From an uncultured Chromatiaceae bacterium (GTDB lineage: Bacteria > Pseudomonadota > Gammaproteobacteria > Tenderiales > Tenderiaceae), in NCBI GenBank assembly GCA_947259785.1, contig CAMYNQ010000009.1:1-44162 (forward strand): a stretch of 44,162 nt of DNA, given 5' to 3'. The translations under genes and the position numbers were made by a program. Under the pieces are notes generated by a model. That model ran no database searches. It was not told the origin of the DNA and was given only the letters and a program-made list of their open reading frames with translations. Every line of letters starts with the position of its first letter. Positions within the stretch are counted from its first letter, which is position 1. Of this stretch, positions 1-44,162 are shown piece by piece.

Positions 1-132
1 ATATAAATAAGTTTTATAACCAGATTCGGTTGCACTCAGGATTAAATTATCAATCACCCATGGATTTTGAGAAGGGTATAGCGTAGAAATATGGGGTGTC
101 CATTTTATCGGGGGAAGATCATACGCTTTAGC

Positions 133-384
133 ATGAACAATGAAAATAACTCAAACGTAGTCAGTGTGACACCAATCAACCCTATATGGCGAATCCTTTT
201 TGGACCACTAAAGTTTGTATTTAATAATGACAAACCTGAACTAACAGAAATCCGTGGCTTAATCGAGCCAAGAGAGCATAAAAAGAATGGAAAATACAAA
301 GAGTATGTTGGCAATTTCAAACTAGACACACCACTAGATCTTAGCAAGATCGTTTCACCAACCTCAGCAGATGTATATAGGTGA
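133..384 (+). CDS. hypothetical protein, 83 aa
   Basis: I do not recognise this small protein. It is soluble-looking, rich in Asn, Lys and Pro, with no clear signal peptide or membrane segment. The frame is open from an ATG at 91, but the ATG at 133 gives a more natural N-terminus (MNNENNSN). Neither start has a convincing Shine-Dalgarno. Its stop overlaps the GTG at 381 and lies 6 nt before the ATG at 390 of the dehydrogenase gene, so the two are probably cotranscribed and coupled. That context is the main support for it being real. Confidence 0.45.
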   Translation: MNNENNSNVVSVTPINPIWRILFGPLKFVFNNDKPELTEIRGLIEPREHKKNGKYKEYVGNFKLDTPLDLSKIVSPTSADVYR

Positions 385-389
385 TCAAA

Positions 390-1121
390 ATGACTGATAA
401 CAAAAAGACTGTTCTTGTAACAGGTGGTACACGCGGTATAGGCAGAGCCCTTGTTGAGCATTACATCAAAAAAGGCTGGTCAGTCATATCTACAGGACGT
501 AGTGAAGAGGCAGTCAAAACTGCTCAAGAAGCACTACCAGATATCAAGTGGATTGCTTGTGACATGGCAAGGCCCTCCCAGCGAGCTGAATTCAGAAAGC
601 AAATGAATGGAGTGCCACTTGACTTAATCATTCACAACGCAGGAATACAGCAGGCACGCGATTACTTCACGCCTGCAGATGAAGCCTACAGTGTCACAGA
701 GGAAACAGAAATCAACTTCCTTGCGCCAGTTGATTTAACACGCTCACTTATGGACAACGTCAGAAATGCAGGTGGGCATGTCGTTTATATAACATCAGGA
801 CTGGCAATAGCCCCGAAACAATCCTCCCCTATTTATTGCGCGAATAAAGCAGGCCTTAGAACATTTGTTAAATCACTACGCCAGCAGTCCATCATGCATG
901 AGAGTGGTGTATTAATTACAGAAGTCATAATGGCACTAGTCGACACCGATATGACCCGAGGCCGAGGAAAAGGAAAGATCTCCGCAGACGAAGCTGCGCG
1001 ACAAGTCACAGATGGCATAGAAAAACGCTGTGAAGAGATTCACATTGGAAAAGTAAAAGGACTCATGTTCCTTAGAAAGTTGATGCCTAACTTGGCAGAA
1101 AAGCTACTCATCAAATTGTAG
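390..1121 (+). CDS. SDR-family NAD(P)-dependent oxidoreductase (DltE-like)
   Basis: A 243-aa classical short-chain dehydrogenase/reductase. Visible motifs are the glycine-rich cofactor loop TGGTRGIG (about residues 11-18), NAG near residue 83 and the catalytic YCANK (Tyr about 148, Lys about 152). The C-terminal stretch GRGKGKISADEAARQ resembles the DltE branch of cytoplasmic SDRs. The substrate cannot be read from sequence. An upstream GTG at 381 is in frame, but AGGTGA sits 5 nt before the ATG at 390, so that start is preferred. The gene follows a small hypothetical with a few-base gap and precedes a DedA-like gene by 18 nt, forming a likely three-gene operon. Confidence 0.9.
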   Translation: MTDNKKTVLVTGGTRGIGRALVEHYIKKGWSVISTGRSEEAVKTAQEALPDIKWIACDMARPSQRAEFRKQMNGVPLDLIIHNAGIQQARDYFTPADEAYSVTEETEINFLAPVDLTRSLMDNVRNAGGHVVYITSGLAIAPKQSSPIYCANKAGLRTFVKSLRQQSIMHESGVLITEVIMALVDTDMTRGRGKGKISADEAARQVTDGIEKRCEEIHIGKVKGLMFLRKLMPNLAEKLLIKL

Positions 1122-1139
1122 TAAAAGGCGGTAATACTG

Positions 1140-1709
1140 ATGAAGCGTTCATTGGGAAGAAGAATAATGGATTGGCTGGTACTTCATGGCCGACGACGTT
1201 ATAGCATATTTGCACTGTCTGGTGTTTCGGTCGGTGATTTTTTTGTCCCGGCCCTGCCAACTCAAACTTCCGTAATGGCTCTGGCTCTGTTACAGCCTAA
1301 AAGAGCACTATTGATTGTTGCATCATTTTCATTAGCAGCGGTAGTAGGTGCTGCAATTTTAGCAACACTACTTTTGAGCGTAGAGTCATATATCTCCTCC
1401 GTTCAACCTGCCACAACAAGTGAGATATATGAAGAGTGGCTGTGGATACAGGAGTTTATTAAAAACTATGGACTGTGGGGTCTACTCGCTTTTTCAATGC
1501 TCCCCACACCGCCAAGACTGATGATTGCAACAACCGTACTTGCTGGATTTGCATTCCCGCTAATCCTGGCAACAGTATTTTTAGGAAAGGTTATTTGGTT
1601 CGGGACTGTCGTCACATTATTACGCCATGCGCCCGACTTACTAACAAAAGCACCCTTTATTGGAAAACGAATCCAATCCCTTCGGGAAAGGTATTCGGAT
1701 AAAAATTAA
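1140..1709 (+). CDS. DedA/VTT-domain-like inner membrane protein (YqaA-like)
   Basis: A 189-aa membrane protein with about four hydrophobic segments. An N-terminal stretch ending PALPTQTSVMALALLQPKRA and a later FSMLPTPPRLMIATTVLAG match the paired re-entrant proline-rich segments of DedA/VTT (SNARE-associated) proteins. Members of that superfamily act in lipid translocation and membrane-potential homeostasis; the specific role here is unknown. Start ATG at 1140 has AAGGCGG about 9 nt upstream. It sits 18 nt after the dehydrogenase. The protein is short, and the match to YqaA-type members is by pattern, not alignment. Confidence 0.7.
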   Translation: MKRSLGRRIMDWLVLHGRRRYSIFALSGVSVGDFFVPALPTQTSVMALALLQPKRALLIVASFSLAAVVGAAILATLLLSVESYISSVQPATTSEIYEEWLWIQEFIKNYGLWGLLAFSMLPTPPRLMIATTVLAGFAFPLILATVFLGKVIWFGTVVTLLRHAPDLLTKAPFIGKRIQSLRERYSDKN

Positions 1710-1860
1710 GCCAACAATCGGCATCACGGAATTTTTTCTTAAATATGGGATATGTAAGCATATATGGACAGTGAAATGGATAAAAGTGAATCTGCTGAGC
1801 CTCTATATCGTTATGTGTTCAACATGCCTCATAAAGAGGCTATTCACCTAGGAATCAAAG

Positions 1861-1873
1861 GGTCAGAGTCATT
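1861..1873 (+). repeat. 13-bp direct repeat, left copy (block boundary)
   Basis: GGTCAGAGTCATT occurs here and again at 9096-9108, in the same orientation. The two copies lie just outside the outermost features of the ICE-like block (terminator at 1935, leader element near 8944). They could be attachment-site or deletion scars, or fragments of a dispersed REP-type repeat, which often carries GGTCAGAGT sequences in proteobacteria. Confidence 0.4.
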
Positions 1874-1934
1874 GAAATAGGAGATTGCTTCCTTGTTTCT
1901 CCCCGCAATGACAGCTCTTGGCTAGCTGAAGAAG

Positions 1935-1968
1935 TTAAAAAAACCGCCAGACAAAAGCCCGGCGGTTT
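1935..1968 (-). terminator. Rho-independent terminator after the helicase gene
   Basis: Read on the minus strand there is an 8-bp perfect stem AAACCGCC/GGCGGTTT (1961-1968 with 1941-1948). It extends by four more pairs including two G-U wobbles to a TTTT loop and is followed by a T-rich tract at 1940-1935. It lies 11 nt past the helicase stop codon and should end the minus-strand transcription unit. Confidence 0.85.
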
Positions 1969-1978
1969 ACACATCACA

Positions 1979-4291
1979 TCAATTGATCAACTGCTTGGCC
2001 AAAGCCACTTCAATCGAATCACCATCCTGGTTCAATACATCCAAACCCGTATCCGGCATATCTCCCGAAGTAGACTGACTGACGGATATTTTCTTTGCCA
2101 TCAGCGACAGGCACGCCATTTGTGCCGAGCCGCTGTAGCCGAGAAAGTAGACATCCACAGCCTCTTTTTGGCCAATGCGCCATGAGCGTCGGGCTGCTTG
2201 TTGCAACGTATACACGTTATAGCCCGATTGCATAAACACGATGGTCGGAAAGTCCAACAGATCAAGACCTGTTTTAACCAACTCGGGATTGGTGATGATG
2301 ACATCCACCCCGCGTTCGACTTGGTCGCAGATCCAATCTTCCCGTTTGCATGTGTCTACACTCGCTCGTAGTACCGCAGCTTTGAAGCCTTCAGCCTCCA
2401 ACAGATTTTTCAATCTGGCGGTGGTATCACGCTTGCCAGTATAAGTCGTATAGACCAATACACGGCGGCCACGGCTTTTTTCAGCCTTACATAGTTGAAT
2501 AAGCTCCGCCTCTTTGGGAGACGGTTCATCGCCTATGATGGTGGGTATGAATGCCAACAACTGACGACTGCGCGGATGCTTCACCACTTCCTCGCGGAAG
2601 CAGGTATCCGGCCACGCCAACAGGCAGTTCAGTACTACACCCAACAGACTGTTATCACCGCTGCGTAACGCTTTTTTCAACGCATCGGTTAAGGTTGCTT
2701 CCAGTGCCATGTAGCGTTCGGCCTGTTCCGGTTCCATCTCGACTTCCGTGAAGTGCTCGTTGTAAGGCGGTAACACGTTGTCACCGATATCCTTGAGTTT
2801 CAGGAAAGCCGTAAAGGGTAGAACATACCTGGCTACACCCAATGGGCCAAAGCCCGGTGCTTTCTGGGTTCTCACTGTAATACTCTTACCGCGAGCAGTA
2901 CGGTGGTTCTTGGCGTCGGTCTCCTTATAAATATCTTTCAGGATTCCGTGTTGGCGCATAAACGCCATTGCTGCTGAACCCAGGCTGCCGCTATTGAGGT
3001 TGTAACGAAAACCATCTTCAATCATTCGTCGTGGCATGATTCGCCACAACAGAAAGAAGAGGTCGTCCGCATAGCCGCCCATGAGCGTTCCGGTCAGGAG
3101 TAACACTTTGCGTACTTTATTGGCCAACACACCCATGGCCTGGCCTTGGGCAGAGTTGTCGTTTTTGTACTCGTGACCTTCATCGACGATTAGTAGATCG
3201 AAGTAGCCATCGGGCAGGTAACGCTTGATGAACTCGGTGGGCTGATAACCGCCTTGCCCAAACGAGATTTCAAGCGATGCCATAGCCCGTTCCATGCGAG
3301 TGGCTTGCCTGTCGGTAAAGACTAGCTCTCCCTCATCATCCATCAGATTGATGAACTCATAGAGATTGTCTTCCAGCATCCCAGAGAGTAACTCTTCTCC
3401 GAAACTCCCGATCAGACGATCCGCTGTCTTCTTACCAATAGTCGGTAATTGACACATCGTATTAACTAGCAGCTCCCGACGGGACTTCTGCTTGTTACCG
3501 GGCCGGATCAACGTCCACAGTGGTTCGCTACAACATTCGCACCACTGCTGACGCACCGAACCATGGCCAAACAGCAAGGGCGTTAGTGAATTGCCTTCGC
3601 TGTCTTTGACGATGGTACCGCACCGGGGGCAACTGACCAGCTCCTCGGTTTCGACGATGGTGGCGGAACGCTCGTTACCGGATTCGATAGGTATACGGGT
3701 GTGCACCTTACGAACGGCAAAGGCGGGTTTCCAGTGGGAACCCATGCGCATCCGCACCCGACCGAGTATGAAGAACTCCGGTGAATCGGACTCCTTGCAC
3801 CTAAGTGCTGCTCTGAGTTGGAGCAGCTTGCACAGGGTGTCCGGGCCGTTGAGTACCCAGACTCGGGCATTGGGAACCGTCTCCAGGATCTCCCGCCGCC
3901 ACTTATAGACCAAATGGGGTGGTGAAATGACCAAAGAACGTTGGTAGCCCTCCGCATACATGACTGCCGCTGTAGCGATAGCCATCATGGTTTTGCCGGT
4001 ACCCATCTCAGCGTTGATGATGGCGGCTTTTTCCGCCTCATCGACCAGCAAACGGGTCACGGCTTGGACAACATCGCGTTGGGCATCGAACGGATCTCGC
4101 TTGAGACCATCCATGACCAGCTCCCGATGGGTATTGGGGATGCCGTCGTAGATCGGCGGGTTTTGATGTGAGACCGCCGTTAACAGATCGTCACCAAACT
4201 CGGTAACGAACTGGGAAAGCGGGATGACACTGGGATTTTCTAGCTCCGCATCGGTTTCATCGATTTGGATTGCTTCTGCAACTGCATTCAT
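1979..4291 (-). CDS. SNF2/DEAD-like helicase of ICE cargo type
   Basis: A 770-aa superfamily 2 helicase. Visible motifs are Walker A EMGTGKT (about residues 96-101), a DEGH Walker B box (about 369), LLLTGTLMGG as motif III, and the C-terminal helicase motif QAARRSWRIGQ (about 702) typical of SNF2 proteins. Two CxxC-type pairs (CPRCG about 222, CECC about 252) suggest a zinc-binding insertion between the ATPase motifs. The frame is open 15 codons further, but AAGGAGA lies 9-10 nt before the ATG at 4291, so that start is chosen. It is the last gene of its minus-strand unit, preceded by an attenuator-like leader. The DNA substrate is unknown; helicases of this sort accompany the DUF6094-type methylase in ICE backbones. 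Confidence 0.9.
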   Translation of the reverse strand: MNAVAEAIQIDETDAELENPSVIPLSQFVTEFGDDLLTAVSHQNPPIYDGIPNTHRELVMDGLKRDPFDAQRDVVQAVTRLLVDEAEKAAIINAEMGTGKTMMAIATAAVMYAEGYQRSLVISPPHLVYKWRREILETVPNARVWVLNGPDTLCKLLQLRAALRCKESDSPEFFILGRVRMRMGSHWKPAFAVRKVHTRIPIESGNERSATIVETEELVSCPRCGTIVKDSEGNSLTPLLFGHGSVRQQWCECCSEPLWTLIRPGNKQKSRRELLVNTMCQLPTIGKKTADRLIGSFGEELLSGMLEDNLYEFINLMDDEGELVFTDRQATRMERAMASLEISFGQGGYQPTEFIKRYLPDGYFDLLIVDEGHEYKNDNSAQGQAMGVLANKVRKVLLLTGTLMGGYADDLFFLLWRIMPRRMIEDGFRYNLNSGSLGSAAMAFMRQHGILKDIYKETDAKNHRTARGKSITVRTQKAPGFGPLGVARYVLPFTAFLKLKDIGDNVLPPYNEHFTEVEMEPEQAERYMALEATLTDALKKALRSGDNSLLGVVLNCLLAWPDTCFREEVVKHPRSRQLLAFIPTIIGDEPSPKEAELIQLCKAEKSRGRRVLVYTTYTGKRDTTARLKNLLEAEGFKAAVLRASVDTCKREDWICDQVERGVDVIITNPELVKTGLDLLDFPTIVFMQSGYNVYTLQQAARRSWRIGQKEAVDVYFLGYSGSAQMACLSLMAKKISVSQSTSGDMPDTGLDVLNQDGDSIEVALAKQLIN

Positions 4292-4311
4292 GACTGCCGT
4301 CTCCTTTGATT

Positions 4312-4362
4312 GAAAAAAAGAAAAGGGCAGTCCCACCAGGGGGAAACTGCCCCTGTAGTGGG
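4312..4362 (-). promoter_or_regulatory. leader hairpin U1 with terminator-like alternative fold
   Basis: In the transcript direction, CCCAC/GTGGG enclosing CAGGGG/CCCCTG can form a first hairpin. The competing GGGCAGT (4352-4346) with ACTGCCC (4331-4325) is followed by a U-rich run at 4324-4312. The two folds share bases, which is the geometry of a transcription attenuator. It ends about 20 nt before the helicase start and is the only one of the six leaders with a U tract. Confidence 0.5.
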
Positions 4363-4395
4363 TTGAAGTGATGTGCTCTATTAGCGCACGGTTAT

Positions 4396-4743
4396 TTAAA
4401 GCGTTTGCTCTCTTACATGTTTGCCGTTTTCAAAACGGTGGCTGACACACTTGTTTCCAACATTTCTCACGCCATCCATGATGACTTCGCTGGTCATTTG
4501 CTCGGGAACATTGATACGCTGGTGCGCCAGTTCGAACAGATAGCCCTCGATATCTTTTGGATGCGTAATATGTTGCTCCAGATTGTTGAAAAGGAAGTGC
4601 TCCTCTTCATCCTCTGTGTCTCCCTCTGGCGGAGAGTTGATTTTGGTAATGGTCATGAAATAGCCCTGTAGCGGGCGATCCCATCCCATGGTGACCACAA
4701 TCTCATCGCTGCCGTGTCGGGTAGTGAAGGTATGTACTGACAT
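4396..4743 (-). CDS. hypothetical ICE-associated protein, 115 aa
   Basis: A small acidic, soluble protein with no signal peptide and no family I can name. It has a strongly acidic central stretch (EGDTEDEEEH) and a conserved-looking N-terminus with beta character. The ATG at 4743 has AAGGAGA upstream and a hairpin leader before it. It lies between the methylase and helicase genes of the same minus-strand unit, so a role in the same element is likely, but no function can be assigned. Confidence 0.75.
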   Translation of the reverse strand: MSVHTFTTRHGSDEIVVTMGWDRPLQGYFMTITKINSPPEGDTEDEEEHFLFNNLEQHITHPKDIEGYLFELAHQRINVPEQMTSEVIMDGVRNVGNKCVSHRFENGKHVREQTL

Positions 4744-4768
4744 CTGATTCTCCTTGGTAAATGGTAAT

Positions 4769-4817
4769 GGGAGAAACAGGTGCTCCCAGGCGGGAGAGCT
4801 GTTCTCCCGCAGGGGTG
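4769..4817 (-). promoter_or_regulatory. leader hairpin U2
   Basis: Perfect 8-bp stem GCGGGAGA/TCTCCCGC (4790-4797 with 4803-4810). An alternative pairing joins GGGAGAAACAG (4769-4779) to CTGTTCTCCC (4799-4808). It lies 25 nt before the start at 4743 and belongs to the six-member family in this block. Confidence 0.55.
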
Positions 4818-4827
4818 AGTGAAGTAA

Positions 4828-5940
4828 CTACCTGATCTCAACCACGCGTGCATAGTCAGGGCCAGGGGTGAAGTCGATAGCGCGTATGACGGGCACAAAG
4901 CGGTCGGTCAGTACCGTGGTGGAGGTGAGGCGGTTATCCTCGTCTATCTCCTGGGTCACTGATCTGACTTTCTCTTTGTGTGTACCGCCTTTGATTAGAA
5001 ACTGCTGCCCACTCTGAGAGCGAACCACGCCAGAGACTTGCCCGGCAGCTAAGGCCATGGCGAGATGCCAGTTGGACATGGCTCGTAACGGTCGGCGCGA
5101 TGTTTCCAACGCCAGCGAGCGGAATTTAAGATCAAACTGATCCCATAAACAGGGGTTGCGTTGGATCTCATCCGCCAGCTGATTGCTGTCGAGTTTTACG
5201 TAGTTGAATTTGACATCGTTGCCCAGTGAGGCGGGTACGACATAGGGTTCCGCTGACCAGCTTTCCGGCAGTGTCTCCGGCTCCAATTCACCGTTGACCA
5301 TCGCCAGTAGCCGCTCTTTAGCGCCCGAGTTGTCATGCCTTGCCTCTTTGGTACGACGACGCACACCAAACAGCACGAGCTGTTTGAATTGTTGCTCTGG
5401 TGCCTTGAATACCTCGATGCGGTGAAAGTGGTTACTGATCCAACCCACCAACTCCTTATCCAGGGTATAGCGGGGGATAATCAGCACCATTACACCGTTG
5501 AACTGCAACGAAGACACTGTGAGGTTGTAGAACAGCTTTTCCAACCGCTTGCGACCCTTGCCGCCGAATCGATCACCGGTACTGCCTTTGTCAGACACCA
5601 GATCACCATAAGGCGGATTGAGCCACAGCAGACCAAACTGCCGTTGGCCGAGCACACAGTCCTGCATATCGCCATGAATACAGCGATCCAGAATCTGCTT
5701 GGCGTGCCAGGCACGTTCGCGGTCGTATTCCACACCGAAGGCCTCGGTTTGCTCTGCTCCCAAGTGGTGTTTGCATTCGGCCAGGGCCGTGCCTTCACCC
5801 GCACAGGGATCGAGAATACGAAGCTGCCCAGCCTTGGGTGGTGTCAGTGCAGACAGCACCCGAGACAGGGTGTCGGCATCGGTAGGGAAGTAGCCGTTCT
5901 TAATAAAATTACGCGCTAGGCGCTGAAACATTAAAGCCAT
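4828..5940 (-). CDS. DUF6094-type class I SAM-dependent (N6-adenine-like) DNA methylase
   Basis: A 370-aa Rossmann-fold methyltransferase. The SAM loop DPCAGEGTA lies at about residues 43-51, and LNPPYG (about 108) is the NPPY motif IV of amino-methyltransferases acting on adenine or cytosine in DNA. The C-terminal half has no motif I recognise. Proteins of this type are standard in PFGI-1/ICE-like islands. No restriction subunit is adjacent, so it would be a solitary methylase, probably for modification or antirestriction. The ATG at 5940 has TTAAGGAGAT upstream. It shares a minus-strand unit with the genes on both sides. Confidence 0.82.
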   Translation of the reverse strand: MALMFQRLARNFIKNGYFPTDADTLSRVLSALTPPKAGQLRILDPCAGEGTALAECKHHLGAEQTEAFGVEYDRERAWHAKQILDRCIHGDMQDCVLGQRQFGLLWLNPPYGDLVSDKGSTGDRFGGKGRKRLEKLFYNLTVSSLQFNGVMVLIIPRYTLDKELVGWISNHFHRIEVFKAPEQQFKQLVLFGVRRRTKEARHDNSGAKERLLAMVNGELEPETLPESWSAEPYVVPASLGNDVKFNYVKLDSNQLADEIQRNPCLWDQFDLKFRSLALETSRRPLRAMSNWHLAMALAAGQVSGVVRSQSGQQFLIKGGTHKEKVRSVTQEIDEDNRLTSTTVLTDRFVPVIRAIDFTPGPDYARVVEIR

Positions 5941-5968
5941 GGTGTATCTCCTTAAAGTGAAAGAATCA

Positions 5969-6016
5969 CCGGGGGAGACACCGCCCCGAGTGGGGAGAGG
6001 TTCTCCCCGGTAGGGT
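5969..6016 (-). promoter_or_regulatory. leader hairpin U3
   Basis: GGGGAGA (5992-5998) pairs with TCTCCCC (6002-6008) as a tight stem. CCGGGGGAGACACC (5969-5982) can instead pair with GGTTCTCCCCGG (5999-6010). It lies 28 nt before the methylase start and ends in the family signature CCCCGGTAGGGTT on the plus strand. Confidence 0.55.
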
Positions 6017-6024
6017 TTTACGAT

Positions 6025-6519
6025 TTAAGCGGCAATCACATCGCCCAACATGCGACGGGGCACGCGATAGCGCAGCCCAGCATAAACACCCAATAAGGGC
6101 TTGGTTGATGTAATCACCACCCAAGGGATGGACGCATTGAGCAGGCCGACCTTCTGACCAATCTGCACTTTGCGGTTACGGCGTTGATGATAAGCCCGGA
6201 CTTCCTCCCGCCACTTTTCATTGGCGACGGGTGCCATATCCAGGTACTTGAGCGGGCAGGAGAACTGATAAGGAAACATGCTCTCAGTCATGTCCTTATA
6301 GCCCCAACCACAGTCTTTAGAACTACGCAGCAGGTAACAGACAATAAAACGCTCTTGCCGGTTATCCTGTTTGTAGGTGATTTGATTCACGGCCCACAGC
6401 ACATTGCCGCGAACACAGTGAGCAATCGTCTCCCAACGACGTTTGTCGTTTTCCTCTTTAGAGACCAATTTACGGACGATATCGGCCTTGGAAGCGCCTT
6501 GAGTAAATAACCAACCCAT
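6025..6519 (-). CDS. ICE-associated protein, DUF6927-like, 164 aa
   Basis: A soluble basic protein of unknown function. It starts MGWLFTQGASKADIV and keeps several aromatic residues and Cys (e.g. CYLLRSSKDCGWGYKDM). It resembles the small DUF6927-type proteins seen beside DUF6094 methylases in proteobacterial ICEs; the family name is from memory, not a search. The frame is open for 20 more codons, but CGAGGAGAAA lies just before the ATG at 6519, so that start is used. It is the first gene of the unit that ends with the helicase. Confidence 0.75.
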   Translation of the reverse strand: MGWLFTQGASKADIVRKLVSKEENDKRRWETIAHCVRGNVLWAVNQITYKQDNRQERFIVCYLLRSSKDCGWGYKDMTESMFPYQFSCPLKYLDMAPVANEKWREEVRAYHQRRNRKVQIGQKVGLLNASIPWVVITSTKPLLGVYAGLRYRVPRRMLGDVIAA

Positions 6520-6552
6520 GGTGTTTCTCCTCGTTTTTAAAAGTGAATAAAC

Positions 6553-6596
6553 GCGAGGAACAATGACCCTGAAGGGCATGAATTACCCCGCAGGTG
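6553..6596 (-). promoter_or_regulatory. leader hairpin U4 (degenerate copy)
   Basis: Weakest member of the leader family. It has an inner CCCT/AGGG hairpin plus an outer GCGAGGAACAAT that can pair imperfectly with ATTACCCCGC. It lies 33 nt before the start at 6519 and directly downstream, in the transcript sense, of the two-hairpin element at 6640-6710. Confidence 0.45.
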
Positions 6597-6639
6597 GATG
6601 GATGAGTAGAATAAGAACCGACGACCTGAAGATCGTTGC

Positions 6640-6710
6640 GCCTGTTACACGGTTCGAAGAGACGCTGGGGCGCTGGCAGAGCCAGCAACGGTTCCACTGA
6701 CAAACAGTGG
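6640..6710 (-). promoter_or_regulatory. two-hairpin leader/promoter element, copy 1
   Basis: Two adjacent perfect stems: GCTGGC-AGA-GCCAGC (6672-6686) and CCACTG-ACAAA-CAGTGG (6694-6710), plus conserved flanks CACGGTTC and GGGGCGCT. The second copy at 8882-8944 keeps the layout but changes stem bases on both sides (GTTGGC/GCCAAC), so pairing is preserved. It lies between the divergent SRAP gene and the 6519 gene. Confidence 0.55.
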
Positions 6711-6796
6711 CACGGTAAAGCCTGACAGTAACCAGTGGCTGATGGTCAGGGCAATGGGAAAAGATTTTTGCTAGGAAAAATTAAGGGGAGGGTGCA

Positions 6797-7486
6797 ATGT
6801 GTGGCCGCTATAACGTGATCGATGATCCCGCCGTTCATGAGCTATGCCGCCAGGTGGGTATCGATACCAGCAACTGGCAGGTCCGCTTTAACGATGACAT
6901 CGTGCCTACTTCCGTTATCTCGATTATCCGAGAGGATGAGCAGCAACGGCGTATTGATGATGCGATCTGGTGGTTGTTGCTGGAATGTACCGATACCGGC
7001 TGGAAACCCAATAGCCGTTATGCCACTTTCAATACCCGTTACGACAAGCTGAATCGTCCAAGATCGGTGGGGTACACGCCGTTTCGGCAGTCGCGCTGTA
7101 TCATTCCAGCTTCGGGGTTTGTCGAAGGCTTGGAAGGTACGAAGAGTTATTACTTGTTAGAGGCAGCTAATGAGGCCATCGCCTTTGGCGGCCTGTATCG
7201 TACCTGGGTGCATGATGCCACGGGGGAGATGGTGCATTCTGCTTCAATCATCACGCTACCGCCACATCCCAAATTCAAGGGTATCCACGAAAAGGCTTTT
7301 CCCATGATGCTGGATGCCAGTAATCAGGAAATGATAGATCAATGGCTGTCGCCCCATATGCGGGATGTTAGTGGTTTTGAGGATCTGCTGGAACCAAACT
7401 TGGTTACGCCGCTAAGGGCAACGCCCATCGACCGGCCCTCGAAAAAGAACCCAACCGGGGAAGCATTCGCTATCGCAGCAGATTAA
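6797..7486 (+). CDS. SRAP-domain protein (YedK/HMCES-like abasic-site protein)
   Basis: A 229-aa SOS response-associated peptidase family protein. It begins Met-Cys, giving the catalytic Cys2 that forms a covalent link with abasic sites in single-stranded DNA. It keeps the Asn of FNTRYDK (about residue 78), a Glu in SGFVEG (about 109) and the His of HEKAFPMML (about 164), close to the usual HxRMPxIL. The length is normal for the family. It is the only plus-strand gene of the ICE-like block and the only one without the hairpin leader; GGGGAGG lies just before the start. A role in protecting single-stranded element DNA is plausible but inferred. Confidence 0.92.
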   Translation: MCGRYNVIDDPAVHELCRQVGIDTSNWQVRFNDDIVPTSVISIIREDEQQRRIDDAIWWLLLECTDTGWKPNSRYATFNTRYDKLNRPRSVGYTPFRQSRCIIPASGFVEGLEGTKSYYLLEAANEAIAFGGLYRTWVHDATGEMVHSASIITLPPHPKFKGIHEKAFPMMLDASNQEMIDQWLSPHMRDVSGFEDLLEPNLVTPLRATPIDRPSKKNPTGEAFAIAAD

Positions 7487-7519
7487 GTGAAAAGCCCCCA
7501 AGAATGAGGGCTATCACGG

Positions 7520-8143
7520 TTAATTAAGACAAAGCACACCGTCTCGAATCAAGGTGCTGATCTCATCCTCAACTTCCTCGCTCAGGCTTAGATCAATCAA
7601 GGCACCGTTAACACCGATGCCGTTGAAGTCTTTGATCCATTCCCGCTCGTAGAAGCGTTTGATGATGGTTTCAGCCCAGTGATCCAGCAGTGGCAAATGG
7701 CAGATTGCCTTGGTTAAGTGCCAGATGCGTGACTGAGATACCGTACTGACCGACGCTGTATCCACCATACGAGAGATGGCAATGGTGCGGCGGTTAGCTA
7801 GATCGGGATCAGTCACCAGTCGATCAAACACCCACAAATGCGCCATGTCGCCGCCAAAGACATTGCTGGCAGGCATACGGCCCGAGTGGTGGTTTAGCCG
7901 TTTGGATTCACCAATCTGTACCAGTTTACGCAGTGGCTCACCGCTGCCGCGTTTGCCGGTGGTTAGAAAAAAGCTATTGATGCCACCTTCCTCATTGGCG
8001 AGGGAAATACCGGCCAAAAACTCTTGAATGGCGGTATCCCGGCCCCAAAGGGAAAGGAATAACAGCTTGTCATACGCATCCACCAGCGCCGCATCGGCAT
8101 AGAGGTCGGGGATAGCGTCGATTTGCATGAGCGCTTGGTTCAT
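7520..8143 (-). CDS. hypothetical ICE-associated protein, 207 aa
   Basis: A soluble protein I cannot assign. The N-terminal region is acidic and helical (IDAIPDLYADAALVDAYDKL), and the remainder shows mixed alpha/beta character without a catalytic motif I recognise. The frame is open 34 codons further, but TAAGGAGAC lies before the ATG at 8143 and the extension overlaps the leader hairpin and the upstream gene, so 8143 is used. It follows the DUF3275 gene by about 77 nt and is convergent with the SRAP gene. Confidence 0.75.
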   Translation of the reverse strand: MNQALMQIDAIPDLYADAALVDAYDKLLFLSLWGRDTAIQEFLAGISLANEEGGINSFFLTTGKRGSGEPLRKLVQIGESKRLNHHSGRMPASNVFGGDMAHLWVFDRLVTDPDLANRRTIAISRMVDTASVSTVSQSRIWHLTKAICHLPLLDHWAETIIKRFYEREWIKDFNGIGVNGALIDLSLSEEVEDEISTLIRDGVLCLN

Positions 8144-8160
8144 ATAAGTCTCCTTATAAA

Positions 8161-8204
8161 GCGGGAGACAGCGCCCGGCGGGGCGCATGTCCCCGGCTGG
8201 GTTG
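8161..8204 (-). promoter_or_regulatory. leader hairpin U5
   Basis: GGGG and CCCC pair around GCGCATGT, and GCGGGAGACA at one edge can pair with TGTCCCCGGC at the other. It ends in CCCCGGCTGGGTT on the plus strand, the family signature. It lies only 17 nt before the start at 8143, the closest spacing of the six. Confidence 0.55.
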
Positions 8205-8220
8205 ATTGAGAAGAAGTGTC

Positions 8221-8775
8221 TTAGTGAGTCGTTGCCTTGCTCCATATCTGCTCTCGCGGATCGAAGGTGTACCCCAGATCCTTGAGACGATTACGTTGCA
8301 GGCGGAACTTCAAGCGATCCACCGTAGGGTCCAGTTTGACCTGGGTGCCCAGTGGCCACAGCGTTCCAAACAGCGACTCATCACTCTCATCTTCTTCAGT
8401 GACGACCTCACTTTCCGGTTTTGCCTCGGCTGGTTGTTCGGATTTCTCCGCAGTCTTGGCTGGGGTAGGGTGGTCATCCGCAGGATCAGGCTCAGATGCA
8501 ACGACCGTATCCTCCGGTTTCAGATCATCCACACCATCGAGACTCAGGCTCTTGAGCGTGGCACGAACCTCCACCACAAAACGCCCACCGGCGAAGTAAG
8601 ACGAAGGGAATATCTGCGTGATATTGAAATTCCCCTCATAACGGCCCTCCTCATACTGCTCTAGCAGAGTATCCTTCACGGAAAACTCCCCCAAATCAGT
8701 AATCAGACGCCCGACATTAAACGGCCCGTTCGAGCCATTGATAGTGCGAATGGTTAAAACGCCATCGATATTCAT
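8221..8775 (-). CDS. DUF3275 family protein
   Basis: A 184-aa protein whose first 75 residues (TIRTINGSNGPFNVGRLITDLGEF, then VKDTLLEQYEEGRYEGNF and YFAGGRFVVEVRA) match the DUF3275 family of integrative elements. A central 50-residue acidic, Pro/Ala-rich linker follows, then a short basic C-terminal segment. The function is unknown; the fold of the first part looks like a small beta-rich binding domain. Start ATG at 8775 has GAGAGGTG upstream. It heads the second minus-strand unit. Confidence 0.85.
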   Translation of the reverse strand: MNIDGVLTIRTINGSNGPFNVGRLITDLGEFSVKDTLLEQYEEGRYEGNFNITQIFPSSYFAGGRFVVEVRATLKSLSLDGVDDLKPEDTVVASEPDPADDHPTPAKTAEKSEQPAEAKPESEVVTEEDESDESLFGTLWPLGTQVKLDPTVDRLKFRLQRNRLKDLGYTFDPREQIWSKATTH

Positions 8776-8810
8776 AAAACACCTCTCTTGGTTAGTTAGA
8801 AAAAATGCAG

Positions 8811-8850
8811 AGAGGTATCCCTTGCAGGGAAAACGCTCCCCGGCAGGGTT
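8811..8850 (-). promoter_or_regulatory. leader hairpin U6
   Basis: CCCTTGCAGGG (8819-8829) forms a small stem, and the element ends CCCCGGCAGGGTT on the plus strand. It lies 35 nt before the DUF3275 start and just downstream, in the transcript sense, of the two-hairpin element copy 2. Confidence 0.5.
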
Positions 8851-8881
8851 AGGAAAATGGAGTTGGATAATGAACCCCTAT

Positions 8882-8944
8882 TGCACGGTTCTGTGGGGCG
8901 CTAAGGGTGTTGGCGGGGCCAACAAGGGTCCACAAGTAATGTGG
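8882..8944 (-). promoter_or_regulatory. two-hairpin leader/promoter element, copy 2
   Basis: Stems GTTGGC-GGG-GCCAAC (8909-8923) and CCACA-AGTAA-TGTGG (8930-8944) with flanks CACGGTTC and GGGGCGCT, as in the copy at 6640-6710. A TTGACA box on the minus strand (8979-8974) lies about 30 nt upstream of the second stem, so the element would be at or near the 5' end of the transcript. Confidence 0.55.
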
Positions 8945-8950
8945 GGGTGT

Positions 8951-8979
8951 AACTATTGATAAGGTATCGAAGGTGTCAA
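8951..8979 (-). promoter_or_regulatory. possible sigma-70 promoter for the DUF3275 unit
   Basis: A perfect -35 box TTGACA (8979-8974) is followed after 17 nt by ATAGTT (8956-8951), a poor -10 match. The position directly upstream of the structured element supports it; the weak -10 argues for caution. Confidence 0.35.
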
Positions 8980-9095
8980 ATGTGCATCAAGAGTTAATTT
9001 TTACTAATTGAGGTGAATTAAATTAGAAAGTTAAAAAGCAGATAAAAATGCCTTTTCTAACAGTAGAACTTACTATTTTTGAGTGCAATGACTAA

Positions 9096-9108
9096 GGTCA
9101 GAGTCATT
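9096..9108 (+). repeat. 13-bp direct repeat, right copy (block boundary)
   Basis: Second copy of GGTCAGAGTCATT. Here it forms part of a hairpin, AATGACT (9087-9093) pairing with AGTCATT (9102-9108), which the left copy at 1861 does not have. Confidence 0.4.
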
Positions 9109-9193
9109 CAGTTGAATGTGGTACTTCATAAGGAATTCTAGATCATAGCTGGTGATCTTAGAAACAAGTATTAGGTCATAGTGAAAATATGCT

Positions 9194-9222
9194 TTGACTA
9201 GATTGTAGATCTACTCTATAAA
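9194..9222 (+). promoter_or_regulatory. sigma-70 promoter of the CPA2 antiporter operon
   Basis: TTGACT (9194-9199), 17-bp spacer, TATAAA (9217-9222), about 44 nt before the start codon. The spacer contains a perfect 10-bp palindrome GTAGATCTAC (9206-9215), a possible operator. Confidence 0.7.
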
Positions 9223-9265
9223 GCGCCACCATTATTGATTTTGCTCTTCAGAAGGAGGGCCCACC

Positions 9266-10429
9266 ATGCATGATTTAGCACATTCCATCGAGTTCCAGAT
9301 GAGCCTGTTATTGTTTGTTGCTTTGGCTGGCTACTTGCTCTCTTCTCGCATTGGTCAGCCGGCAGTAGTGGGGCAGATCTTGGTAGGCCTTGCGATTGGT
9401 CCCAGTGTTCTGGGCTGGGTGACCTACACCGAATTTGTCAGCAGTATCGCTCATTTGGGTGCGGTTATTTTACTGTTTGTGGTTGGGCTTGAATTTAAGC
9501 TTAAAGACATTGCCAGTTTGAAGTATCTGGTAATCGGTCTTTTGGGAGTGATAGTGCCCTGGATCGGCGGTTACTTCCTGGCATTAGCCTACGATTTTGA
9601 ACATCATCGTGCCGTTATTATCGGCGTGGCGCTAACGGCGACTAGTATTGCCATTACTGCAGATACATTGCGTGAAATGGGCAAGCTGAGTAGTCCCGTC
9701 GCCAAAGCGATCATAGGCGCAGCAGTGATTGATGATGTGTTGGCGCTGGCGGCCTTGTCAATTGCCAATGAGATGGCAACCGGCACGGTTTCCGTACTGT
9801 CCTCAGGTCTTATCTTGTTAAAAGCGATACTGTTTCTAGGTATTGGTGCTTTGCTTGGTAAGTATCTCTTGAGCCGTCTGGTCACTCGTATCGATGAATC
9901 AGCCATGGCAATTAAATATCCGGATATGGTGTTTATTTTCGCCATGATGGTGGCATTTTTCTACGGCATGTCGGCAGAGATAATTGGGCTTTCAGCGATC
10001 GTTGGGGCATTTGTTGCCGGTGTGTCACTGGAAGGCGTAGGATTAAAGAATAGTAAGTCATTTAAAGAGGGTGCAGAGTATCTTCGCATTATCTTTGCCT
10101 CGGTGTTTTTTGTTTCATTGGGAGTACTTGCGGATGTGCGTGCTATGACCTGGGAGCTAATGGGTTTCGTGCTGGTGATCACACTTGTTGCCATTGTTAC
10201 CAAGCTCGTAGGCTGTGGTCTGCCCGCCAAAGCGCTGGGCATGAACTGGCGCGATTCCACAGTATTAGGATTTGGTATGGTGCCACGAGGCGAAGTAGCG
10301 ATGATCGTTGCGCTGATAGCATTGAATCAAGGCGTTATTGATCAGCCAGCCTATGTGGCGCTGGTCCTGATGGCCTTGTTAACGACGATTATCACTCCGT
10401 TGGTTTTACGAAATTTACTGTTGAAATAG
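9266..10429 (+). CDS. CPA2-family cation:proton antiporter (KefB/NapA-like membrane domain)
   Basis: A 387-aa protein with about 12 hydrophobic segments typical of the Na+/H+ exchanger domain of monovalent cation:proton antiporter-2 proteins. Family marks include SRIGQPAVVGQILVGLAIGP near the N-terminus, the paired ion-site region GAAVIDDVLALAALS (around residue 155) and GFGMVPRGEVAMIVA near the C-terminus. It ends after the membrane domain, with no TrkA-N/RCK nucleotide-binding domain, so it is not a full KefB. It should exchange Na+ or K+ for H+ across the inner membrane. The ribosome site GAAGGAGGG is strong. It is probably cotranscribed with the PsiE-like gene 22 nt downstream. Confidence 0.92.
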   Translation: MHDLAHSIEFQMSLLLFVALAGYLLSSRIGQPAVVGQILVGLAIGPSVLGWVTYTEFVSSIAHLGAVILLFVVGLEFKLKDIASLKYLVIGLLGVIVPWIGGYFLALAYDFEHHRAVIIGVALTATSIAITADTLREMGKLSSPVAKAIIGAAVIDDVLALAALSIANEMATGTVSVLSSGLILLKAILFLGIGALLGKYLLSRLVTRIDESAMAIKYPDMVFIFAMMVAFFYGMSAEIIGLSAIVGAFVAGVSLEGVGLKNSKSFKEGAEYLRIIFASVFFVSLGVLADVRAMTWELMGFVLVITLVAIVTKLVGCGLPAKALGMNWRDSTVLGFGMVPRGEVAMIVALIALNQGVIDQPAYVALVLMALLTTIITPLVLRNLLLK

Positions 10430-10451
10430 CTTTTATCAGGGAAAATTGATC

Positions 10452-10952
10452 ATGGAAAGAACAGAAACTGAAGAATCTACCGCCAAGGGCATTAAAAAAT
10501 TGAAGATGCTTTGGCCTGAACTGAGTCTATTTGAACGGTTTGAATATATTGTGATGTTGTTTGTCAGCTTTATTTTGGCAATTATCATCTTGGTGGCGTT
10601 AGTTCGTTTGGTAGAGAATGTTTACGAACTACTATTGGATCAGGTGACTGACAACACTGGGTTTAAAGCCTTTCAGGCAACTTTCGGCATGTTGCTGACC
10701 TTGTTGATAGCTTTTGAGTTTCGCAACTCAATCAATGCCGTGCTGGAAGGAAAAGGTTTGTTGATCCAAGTCAAAATCGTTGTATTGATCGCCATCATCG
10801 CTTTAGCACGCAAGTTTCTCGTGCTAGACCCGAAAGAGTATGATGCCGGTATTATGGCCGCTTATGCATTAATAGCGCTGAGCTTGGGCATTACCTATTG
10901 GTTACTGAGTAAGCGTGATTCGGAAGACAATGACTTAGTTTGTCGTCTATAA
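10452..10952 (+). CDS. PsiE-family (phosphate-starvation-inducible) membrane protein
   Basis: A 166-aa integral membrane protein with four hydrophobic segments and a conserved central TFGMLLTLLIAFEFRNSINAV, which matches the PsiE family. The role of PsiE proteins is unknown; they recur next to CPA2 antiporters in stress-tolerance islands. A TTG at 10446 is in frame two codons earlier, but the ATG at 10452 is better spaced from CAGGGAA. It follows the antiporter by 22 nt. Confidence 0.82.
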   Translation: MERTETEESTAKGIKKLKMLWPELSLFERFEYIVMLFVSFILAIIILVALVRLVENVYELLLDQVTDNTGFKAFQATFGMLLTLLIAFEFRNSINAVLEGKGLLIQVKIVVLIAIIALARKFLVLDPKEYDAGIMAAYALIALSLGITYWLLSKRDSEDNDLVCRL

Positions 10953-10987
10953 CTCATTTATCTAGTTCCAACAAATAGGAGTTGTTA

Positions 10988-11441
10988 ATGTGTTTGAGTG
11001 GATCGTGGAACCACCAGGCCTGGTTAGCGCTTGTCACATTAACACCCCTGGAGATTGTGCTAGGGAACGAGAATATTATTCTCGTACCCATATTGGTGGG
11101 CTGATTGTCAGCGTATATACCTGATCGCGATCGACAGATTAGCATGCCATTGGCGATGATCATCCGTATTGCTTAGCTACTGGAATTAGCCTAGGTAATG
11201 GGTTAGGTGGCGCCACTCTTCGCGGTATTTGGCCAAGAGATTACCGGACGAGACCTGATTTTAATCAGAGGTGGACTGTTTCTACTGGCGAATGCAACGG
11301 ATGCATATACCTAAAGGCTACATCTATTTTGCAATGGTATTTTCGCTCTGTGTTGAGATGCTGAATTTGCGCATGAGAGCCAAGCCTGTACCTATGGTAT
11401 TGCATAAGCGATATAGCGAGGATCAAGCTGACGAGGCTTAG
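10988..11441 (+). pseudogene. decayed terC-family gene
   Basis: No open frame survives, but translation recovers a TerC-type membrane protein in pieces. FEWIVEP appears right after the ATG but out of frame with the next part, so there is a frameshift. AWLALVTLTPLEIVLGNENII then follows, with [24 protein letters not shown] after it; that stretch carries at least four stop codons (TGA, TAG, TAG, TAG). From about 11300 [21 protein letters not shown] runs to a TAG at 11439. The total of 454 nt is well short of a normal terC, so the middle is also deleted. A ribosome site (AGGAG) remains before the ATG. TerC proteins are linked to metal-ion export and tellurite resistance. Confidence 0.8.
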
Positions 11442-11494
11442 TTCTTAATTATCAACTCATCGAAATTCGGTGTGTATCAATGTGAGGTTAGGCG

Positions 11495-12322
11495 ATGAAT
11501 GAAGCAGCGACATTTGAGGGTATAACCCAAACGTTTCAGGCTATGCTGTTGCAAGCCCAAGCACAACTGCCCAAAGTGATAATCGCATTGCTCGTACTGG
11601 TTGTAGGCTGGTTTGCCGCTAAGTTGTTGCGCATGTTGTTGGTAAAGGGGATCAGCCGCCTGGATCGTTTCTGGCAACGCTTCACGTCGAAACAGGGTCT
11701 GACTCAACTACAACCGAGGCAGCCTCCCACTAGAATTGTTGGTGAGCTGGTATTTTGGTTGTTCATGTTGATTGTTGTCACGCTGGCCACTGAAATCCTG
11801 GGTTTAGCAGTTTTCGGTGCTTGGTTGATGGAGATAGTTGCCTTCCTTCCACTGGCTGCTGGCGGAGTGCTGATCGTCCTTGTCGGCTTTGTAGTTAGCT
11901 CTCTTGTGCGTGATCTTGTCACAACGGGTGCTGCTTCCGCCGATCTTTCTCACAGCGATGTGTTAGGCCGTACCGCACAAATTGTAATCTTGTTAATTTC
12001 AGTAATCATAGGTATCGAGCAAGTTGGCTTTGATACTGCTTTTCTGACCGTGGTGGCAGGTATTTTATTGGCGACCACGTTGGGAGGTTTTGCTCTGGCT
12101 TTTGGTCTTGGGTCACGCATCCACGTTAGTAATATCATCGCAGCAAACCAGCTTCGAAGTATCTACCAAGTGGGTGACAAGGTGCGAATCGGAGCATTCG
12201 AGGGGCGCATTTCCGATATTGGTGTATCTCGGGTGATGATAGAAACGGAATCAGGCAGCGTCGACGTACCGGCAAAGATCTTTGATGAAGAAGTGACAAC
12301 TATCGTCGAAAAGGGGGAATGA
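11495..12322 (+). CDS. MscS-family small-conductance mechanosensitive channel
   Basis: A 275-aa membrane protein with four to five hydrophobic segments, then a glycine/alanine-rich pore-like stretch (LATTLGGFALAFGLGSR) leading into NIIAANQLRSIYQVGDKVRI and a beta domain, as in MscS-type channels. It probably releases solutes under osmotic downshift. It lacks the larger C-terminal cage of E. coli MscS and ends soon after the beta domain, so it is a short member. Start ATG at 11495 with GAGGTTAGG upstream. The next gene begins 1 nt after its stop. Confidence 0.85.
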   Translation: MNEAATFEGITQTFQAMLLQAQAQLPKVIIALLVLVVGWFAAKLLRMLLVKGISRLDRFWQRFTSKQGLTQLQPRQPPTRIVGELVFWLFMLIVVTLATEILGLAVFGAWLMEIVAFLPLAAGGVLIVLVGFVVSSLVRDLVTTGAASADLSHSDVLGRTAQIVILLISVIIGIEQVGFDTAFLTVVAGILLATTLGGFALAFGLGSRIHVSNIIAANQLRSIYQVGDKVRIGAFEGRISDIGVSRVMIETESGSVDVPAKIFDEEVTTIVEKGE

Positions 12323-12323
12323 T

Positions 12324-13157
12324 ATGAAAAAGGACTACCCCCTGACTACAGATTATCTTCAGCTTTATCCCTATGAGGCAGCTCGTGTGTTAGAGGAAGT
12401 TGCTGCCGATGATGTTGCTGCTTTGTTCAATAGTATGCCGATTGAATTAATTGCGCCGGTGGTGGCCGCGATGTTACCGGAACGAGCTGCACAAGGCTTA
12501 ATGTTGACGACGCCTGTTATTGCTACGAAGATATTAGCTCAAATACAAGCATCTAATGCGGCAAGGATTTTTCGTTTTATCACTCCGCAACATCAGGAAT
12601 TGATTTCTAAGGAGATGTCATCAAAAAATCTACGACGTATGCGCCATTATTATGATTATGAACGCGTCTCGGCAGGTGATTTGATGGAATCTGATGTTTC
12701 TATGTTGCCTGTGAGTATTTCGGTGGCCGAGGCGATTCGCCGCATTGAACGTTTTGACCAGCCTCCGGCATGCGAAATTTACGTGGTTGACGATGAGCAC
12801 CGACTGGTAGGGCAGATAGGGATAGGGCGATTGATAACGGTAAGTCGTCATGCCCAGCTAGGGGATGTCATTAATCGTCACACGCAGGCACTGTCCGTCC
12901 ACGCCATGGCTGAATCTTTATTGCTACACCCTGCTTGGAGACGGTGGCGCCGTCTACCGGTAATAGAACGCGATAACACCCTAGTGGGGGTGCTTGATTA
13001 TTTACATGTGCAGGAACTAAGTGTTCGCAGCGATCGCACTTATCGTGACACCGGAGGAGGCCTGGTTTCGCTTGTTGGGCTCTATTGGTTGAGTGTTATT
13101 CAGTTGCTGGACAGTATGTTTAGTTTGGCCGGGGCCAGAAAAGGAGAGCGGCGATGA
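12324..13157 (+). CDS. MgtE-like regulatory protein lacking the permease domain
   Basis: A 277-aa protein. Residues 1-105 resemble the MgtE N domain (EAARVLEEVAADDVAALFN, ending in helical repeats). Residues 110-230 form a CBS-domain pair (SAGDLMESDVSMLPVSISVAEAIRRI, then LPVIERDNTLVGVLDYLHVQEL). In place of the five-helix transport domain there is one hydrophobic segment near the C-terminus (LVSLVGLYWLSVIQLLDSMF). It cannot transport Mg2+ alone. It overlaps the full MgtE gene by 4 nt (ATGA), so it may act as a companion sensor subunit. Strong ribosome site GGGGGAA. Confidence 0.8.
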   Translation: MKKDYPLTTDYLQLYPYEAARVLEEVAADDVAALFNSMPIELIAPVVAAMLPERAAQGLMLTTPVIATKILAQIQASNAARIFRFITPQHQELISKEMSSKNLRRMRHYYDYERVSAGDLMESDVSMLPVSISVAEAIRRIERFDQPPACEIYVVDDEHRLVGQIGIGRLITVSRHAQLGDVINRHTQALSVHAMAESLLLHPAWRRWRRLPVIERDNTLVGVLDYLHVQELSVRSDRTYRDTGGGLVSLVGLYWLSVIQLLDSMFSLAGARKGERR

Positions 13158-14461
13158 GCGGGAACGCTGGTCATGTAGTACAAGCACTGAACGAAGCCTT
13201 TTTACGTCAACACCCAGTACCAGCCTTGCACGCAATTAATCAGTTAACAATGGATGAAACAGTGTCCTTTTTGCAGATGCAACCCGCTGTAAGCCTGGTT
13301 GCGCTGTGGGATGGGTTAACACTCGATAAGGCTACAACGGTATTGCAACAATTATCGTCGTCACAGGTAAAAATCGTTTTGCAGCGCGGCTCTCCGGTAC
13401 ACCTGGCGCGTGTATTGGTCAGAGTGTCGGAAGAGGAGCGACAACATTGGTTGACGTTGGTGGATAGCCGTCGTCAGCGCGAATTGAATGCTTTAGTCCA
13501 ATACCCGGAAGAGAGTGCTGGTTCTTTGATGGATCCCCGGTTTATGTTGCTTGACGAAACCCTGACAGTCAGGGAGGCACTGCACCGTATTCGTAAATTC
13601 AAACCCCGCTTTACCCGTCAGCTATATCTGGTTGACCAGGAGGGGCGGTTGATCCGGATGGTTGAACTTCACCAGTTAGCCATGGCTGAAGGAAGTGAGA
13701 CACTGGGAAAGTTGGCAAAATCGGTGCCTGCCGTAGTGATGGCAACTGCTACTCGAGATGAGGTGGTTTCGCAATTGGAGAAGGAACGTATTACTGACCT
13801 ACCGGTAGTCGATATCAGCGGACGTTTGGTTGGTATTATCCGTTACGATGAGCTGATGGATGCAGTACGCGAACAGAGCAGCATCGATATACTCACAATG
13901 GTAGGCGCCAGTCGCGAAGAACGTGCATTGTCTAGTGTAGGTTTCGTAGTGCGAAAACGCCTTCCCTGGTTATCGATTAATCTGTTGACGGCCTTTTTAG
14001 CAGCCTCAGTTGTAGGCTTGTTTGAAAGCACTATTGCACAGTTCACCGCTTTAGCCGTGTTATTGCCGGTAGTCGCAGGACAATCAGGAAATACCGGTGC
14101 CCAGGCGCTCGCCGTAACTATGCGTGGTCTGGCACTGAGAGAAATTGGCTCTAGTCAGTGGTTGCGGGTTGCAAAGAAAGAGGTTGGTGCCGCGTTTATT
14201 AATGGAGTATCTGTTGCCTTACTTACCGCTCTGGGAGTATTAATGTGGAGTTCATCGTTAGGGCTGGCGATGGTTATCGGCATCTCCATGGTTATAGCCA
14301 TGGTGGCAGCGGCATTTTCCGGTGTAGTAATTCCGGTCACGCTATCTTCATTGGGACAAGATCCGGCCCAATCTTCATCCATAATTCTCACCACCGTAAC
14401 TGATATTGTCGGTTTTTTTGCGTTCCTCGGTATTGCGACGATGTTGTCAAGCATGCTGTAA
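13154..14461 (+). CDS. mgtE: MgtE-family magnesium transporter
   Basis: A 435-aa full MgtE: N-terminal helical domain, CBS pair at roughly residues 120-240 (AGSLMDPRFMLLDETLTVREAL, LPVVDISGRLVGIIRYDEL), and a C-terminal membrane domain carrying the signature LLPVVAGQSGNTGAQALAVT. MgtE is a homodimeric Mg2+ channel gated by cytoplasmic Mg2+ through the N and CBS domains. The start codon overlaps the stop of the permease-less paralogue, implying translational coupling. Confidence 0.93.
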   Translation: MSGNAGHVVQALNEAFLRQHPVPALHAINQLTMDETVSFLQMQPAVSLVALWDGLTLDKATTVLQQLSSSQVKIVLQRGSPVHLARVLVRVSEEERQHWLTLVDSRRQRELNALVQYPEESAGSLMDPRFMLLDETLTVREALHRIRKFKPRFTRQLYLVDQEGRLIRMVELHQLAMAEGSETLGKLAKSVPAVVMATATRDEVVSQLEKERITDLPVVDISGRLVGIIRYDELMDAVREQSSIDILTMVGASREERALSSVGFVVRKRLPWLSINLLTAFLAASVVGLFESTIAQFTALAVLLPVVAGQSGNTGAQALAVTMRGLALREIGSSQWLRVAKKEVGAAFINGVSVALLTALGVLMWSSSLGLAMVIGISMVIAMVAAAFSGVVIPVTLSSLGQDPAQSSSIILTTVTDIVGFFAFLGIATMLSSML

Positions 14462-14525
14462 CGTCTGGTGAGTGCAAGTACTACTCATTGTTGTGTTTGG
14501 ATGTATGAATTAGGGGAACCAACAT

Positions 14526-15557
14526 ATGGAGTCGCTGTCAGTTGATGTCTTTACTTGGTTAGGCATCCTGTTCTGTTTAAGCCAGTCTGCGATGTTTTCC
14601 GGCTTGAATTTGGCCATGTTTGGGGTCAGTCGATTGAGACTGGAAGTGGAGGCGTCTAGCGGCAATAACTCGGCCAAAAAAATATTGGCAATGCGCAAGG
14701 ACTCCAATTTCTTGCTCACCACTATCTTATGGGGCAATGTTTCGATTAATGTGTTATTGACGCTACTTTCAGATTCGGTCATGGCGGGTGTTAGCGCGTT
14801 TCTTTTTTCAACGGTTGCCATTACCTTTTTTGGCGAGATTACGCCTCAGGCCTATTTTTCTCGCAACGCTTTGCGTATGGGGGCGTTGCTTTCACCTTTG
14901 TTACGGCTCTATCAGTTGATTTTGTATCCCGTAGCAAAGCCATCGGCTTTAGCGCTGGATATTTGGCTGGGCAAGGAGGGGGTGCAGTATTTTCACGAGC
15001 ACAGTCTGCGCGCGGTGATTAAAAAACATATCGATGCCGATGAAAGCGACATCGATCGTATCGAAGGCATGGGTGCACTCAATTTTCTTGCCTTTGACGA
15101 CCTGTTGGCGACTCAGGAGGGTGAGGTTGTCCATCCTCAAAGCGTATTTGAGTTGCCGGTTAGCGGCGGTATGCCCGTTTTCCCACAATATGTTTCTTCG
15201 GCTTCAGATCCCTTTCTGAAACAGGTGAATGCTTCCGGCAAGAAATGGGTTATCGTTACCGACGGTAGTAACGAGCCGCAGTTGGTACTGAATGCCAATG
15301 CGTTTTTGCGTGCTGCGCTGACAGCGGAAGAAATGGTGGACCCCAACGGATTCTGTCACAAACCAATTGTTGTGCGAGATGGAAAGACACTGCTGGGCCA
15401 GGTGATTACCAGGCTGAAAGTTAGACCTGAGCGGCTGACTGATGATGTCATTGATGAAGATTTGATCCTGTTATGGAGTTACGAAAAGCGGGTGATCACC
15501 GGTGCCGATATCCTTGGCCGTCTGTTGCGCGGTATCTCAACCCGTGGCGCTTTTTAA
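14526..15557 (+). CDS. CNNM (DUF21) transmembrane-domain protein with degenerate CBS region
   Basis: A 343-aa protein. The N-terminal 140 residues carry the CNNM/DUF21 membrane domain (SAMFSGLNLAMFGVSRLRLE, FFGEITPQAYFS). The C-terminal half aligns in layout with a CBS pair, but the usual hydrophobic signatures are weak, and there is no C-terminal CorC_HlyC domain. CNNM/CorC proteins act in Mg2+ and Co2+ efflux. It is the first of three tandem CNNM-type genes. ATG at 14526, with AGGGGAA upstream. Divergence from the third copy suggests an old paralogue rather than a recent duplicate. Confidence 0.85.
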   Translation: MESLSVDVFTWLGILFCLSQSAMFSGLNLAMFGVSRLRLEVEASSGNNSAKKILAMRKDSNFLLTTILWGNVSINVLLTLLSDSVMAGVSAFLFSTVAITFFGEITPQAYFSRNALRMGALLSPLLRLYQLILYPVAKPSALALDIWLGKEGVQYFHEHSLRAVIKKHIDADESDIDRIEGMGALNFLAFDDLLATQEGEVVHPQSVFELPVSGGMPVFPQYVSSASDPFLKQVNASGKKWVIVTDGSNEPQLVLNANAFLRAALTAEEMVDPNGFCHKPIVVRDGKTLLGQVITRLKVRPERLTDDVIDEDLILLWSYEKRVITGADILGRLLRGISTRGAF

Positions 15558-15665
15558 ACGGCAAGCTTGATGGGCAATGCGCCACGCCGGTTGTCATGGG
15601 GAATTGGCAGGCGAAGTGCTAACATACTATGGTGACTATATGCATATACGGTTAAACGTCCGCAC

Positions 15666-17046
15666 ATGGAAAATATTTTGACGGACCTGAATGCCCTCTT
15701 GGCAGTTGATGCGCGGCGTCTTCTGGAAGCGGACATGATCTTCCGCATCGTACTTCAAATCTTGTTGTTGATTGCGTCGGCTTTTTTTCAGGTTCCGAGA
15801 CGGCCTTGTTTTCACTGTCGCGTCTCGATATGCAGAAACTGCGGCGTGAGAAGCATCACCGTTTCGACACGTTGCATGATCTGTTGGAGCGTCCGTGCCA
15901 GTTGATCATCTCCATCCTCTGCGGTAACGAAATCATCAATGTCGCAGCGACGGCCAATATGGCCGGTATTCTTGTGGTGCTTTATGGTGTAGAGGTAGGC
16001 GGGTTGCTGAATGTGTTTATCATGGTGCCGCTGTTATTGCTGTTCGGTGAGGTAACGCCAAAGACCATCGCCATTTCCGATCCGGTCAAGGTTAGCACGC
16101 GTATTATCGCGCTTCCGCTAACGATTTGGGTGAAACTCATCACGCCGTTTCGCTGGGTGATTCGCCTGGTATCAGATCGCGTTACCACCTGGATTGTCGG
16201 TGAGGAGACAGCGGCGGAGAACATTCTCCAGGTGGATGAGTTTCGTACCCTGGTGGACGAGGTGGCCAAGGGCGGTGACCTCAGCGCAAGAGAACGCGCC
16301 TTGATCTATCAACTGCTCGATGCCGGTACCACTGAGGTAATTGAAATCATGATTCCACGCACTCAAGTGGCATTCATCGAAGCGGATACGCCGGTGGTGG
16401 AAATTGTTAACCAAGTCCGTTCCTTGCGGCATACACGCTTACCCGTCTGCCGCGGCAATCGGGATAACCTGATCGGCTTTATTCACGCGGAAGATATCCT
16501 GAAGCGATTATTGGATGATATGGATTTCAATACTCTTACACTGGAAGAGTATTGAAATCCCCTGTCATCGTGCCACCCACCAAAAAGGTGGATGAGATGT
16601 TTGATTTTTTTCTCGATCACAAGGTGCAGGCGGCAGCGGTACTGAATGAATTCGGTGGCATTGATGGGTTGGTGACGCTGAAAAGCGTGCTCAGCTTTAT
16701 CTTTGGTGCAATCACCCCTGAAACGCTCCCCCAAACCTTCTTAGCCCAACAAGGAGGGAATATTTTTGAGGTGGCGGGGGGAATGAAACTGACCACCTTT
16801 AACGACCTGACCAATTTCGGTATTTATGACCCGCGCATGACAACCATCGGTGGTGTCGTGTTGCGGTCGCTCGACCGGCTGCCGCAGGTGGGTGATGTTA
16901 TTACCATCGAAGGCGTTGAACTGACAGTGCTTGAAATGGAAGGTAACCGCATCGTCCGCTTGAGTGCCGGCAAGCGGCGTAGTGGAGAAGCAGAGACTAC
17001 GCCTGGTGAGCAGCATGAAAATGCCGGTTTGGATGAAATCGGTTAG
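15666..17046 (+). pseudogene. CNNM/CorC (HlyC/CorC family) gene broken by two single-base frameshifts
   Basis: Three consecutive frames together encode one CorC-type protein of about 460 aa. The reading starts at 15666, loses frame at the T7 run 15782-15788 (one more T would restore SAFFSGSETALFSLS), continues to TGA at 16553-16555 (one more T after TAT would restore LEEYLKSPVIVPPTKK), then runs to 17046. Domains present are the CNNM membrane domain, CBS pair (MIPRTQVAFIEADTP and later) and CorC_HlyC domain (EVAGGMKLTTFNDL). Both lesions are a missing T, so assembly error is possible. The second break leaves a TTGA overlap that could permit restart. Confidence 0.8.
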
Positions 17047-17058
17047 CGGGGTGATCAG

Positions 17059-18321
17059 ATGGATATCGTACTAATTGTTCTGGCGATGGTGGCGCTGCTC
17101 CTGCTGCAGGGCTTTTTTTCCGGTTCCGAGATCGCGCTGGTGCATGCCGATCGCCTGAGACTTCAGCACCTGTCCAACCAGGGAAATCGCGGCGCCGCGC
17201 TTGTGTTGAAGTTGTTTCGCCGGCCGGAGATACTATTGGGCACCACCCTGGTCGGTACCAATCTGTCGCTAGTAGCGCTGACTACGCTGGGCACCATCTT
17301 GATGATCCGTTTTTTTGGCGACTACGGCGATCTATATGCCTTTTTGATATTCACGCCGCTGTTTCTTATTTTTGGTGAGGTGGTGCCTAAAAGCGCCTAC
17401 CAGCAAAAGGCGGAAACCCTGGCCCCTGCCATTGTCTATCCAATGCGGTTTTTTTCCTGGCTGTTTTACCCGGTGGTATTCGTTTTTTCGTGGGGTGCGC
17501 GCATGGCGGCCCGCTTAGCCGGAGTGGATATGGCCCACCGGGAATTATATGTGAACCGCGAGCAGATACGCAGTGTGATCGAGATGACCGAGCGGGGCGC
17601 TAACATCGAAGTTTTTGACCGCGACCGTATTATGCGCGTTGTCCGTTACGCGGATGTCACCGTCGGCGATGTAATGATCCCAATTACTGAAATGATCACG
17701 CTTGGCGTTCATCAGACAACCCACCAAGCAATACATCTGGCGCGGCAGCGGGCCCATTTCCGCCTGCCTGTCTACGAGGATGAGCATAACCAGATTGTTG
17801 GCGTTGTCAGTTTTACCATCTGGGAACTGATGGACCCGGAATTATCCCAACAACCGCTATCCGATTTCATCCGGCCTGCCCACTATGTAACTGAACACCA
17901 GCCGTTGGATGAACTGTTGCCGCTCTTGCAGCAGCGCAAGGATCATATGGCTGTCGTAGTCGACGAGTTCGGCTCTGCTGTCGGCATGGTTACCCAGGAA
18001 GACATTCTGGAGGAAGTGGTCGGAGAAGTGATGAATGTCGGTTACACTTTTGAAGGCTATCTGCCGCGGCAAAAATACCATATCGAGCAGATAGAAAGTG
18101 ACGCCTTTCGCATGGATGGCCGTGTGCCTGTCAGCGAAGTAAATGCCGTTCTCGATGTGGCGCTCTCATCTGCGGAAGCGCATACGGTTGGCGGAATGGT
18201 GATCGCGCATCTGCGCCATATCCCGGTAAAAGGCGAATCCGTAATCCAGGCGGGTTATCGTTTTATTGTTGAAGAAGTGAACGAACTCGGTATTCAAAGC
18301 TTGCGTGTAGATCGCATATAG
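17059..18321 (+). CDS. HlyC/CorC family (CNNM-CBS-CorC) ion transporter
   Basis: A complete 420-aa protein: membrane domain with QGFFSGSEIALVHADRLRLQ and FGEVVPKSAYQQ in the first 150 residues, CBS pair (VTVGDVMIPITEMITL, MAVVVDEFGSAVGMVTQEDIL) and a C-terminal CorC_HlyC domain (DAFRMDGRVPVSEVNAVL). The family handles Mg2+/Co2+ homeostasis, probably as a Na+-coupled exporter. The gene starts 12 nt after the broken paralogue and ends before a strong terminator, closing the plus-strand ion-transport run. Confidence 0.92.
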   Translation: MDIVLIVLAMVALLLLQGFFSGSEIALVHADRLRLQHLSNQGNRGAALVLKLFRRPEILLGTTLVGTNLSLVALTTLGTILMIRFFGDYGDLYAFLIFTPLFLIFGEVVPKSAYQQKAETLAPAIVYPMRFFSWLFYPVVFVFSWGARMAARLAGVDMAHRELYVNREQIRSVIEMTERGANIEVFDRDRIMRVVRYADVTVGDVMIPITEMITLGVHQTTHQAIHLARQRAHFRLPVYEDEHNQIVGVVSFTIWELMDPELSQQPLSDFIRPAHYVTEHQPLDELLPLLQQRKDHMAVVVDEFGSAVGMVTQEDILEEVVGEVMNVGYTFEGYLPRQKYHIEQIESDAFRMDGRVPVSEVNAVLDVALSSAEAHTVGGMVIAHLRHIPVKGESVIQAGYRFIVEEVNELGIQSLRVDRI

Positions 18322-18342
18322 GAAATGCACCCCGGAGGAACA

Positions 18343-18380
18343 GGCAGGCATGCGATAGTATCGCATGCCTGCCTTTCTTT
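18343..18380 (+). terminator. strong Rho-independent terminator after the CorC gene
   Basis: A near-perfect inverted repeat, GGCAGGCATGCGATA with TATCGCATGCCTGCC (18343-18373), gives a stem of about 13 bp with a short loop, followed by TTTCTTT. It lies 21 nt after the CorC stop. It also separates this unit from the convergent hsp20 gene. Confidence 0.88.
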
Positions 18381-18393
18381 CCGAGGTCCACGG

Positions 18394-18903
18394 TTATTCA
18401 ACCTTAATCTTTTTGCGGCTGGGCTTTTCCGTTTTTGGCAAAGTCAGTTCAAGTACGCCATCTTTGAACTTGGCTTTTGCCTTGTCGGCATTAATCGCCG
18501 TCGGCAGGGTAATCGAACGCGAAAAGCTGCCGCAGGCGATCTCGTGCCGGTAGTAATCACCCGCCTCTTCTTTCTCCTCGCGTGAGGATTCGGCTTTGAA
18601 CGTGATTGTATTTTCCGAAACGTCGACATCCAAGTCATTTTTGTCAACGCCGGGAAGCTCGGCCTTGACCAGGATATGGTCATCGCAATCGACTACATCC
18701 ACCCTTGGGGTACGCCCTTCAAACGGCATAGCCGATACCGAGTGCGATGGCCAGAACGGTTGAAGCCAGCCACGGTTAAGCATGTTTTGTTCGAGTTCGG
18801 CGAAATACCGATCTAACTCGTCAAAGGGGGTTAGCCCGCGAGAGACTTGTGGAGTGCTGGAGGGTGCTTTTTCCATTGCTTTACGTTTATCTGAATGCAG
18901 CAT
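18394..18903 (-). CDS. Hsp20/alpha-crystallin family small heat-shock protein
   Basis: A 169-aa sHsp. The alpha-crystallin domain spans about residues 60-160 (TPRVDVVDCDDHILVKAELPGVDKNDLDVDV, then YRHEIACGSFSRSITLP and GVLELTLPK). The N-terminal 50 residues are variable, with aromatic residues (WLQPFWPSHS), as usual for substrate binding. It holds unfolded proteins in an ATP-independent way. It is divergent from groES, so the two promoters share the 18904-19090 region with the palindrome at 19008. Ribosome site GGGAGA precedes the ATG at 18903. Confidence 0.94.
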   Translation of the reverse strand: MLHSDKRKAMEKAPSSTPQVSRGLTPFDELDRYFAELEQNMLNRGWLQPFWPSHSVSAMPFEGRTPRVDVVDCDDHILVKAELPGVDKNDLDVDVSENTITFKAESSREEKEEAGDYYRHEIACGSFSRSITLPTAINADKAKAKFKDGVLELTLPKTEKPSRKKIKVE

Positions 18904-19007
18904 TTTGGTTATCTCCCTTCGTTGGGTGTGGGATGAACGCCCGGAAATATTGCCCCGGTACTTAAACGCTTTCTAGTTGAATTCTCGGCGTATAAATGGC
19001 GTCTGAA

Positions 19008-19023
19008 TGTAACCAAAGTTACA
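19008..19023. promoter_or_regulatory. palindromic operator TGTAACCAAAGTTACA upstream of groES
   Basis: A 16-bp dyad, TGTAAC-N4-GTTACA, in the hsp20/groES divergent region. Fourteen of 16 bases match the operator at 22142. A GATGAT box at 19046-19051 would put the dyad centre near -42 of the groES promoter, the position of a class II activator of the Crp/Fnr type. Confidence 0.6.
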
Positions 19024-19090
19024 GCTTGACGTCTTTTAACAGGAGGATGATTCTAAGGAAGAAGTGTTTCAAGGGGGGGGGAAGCAGGAA

Positions 19091-19381
19091 ATGAAGATCC
19101 GGCCATTACACGATTATGTCATTGTTCGCCGAGCAGAAGAGGCCCACCTGTCAGAGGGTGGAATCGTCATTCCAGACACTGCGGCGGAAAAACCGGAGCA
19201 GGGTGAGGTTGTCGGGGTTGGCAAGGGTAGCCTGCTAGCCGGCGGCAAGCTAGTGCCTTTAAGCGTTACGGTGGGAGATAAGGTTCTATTTGGAAAATAC
19301 AGCGGCACTGAAATCAATTTGGAGAACGAAGCCCTGTTGGTCATGCATGAGTCCGATATATTGGCCGCGCTGGACCTTTAG
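19091..19381 (+). CDS. groES: GroES co-chaperonin
   Basis: A 96-aa Hsp10. It has the N-terminal [14 protein letters not shown], a mobile-loop region ([16 protein letters not shown]) that contacts GroEL, and the C-terminal [14 protein letters not shown]. The frame extends nine codons upstream, but homology starts at the ATG at 19091. A run of nine G (19073-19081) stands where the ribosome site should be. It is followed 25 nt later by groEL, the usual order. This pair is probably a stress-associated second copy rather than the housekeeping one, judged only by its setting. Confidence 0.93.
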
Positions 19382-19406
19382 CCCATTCACATTCGGAGAA
19401 CTGGCG

Positions 19407-21038
19407 ATGACTGCAAAACAGATTTTATTCGGCGCCGAGGCGCGTGAGTGCATGGCGCGCGGTGCAACGATTCTTGCCCGTGCGGTGAAGGCGACGCTTG
19501 GGCCGCGCGGCCGCAACGTCGTGATAAAAAAGCCCTTCGGCGCTCCGGCAGTGACCAAGGACGGCGTTTCCGTCGCTAAGGAGATCACCCTCCCGGACGA
19601 ATTCGAGGACATGGGTGCTCAAATGGTGAAAGAGGTGGCAGCCCATACTTCGGAGCTTGCCGGCGACGGTACCACCACAGCGACGGTGTTGGCCGAGTCG
19701 ATGTTTGTCGAAGGGCTCAAAGCGGTGGCCGCGGGAATGAATCCGATGGACCTGAAACGGGGAATCGATTGCGCCACCAACGCCGTGGTGGAAGAGTTGA
19801 AGGGAATATCCATCCCCTGTGAAACTAGCAAGGCCATCGCCCAGGTGGGCACCATCTCCGCCAATCTGGATGCGGCCATCGGCCAGTTAATTGCCGATGC
19901 AATGGAAAAAGTGGGCAAGGAGGGCGTCATTACCGTTGAAGAGGGTTCCGGCCTGGAAAATTCATTGGAGGTGGTGGAGGGGATGCAGTTCGATCGTGGT
20001 TATCTGTCACCCTATTTCGTCAATAAGCCCGATGAAATGTGCGCCGAACTGGAGGAGCCCTATATCCTGCTCTATGACAAGAAGCTCTCCAATATCCGCG
20101 ACCTGCTGCCAGTGCTTGAAACGGTGGCCAAATCCGGCAAGCTGCTGTTAATTGTCGCCGAAGAGGTGGAGGGCGAGGCACTGGCAACACTGGTGGTCAA
20201 TAACATACGCGGCATAATCAAAGTGGCGGCGGTCAAGGCGCCGGGATTTGGCGACCGGCGCAAGGCGATGCTAAAGGATATCGCCATTGTCACGGGTGGT
20301 CAGCTGATCTCGGAAGAGCTGGGGCTTAGCCTGGATAAAGTGACCCTCGACGATATGGGAACGGCAAACAAAGTGGTCGTCAGTAAGGATGAAACCACGA
20401 TTGTAGGCGGCAATGGTGCGATTGAAGAGATTCAGGCCCGTGTCGCTCAGCTGCGTAAAGAGATTGAGGACGCCAGTTCCGATTACGACAAAGAAAAGCT
20501 TCAGGAGCGGGTCGCCAAACTGGCGGGCGGCGTGGCAGTCATCAAAATCGGCGCCGCCACCGAAATCGCCATGAAAGAGAAGAAGGACCGTATTGACGAT
20601 GCCCTGCACGCCACGCGCGCCGCTGTGGAGGAAGGGGTGGTGCCCGGTGGCGGTGTCGCGCTGGTGCGCGCTTTGCAAGCGGTGCAGCGAAAGGGGTTGA
20701 AGGGTGACAACCATGATCAGGAGATCGGCATTAAAATTGTGTTCAGGGCTATCGAACAGCCATTACGTGAGATTGTCGCCAATGCCGGAAAAGAACCTTC
20801 CGTAGTGCTCAACAAGGTCAAAGAAGGTGAGGCCAATTTCGGCTACAACGCACAGAGTGAGGCGTATGGCGACATGATGGAAATGGGCGTGCTCGATCCC
20901 ACAAAAGTTGTGCGTGTCGCCTTGCAAAACGCCTCCTCCATTGCCGGGTTGATGATCACCACCGAGGCGACCGTTGCCGAGTTGCCGGAGGAGGGGAAGA
21001 CGGGTGTACCCAATATGGGTGAAATGGGAATGATATAG
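19407..21038 (+). CDS. groEL: GroEL chaperonin (60 kDa)
   Basis: A 543-aa GroEL. It has N-terminal [15 protein letters not shown], the ATP-site motif [12 protein letters not shown] (about residue 86), [18 protein letters not shown] in the apical domain and [10 protein letters not shown] in the equatorial domain. The frame is open for 39 codons upstream inside groES, but the ATG at 19407 with CGGAGAA upstream is clearly the start. The C-terminus ends NMGEMGMI and lacks the repeated GGM tail of typical GroEL, which projects into the folding cavity. It forms the 14-mer folding chamber with GroES. Confidence 0.94.
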
Positions 21039-21295
21039 CCCAGGCAGGCCGGCTTAGCTGGCTTGATCTGTGATCACAGGTTTCACCGTGTATTTTTAAT
21101 TCCCCGCCTTATCTCAAAGGATGTGACTACCATCTTAAAAATATTCTTTTATCCGGCCCTTGGGCGGTAAAACAAGGCAGTGCTTGCTTTGCATGTGTAT
21201 CACTTTCGGACTATTTTTAAAACGTAACAAAATGACAGCGTTGAGGTTGACGGATTTATCCACCGGACTGGATAGGTGAAGGGAAGGGGAATAAT

Positions 21296-22066
21296 ATGGA
21301 TCATGGTTTGGCAGCGGCGGAAACGAAGCCTCAATCTTATGTCGCAATGCAGTCCATTCTGGATTATAAGCGCTTGTGTGGATCGCCCTTGTTCATGGGG
21401 GTCGACGATCAAACGCTCCTGAATATGTTGCCGGTGATGCAACGCGAGCGCTGGCCGCGGGGGTATTGCTTCAATAAACCTGATCAAACAGGGAAACGGT
21501 TTTATCTATTACTAAAAGGCCGTGTCAAAATTGGACGGCTTCGGCCTGAGAACGGGCGGGAGTTGACCTTGTTCCTGCTTGGCCTGGGGGAGGGGTTCAA
21601 TGTCCTGAATTTGATTGACGGCGGCGGCCACGATTTGCAAATCACTGCGCTGGATGAGATTGAAGTGTTGTCGGCGCCGGTCGAAAGATGGCTGGGCTGG
21701 ATGGAGCAATATTCGATGTTACGAAGCGCAATGGCCAATGTTGCCGCGACCTATATTGAGCGGCTTAGTGAGTTGGCTGGTGAGCTGGCGCTTGACGACA
21801 CCATGACACGGCTGGCGCATCTATTGTTGCGCTATTTCGATAGTTCATCACACGGGCTTGGTCTGATTCACGATCTGCCCCAGGAGGAGCTGGCGAATAT
21901 GATCGGTACGGTGCGCCCTGTTATAGCCCGCCTGTTGGGCGAGCTGCGGCGCGATGGCGCGATCGACACTGTCAATGGGAAGTTGCACGTGTCTGATTTT
22001 CAGCGGCTTTTGGAAAAGGCGGACAGGCAGCAGGGGAGTCAGCGGGTGGCCCGTTTGCGCGGATAA
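21296..22066 (+). CDS. Crp/Fnr-family transcriptional regulator
   Basis: A 256-aa regulator. Residues about 25-145 form the cyclic-nucleotide-like sensor beta-barrel (GSPLFMGVDDQTLLNMLPVM, then YLLLKGRVKIGRLRPENGREL). A dimer helix follows, then a winged helix-turn-helix with PQEELANMIGTVRPVIARLLGEL as the recognition part. The usual FNR/Crp recognition residues (E-x-x-S-R) are replaced by V-R-P-V-I-A-R, so the operator should differ from TTGAT/TGTGA. No N-terminal cysteine cluster of FNR type is seen, so no iron-sulfur sensing is predicted. It sits between groEL and the DUF2934 gene, each of which has a TGTAAC-type dyad upstream of its transcription unit. Confidence 0.9.
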   Translation: MDHGLAAAETKPQSYVAMQSILDYKRLCGSPLFMGVDDQTLLNMLPVMQRERWPRGYCFNKPDQTGKRFYLLLKGRVKIGRLRPENGRELTLFLLGLGEGFNVLNLIDGGGHDLQITALDEIEVLSAPVERWLGWMEQYSMLRSAMANVAATYIERLSELAGELALDDTMTRLAHLLLRYFDSSSHGLGLIHDLPQEELANMIGTVRPVIARLLGELRRDGAIDTVNGKLHVSDFQRLLEKADRQQGSQRVARLRG

Positions 22067-22141
22067 TACCTTGCTATTCTAAGGCGTTCGTGAACGCTCT
22101 ATTGGGTTATCCGTTTCTCTCAATATTTTCATACTCCTATC

Positions 22142-22157
22142 TGTAACCAGGGTTACA
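22142..22157. promoter_or_regulatory. palindromic operator TGTAACCAGGGTTACA upstream of the DUF2934 gene
   Basis: A perfect dyad (18 bp when extended by one base on each side). A TAATCT box at 22179-22184 places the dyad centre at -41.5, the classic class II position for Crp/Fnr proteins. It is nearly identical to the site at 19008. Confidence 0.65.
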
Positions 22158-22244
22158 GTCAGATACGGCTGAGTGCCTTAATCTTAAGAAGCTGGTCTTG
22201 TCCAGAGAGAGTTTATGAACACCAATTGTAAAAGGAGATGCAAG

Positions 22245-22448
22245 ATGGCTACTTCAAGGCAGAAATCAACGCCAGAACCGACTGGCAAGGCAATATCAAA
22301 ACGTGAAACTGCTCCGGTCGTGGAGCGTCAAAAAAAGGTGAGTGAAGCAGCCTACTATTTGGCTGAACAGCGTGGATTCAGCGCAGGTGATGAACTGGGC
22401 GACTGGCTGCAGGCCGAGCAACAAATTGATGCCACTTTCTCGCAGTAG
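22245..22448 (+). CDS. DUF2934 domain-containing small protein
   Basis: A 67-aa basic protein whose C-terminal half (SEAAYYLAEQRGFSAGDELGDWLQAEQQI) is the DUF2934 motif. The function is unknown. The family is common near stress and chaperone genes in proteobacteria. The frame is open from an ATG at 22215, but AAAAGGAGAT stands directly before the ATG at 22245, making that the start. It precedes the PilZ gene by 12 nt. Confidence 0.85.
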   Translation: MATSRQKSTPEPTGKAISKRETAPVVERQKKVSEAAYYLAEQRGFSAGDELGDWLQAEQQIDATFSQ

Positions 22449-22460
22449 GAATATCCGCTC

Positions 22461-22823
22461 ATGGAGCACCGGTGGCATAAACGGGTATCGATAGATACGA
22501 CGGTAAGGCTGATAATAGGCGGGAGAATAGCGGCTGTAAGCCGGGCGATGGAAATTGGCACGGGCGGGGTTAGTATTCATAACCCGGGGCTCAAGTTGCG
22601 GCGTTATCAAATAATCGATATTGATTTCATCAAGGATGCTTATCCTAAGAATATTAACGCCTGCAGCCGGGCCATGGTTATTCACACTACCTCCGATATT
22701 ATTGGATTTATGTTTACCACCGGGTTTTCCGTGGATGCCTTTGTCAATCAAACGAGCAGAAGACCACAACATGTCGGTCCAGCCAATATGCTAAAAGTTG
22801 GTGCACCTGATCCTGATGCCTGA
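22461..22823 (+). CDS. PilZ domain protein (putative c-di-GMP binding)
   Basis: A 120-aa protein built of one PilZ domain. The first c-di-GMP motif RxxxR is present (RWHKR, residues 4-8). The second, usually D/N-x-S-x-x-G, reads EIGTGG, a partial match, so c-di-GMP binding is likely but unproven. It follows the DUF2934 gene by 12 nt and is convergent with the second CPA2 antiporter. A pathway role cannot be read from the context beyond possible coupling of the stress unit to c-di-GMP. Confidence 0.72.
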   Translation: MEHRWHKRVSIDTTVRLIIGGRIAAVSRAMEIGTGGVSIHNPGLKLRRYQIIDIDFIKDAYPKNINACSRAMVIHTTSDIIGFMFTTGFSVDAFVNQTSRRPQHVGPANMLKVGAPDPDA

Positions 22824-23016
22824 ACCTCACCCATAATGGAAAGTATGGATGGGGAGCTTGAGGATGTGATCCTGAATTAGGAGAAATGGGGCTGTTGTTA
22901 TTTCAACAACGCTAGTTACGGTCACGGTAGATGCATTGATTATGGTGGTGAACTGTTGCGTTGTGAAATGGGAGTATGGGTAATAGAAAGTTGACTGCAG
23001 ATTGTGAACAGGGAAG

Positions 23017-24201
23017 TTAACTTGAATTTGCCGGTTGAGTCGTGGAAGGAGTGCGTCCCAAAACGTGTTTGATGAACATAATCCACGGCGGACTGATTAG
23101 TAGCGAAATGGAAATCACCGCTACTGTCATCTGGTAGCCATAGTCAGATATAATGTGCGCCTGGATACCCACAGCCGCGAGCACAAAGCTGAACTCCCCA
23201 ATCTGCGACAGCATGGTGCCCGCGTAGAGGCTATCGCGCCAGTTTTCTCCCAGCGCTCGTAAGATTGCTCCGTTGATAAAGGTGTTGGTTATGATGACCA
23301 GCAATACCAATGCGCTGATTTGTACCCAGTGTTGTTGAATAAATTCCAGATTGACTAACATTCCGATAGAGACAAAAAACAACGCCACAAAAACAACGCG
23401 GAATGATTCCAAACTATGGTGCACCCACTGTGTCTCTTTAGCCGCACCGATAATCATTCCTGCTACAAATGCCCCCAGTGCGGTGGATAACCCTGCCAAC
23501 CCTGTCAGCAATGACAAGCCTAAACAGATTGCCAATGCAGCGAATATCTGTATTTCGTGATCGTCACGAAGCAGGTTGCTTAAAGGCAGTCGGATGGTCT
23601 CTTTTAAGGCAATGTAAACAACAATGCTGCCAATGGCAATGGCGCCAATGAGTTGTAACCAAATATTGCCTGCGTCGGTTTGGCTATCCCCCATAGCGGC
23701 CAAAATCATTAACATCGGTATGATGGCTAAATCTTGGGCAAGCAGAATAACCAATACATTTTGGCCGACTTTTGAGTCGAACTCCTGCCAGTCCTGCAAC
23801 AGTTTTAGAACCACTGCGGTACTGCTAAGACTGATGACAAACCCCATTAAAATAATGCGTTCAAACGGCCACTCCAGATAGGCACCTAAAGGCCATACCA
23901 CACCCACACTAATAACTATTTGCAGGGTGGTGCCAATGACGGCTACTTTCCAGTTGTCGATCAGTTTACGTGGTGTCACCTCCATACCTATGAAGAAAAG
24001 TAACAAGACGACGCCAATAGCCCCTAAGCGTCCAAGCAGCGCTTCATCCTCAACAAAGGCTATACCATGCGGCCCTAAAATAACGCCCGCAATTAAGTAA
24101 CCAATAACGTAAGGCTGGCGAATGTAGCGTAGAAATATGCCCAGCACCAAAACCGCAAGGATCGCGCCAACCAGGTAAGGCATGATGGGGTCTAGGTGCA
24201 T
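23017..24201 (-). CDS. CPA2-family cation:proton antiporter (KefB-like membrane domain)
   Basis: A 394-aa protein with about 12 membrane segments. Family marks are RYIRQPYVIGYLIAGVILGP at the N-terminus, GQNVLVILLAQDLAIIPMLMILA around residue 150 (with the ion-site Asp) and GTMLSQIGEFSFVLAAVG near the C-terminus. Like the antiporter at 9266 it lacks an RCK domain, but the two are clearly different subgroups. It would exchange K+ or Na+ for H+. Start ATG at 24201 with GAGGAA upstream. It is the last gene of the minus-strand metabolic/ion operon, 60 nt after the DUF1622 gene. Confidence 0.92.
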   Translation of the reverse strand: MHLDPIMPYLVGAILAVLVLGIFLRYIRQPYVIGYLIAGVILGPHGIAFVEDEALLGRLGAIGVVLLLFFIGMEVTPRKLIDNWKVAVIGTTLQIVISVGVVWPLGAYLEWPFERIILMGFVISLSSTAVVLKLLQDWQEFDSKVGQNVLVILLAQDLAIIPMLMILAAMGDSQTDAGNIWLQLIGAIAIGSIVVYIALKETIRLPLSNLLRDDHEIQIFAALAICLGLSLLTGLAGLSTALGAFVAGMIIGAAKETQWVHHSLESFRVVFVALFFVSIGMLVNLEFIQQHWVQISALVLLVIITNTFINGAILRALGENWRDSLYAGTMLSQIGEFSFVLAAVGIQAHIISDYGYQMTVAVISISLLISPPWIMFIKHVLGRTPSTTQPANSS

Positions 24202-24261
24202 TGCTATTATTCCTCGTGTACTCAGCGCGAGTATAGTGAAGCGCTTTACCGTTGAATAGCA

Positions 24262-24636
24262 TTATTTTTCTGTATTAGCCTGTGTGTCTGGGCAACTTTG
24301 GGGTTGCCACGGCCAACGGCCTTCCACCTCAAGAAATAGCGTTAGACTAAGTACGGTACGAATAAGAATAATCAACCCCAATATGGCAATATTTTCCAAT
24401 GTGTCGGATACAATCACAGTGCGAATAATGTCTCCGGCAATAAGAAACTCAAGCCCCAATATAATTGAACGACCAAGTGTAGTGCGGAAAACTTTATAAC
24501 GGACTTCGTTGGCTTCATGTCGTTTAGACACAAGCGCATGAAAACTTGCGATTGTCGCGCCGACCAAGATGATTAGTACACCCACCGCTTCGATCCCATA
24601 GCCAATAATTGCGATGAACTCTTTAAACTGATCCAT
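24262..24636 (-). CDS. DUF1622 family membrane protein
   Basis: A 124-aa protein with three hydrophobic segments. The conserved core LGRSIILGLEFLIAGDIIRTV and LIILIRTVLSLTLFLEVEGRWPW matches DUF1622. The function is unknown. It lies between the phosphorylase and the CPA2 antiporter in the same orientation (28 nt and 60 nt gaps), so it may be an accessory membrane protein for ion transport; that is inference. Confidence 0.85.
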   Translation of the reverse strand: MDQFKEFIAIIGYGIEAVGVLIILVGATIASFHALVSKRHEANEVRYKVFRTTLGRSIILGLEFLIAGDIIRTVIVSDTLENIAILGLIILIRTVLSLTLFLEVEGRWPWQPQSCPDTQANTEK

Positions 24637-24664
24637 GCGTATAGCCCTGCCTCAAATGCTTCTG

Positions 24665-26362
24665 TTACGTGAAATAAGCTTTAGTGACATACTGCCCAAC
24701 CATCCGCTCGGTATTAAAAAATGAGCCGTTAATGGCAATGGCGTGACGCATGACTTCGATATACGCATCACGATTATGGTAGTACATCGGCATAATGATG
24801 TTTTCCAACTTTGCGTAGAGGATGTCAGCCTCGTGGGCGGTTTTCACGTCAGCATCGCTTGGTGTTTCAGAGTTGCTGATCGCCCAGCCGGTGACGCCTT
24901 CGATGCAGCCTTCAATCCACCAGCCATCCATAATACTTAGGGACGGTACGCCGTTGATAGCGGCTTTCATACCGCTGGTGCCGGAGGCCTCCATCGGTGG
25001 CAGGGGCGTGTTTAGCCATAGGTCGACACCAGCGGTCATTAATCTTCCGATCTCCATGTCGTAGTCGGGCAAATAAGTAATACGTACCTGGTCGCTGAGC
25101 TGTTTTTTGAACTCAAATATTTGTCGAATGATCGCCTTGCCTTGCTGGTCTTTGGGGTGGGCCTTGCCTGCAAAAATGATTTGTAATGGGCCACAATGTT
25201 CGGTGATGTTTATTAAACGCTGGATATCGCTAAACAATAGGGTGGCGCGTTTATATTGAGTAGCGCGCCGGGCAAAGCCCAGCGTCATCACGTGCTGATC
25301 CATACCGCTGTTGGAGACTTTGTTGACGTACTCAAGCAACTGATGTTTGGCTGACTGGTGGGCTTGCCAAATTTCCTCATGAGGGATATTCATCGCATAG
25401 CGCAAACCGGCATTATCGCTTCGCCAGTCAGGTATTTTATTTGTAAATAAACTTCTCATGGCATCACTGGCCCAGGTGTAGGCGTGTACACCGTTGGTGA
25501 TGGAGTCAATGAGGTAGCCCTCAAACATCTTTTGCGATGTCTCGCGATGTTTCTTAGCAACTCCGTTAACGTAGTGACTAGCCGCCAGTGCGAGATAGGT
25601 GAGGTTTAGTTCATTGCCACAACAAATCTCTTCAGTGCAGTCGTTAAAGGGATTACATTGTCTCAGTACTCGATAGGCCACCGCCATGGGATAGCGATCG
25701 TGTCCGGCGGCCACCGGGGTATGGGTAGTAAAGACGCATTGCTGACGCACAGCGGCCATATGCTTTTGAGTGGTTTGGGCAGCGTCTTGCTGTTGCGTTT
25801 GTTCGGCCAATAATTCTAATACCAACAGGCTCGAGTGCCCTTCATTCATGTGATAACGCTCGATTTCGGTCAGGCCTAAAGCGCGCAAAACTCGGATGCC
25901 GCCAATGCCCAAAACGGTCTCCTGGCAGAGTCGGTAGTAATCGTCTCCGCCGTAAAGCTGATCGGTTAGGCTGTGATCAAAGTCAGAATTGCCTTCAACT
26001 TCTGTATCAAGCAGGTAGACAGGAACGATGTGGCCGCCGCACCCTTTGATGTCATAACGCCAGGCGCGAATGGCCACCTGGCGGTCTTCGATCTCTACCA
26101 CCGCCCGGGCATCGACGGGCACGAGGTAATCATCAACCGGCCAATGCACAGCCTCTTCAAGTTGATTGCCATCGTCATCCAGTCGCTGGCGGAAGTAGCC
26201 TTTGCGGCTAAGCAGGGTGATGCCCACCATCGGTAATTTGGCATCGGCAGCCGCGCGCAAAGTGTCACCTGCCAGTACGCCCAGCCCACCCGAGTAGGTT
26301 GCCATGGCAGTTTCCAGGCCTATTTCCATGGAGAAGTAGGCAATTGAGGGTTTATTACTCAT
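24665..26362 (-). CDS. glgP: alpha-glucan family phosphorylase (short GlgP type)
   Basis: A 565-aa phosphorylase of the short alpha-glucan family, which cuts glycogen or maltodextrin with phosphate to give glucose 1-phosphate. It shows the N-terminal YFSMEIGLETAMATYSGGLG, a central THTPVAAGHDRYP and the C-terminal GTSGMKAAINGVPS, where the Lys corresponds to the PLP-binding lysine. A GTG at 26374 is in frame four codons upstream; I prefer the ATG at 26362, without a strong ribosome site for either. It follows the phosphoketolase gene by 33 nt. Confidence 0.9.
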   Translation of the reverse strand: MSNKPSIAYFSMEIGLETAMATYSGGLGVLAGDTLRAAADAKLPMVGITLLSRKGYFRQRLDDDGNQLEEAVHWPVDDYLVPVDARAVVEIEDRQVAIRAWRYDIKGCGGHIVPVYLLDTEVEGNSDFDHSLTDQLYGGDDYYRLCQETVLGIGGIRVLRALGLTEIERYHMNEGHSSLLVLELLAEQTQQQDAAQTTQKHMAAVRQQCVFTTHTPVAAGHDRYPMAVAYRVLRQCNPFNDCTEEICCGNELNLTYLALAASHYVNGVAKKHRETSQKMFEGYLIDSITNGVHAYTWASDAMRSLFTNKIPDWRSDNAGLRYAMNIPHEEIWQAHQSAKHQLLEYVNKVSNSGMDQHVMTLGFARRATQYKRATLLFSDIQRLINITEHCGPLQIIFAGKAHPKDQQGKAIIRQIFEFKKQLSDQVRITYLPDYDMEIGRLMTAGVDLWLNTPLPPMEASGTSGMKAAINGVPSLSIMDGWWIEGCIEGVTGWAISNSETPSDADVKTAHEADILYAKLENIIMPMYYHNRDAYIEVMRHAIAINGSFFNTERMVGQYVTKAYFT

Positions 26363-26395
26363 AGTGTTAAACACTTTCAGTTATGCCGTTCATTT

Positions 26396-28777
26396 TTATC
26401 CATTGTGTGGCCATTTCCAGTCACGTATCTCTGGTATGTCCTGGCCGTGTTTGGCGATGTACTGTTTGTGCTCAATCAGCTTGTCGCGCATCAGTTGTTT
26501 CAGATGCGCTGCCTTGTAGCCCAGTGTCGGCACACGGTCGATGACATCGCTGACCAGATGATAACGATCCATATCATTGCGCACCGCCATATCGAACGGC
26601 GTGGTGGTGGTGCCTTCCTCTTTATAACCGCGTACATGGAGATTCTTGTGGTTGGTGCGCCGATAGCAGAGGCGGTGAATCAGGTAGGGGTAGCCGTGGA
26701 AGGCGAAGATCACCGGTTTGTCTGGGGTGAACAGGGTATCGAAATCCTTGTCGCTCAAGCCGTGGGGATGCTCCTCTTTGGGTTGCAGGGTCATCAGGTC
26801 CACCACGTTGATTACCCGCACCTTTAGCTCAGGCAGGTGTTGGCGCAATAGATCGACAGCCGCAAGTAATTCCAAGGTAGGCACATCACCGGCGCTGGCC
26901 ATGACCACATCCGGCTCGCCGTCCTGGTCGCTGCTTGCCCATTCCCACAGACCGATGCCGGCGCTGCAATGCTTGATGGCAGCATCCATGTCGAGCCATT
27001 GTGGCTGGTTTTGTTTGCCCGCGACGATGACGTTGATGAAGTCGCGGCTGCGCAGACATTTGTCTGTGATATAGAGCAGTGTGTTGGCATCGGGTGCCAG
27101 ATAGACGCGAATGATACTGGCCTTTTTGTTGACCACCAGGTCGATAAAGCCCGGGTCCTGGTGAGAGAAGCCGTTGTGGTCTTGCCGCCAGACGTGTGAG
27201 GTGAGCAGATAGTTCAGCGAAGCAACGGGACGCCGCCATGGGATCTCCTTGCTCACCTTAAGCCACTTGGCGTGCTGGTTGAACATGGAATCGACGATAT
27301 GGATAAAGGCCTCGTAGCAGGAGAAAAGTCCGTGGCGTCCGGTGAGCAGGTAGCCCTCCAACCAGCCCTGGCAGGTGTGCTCCGAAAGTATCTCCATCAC
27401 CCGACCATCCGTTGCGAGGTGGTCGTCTTCCGGCAGGGTTTCCGCCATCCAGGTGCGGTTGGTCACTTCGAACAGTGCGCCGAGACGGTTGGAGGCGGTT
27501 TCATCGGGGCCGACCACTCTGAAGTTGCGATTTCCCATATTGCGCTTCATCACATCGCGCAGGAACTGGCCCATGGCGCGGGTCGACTCGGCCAGGCCAT
27601 GGCCGGGTTGTTCGACCTTGACGGCGTAGTCGCGAAAGTCCGGCAGTTTCAGGTCGCGCAACAACTGGCCGCCATTGGCGTGAGGATTGGAACCCATACG
27701 CCTTGAACCTTGCGGGGCCAGCTCGCTCAGCTCCGCATTTAGCGTGCCTGTTTCATCGAACAGCTCTTCAGCACGATAGCTTTGCAGCCAGCTCTCCAGC
27801 AGTTTGAGGTGATCCGGGTTGGTGGCCATGTCGGAGAAGGGCACCTGGTGGGACCGCCAGTAATCTTCGCTCTTTTGGCCATCCACCTCCTTGGGGCCGG
27901 TCCAGCCCTTGGGGCTGCGCAGAATGATCATCGGCCAACGCGGGCGTGTTTGACTGCCGTTAACGCGGGCGTCGTGTTGAATGGTTTTTATCTCTTTGAC
28001 GATAGTATCCAGCGTCGCCGCCATGGTCTGATGCATGGTTTCGGGATCGCTGCCTTCGACAAAATAGGGTTTGTAGCCGTAACCGACAAACAGGCTCTCG
28101 AGTTCTTCGTGACTCATGCGCGCCAGCAGTGTCGGGTTGGCGATTTTGTAGCCGTTGAGATGCAGAATGGGCAGTACCACTCCGTCATGGGCCGGGTTGA
28201 GAAATTTATTGGAGTGCCAGGCGGTCGCCAGCGGGCCGGTTTCCGCCTCGCCATCACCTACCACGCAACACACCATCAATTCAGGATTATCGAAGGCCGC
28301 GCCGAATGCATGAGAGAGGGCATAGCCCAGCTCGCCGCCTTCGTGAATTGATCCCGGAGTTTCGGCGGTGACATGACTACCAATGCCCCCGGGGAAGGAG
28401 AACTGTTTGAACAGTTTCTTAATTCCGTCGGCATCCAGGGAAACGTCCGGATAGAATTCGCTGTAACTGCCCTCCATCCAAGTGTTAGCCACCAGGCCGG
28501 GGCCACCGTGGCCGGGACCTGCGATATAGATCATATCCAGATCCTGTTGTTTGATGATGCGGTTGCAGTGAGCATAGATAAAATTCAGACCCGGGGTGGT
28601 ACCCCAATGGCCCAGTAGCCGGGGTTTGACGTGTTCCTTTTTCAGCGGTTCTTTGAGCAGGGGATTATCGAGCAGGTAGATCTGGCCGACCGAGAGGTAA
28701 TTGGCGGCACGCCAGTAGGCGTTGACCTTGCGTAGTTGTTCAGCGTTTAGAGTTTCGGTTTTCGTTGCGGTCGTCAT
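26396..28777 (-). CDS. xfp: phosphoketolase (Xfp type)
   Basis: A 793-aa thiamine-diphosphate enzyme that cleaves xylulose 5-phosphate and often fructose 6-phosphate with phosphate, giving acetyl phosphate plus glyceraldehyde 3-phosphate or erythrose 4-phosphate. Marks include [15 protein letters not shown] near the N-terminus, GPGHGGPGL, the ThDP-site [14 protein letters not shown] (about residue 180) and the C-terminal [18 protein letters not shown]. Length is normal. AAGGA precedes the ATG at 28777; an earlier in-frame start is not needed. Its product acetyl phosphate is the substrate of the acetate kinase encoded in the same operon. Base composition is more GC-rich than the neighbours. 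Confidence 0.95.
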
Positions 28778-28829
28778 AATAATTTTTCCTTGCTGAAGCA
28801 TGCGCTGTGGTGAAACAAATGATTTGTCA

Positions 28830-29792
28830 TTAAGTGAATTCAGTGAGGCTTAATCCCAAGTAGAGGCCATAGCCAATCAATAGTATCCCACCTTCAAGTC
28901 GACTTATGCGACGCCCCGTGTACAGGAAAAGCAAAACAAGAAGCGCCGTTGCCAGCATGACCCATTGATCGAATTGCAGAATTCTTGCGTGGACCGGCAG
29001 CGGTTGAAGCAAAGCGGATACGCCTAGAATGCCCAATAAATTAAAGATATTGCTACCCAGTACGTTTCCAACCGCCACATCTGTGTGCCGACGCAGCGCT
29101 GCAATGACCGAAATTGAAAGTTCTGGCAGGGAAGTACCCACGGCGACCAGCGTCAAGCCAATCACCGCCTCAGACACTCCAAAATGTTGTGCAATACCCA
29201 CGGCTCCCATAAGCAGCACTTGGGACCCTGAAATTAGCAGTAGCAAACCAGTGATGACAGCCACCACAATCCATCCGACTGACTTCGGCAACGTAGTGAG
29301 TTCTTCGGCTTCGGCTTTGTGAAGTTCGGCGGAAGGGGCGGCGTGGTAGCGTTCACTCCAATAGGCCCACACCAGGTACGTTACTAAGGCGATTAATAAA
29401 ATCACGCCATCCACACGTCCTAGTGTGCTCCCTCCAGCCAAAACCAACACCAGAAACAATAGGCTTGCTGTGATTACGGTTGCGGCGTCCCGGCGCAGTG
29501 CCAGCGGTTTGACCGCCAAGGGGGTGATTAGGGCACAGAGACCCAGGATCAGTAAAATATTACCGATATTACTGCCCACAACGTTGCCTATGGCGATATC
29601 CGGTTGTGAATTTAGTGCCGCATCAATAGAAACCACCAACTCCGGTGCCGAGGTGCCGAATCCTACGATGACAATACCGCTTAACAATGGCGATATACCG
29701 AGGCGTTGGGAGGCGGCCAGCGCACCGCGAATTAAGGCCTCACCGCCAACGGTGAGCAAGACCACCCCGAGTACTAAAAATAAAAAATTCAT
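28830..29792 (-). CDS. calcium/sodium antiporter (CaCA family, YrbG-like)
   Basis: A 320-aa membrane protein with about ten segments and the two inverted alpha-repeats of the Ca2+/cation antiporter family: [18 protein letters not shown] with [16 protein letters not shown] in the first half, and [17 protein letters not shown] with [15 protein letters not shown] in the second. It should exchange Ca2+ for Na+ or H+ across the inner membrane. The ribosome site is weak. It lies between acetate kinase (114 nt) and phosphoketolase (52 nt). Confidence 0.93.
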
Positions 29793-29906
29793 AGTGATTA
29801 GTTGTCTTCGATTATGGTATTTTCTAAATCCATAGTTCAGCCGCCCTTAGTGAAGACTTAACCAACTAGTTGTTGTACTTAGGGAGAACCTAACCCTCTA
29901 GTAAAC

Positions 29907-31124
29907 TCATTTCCCAGTACTCAAAAGACGATGTTGATCGTGAATAACTGCGAATGACTGGCGGGCAATTTCCAGTTCTTCGTTAGTGGGAATCACCAAT
30001 ACGTTGACTGCACTGTTTGTGGTACTGATTTCAACCGCATTGTTCATTTTACTATCGTTCTTTTGCGCGTCTATTTCTATGCCCAGCACTTTAAGTTGCG
30101 CACAAATTGTTTGCCGTATCTGCTGACTGTTCTCGCCAATGCCGCCGGTAAAAACCAGTGCATCTGTCCCGCCCAGCGCTACGTGGTAGGCGCCAATATA
30201 CTTGCAGATGCGGTAGCAGTAGAGATCAATTGCAAGCTTAGCCTGTTGATCTCCGTCTTCGGCCAGGCGCAGAATTTCACGCATGTCTTTTACGCCGCAT
30301 AAGCCTTTAAGTCCACTGCTTTCGTTGAGCATTGTTTCAACTTGATGGATGTCCATATTGCTGTTTCTGACCAGATAAAAAGGCAGGGCAGGATCGATGT
30401 CGCCACAGCGTGAACCCATCACCAATCCCTCCAGTGGTGTCATGCCCATGGAGGTGTCAATGCAGATGCCGTTTTTAATGGCGGCAGCGCTGGAGCCATT
30501 ACCCAAATGGAGTGTGATTAAGTTAAGCGTGTCTAAGGTACGGTCCAAATAGTCAGCCGTAGCTTGCGCGACATGCTGGTGCGACGTGCCGTGAAATCCA
30601 TAACGCCGAACATGGTGATCCTCATAACAGGCTTGCGGCACGGCGTAACGATAAGCGTATGCTGGTAAAGTTTGGAAGAATGCCGTATCGAATACGGCGA
30701 CTTGCGGCAGGTTGGGGCGGAGCTTCGCCATCGTTTTGATGCCGACTAAATTGGCCGGGTTATGCAGTGGTGCCAGCGGAATGGTTTTTTCTATAGCGTC
30801 GATGACCTGATCATTGATCAATGTTGCGGAGTGAAAATAATCACCCCCGTGAACCACTCGATGACCGATCCCCGCCAGCATGTGTAGGTTGTTGGCATGT
30901 TGGCTGAGAAAAGCCAGAACATATTCCAGCGCGACAGTATGATCGGCAATGGTGGTTTCAACCTTATCCTCTTTGTATTTGTTTTCATGTTGACGCAGAA
31001 TGATTGTACCTTGCGCTTCACCGATAGCTTCCACAATGCCAGACAGCCGTACGGTTTCATGCTCCATTTGTAATAGCGCAAACTTGATGGAAGAGCTGCC
31101 ACAGTTAATTACCAAAAGGAGCAT
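29907..31124 (-). CDS. ackA: acetate kinase
   Basis: A 405-aa enzyme converting acetyl phosphate and ADP to acetate and ATP. Motifs are VINCGSSSIKF at the N-terminus, GHRVVHGG, HLGNGSSAAA with DTSMGMTPLEG, and a C-terminal GGIGENSQQIR. No phosphotransacetylase gene is present in the window, so acetyl phosphate would come from the phosphoketolase. The ATG at 31124 is 3 nt after the P-type ATPase stop, with CAGGA upstream; an in-frame TTG at 31127 is an alternative. Tight coupling to the ATPase gene is notable. Confidence 0.95.
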   Translation of the reverse strand: MLLLVINCGSSSIKFALLQMEHETVRLSGIVEAIGEAQGTIILRQHENKYKEDKVETTIADHTVALEYVLAFLSQHANNLHMLAGIGHRVVHGGDYFHSATLINDQVIDAIEKTIPLAPLHNPANLVGIKTMAKLRPNLPQVAVFDTAFFQTLPAYAYRYAVPQACYEDHHVRRYGFHGTSHQHVAQATADYLDRTLDTLNLITLHLGNGSSAAAIKNGICIDTSMGMTPLEGLVMGSRCGDIDPALPFYLVRNSNMDIHQVETMLNESSGLKGLCGVKDMREILRLAEDGDQQAKLAIDLYCYRICKYIGAYHVALGGTDALVFTGGIGENSQQIRQTICAQLKVLGIEIDAQKNDSKMNNAVEISTTNSAVNVLVIPTNEELEIARQSFAVIHDQHRLLSTGK

Positions 31125-31127
31125 CAA

Positions 31128-33860
31128 TTAGTCCTGTTGAGCCGGTGGAGTAGGGTGTGCCGGGCGTCGGTATCTACGCAGTACCATTTTTTCCAGCTCG
31201 ACCAATATCAGCACCGATGAGGCTACAGCGATGATGCGCAACCAAGCCTCTATGCCAATATTTGTTGTGGCGAACAGGGCTTGCATGGGCGGTAGGTAGG
31301 TGAATCCCAGTTGAATGATCAGCAAAAGCCCGATAGCGTAGAGTACATAACGATTGCCGGTGAGTCCTTCACGGGTGAGCGCCGGTTCCAGCAAGTAACG
31401 GGCGCTGATAAGATAGAATATTTCAAACATTACCAAGGTGTTGACGGCAACGGTGCGCGCCAGCTCGATGGATGAGCCGCTTTGCCGTTCCCAAACAAAC
31501 AGACCGAAGGTGCCAATCAACAAAATCAGCGAGACAAATGCAATCCGCCAGATCAGGAAACCGGAAAGTATCGGTTCTCGTGGATCTCGCGGCTTGCGTT
31601 GCATGACATTTCGCTCAGCCGGTTCAAAGGCCAGCGTCAGAGCCAGGGTAACGGCTGTGATCATGTTGATCCAAAGAATCTGTGCCGGTGTGATCGGCAG
31701 CATTCGGCCGCTGACAATTGCCGCGATGATGGTCAGTGCTTCGCCACCATTGGTGGGTAATATAAAGAGAATCGATTTTTTAAGATTGTCATAGACGGTA
31801 CGCCCTTCCTCTACAGCGCGAGCGATGGAGGCGAAGTTATCATCGGTAAGCACCATCTCGGCCGCCTCTTTGGCCACCTCGGTGCCTTTCTGCCCCATGG
31901 CGACGCCGACATCGGCCCGTTTTAGTGCCGGGGCATCATTGACTCCATCGCCCGTCATGGATACAACTTCGCCCTGTGCCTGAAGTGCGGTGACCAGCTG
32001 CAATTTTTGTTCGGGCGAGACCCGGGCAAAAATATCAGAGCGTTGCACTGCGTCGTGCAGCTGTTGCTCATTATAGGTATCCAACTCGGTACCGTTGACG
32101 GAAGTCATGCCATCACCGATGCCCATTTGTGCGCCGATGGCACGGGCTGTGGCTGAGTGGTCGCCGGTGATCATCTTGACGCGAATGCCTGCGGACTTGC
32201 AGACCTGCACGGCATTCGTCGCCTCTTCCCGCGGTGGATCGATAATGCCTACGACACCAAGCAGAGTGAGCCCGGCCTGGACATCGTTGAAGGTGAGAGT
32301 TTGTTGGCCATCGCTGGCGGGTTTAAAAGCAATCGCCAGCAGTCGCTGGCCGCGAGAGGCCATCTTCTCCATTGACGCTTCCCAGTAGGTGCGATCCAAT
32401 GGCGCCTCTTCGCCGCGCACTCGTTGTTGATGGCACATTTCCATTACCCGCTCTGGTGCGCCCTTTAAATAGATAAATCCATGTCTGGCATGGTCGTGAT
32501 GGAGCGACGCCATGAAACGGTGTTGTGATTCGAAGGGGATGGCATCGGTGCGTGGGTATTGGGCTAGGCAGTAGTTGCGCTCCAGCCCGGCCTTTAGTGC
32601 CAGTGTTACCAGCGCCCCTTCAGTGGGGTCCCCCTGTATCTGCCATTGACCATTGACTTCGTTCAGACTGGCGTCGTTGCATAGCAAGGCTGCCTGTGCC
32701 AACTCTTTCAACAGTGGCAATTCATCGGTGGTAACCGCCTGACCATCCAGGCTGAAGGCACCGTAAGGGGCATAACCACTACCGCTCACCTCACACAGTC
32801 CAGCGCTGCTAACTACGGTCTTAACCGTCATTTCGTTGCGCGTAAGGGTGCCGGTTTTGTCGGAGCAGATTACGGTAACTGAGCCGAGCGTTTCCACTGC
32901 GGGCAGGCGACGAATGATGGCGTGTTTTTTAGCCATGCGCTGCACGCCGATGGCGAGCGTAATGGTCATGATGGCGGGCAGACCCTCGGGGATACCTGCT
33001 ACAGCCAGGCCTACGGCGGCAAGAAACATTTCACCGAGCGGATAGTTTTGGATCAGCACACCATAGGCGCAAGTGGTGATAGCAACGATGCCGATGGCGA
33101 TGGTGAGCCATTTGGCGAAGATGGCCATCTGTCGCAGCAGGGGAGTGGTCAGTACCTGAACCTCGCGCAGCATACGGCTGATACGGCCGATTTCGGTGAT
33201 GTCACCGGTGGCAACCACCACTCCCTGGCCTTGACCATAAGTGACGAGTGTTCCTGAATAAGCGATGCATTTCCGGTCGCCAATGGTGGCAAGCTCTCCC
33301 ACTGTTTCAATGGACTTTTCCGCTGGTTCTGATTCACCGGTCAACATAGCCTCTTCTATGCGCAGTTCACGTGACTTAAACAGGCGCAGGTCAGCGGGGA
33401 CCTTGTCACCGGATTGCAATAACACCACATCGCCAGGAACCAATTCCTCGGCCGGAAGCGTGATAAACGCTCCGTCTCGTTTTACCAGCGCCTGATGTGA
33501 GAGCATGTGGCGGATCGCATCCAGCGCTTTCTCCGCCTTGCCTTCCTGAATAAAGCCGATGATGGCGTTGATAACCACCACGCCTAGGATGACGGCACTG
33601 TCGATCCAGTGGCCTAATATCGCGGTGATAACACAGGCGGCCAACAAGACATATATTAGGACATTATGAAACTGAGTTAGAAAGCGTGCCAGCGGGCTTT
33701 TTTTAATAGCTGGGCGTAGACGGTTGGGGCCATGTTTATCCAGGCGCTGCCGGGCTTCTTGTTGTGAAAGCCCATTCTCGGTGGAACCTAAAGAATGGAA
33801 TACGTCCTCACATTTATAGTTGTGCCAGCGAAGTTCTGTATCAGAGTGCTGTTCAACCAT
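31128..33860 (-). CDS. P2-type cation-transporting P-type ATPase
   Basis: A 910-aa P-type ATPase. An N-terminal cation-ATPase domain is followed by TGES (actuator), [13 protein letters not shown] in the fourth membrane helix (about residue 290), the phosphorylation motif DKTGTLT (about 333), [12 protein letters not shown] (about 640) and a C-terminal four-helix domain. The PEGLP motif and C-terminal domain place it in the P2 group (Ca2+, or Na+/K+-like). The C-terminal helix reads [16 protein letters not shown], which does not decide the ion. It heads the operon that continues with ackA, and its promoter lies in the divergent region with the palindrome at 33943. Confidence 0.92.
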
Positions 33861-34179
33861 GTGATAACCCTTTATATGGTGAAGCTAGTTCACAGGAGTA
33901 ACACGGCTATTATCCACCTCTCATTAAAAAGTTTCTAGGGATAATGGACATATGTCCATTCCTAATTTAGGACAGGTTTGTTGCAGGAAACATACTAACG
34001 AAATCTTCCGATCAAAACTTATAAACTCGTAATAAAACCATTATTAAAAAGCGGTGATGGACCGGATTCGTAAGGAGATTATATGGACTATACTTCACTC
34101 GTATTTGTAAATTTCAAGAATTTGTAATCAAAGTTGTTCTTCAATTAAATAAGCTAGTTAAAAACGGGAGGACTTTCCC
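33861..34179. other. divergent intergenic region between ATPase and OmpA-lipoprotein genes
   Basis: No gene is seen in these 319 AT-rich bases. The one clear feature is the perfect 18-bp palindrome at 33943-33960, with an extra GGACA half-site near 33973. No strong sigma-70 pair stands out on either strand; a GATAAT box on the minus strand, in the ATPase direction, lacks a good -35. Confidence 0.6.
33943..33960. promoter_or_regulatory. 18-bp perfect palindrome, candidate operator
   Basis: AATGGACATATGTCCATT is fully self-complementary and lies 83 nt from the ATPase start and about 220 nt from the OmpA-lipoprotein start. It has no pairing loop, so it is a protein-binding dyad rather than an RNA hairpin. 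The binding protein is not identified; the motif differs from the TGTAAC dyads. Confidence 0.55.
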
Positions 34180-35742
34180 ATGAATAACTCAAAAACAGCA
34201 GTTTATTTGCTAGGTCTTTTGGTCGCAGTCACTGCAACAGGGTGTGCCACTCAGTCGAAACTTACGCAAGATCAGGTCATGTCTCAGTATGAGCAAGTAT
34301 CGCTATTGGACACGCGATTGCGAGAAGCTGATCAGAACGAATCGGATTTTCTCGCCCCTTCCGGATTTAAGTCTGCAAATCAGTCTTTAGAAAAGGCGAT
34401 CGCTGCGGCACGAAATAACAAGGTAGACGTAGCCAATCAATCGGCAGCGGATGGTATCAAGGTTCTGGACAAAGTTGATAGCGATACTCTCACTAGTAAA
34501 AAGCTTCTGGGCGAGGTACTGGCTATGCGTGATAAGGCGCAAAAAGCCGGGGCACCGTCACTGAATGCAAAAGAGTATGCAAAGTTGGAAGACGGTCTTC
34601 AGTCAACAGCCCAATTGATAGAAAAGGGTCAGGCTGAGCAGGCAAAACAACGTCGACCTCAGTTGATTGAAGGCTATTCACAGTTGCAACTAACCGCGTT
34701 GAAATCTGGCTTGGTCGATGTGGCTAAGGCAGCTATTGAAAGTGCGGAACAAGAGGATGCTGAAGAATATGCGCCAAAGACATTGGGGCAAGCGCAGGAG
34801 GAAATGAGGCTTGCACTTTCAATTCTTGATGCGGATCGCCGTCAGACAGAAAAAGCCGACACACACTCAAAAAATGCTAAATGGTTAGCCGAGAAGAGTG
34901 CTGCAATTACGGAAATAATTAAGGATTTTGATCGCCGCGATTATACTGAGGAAGACATGGTGTTGTGGTACCAGAATCAATTGAGCATGATTAATGAGCC
35001 CCTGGGGGGGGCGTTACCCTTCAATGAAGAAAATGCCAAAGTGGTAGGCAGTTTGCAGCAATCAGTATCCGGTGTCGTGTCAGAGCGTAACCTAGCCCAG
35101 GCCGAGGCAGTGAATGCCAAGGCTGAAATAGCCAAGGTTGAATCAAATGCAAATATGGAGCAGGCGCAGACCAAGCAGCAATTACTCGCCGCTGAACAGC
35201 AAATTGCTGCGCTTATGAGCGCCAGTCAAGGAGAGAAAGAAAAGCTTCGCCAAGAATATGAACAAAAGTTAGCGATGTCTTCAAAGCAAACCGAAGCAAA
35301 AAAGCGTGCGGAACGTGAGCAGGAAGAGCGTTTTGAGAAAGTACAGGCGTTGTTTGGTGAGAACGAGGCGAATGTATATCGCCAGAGAAGCAATGTGTTG
35401 ATCTCGGCCCATGGATTTAAGTTTCCACCGGGGCAAAGTGAAATCAATGCCGAAAACTTTCCGATGATGAACAAAATAGTAGAATCTATTAAGAAGTTTC
35501 CTAATGCCCGCATAAAGGTTGAGGGGCACACCGATGCTAGTGGTGACGATTCAACCAATCAGGCTTTATCTCAACAGCGTGCTGAGACTGTGGCTGAGTT
35601 CTTGAAAGCGGTCGGGGGAATTCCAGCCGAGCGGATCACAAAACAAGGTTTCGGAGAAGCCAAACCAGTGGCTAGCAATGAGACCTCGGAAGGTCGCGCT
35701 CTAAATCGTCGCGTTGAGATTGCTATTATCAATGAACAGTAG
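34180..35742 (+). CDS. OmpA-family lipoprotein with coiled-coil region (DUF4398-like)
   Basis: A 520-aa envelope protein. A lipoprotein signal ends at VTATGC (Cys about residue 22). The following 200 residues are helical and resemble DUF4398 repeats, then a long coiled coil rich in Gln, Glu and Ala (about 300-400). The last 110 residues are an OmpA/MotB peptidoglycan-binding domain (IKVEGHTDASGDDSTNQALS, then GFGEAKPVASNETSEGRALNRRVEI). It probably anchors the outer membrane to peptidoglycan. GGGAGGA precedes the ATG. An eight-G run at 35004-35011 lies inside the frame. Confidence 0.9.
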   Translation: MNNSKTAVYLLGLLVAVTATGCATQSKLTQDQVMSQYEQVSLLDTRLREADQNESDFLAPSGFKSANQSLEKAIAAARNNKVDVANQSAADGIKVLDKVDSDTLTSKKLLGEVLAMRDKAQKAGAPSLNAKEYAKLEDGLQSTAQLIEKGQAEQAKQRRPQLIEGYSQLQLTALKSGLVDVAKAAIESAEQEDAEEYAPKTLGQAQEEMRLALSILDADRRQTEKADTHSKNAKWLAEKSAAITEIIKDFDRRDYTEEDMVLWYQNQLSMINEPLGGALPFNEENAKVVGSLQQSVSGVVSERNLAQAEAVNAKAEIAKVESNANMEQAQTKQQLLAAEQQIAALMSASQGEKEKLRQEYEQKLAMSSKQTEAKKRAEREQEERFEKVQALFGENEANVYRQRSNVLISAHGFKFPPGQSEINAENFPMMNKIVESIKKFPNARIKVEGHTDASGDDSTNQALSQQRAETVAEFLKAVGGIPAERITKQGFGEAKPVASNETSEGRALNRRVEIAIINEQ

Positions 35743-35766
35743 ATAGTGTCTGAAATGTCGTCTATT

Positions 35767-35790
35767 CAAGGGGCCTGAAATGGCCCCTTG
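35767..35790. terminator. hairpin between convergent OmpA-family genes
   Basis: CAAGGGGCC (35767-35775) pairs with GGCCCCTTG (35782-35790) around a TGAAAT loop. It stands between two converging genes and could end both transcripts, although a proper T tract is missing on either side. Confidence 0.6.
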
Positions 35791-35840
35791 TCTAATATAA
35801 TTGCAGGTTAAAGTCTAGACAGGATTACGTTTTTTAGCCA

Positions 35841-36503
35841 TTAAGGTTCATTCAGGTTTTTATATACCACCGCACGAATACGACGGTTTTGCGCGCGTCC
35901 GTTTTTACTGTCGTTAGCAGTAACCGGGCGGTTGTCGGCATACCCGGCTATGGATAGATTCGAGGCCGGAATCTGAAGGGCATAGATCATGTATCTGACT
36001 ACCGAGGCGGCACGGGCGGCTGACAGCTCCCAATTGGAAAAATAACGCTGCTTCAGCGCGGCATTGAGCGGCAGGTTGTCCGTATGCCCTTCAATTCTCA
36101 TGTGATAGCCGGAAAATCGACTGAATGCCTCAGCAATCTCTTTTACAATAGCCTTGCCGGGACCGCTAAGGTCTGCCTGACCGGAACCGAACAGGACACT
36201 GTGTTTCATTTCGATAACGGTGAGGTCATCCAGTTGCTTGACTAACACTTGATTATCCTCAAGTGCTTTTTCCAAGTCACGTCGCATTACCTCCATTTCT
36301 GCTTGATAACGGTCCCGGTCCTGTTCGGAAAGGTTTTCTACGGCGCGCAATTTATCAGCATAGTCTTGGATCGTTTGCTGGTCCTGGACTGTCTGTTGTT
36401 TTAGGTCGACATTTTCCTGTTTCAGGGCTTTGGTGGAACAGCCTGTGCCGAGAAGAACGATAATGCATGATGCGGCTACTAGCTTTATTGATTCGTATCG
36501 CAT
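35841..36503 (-). CDS. OmpA/MotB-domain lipoprotein
   Basis: A 220-aa protein. The lipoprotein signal ends at LLGTGC (Cys about 22). A helical, Gln/Asp-rich coiled coil spans about residues 28-90. The C-terminal OmpA/MotB domain shows HMRIEGHTDNLPLN and AGYADNRPVTANDSKNGRAQNRRI, the peptidoglycan-binding residues of the fold. A role as an outer-membrane to peptidoglycan linker is likely. GGGGAAAG precedes the ATG. An IS200-type element sits just upstream and may have separated it from its original promoter. Confidence 0.88.
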   Translation of the reverse strand: MRYESIKLVAASCIIVLLGTGCSTKALKQENVDLKQQTVQDQQTIQDYADKLRAVENLSEQDRDRYQAEMEVMRRDLEKALEDNQVLVKQLDDLTVIEMKHSVLFGSGQADLSGPGKAIVKEIAEAFSRFSGYHMRIEGHTDNLPLNAALKQRYFSNWELSAARAASVVRYMIYALQIPASNLSIAGYADNRPVTANDSKNGRAQNRRIRAVVYKNLNEP

Positions 36504-36544
36504 GTCTTTCCCCTTGTTTGATATACCTATGATTATTAATAATA

Positions 36545-37160
36545 ATAAATTAGTTAAATCACCTCCGGCAGAGCCGGAGGCTTATTAGGTTACGCCCTCA
36601 AAGGGCTTTCATTGCGCCCAAGGCGCTACATTCCTAAGGCCAATTGATCTCGCCGAGCATCTTCTTGCTCCTGATTGCGAATATATTCTCTAACCATCTC
36701 TTCATCTAAGCCCACGGTTGAAACGTAATATCCTCGTGCCCAGAAATGCTCGCCAGCGAAATTTCTTTGTTTTCCCTTGAAGCGTCTCGCTATCGTAATA
36801 GCACTCTTTCCTTTCAAATAACCAACAACATTGGATACTGAGTACTTCGGTGGAATACTGATACAAATATGCACATGATCCGCCATTAGATGGCCTTCTT
36901 CTATACGGCATTCTTTTCTACTAGCCAACTCATGAAATACCTCGCCCAAGGCTTTTCTCAAACTGCCGTATATCAGTTTTCGCCTTCGCTTAGGGATAAA
37001 CACTACATGGTACTTACAATCCCATCTCGTATGAGCCAAACTCTTAAAGTCTCTCATAGGTATTCCTCTCGTTTCTTGGTCGAAACAAAAGGATAAGTGA
37101 CCGTAGCCTCGGTCAAACCTATTCGAGTCCCCCCGGCATAGCCGGGGGTTTACCTAATGA
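36545..37160 (-). mobile_element. IS200/IS605-type insertion sequence (tnpA only)
   Basis: Transposase gene 36626-37057 flanked by subterminal hairpins: CCTCCGGC-AGA-GCCGGAGG (36562-36580) on the 3' side of tnpA and CCCCCGGC-ATA-GCCGGGGG (37130-37148) on the 5' side, as expected for single-strand transposition without terminal inverted repeats. Two extra small hairpins with CAA loops (GCCCT/AGGGC and GCGCC/GGCGC) follow tnpA. Exact ends are not determined. AT-rich flanks are typical insertion targets. Confidence 0.85.
36626..37057 (-). CDS. tnpA: IS200/IS605 family transposase TnpA (Y1 HUH)
   Basis: A 143-aa Y1 transposase. The HUH metal site is DHVHICI (about residue 60), and the nucleophile Tyr is most likely that of VREYIRNQE near residue 125. 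WDCKYHVVFIPKRRR and GEHFWARGYYVSTVG are family signatures. It is complete and apparently intact. There is no TnpB, so it is an IS200-like rather than an IS605-like element. Confidence 0.94.
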   Translation of the reverse strand: MRDFKSLAHTRWDCKYHVVFIPKRRRKLIYGSLRKALGEVFHELASRKECRIEEGHLMADHVHICISIPPKYSVSNVVGYLKGKSAITIARRFKGKQRNFAGEHFWARGYYVSTVGLDEEMVREYIRNQEQEDARRDQLALGM

Positions 37161-37261
37161 TTAATTATTCGGTAGTGCAGAGTGACGAATAGGTTGTCCC
37201 AAAAATCATAATTTAATAATTATTTACAGGCGATGTTTGCTCCAGGGAACTTCTGAATGAC

Positions 37262-38665
37262 CTAGATCTGTACTACGTCACCTGCCGTAGGAATATTGGC
37301 ATACCAACCGTATTGTTGATGAAACGCCTTTTGCAATGCAAGCATAGGGTCTAGTTCGCCGTGCACCAAGTGGAGTTCAGGTTTGGATTTTTTAAAATGG
37401 CCTGCCCACTCCAACAACTGCTTTTGATCGGCATGTGCCGAGAACCCGCCCAGTGTGTGTATCTTGGCTTTAACGGCAATGTCATTGCCAAGCACTTTGA
37501 CATGACTGGCACCGTCGACCAGAGCGCGCCCTGTGCTACCTTGCACCTGGAAGCCGACGATGATGACATGGGTGTTGCTGCGCCATAGCTGGTTTTTAAA
37601 ATGGTGGACAATGCGTCCGCCGGTACACATGCCATTGCCGGCAATAATAATGGCCCCGCCCTGGATACGATTGATGGCCATAGATTCTTCAGTGCTACGC
37701 GTACAGCGCAAAATGGGCAGCCAATCTTGCCAGCCTTTTTCGATTGCCGTATAGAATGCCTGGCTGTCCTCGTGACTGAACAGATTAATATGGCGGTGAT
37801 AGATATCACTGGCGGAGATTGCCATGGGGCTGTCGAGAAAGACAAATTTTTGCTGCAATTTCCCGGCACGGTGTCTGAGCCCGAGGTAATACAAAAGTTC
37901 CTGAGTCCTGCCAACGGCAAAGGAAGGAATAAGGACATTCGCGCCGCCTTGGGCTGCATCATCTAAGGCGCGATAAAACTCTTCCAGGGTAGTGGGTAGA
38001 TCACGATGGCAACGATCGCCATAGGTGGACTCCAGTAACAAAACATCCGCACTTTCGATTATGTCCGGATCGCGTAACAACACCTGACTATCATTTCCCA
38101 GGTCGCCCGAGAAAACTAGTTTTGTCTGTCTGCGTTGATCATTAATAAAGACCTCGATGATCGCTGAACCGATGATGTGGCCCGCTTCTCGAAATCGGAT
38201 TCTAATATCGCCCGTGATGGAAACCTTGCTGCCGATATCCACTGCCTGGCGTTGCGCCAATAGCGTATCCACATCCTCTAGATCATACAAAGGTTCCAAA
38301 AGTTCTTTGCCGGCGCGCTTACGATGTTTATTTGACCACTCCACATCCTTTTGCGCCAGTTTGGCTGAGTCTTTCAGCATGAGATCGATCAAGTCGTGGG
38401 TCGCTGGAGTACAATACACTGGCCCTTTGAAACCGTCTTTGACGAGCTTGGGTAGTAGCCCGGAATGATCAATATGGGCATGAGACAGGACGACTGCATC
38501 AATCTGTTTTGGGTCGAAGGGGAAGGCTTGTTCGTTTTGCTCATCAGCCTTGGCGCCGCCCTGGTTCATACCACAATCGAGCAGAATGGTAGTGGCGCCT
38601 GTCTTGATCAAGTGACATGAGCCCGTGACTTGCCTGGCCGCGCCGATAAATTCAAGAGTTGCCAT
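37262..38665 (-). CDS. beta-CASP metallo-beta-lactamase-fold RNase-like protein
   Basis: A 467-aa protein. The MBL metal-binding motif HAHIDHSG lies at about residue 60, with further ligands downstream (SGDLGND, ESTYGDR). The beta-CASP domain follows, and the C-terminal region has GNGMCTGGRIVHHF and GFSAHADQ. This combination marks the CPSF73/YSH1-like RNA-processing group in bacteria. Substrates are unknown. Strong ribosome site AAGGAGG before the ATG at 38665. It is divergent from the LOG gene. Confidence 0.9.
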   Translation of the reverse strand: MATLEFIGAARQVTGSCHLIKTGATTILLDCGMNQGGAKADEQNEQAFPFDPKQIDAVVLSHAHIDHSGLLPKLVKDGFKGPVYCTPATHDLIDLMLKDSAKLAQKDVEWSNKHRKRAGKELLEPLYDLEDVDTLLAQRQAVDIGSKVSITGDIRIRFREAGHIIGSAIIEVFINDQRRQTKLVFSGDLGNDSQVLLRDPDIIESADVLLLESTYGDRCHRDLPTTLEEFYRALDDAAQGGANVLIPSFAVGRTQELLYYLGLRHRAGKLQQKFVFLDSPMAISASDIYHRHINLFSHEDSQAFYTAIEKGWQDWLPILRCTRSTEESMAINRIQGGAIIIAGNGMCTGGRIVHHFKNQLWRSNTHVIIVGFQVQGSTGRALVDGASHVKVLGNDIAVKAKIHTLGGFSAHADQKQLLEWAGHFKKSKPELHLVHGELDPMLALQKAFHQQYGWYANIPTAGDVVQI

Positions 38666-38769
38666 GAATAGCCTCCTTGCTTTTTATAACGCCCTGAAAT
38701 AATCATAGCACTATTCGCGGCATAGGAATTTATGCCAGCATATGATTTCCTTTATGCAGGGGACGTAAA

Positions 38770-39666
38770 ATGGTTGTAGATGAAAACTTGAGCCTTGAAA
38801 CCAGCCCGTTTCCAAATGCGGCTGACGATGTTGAGTCAGCGCGGCTGGCTGCCGATACGCCGCAAACGCGCTCCCCCTCCTATCGGTTGGCCTATACCGA
38901 TACGGAATTTCTGTTGCGTGATGAACTGCGGCCGGTGCGTTTGCAATTAGAGCTGTTAAAGCCAGAGTTGGAGCAAATTGATCAGGGAATAGAATCAACG
39001 GTGGTGATTTTCGGCAGCGCCAGGATTCCAGAGAGGGCAGAGGCAGAAAAAAGGCTGCAAGCGGCCGAACGGTTGCAAATTGAACAGCCGCAAGACAGAT
39101 TGTTGAGACAACGGACAAGCGCTGCCAGGCGCATTCTCGAAAATAGCCGCTATTATGATGAAGCCCGCAAGCTGGGGGCATTGATAACAGCCGACGGTCA
39201 TGCCACCGGTGGTGCCGACATGGTGGTGATTACCGGTGGCGGACCGGGTATTATGGAGGCTGCCAATCGCGGCGCCAAAGATGCTGGCGGGAAAAGCATT
39301 GGCTTGAACATTGTCCTACCTTTTGAACAACAACCCAATCCTTACATTACACCGGAACTCTGTTTCCAATTTCATTATTTTGCCATCCGCAAAATGCATT
39401 TCCTTAAACGTGCCAAGGCCCTTGTTGCCTGCCCCGGCGGCTTTGGTACCTTGGATGAGTTGTTTGAAACTTTGACCCTGATTCAAACTCGTAAGATAAA
39501 ACGAGTACCTGTGTTGTTGCTGGGTGGTGACTATTGGCGACGGATAATAAATTTTGATGCATTGGTAGAGGAGGGAGCTATTGATGAGAAAGACCTGGAA
39601 TTGATTCAATACGTGGAAACTGCTGAAGAAGCTTGGCAGTTAATTAAAAATTATTACGAACTATAA
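38770..39666 (+). CDS. LOG-family protein (TIGR00730-like)
   Basis: A 298-aa Rossmann-like protein of the lysine-decarboxylase-like/LOG family. GGGPGIMEAANRGA (about residue 156) and PGGFGTLDE (about 221) form the active-site signatures. Family members release the base from nucleoside 5'-monophosphates (cytokinin-activating type or PpnN-like nucleosidases). The 75-residue N-terminal extension lacks a recognised motif. GCAGGGGAC precedes the ATG. It is followed 17 nt later by the phospholipase gene. Confidence 0.88.
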   Translation: MVVDENLSLETSPFPNAADDVESARLAADTPQTRSPSYRLAYTDTEFLLRDELRPVRLQLELLKPELEQIDQGIESTVVIFGSARIPERAEAEKRLQAAERLQIEQPQDRLLRQRTSAARRILENSRYYDEARKLGALITADGHATGGADMVVITGGGPGIMEAANRGAKDAGGKSIGLNIVLPFEQQPNPYITPELCFQFHYFAIRKMHFLKRAKALVACPGGFGTLDELFETLTLIQTRKIKRVPVLLLGGDYWRRIINFDALVEEGAIDEKDLELIQYVETAEEAWQLIKNYYEL

Positions 39667-39682
39667 TTACTGGCAACGGCTT

Positions 39683-40681
39683 ATGAGATCCAAGGGTACT
39701 CATATACACAGAATCATCGCCTTGAGTTTACTTACGGCGACCTTTCCAGCACAGGTTGCTGCTGTTGATAATAATCCTTGTGTCAATATTAAAGATGCAA
39801 CTCAGCGGCTTGAATGCTACGACAATTCGGAAAAACAAAAGGATGAAGGCCTGCCAGCGTTGGGGGGCGATGATAAAAAGTTGCCTTTGCGGGAGCGCAT
39901 CAAAAAAGAGGAAAAATTATCCATTGTCGGTGATTTCATCATCTTGCCACATCGGCCAACCTACATAATGCCGGTTACATACATGGCAAATACAAATATC
40001 GAACCCTTTCGCGAAACCTATGGTGATCAGGCCGACAAGCTTCAGAATATTGAGGTGAAATTTCAACTCAGTTTTAAAGTGCCTGTCTGGCTCGATATCG
40101 CCGACAAGGATGTGGGGTTGTGGTTTGGCTATACTCAGCTATCGCTTTGGCAACTGTATAACAGTCAGGTGTCTTCGCCGTTTCGGGAAACCAATTATGA
40201 ACCCGAACTGGCCCTCGTGGTTGAAACTGATCACGAATTATTCGGTATGCGAAATAGCTTTATTCTCCTCGGTATAGGTCATCAATCCAACGGACAGTCT
40301 GAGCCACTTTCACGAAGCTGGAATCGTCTTTACCTTAGCTTTGTGCTTGAACATAAAAACATCGTTGCCTATTTCAAGCCCTGGTATCGCCTGCCCGAGG
40401 ACTCGGAAGACGATGACAACCCTGACATCGACGATTATATCGGTCATGGTGAATTGAGCCTGTTCTACAGAAAAAATAAAAGAGTTACAGGATTACGGTT
40501 GTGGAATAATCTGCGCAGTGACCATAACCGTACTTCGGTGCAGCTGGATTGGAGTTTCCCCATCAAGTCTGGTTTTAAAGCTTATGTCCAGATATTTGAC
40601 GGCTATGCTGAGACGCTTGTTGATTATAATTATCGAACCAGGCGCTTTGGAGTAGGCATCATGCTCACGGATTGGTTTTAG
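39683..40681 (+). CDS. pldA: outer-membrane phospholipase A
   Basis: A 332-aa precursor with an N-terminal signal peptide (cleavage near AQVAA-VD). A short Cys-containing linker (NPCVNIKDATQRLECYD) leads into the OMPLA beta-barrel. The catalytic triad is visible: His200 and Ser202 in GHQSNGQ and Asn214 in SRSWNR, with the 2- and 12-residue spacings of E. coli OMPLA (H142, S144, N156). It hydrolyses phospholipids in the outer leaflet when membrane asymmetry is lost. It probably shares a transcript with the LOG gene. Confidence 0.94.
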   Translation: MRSKGTHIHRIIALSLLTATFPAQVAAVDNNPCVNIKDATQRLECYDNSEKQKDEGLPALGGDDKKLPLRERIKKEEKLSIVGDFIILPHRPTYIMPVTYMANTNIEPFRETYGDQADKLQNIEVKFQLSFKVPVWLDIADKDVGLWFGYTQLSLWQLYNSQVSSPFRETNYEPELALVVETDHELFGMRNSFILLGIGHQSNGQSEPLSRSWNRLYLSFVLEHKNIVAYFKPWYRLPEDSEDDDNPDIDDYIGHGELSLFYRKNKRVTGLRLWNNLRSDHNRTSVQLDWSFPIKSGFKAYVQIFDGYAETLVDYNYRTRRFGVGIMLTDWF

Positions 40682-40723
40682 TAAAGGACACAATAATTCC
40701 CTAATTAATCGGTCAGTGTATGC

Positions 40724-41257
40724 CTATTTAGTTGTTGGGATGTAGCGGCTCTCCGCGTTCTGCATTTTTAGGCGACCACGTTCGATCAACGCCTGACCTT
40801 CTCTTATCTCAGTATCGCCTTCAGAAATTCTAGCATTGCCTTGCTGAATTAGTTCGTATCCTTCTGAAATTTGTTCCTCACCGACTTTCCAGGCCTTGGC
40901 GATTTTTTTAAGCTTGCTGGCCCTGTCCGATGCGCTCTCGGCTGAATCGGCATTATGAGCGGTTTGGGAAAGCGCTTGAAATGCCTGTCGGTTGGTTTGA
41001 ACCGCAATGTTTCCAGCGGCTATAATCCTTTCTCCCTCTCGTAAGTCTGCACGGCCTTTTTCAACTATCTTTCTGCCCTTTAATACTTGTTTTTCTCCCT
41101 TTACTGATTCCTTTTCACCTTCTTCCCACTGCTTTGCGGTTTGTATCTGCGATTCGCCGTCGGCAAGTAGCCGATCACCAAATGATGGGGTTTTGGAGGC
41201 GCAGCCAGAAAAGCCAAGTACTGACAAAATACATAAAGAAATGACGGTTTTGTGCAC
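40724..41257 (-). CDS. lipoprotein with glycine heptad repeats
   Basis: A 177-aa protein with a lipoprotein signal (lipobox GFSGC, Cys about 19). The rest is built of short repeats of the form x-G-[ER]-x-x-[ILV] spaced by about seven residues: at least five in residues 44-80 (EEGEKES, VKGEKQV, LKGRKIV) and five more at about 133-165 (SEGYELI, QQGNARI, SEGDTEI). A 45-residue non-repeat segment separates the two sets. Family and function are unknown. It starts with GTG at 41257, with AAAGGGA upstream. The MITE lies in its promoter region. Confidence 0.8.
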   Translation of the reverse strand: MHKTVISLCILSVLGFSGCASKTPSFGDRLLADGESQIQTAKQWEEGEKESVKGEKQVLKGRKIVEKGRADLREGERIIAAGNIAVQTNRQAFQALSQTAHNADSAESASDRASKLKKIAKAWKVGEEQISEGYELIQQGNARISEGDTEIREGQALIERGRLKMQNAESRYIPTTK

Positions 41258-41309
41258 GGTGTTAATCCCTTTAATCGTTAATTAATCCTTCAGACAAGCG
41301 GTAGCGACC

Positions 41310-41575
41310 TAGTGTGCTGTAACAGATAATGTAGGCATATAGCAAAGCGCTCATTACCCAGCTGCTAGGCGTGTTTTTGAAGGCATAGCGGGTCTACGTC
41401 GAGAAAATACAACAACGCAGATGGGTAATGAGCGCTTTGCCCGGAGGGAGCGCCACAAATTTGCCGCAACGGCGTTACCGTTCTTGAAAAGGTGCTGACA
41501 TTTCCTGCGAACGGTGCCTTGTTGCAACAAATTTGTGACGCTCTATATGCCCACATTATCTGTTACACCACACTA
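41310..41575. mobile_element. 266-bp MITE with nested hairpins
   Basis: Terminal inverted repeats of 32 bp (41310-41341 and 41544-41575) match at 30 of 32 positions; the outer end reads TAGTGTG. The end TA could be a TA target duplication, as produced by IS630/Tc1-mariner transposases. Inside are a hairpin with perfect 19-bp arms (41342-41360 and 41422-41440) and a second with about 35-nt imperfect arms (41448-41483 and 41509-41543). It carries no coding frame. It fills most of the 348-base gap between the glycine-heptad lipoprotein and the TIGR00341 gene. Confidence 0.8.
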
Positions 41576-41605
41576 GTAAGTCTGAGTAAAATATAACTAT
41601 AACAG

Positions 41606-42586
41606 CTATTTTCGCAAATAGATTGCAACGAGTAATACCGTCAGCGACACAATCCAGAAAGCCATATAAGTGATCATTGACTGTTTGGCTTTGCGCTTTT
41701 CCAGCCAGGTGCGTGGTTTGACTCCGCGCGCTAGAAATACAGTTTTTGCCGCGAGATTTACGCACACGATATTGACGGCCAGTAGTAACGCCGCACCGAG
41801 AGCAAGCCCCCATTCTCCGGTCCCCAACATGAGGCCGACTGTTGCAGTGGGAGGTAGTAACGCTACAGCGACCATCACACCGACGAGTACGCTCGATAAG
41901 CCTGTTGTAAGAGACAATACCGCCGCCGCACCAGACGCGAGGGCCAATACGGCAGAATCAAGCCCGACGTGGGTGCGCGCAACGAGCTCGCCACTACCTA
42001 AATCAATCGGTAATAAAATACCGAGAATAAAGGAAAGTAAAAAGGCTAAGCCCAGTCCTGCCAGGTTGGTTCTCAACGCTGTCCACATCAAGGGCGTGTC
42101 CCCTAGCGCTGCGGCCAAAGCGAGTGCTATGTTTGGCCCTAGAAGTGGTGCAATGACCATTGCGCCGATAACGACGGCCACATTGTTTTCAATTAATCCA
42201 ATTGCCGCAACAATAGTGGACAAAAATACTAGCAAGAGAAAGTTATTGTTTAACTCTGCATTTTTGGATATGTTGTGATAAAGCTCCTCGCGGGTAGCGC
42301 CACTAGCGTTGCGCTGCTTTTTCTCAGATTCATCTTGTTCTAAATGCGGTAAGGTGGCTTCCACGGGTAATACTACAATTCTGCTAGCATCACGCATTGC
42401 TATGTTGTTTTGTAGCGCATCCATCACGGCTTGCCTGTGGTTGTCATCGACCAATAGTCGTATTACTTGGCGTTCGTTATTGTCCGAAGTCCCACTGTGC
42501 CATTGATCGACTGCACCATATTTACGACCTATATTGTTGACTAAATCTACATGGTCTTTATGCGTGATTACTTCAATTATTTTCAT
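41606..42586 (-). CDS. TIGR00341/DUF389 family membrane protein
   Basis: A 326-aa protein. The N-terminal 90 residues form a soluble ferredoxin-like domain (IIEVITHKDHVDLVNNIGRKYGA). A linker is followed by about six membrane segments, including IGLIENNVAVVIGAMVIAPLLGPN and GDTPLMWTALRTNLAGLG. This layout is that of the DUF389 (TIGR00341) family, of unknown function but often near ion-transport genes. Ribosome site before the ATG at 42586 is weak. It is divergent from the ZntB-like gene. Confidence 0.88.
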   Translation of the reverse strand: MKIIEVITHKDHVDLVNNIGRKYGAVDQWHSGTSDNNERQVIRLLVDDNHRQAVMDALQNNIAMRDASRIVVLPVEATLPHLEQDESEKKQRNASGATREELYHNISKNAELNNNFLLLVFLSTIVAAIGLIENNVAVVIGAMVIAPLLGPNIALALAAALGDTPLMWTALRTNLAGLGLAFLLSFILGILLPIDLGSGELVARTHVGLDSAVLALASGAAAVLSLTTGLSSVLVGVMVAVALLPPTATVGLMLGTGEWGLALGAALLLAVNIVCVNLAAKTVFLARGVKPRTWLEKRKAKQSMITYMAFWIVSLTVLLVAIYLRK

Positions 42587-42692
42587 GGTATAAATCTTAA
42601 GGTTATATATTTGATTATGTTTACTGTTTATAGCATGTTTCTACAGAGTTAATTATTTACCGCTTGAGGAAGCGTTAAAAAAGGAAATGAGA

Positions 42693-43667
42693 ATGGATTC
42701 CGATAAAGGTCTTGTGGCAGCCTATGCCCTGGATGGAGTTGGCGGAGGTACTGAATTAGGTTGGGAGGAGATGCGAGCCTGGAAGGACGAGGGCGGATTT
42801 CTCTGGAGCCATTTGGATCTTACCCATCCGGCTGCCCAACATTGGATCAAAGAAGAAAGTGGTGTGGACGAGGTCGTGGCAGAAGCCCTACTGGCAGATG
42901 AGACCCGCCCAAGAGTGTCTATGATGAAAAATGGCCTGCTTGTTATGTTGCGGGGCGTGAATATGAACCCAGGCGCTGATCCCGAAGATATGGTAGCGAT
43001 TCGTATCTGGGTCGAAGAAGGACGGGTCATTACCACGCGTAAACGCCATTTACTGACCATTAATGACATACAATTGTTAATTTCCGAACAGGAAGGTCCA
43101 ACGACATCCGGCGATTTGTTGGTGATGTTGGCCGACAGAATGATGATGAGGATGTCGGGCATGATCGACGAGATCGATGAGGAGGTTGACCGCCTGGAAA
43201 ACGAAGTGGTGGAGTCCGAACGACCGCAGTTACGCCATGAACTGGCGATGCTACGTACCCAGGTTATCTCATTACGCCGTTATCTCGCACCGCAAAGGGA
43301 AGCGGTGGTAAGGCTCAGTCAGGAACGAGTGAAATGGTTAACCGATGGTGACCGGATTCGCCTGCGAGAAGTTAGCGACCGGATTATTCGCTATGTAGAG
43401 GATTTAGACTCCGTGCGTGATCGCGCCGCCGTGGTGCAAGAGGAACTGGCCAGCCGCCTGGCCGAACAGATGAACAATCGCATGTATATGCTGTCTTTGG
43501 TGGCGGCAATCTTTTTGCCTTTAGGTTTTCTTACCGGGTTGCTAGGTGTCAATGTCGGTGGTATTCCCGGCTCGGAAAATCCATTTGGTTTTGAATGGAT
43601 GATCGGTTTTTTGATTGTATTGGTTGGTATACAGATCTGGATTTTCAAACGTCAAAGTTGGTTTTAG
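42693..43667 (+). CDS. ZntB/CorA-family divalent cation transporter
   Basis: A 324-aa protein of the CorA metal-ion transporter superfamily. A long soluble N-terminal alpha/beta domain with a helical stalk is followed by two membrane helices. The pore motif reads GVNVGG instead of GMN, as in ZntB-type Zn2+ transporters. The C-terminus is basic (FKRQSWF). The ATG at 42693 is preferred because AAGGAAA lies 7 nt before it; the ATG at 42687 overlaps the ribosome site. Regulation is not evident, except a small CGCTT/AAGCG hairpin just upstream. Confidence 0.88.
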   Translation: MDSDKGLVAAYALDGVGGGTELGWEEMRAWKDEGGFLWSHLDLTHPAAQHWIKEESGVDEVVAEALLADETRPRVSMMKNGLLVMLRGVNMNPGADPEDMVAIRIWVEEGRVITTRKRHLLTINDIQLLISEQEGPTTSGDLLVMLADRMMMRMSGMIDEIDEEVDRLENEVVESERPQLRHELAMLRTQVISLRRYLAPQREAVVRLSQERVKWLTDGDRIRLREVSDRIIRYVEDLDSVRDRAAVVQEELASRLAEQMNNRMYMLSLVAAIFLPLGFLTGLLGVNVGGIPGSENPFGFEWMIGFLIVLVGIQIWIFKRQSWF

Positions 43668-43689
43668 ACATCATAGCCCCCTGGGATTA

Positions 43690-43908
43690 CTAGCGAGAGT
43701 CCTTCGGGGGTTGATGGGTAAGAATGTAAGTGCCCAATACTAAGCCGATGATGACGCCGATTGAAAGGACAAAAAAGATCATCAAGGCGCGGGAGATACT
43801 ATACTGCCAGAAAAACAGATTGATCGTGATGACCGATGCGTTTTGTACGGTGAATATCACCAGTAACAATAACAAGATCATGGCGATGATCAGTTTTGTC
43901 TGTTGCAT
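43690..43908 (-). CDS. LapA-domain (DUF1049) small membrane protein
   Basis: A 72-aa protein with two hydrophobic segments. The sequence VQNASVITINLFFW in between is the LapA/DUF1049 signature. LapA acts with LapB in controlling lipopolysaccharide synthesis in E. coli. It is convergent with the ZntB-like gene and stands alone here, with no lapB beside it, so its exact role is uncertain. Confidence 0.82.
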   Translation of the reverse strand: MQQTKLIIAMILLLLLVIFTVQNASVITINLFFWQYSISRALMIFFVLSIGVIIGLVLGTYILTHQPPKDSR

Positions 43909-44048
43909 TTGCTTTTATCCCAGGCCGTTATACGGCAGACATGAGTGGTGAGGCTAGGTGCATAGGCTGTCTGAAATTATAGATGAAATAAACGACATGA
44001 AGTTAGCGCCGCCGTGTTCCCCGTAAAATTTTTGCGGTAAACAGTTTT

Positions 44049-44162
44049 ATGGAGTGGAGTTTGAATATTTTACTGGTATTGCTCACATTGTTAACCGTGT
44101 CGCACTCTGCGCTGGCCGATATCGAGCGCCAAGAGCAGGATGATGCCGCCATTTTATTAGTG
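44049..44162 (+). CDS. truncated CDS, probable secreted protein N-terminus
   Basis: The window ends inside this frame. From the ATG at 44049 the first 38 residues begin MEWSLNILLVLLTLL and form a hydrophobic signal peptide with likely cleavage after HSALA, followed by an acidic stretch (DIERQEQDDAA). A TTG at 44061 with GGAGTGGAG before it is an alternative start. Only the N-terminus is present, so no function can be given. Confidence 0.6.
   Translation, partial: MEWSLNILLVLLTLLTVSHSALADIERQEQDDAAILLV

Follow-up and report, generated by a model that had tools for sequence, protein, structure and literature searches.

Evidence for a family of pseudoknotted leader RNAs heading gene segments of DUF3275-type ICEs

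ICEs of the kind considered here spread adaptive and resistance genes, and the expression of their long arrays of core genes is poorly understood. Several described systems offer points of comparison for the elements that we analyzed in one such array. RNase III sites of the phage T7 type are long intercistronic hairpins whose processing gives the upstream mRNA a 3' hairpin and the downstream mRNA a new 5' end; an upstream hairpin in our loci, which we call P0, would act likewise. In contrast to the loci described here, T7-type sites have no conserved pseudoknotted leader behind them, and cleavage of P0 is putative. The put RNA of phage HK022 is about 70 nt long, forms two stem-loops, and is found at the start of each of the two early operons (PMC9378689), and Gram-positive plasmid conjugation operons contain terminators together with an RNA-containing antitermination system (PMC8955417). 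Our elements resemble the put sites (putL and putR) as cis RNAs of roughly 70 to 100 nt that begin with two stem-loops, lie close to a promoter, and are duplicated to head two transcription units, whereas put lacks a pseudoknot, occurs in one copy per operon, and is not accompanied by P0 or a 3' hairpin cassette. The EAR element and the conAn2 RNA, which we compared by description rather than by sequence, are likewise structured RNAs that start long operons, conjugation operons in the case of conAn2, but both belong to Gram-positive hosts and occur in one copy per operon.

We analyzed a 44,162-nt stretch of DNA (the window) from an uncultured Chromatiaceae bacterium (contig CAMYNQ010000009.1). 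The recognized ICE genes in the window are only an array fragment at approximately 1979-9000, beside other genes, and no relaxase or transfer gene was recognized among the window proteins scanned. An initial annotation had proposed a duplicated two-hairpin element at the head of the two minus-strand units of this array. Both are real minus-strand elements located where the annotation put them, but it had caught only their 5' halves, as their full spans are 6613-6711 (element A) and 8870-8946 (element B). Element A is intact and full length, containing P1, P2, a P3/P4 pseudoknot, and P5, and scored 89.4 and 84.9 bits with the covariance models R1 and R2 described below. From its 5' end on the minus strand, it consists of the P1 hairpin CCACTG-TTTGT-CAGTGG (6694-6710), whose pairs covary in the family; the P2 hairpin GCTGGC-TCT-GCCAGC (6672-6686), with double changes at all six pairs across the family; the P3 5' arm GCGTC (6661-6665), which is outside the model and covaries; the P4 5' arm GAACCG (6650-6655); the P3 3' arm GGCGC (6638-6642), supported by a P3 pairing test; the P5 hairpin CGATC-TTCA-GGTCG (6622-6635); and the P4 3' arm CGGTTC (6615-6620), followed by a tail that is U-rich in composition. 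Both P4 and P5 are supported by covariation. The conserved core of A is a pseudoknot that was absent from the initial annotation, in which P3 crosses P4 and the P5 hairpin lies inside. A candidate weak promoter, TTGCCC-18-TACTGT (6725-6754, minus strand; score of 6.5, p of 0.23), has a -10 box ending 13 nt before the element. The linker between P1 and P2 of A (6689-6695, minus strand) reads AACCG where most relatives have ACCC; this sequence could provide a second partner for the P4 3' arm and make an alternative fold possible.

The similarity of A and B is beyond chance, since R1, which was built without B, recovered B at 42.5 bits (E of 3.9e-8) in 181 kb; R2 scored B at 47 bits. Element B retains, on the minus strand, the P1 hairpin CCACA-TTACT-TGTGG (8930-8944), the P2 hairpin GTTGGC-CCC-GCCAAC (8909-8923), the 5' arm of P3, and a truncated P4 at 8872-8891 (GAACC at 8887-8891 with GGTTC at 8872-8876), which the alignment and the P3 test indicate has lost its pseudoknot partner. 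Relative to L008-type sequence, a clean deletion of about 21 nt removed the P3 3' arm and P5. With only P1, P2, and a short P4 left, B may be a deletion variant whose function is partly or fully lost. A candidate σ70 promoter of B, found by promoter scoring, is TTGACA-18-TAGTTA or, alternatively, TTGACA-16-AATAGT (8950-8979, minus strand). A direct DNA search of the same genome returned no copy beyond A, just short chance matches.

Comparison of the two copies bore out the stem pairings that had been claimed for P1 (CCACTG/CAGTGG in A and CCACA/TGTGG in B) and the compensatory change in P2 (GCTGGC/GCCAGC in A versus GTTGGC/GCCAAC in B), in which a C-G pair became T-A by changes on both sides. 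The proposed shared word GGGGCGCT was out of register, abutting P2 in A and falling in the P3a region of B; the correct register aligns GAGACGCT of A with GGGGCGCT of B. Because of this shift, a shared-word pattern made from the annotated motifs had zero matches. Each element is followed by a hairpin-leader, as had been described, and by an SD sequence before the ATG of the first gene, at a distance of 93 nt for A and 94 nt for B. The first gene after A (6025-6579, minus strand) encodes a member of an MGW... family, with orthologues located behind an element in four further ICEs, and the first gene after B (8221-8775, minus strand) encodes a DUF3275 protein (PF11679; E of 6.4e-54). The B unit ends in a terminator-like hairpin, AGCCCTCATTCTTGGGGGCT followed by TTTCAC (7493-7512, minus strand). 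An SRAP-domain gene in the opposite orientation (6797-7486, plus strand) separates the two minus-strand units, which adjoin in close relatives, and it looks like a cargo insertion.

We gathered homologous DUF3275 loci and read their upstream regions, and close relatives were found to share the element. Loose descriptor scans gave many chance matches and were abandoned in favor of a covariance model. R1 was derived from A plus five homologues, with B left out, and represented P1, P2, P4, and P5 only; it gave 26 matches in the DUF3275 loci compared, among them B. The refined model, R2, identified 41 copies in the window and its relatives, all 41 of which are in the sense orientation, running in the same direction as the neighboring ICE genes. 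In the alignment of these copies, standard pairs occupied 94.2% of cells, and 25 of 28 pairs showed changes on both sides. In contrasts that were computed without a sequence tree and hence are not probabilities, the covariation score was 0.645, compared with an average of 0.225 for shuffles (0 of 500 equally high) and at most 0.131 for slid-structure controls, and in 78% of copies the arms of P3, which was never modeled, paired as a Watson-Crick helix of 5 bp or more, versus 30% when arms were swapped between loci. P3 takes at least nine different complementary 5-bp forms, including GCGCC/GGCGC, GCACC/GGTGC, GCCTC/GAGGC, GCAAC/GTTGC, GCACT/AGTGC, and TGTGC/GCACA. On the sense strand, G.U pairs exceeded A.C pairs by 28 to 11 outside P3 and by 15 to 1 in P2 and P4 together, counts to be read alongside the slight preference of the covariance-model search itself for G.U; this excess indicates that the sense strand folds, as expected of an RNA and not of an operator.

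The covariation of five helices, the covarying crossing helix P3 outside the model, the G.U excess, and the uniform sense orientation together indicate an RNA folded from the sense strand, which upholds the conserved structured RNA that the initial annotation had offered as one of two readings. Alignment of homologues, which the annotation had advised, revealed pairing kept despite sequence change, the reverse of sequence kept with pairing lost. No match to A, B, or the relatives scanned was found among the 4,227 families of Rfam 15, even at relaxed E values. Thus, A and B are almost certainly members of a new structured leader RNA family, a pseudoknotted one that is absent from Rfam 15. Members vary in detail, as P2 or the 5' arm of P3 is absent in a few copies (G094 and L007). 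Three copies of genome G031 (L052:518-636, 3842-3959, and 8950-9068) carry an extra hairpin between the P3 5' arm and P4 and retain P3 pairing (GTGCCC/GGGCAC).

The family is restricted to one branch of DUF3275-type (MPF-G-like) ICEs. R2 matched 12 of 369 genomes of the class, and 10 of these are among the 13 genomes with DUF3275. The copy in G294 lies between topoisomerase and DUF3577 genes, which is ICE core, and the 41-bit match in G272 has an ambiguous context and may be spurious. Across a wider phylum sample of 349 genomes, R2 matched the source genome of the window and none of the other 348. Eight DUF3275 plasmid loci, from Pseudomonas, Enterobacter, Shewanella, Aliivibrio, Comamonas, Paraburkholderia, and Nitrogeniibacter, contained no copy, which argues that the RNA is confined to one branch, and a DUF3275 scan of viral contigs gave no match. 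No RNA of this kind is described in the accessible portions of the literature on DUF3275/STY4534 or ICEclc. Individual ICEs carry multiple copies: G004 has six, which span 37 kb, and G135 has at least seven. In G135, seven copies within about 9 kb (L026:17179-19752 and L027:1182-6591) head nearly every gene segment from DUF3577 through an SNF2 helicase. A conserved RNA that heads many core gene segments, up to seven per ICE, suggests shared RNA-level control of ICE expression.

Copies recur at the starts of gene segments, usually with 70 to 165 nt between the end of the element and the start codon, and the genes behind them include DUF3577/STY4534, DUF3275, RadC, DUF6094, and SNF2 helicase genes. 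All promoter-like sites that we found are upstream of the element. Two upstream arrangements were apparent. In the first, a promoter-like TTGATn-18-TAnnnT sequence (TTGACA in B) ends 13 to 18 nt before promoter-proximal copies. In the second, a GC hairpin bearing a short pyrimidine tract is followed by the P0 hairpin of approximately 15 to 23 pairs and then by the copy (L025:5350-5414, L027:1100-1182, and L008:8540-8597 are examples of P0, among others). This pyrimidine tract is often part of the 5' arm of P0. The stability of P0 reaches z scores as low as -9, and its arm sequences are very diverse (CTTTCC/GGAAAG, CATTCC/GGAATG, TTTTTCC/GGAAAAA, and TTGATCG/CGATCAA). From the predicted fold, P0 is a possible RNase III site. 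Scored with a promoter matrix of approximate frequencies taken from general knowledge, 12 of 44 copies scored 8 or higher for a promoter, a separate set of 14 had a P0 with z at or below -2.8, and the other 18 had neither clearly. This split is a pattern rather than a p value given that copies within one ICE are related. At the place orthologous to A in a relative (L025:1313), a P0 is present; in the window, where the SRAP gene cuts A off from upstream transcription, A has a promoter-like sequence instead.

Both arrangements would leave the element at or near an mRNA 5' end, which would be produced by transcription initiation for A and B and by RNase III-type cleavage of P0 for the P0 copies. 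The element would then determine in cis how stable each ICE mRNA segment is and/or how well it is translated; a factor that recognizes the pseudoknot, the C-rich linkers, and the conserved loop of P1 is the probable mediator. We hold with evenly balanced confidence that the element works in this way as a 5'-end module of ICE mRNAs, and, more broadly, the family probably controls the mRNAs of the island. No clear candidate for a co-occurring trans-acting gene emerged from the incomplete regions compared. For ICEclc, Northern data have been read as compatible with cleavage of a longer transcript (PMC2892462), a comparison made by transcript data. Points against the 5'-end module are the weakness of the A promoter (p of 0.23), the 18 of 44 copies with neither a clear promoter nor P0, the few copies that lack P2 or the 5' arm of P3, and the intact gene behind B, which has lost the pseudoknot. 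More tentatively, the GC hairpin, P0, and element could form a reusable mRNA-end cassette in which the GC hairpin protects the 3' end of the message of one gene, RNase III cuts P0, and the element caps the new 5' end in a protective or regulatory role, while A, B, and other promoter-proximal copies cap primary transcripts. If so, one polycistronic ICE transcript would be turned into several separately controlled mRNAs. The RNA offers a concrete handle on ICE expression through its structure, transcript ends, and terminator read-through.

The strongest rival, which we nevertheless consider rather unlikely, is processive antitermination of the put/EAR/conAn2 kind, in which the nascent RNA would bind the elongating RNA polymerase so that terminators in long ICE operons are read through. 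The elements in both window units lie just downstream of promoters, like putL, and the pair of stem-loops that put-type RNAs form close behind a promoter was found for the promoter-proximal copies, with the weak A promoter noted above. Put-type RNAs have two imperfect stems without a crossing helix, whereas the core of this family is the P3/P4 pseudoknot, to which put has nothing comparable. GC hairpins with T-containing tails, located 50 to 75 nt before several internal copies, would suit this reading, but many of these tails are just CTTTCC or CATTCC, which makes many of the hairpins poor terminators, and the copies sit after the hairpin and not before it. Antitermination also leaves P0 unexplained, and a processive system should not require as many as the seven copies that one ICE carries within 9 kb. 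One copy per segment fits a per-mRNA function, as in the 5'-end module, better than a processive change in RNA polymerase.

We regard as improbable an attenuator or riboswitch-like leader, in which P4/P5 and the pyrimidine-rich tail would terminate or pause transcription conditionally, under the control of a ligand or protein that stabilizes the pseudoknot. Pseudoknots are frequent in such switches, P5 of A received a weak terminator-like call, and U/C-rich positions do follow P4 (among 29 non-redundant copies, T occurs at +2 in 24 and at +5 in 23). This U tract is short and interrupted, however, and the presence of several copies in tandem units of one ICE, with no metabolic gene involved, speaks against such a switch.

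Two readings in terms of DNA rather than RNA have very little probability. An Frpo-type single-stranded-DNA promoter, folded on the strand transferred in conjugation, would account for duplicated structured elements heading units of a conjugative element, but such promoters fold on the template strand and predict more A.C than G.U on the sense strand; the balance found is the opposite, on which ground we rejected this reading, and the copies extend over 37 kb in G004 with ordinary promoter-like sites outside the fold. Equally remote is a double-stranded DNA operator or repeated protein-binding site tied to a promoter, the second reading of the initial annotation, which the inverted repeats near promoter-like sequence and the conserved linkers would suit but which is contradicted by covariation, as arm sequences vary freely and widely with pairing retained, crossing helix included, and many copies have no promoter-like sequence.

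The hairpin-leaders between elements and genes belong to a second, separate family (CCCNGCCGGGGAG...), with members at 8776-8870 and 6515-6600 of the window and ahead of most of the ICE genes in L014-L022. This hairpin-leader family is also present in ICEs without the pseudoknotted element.
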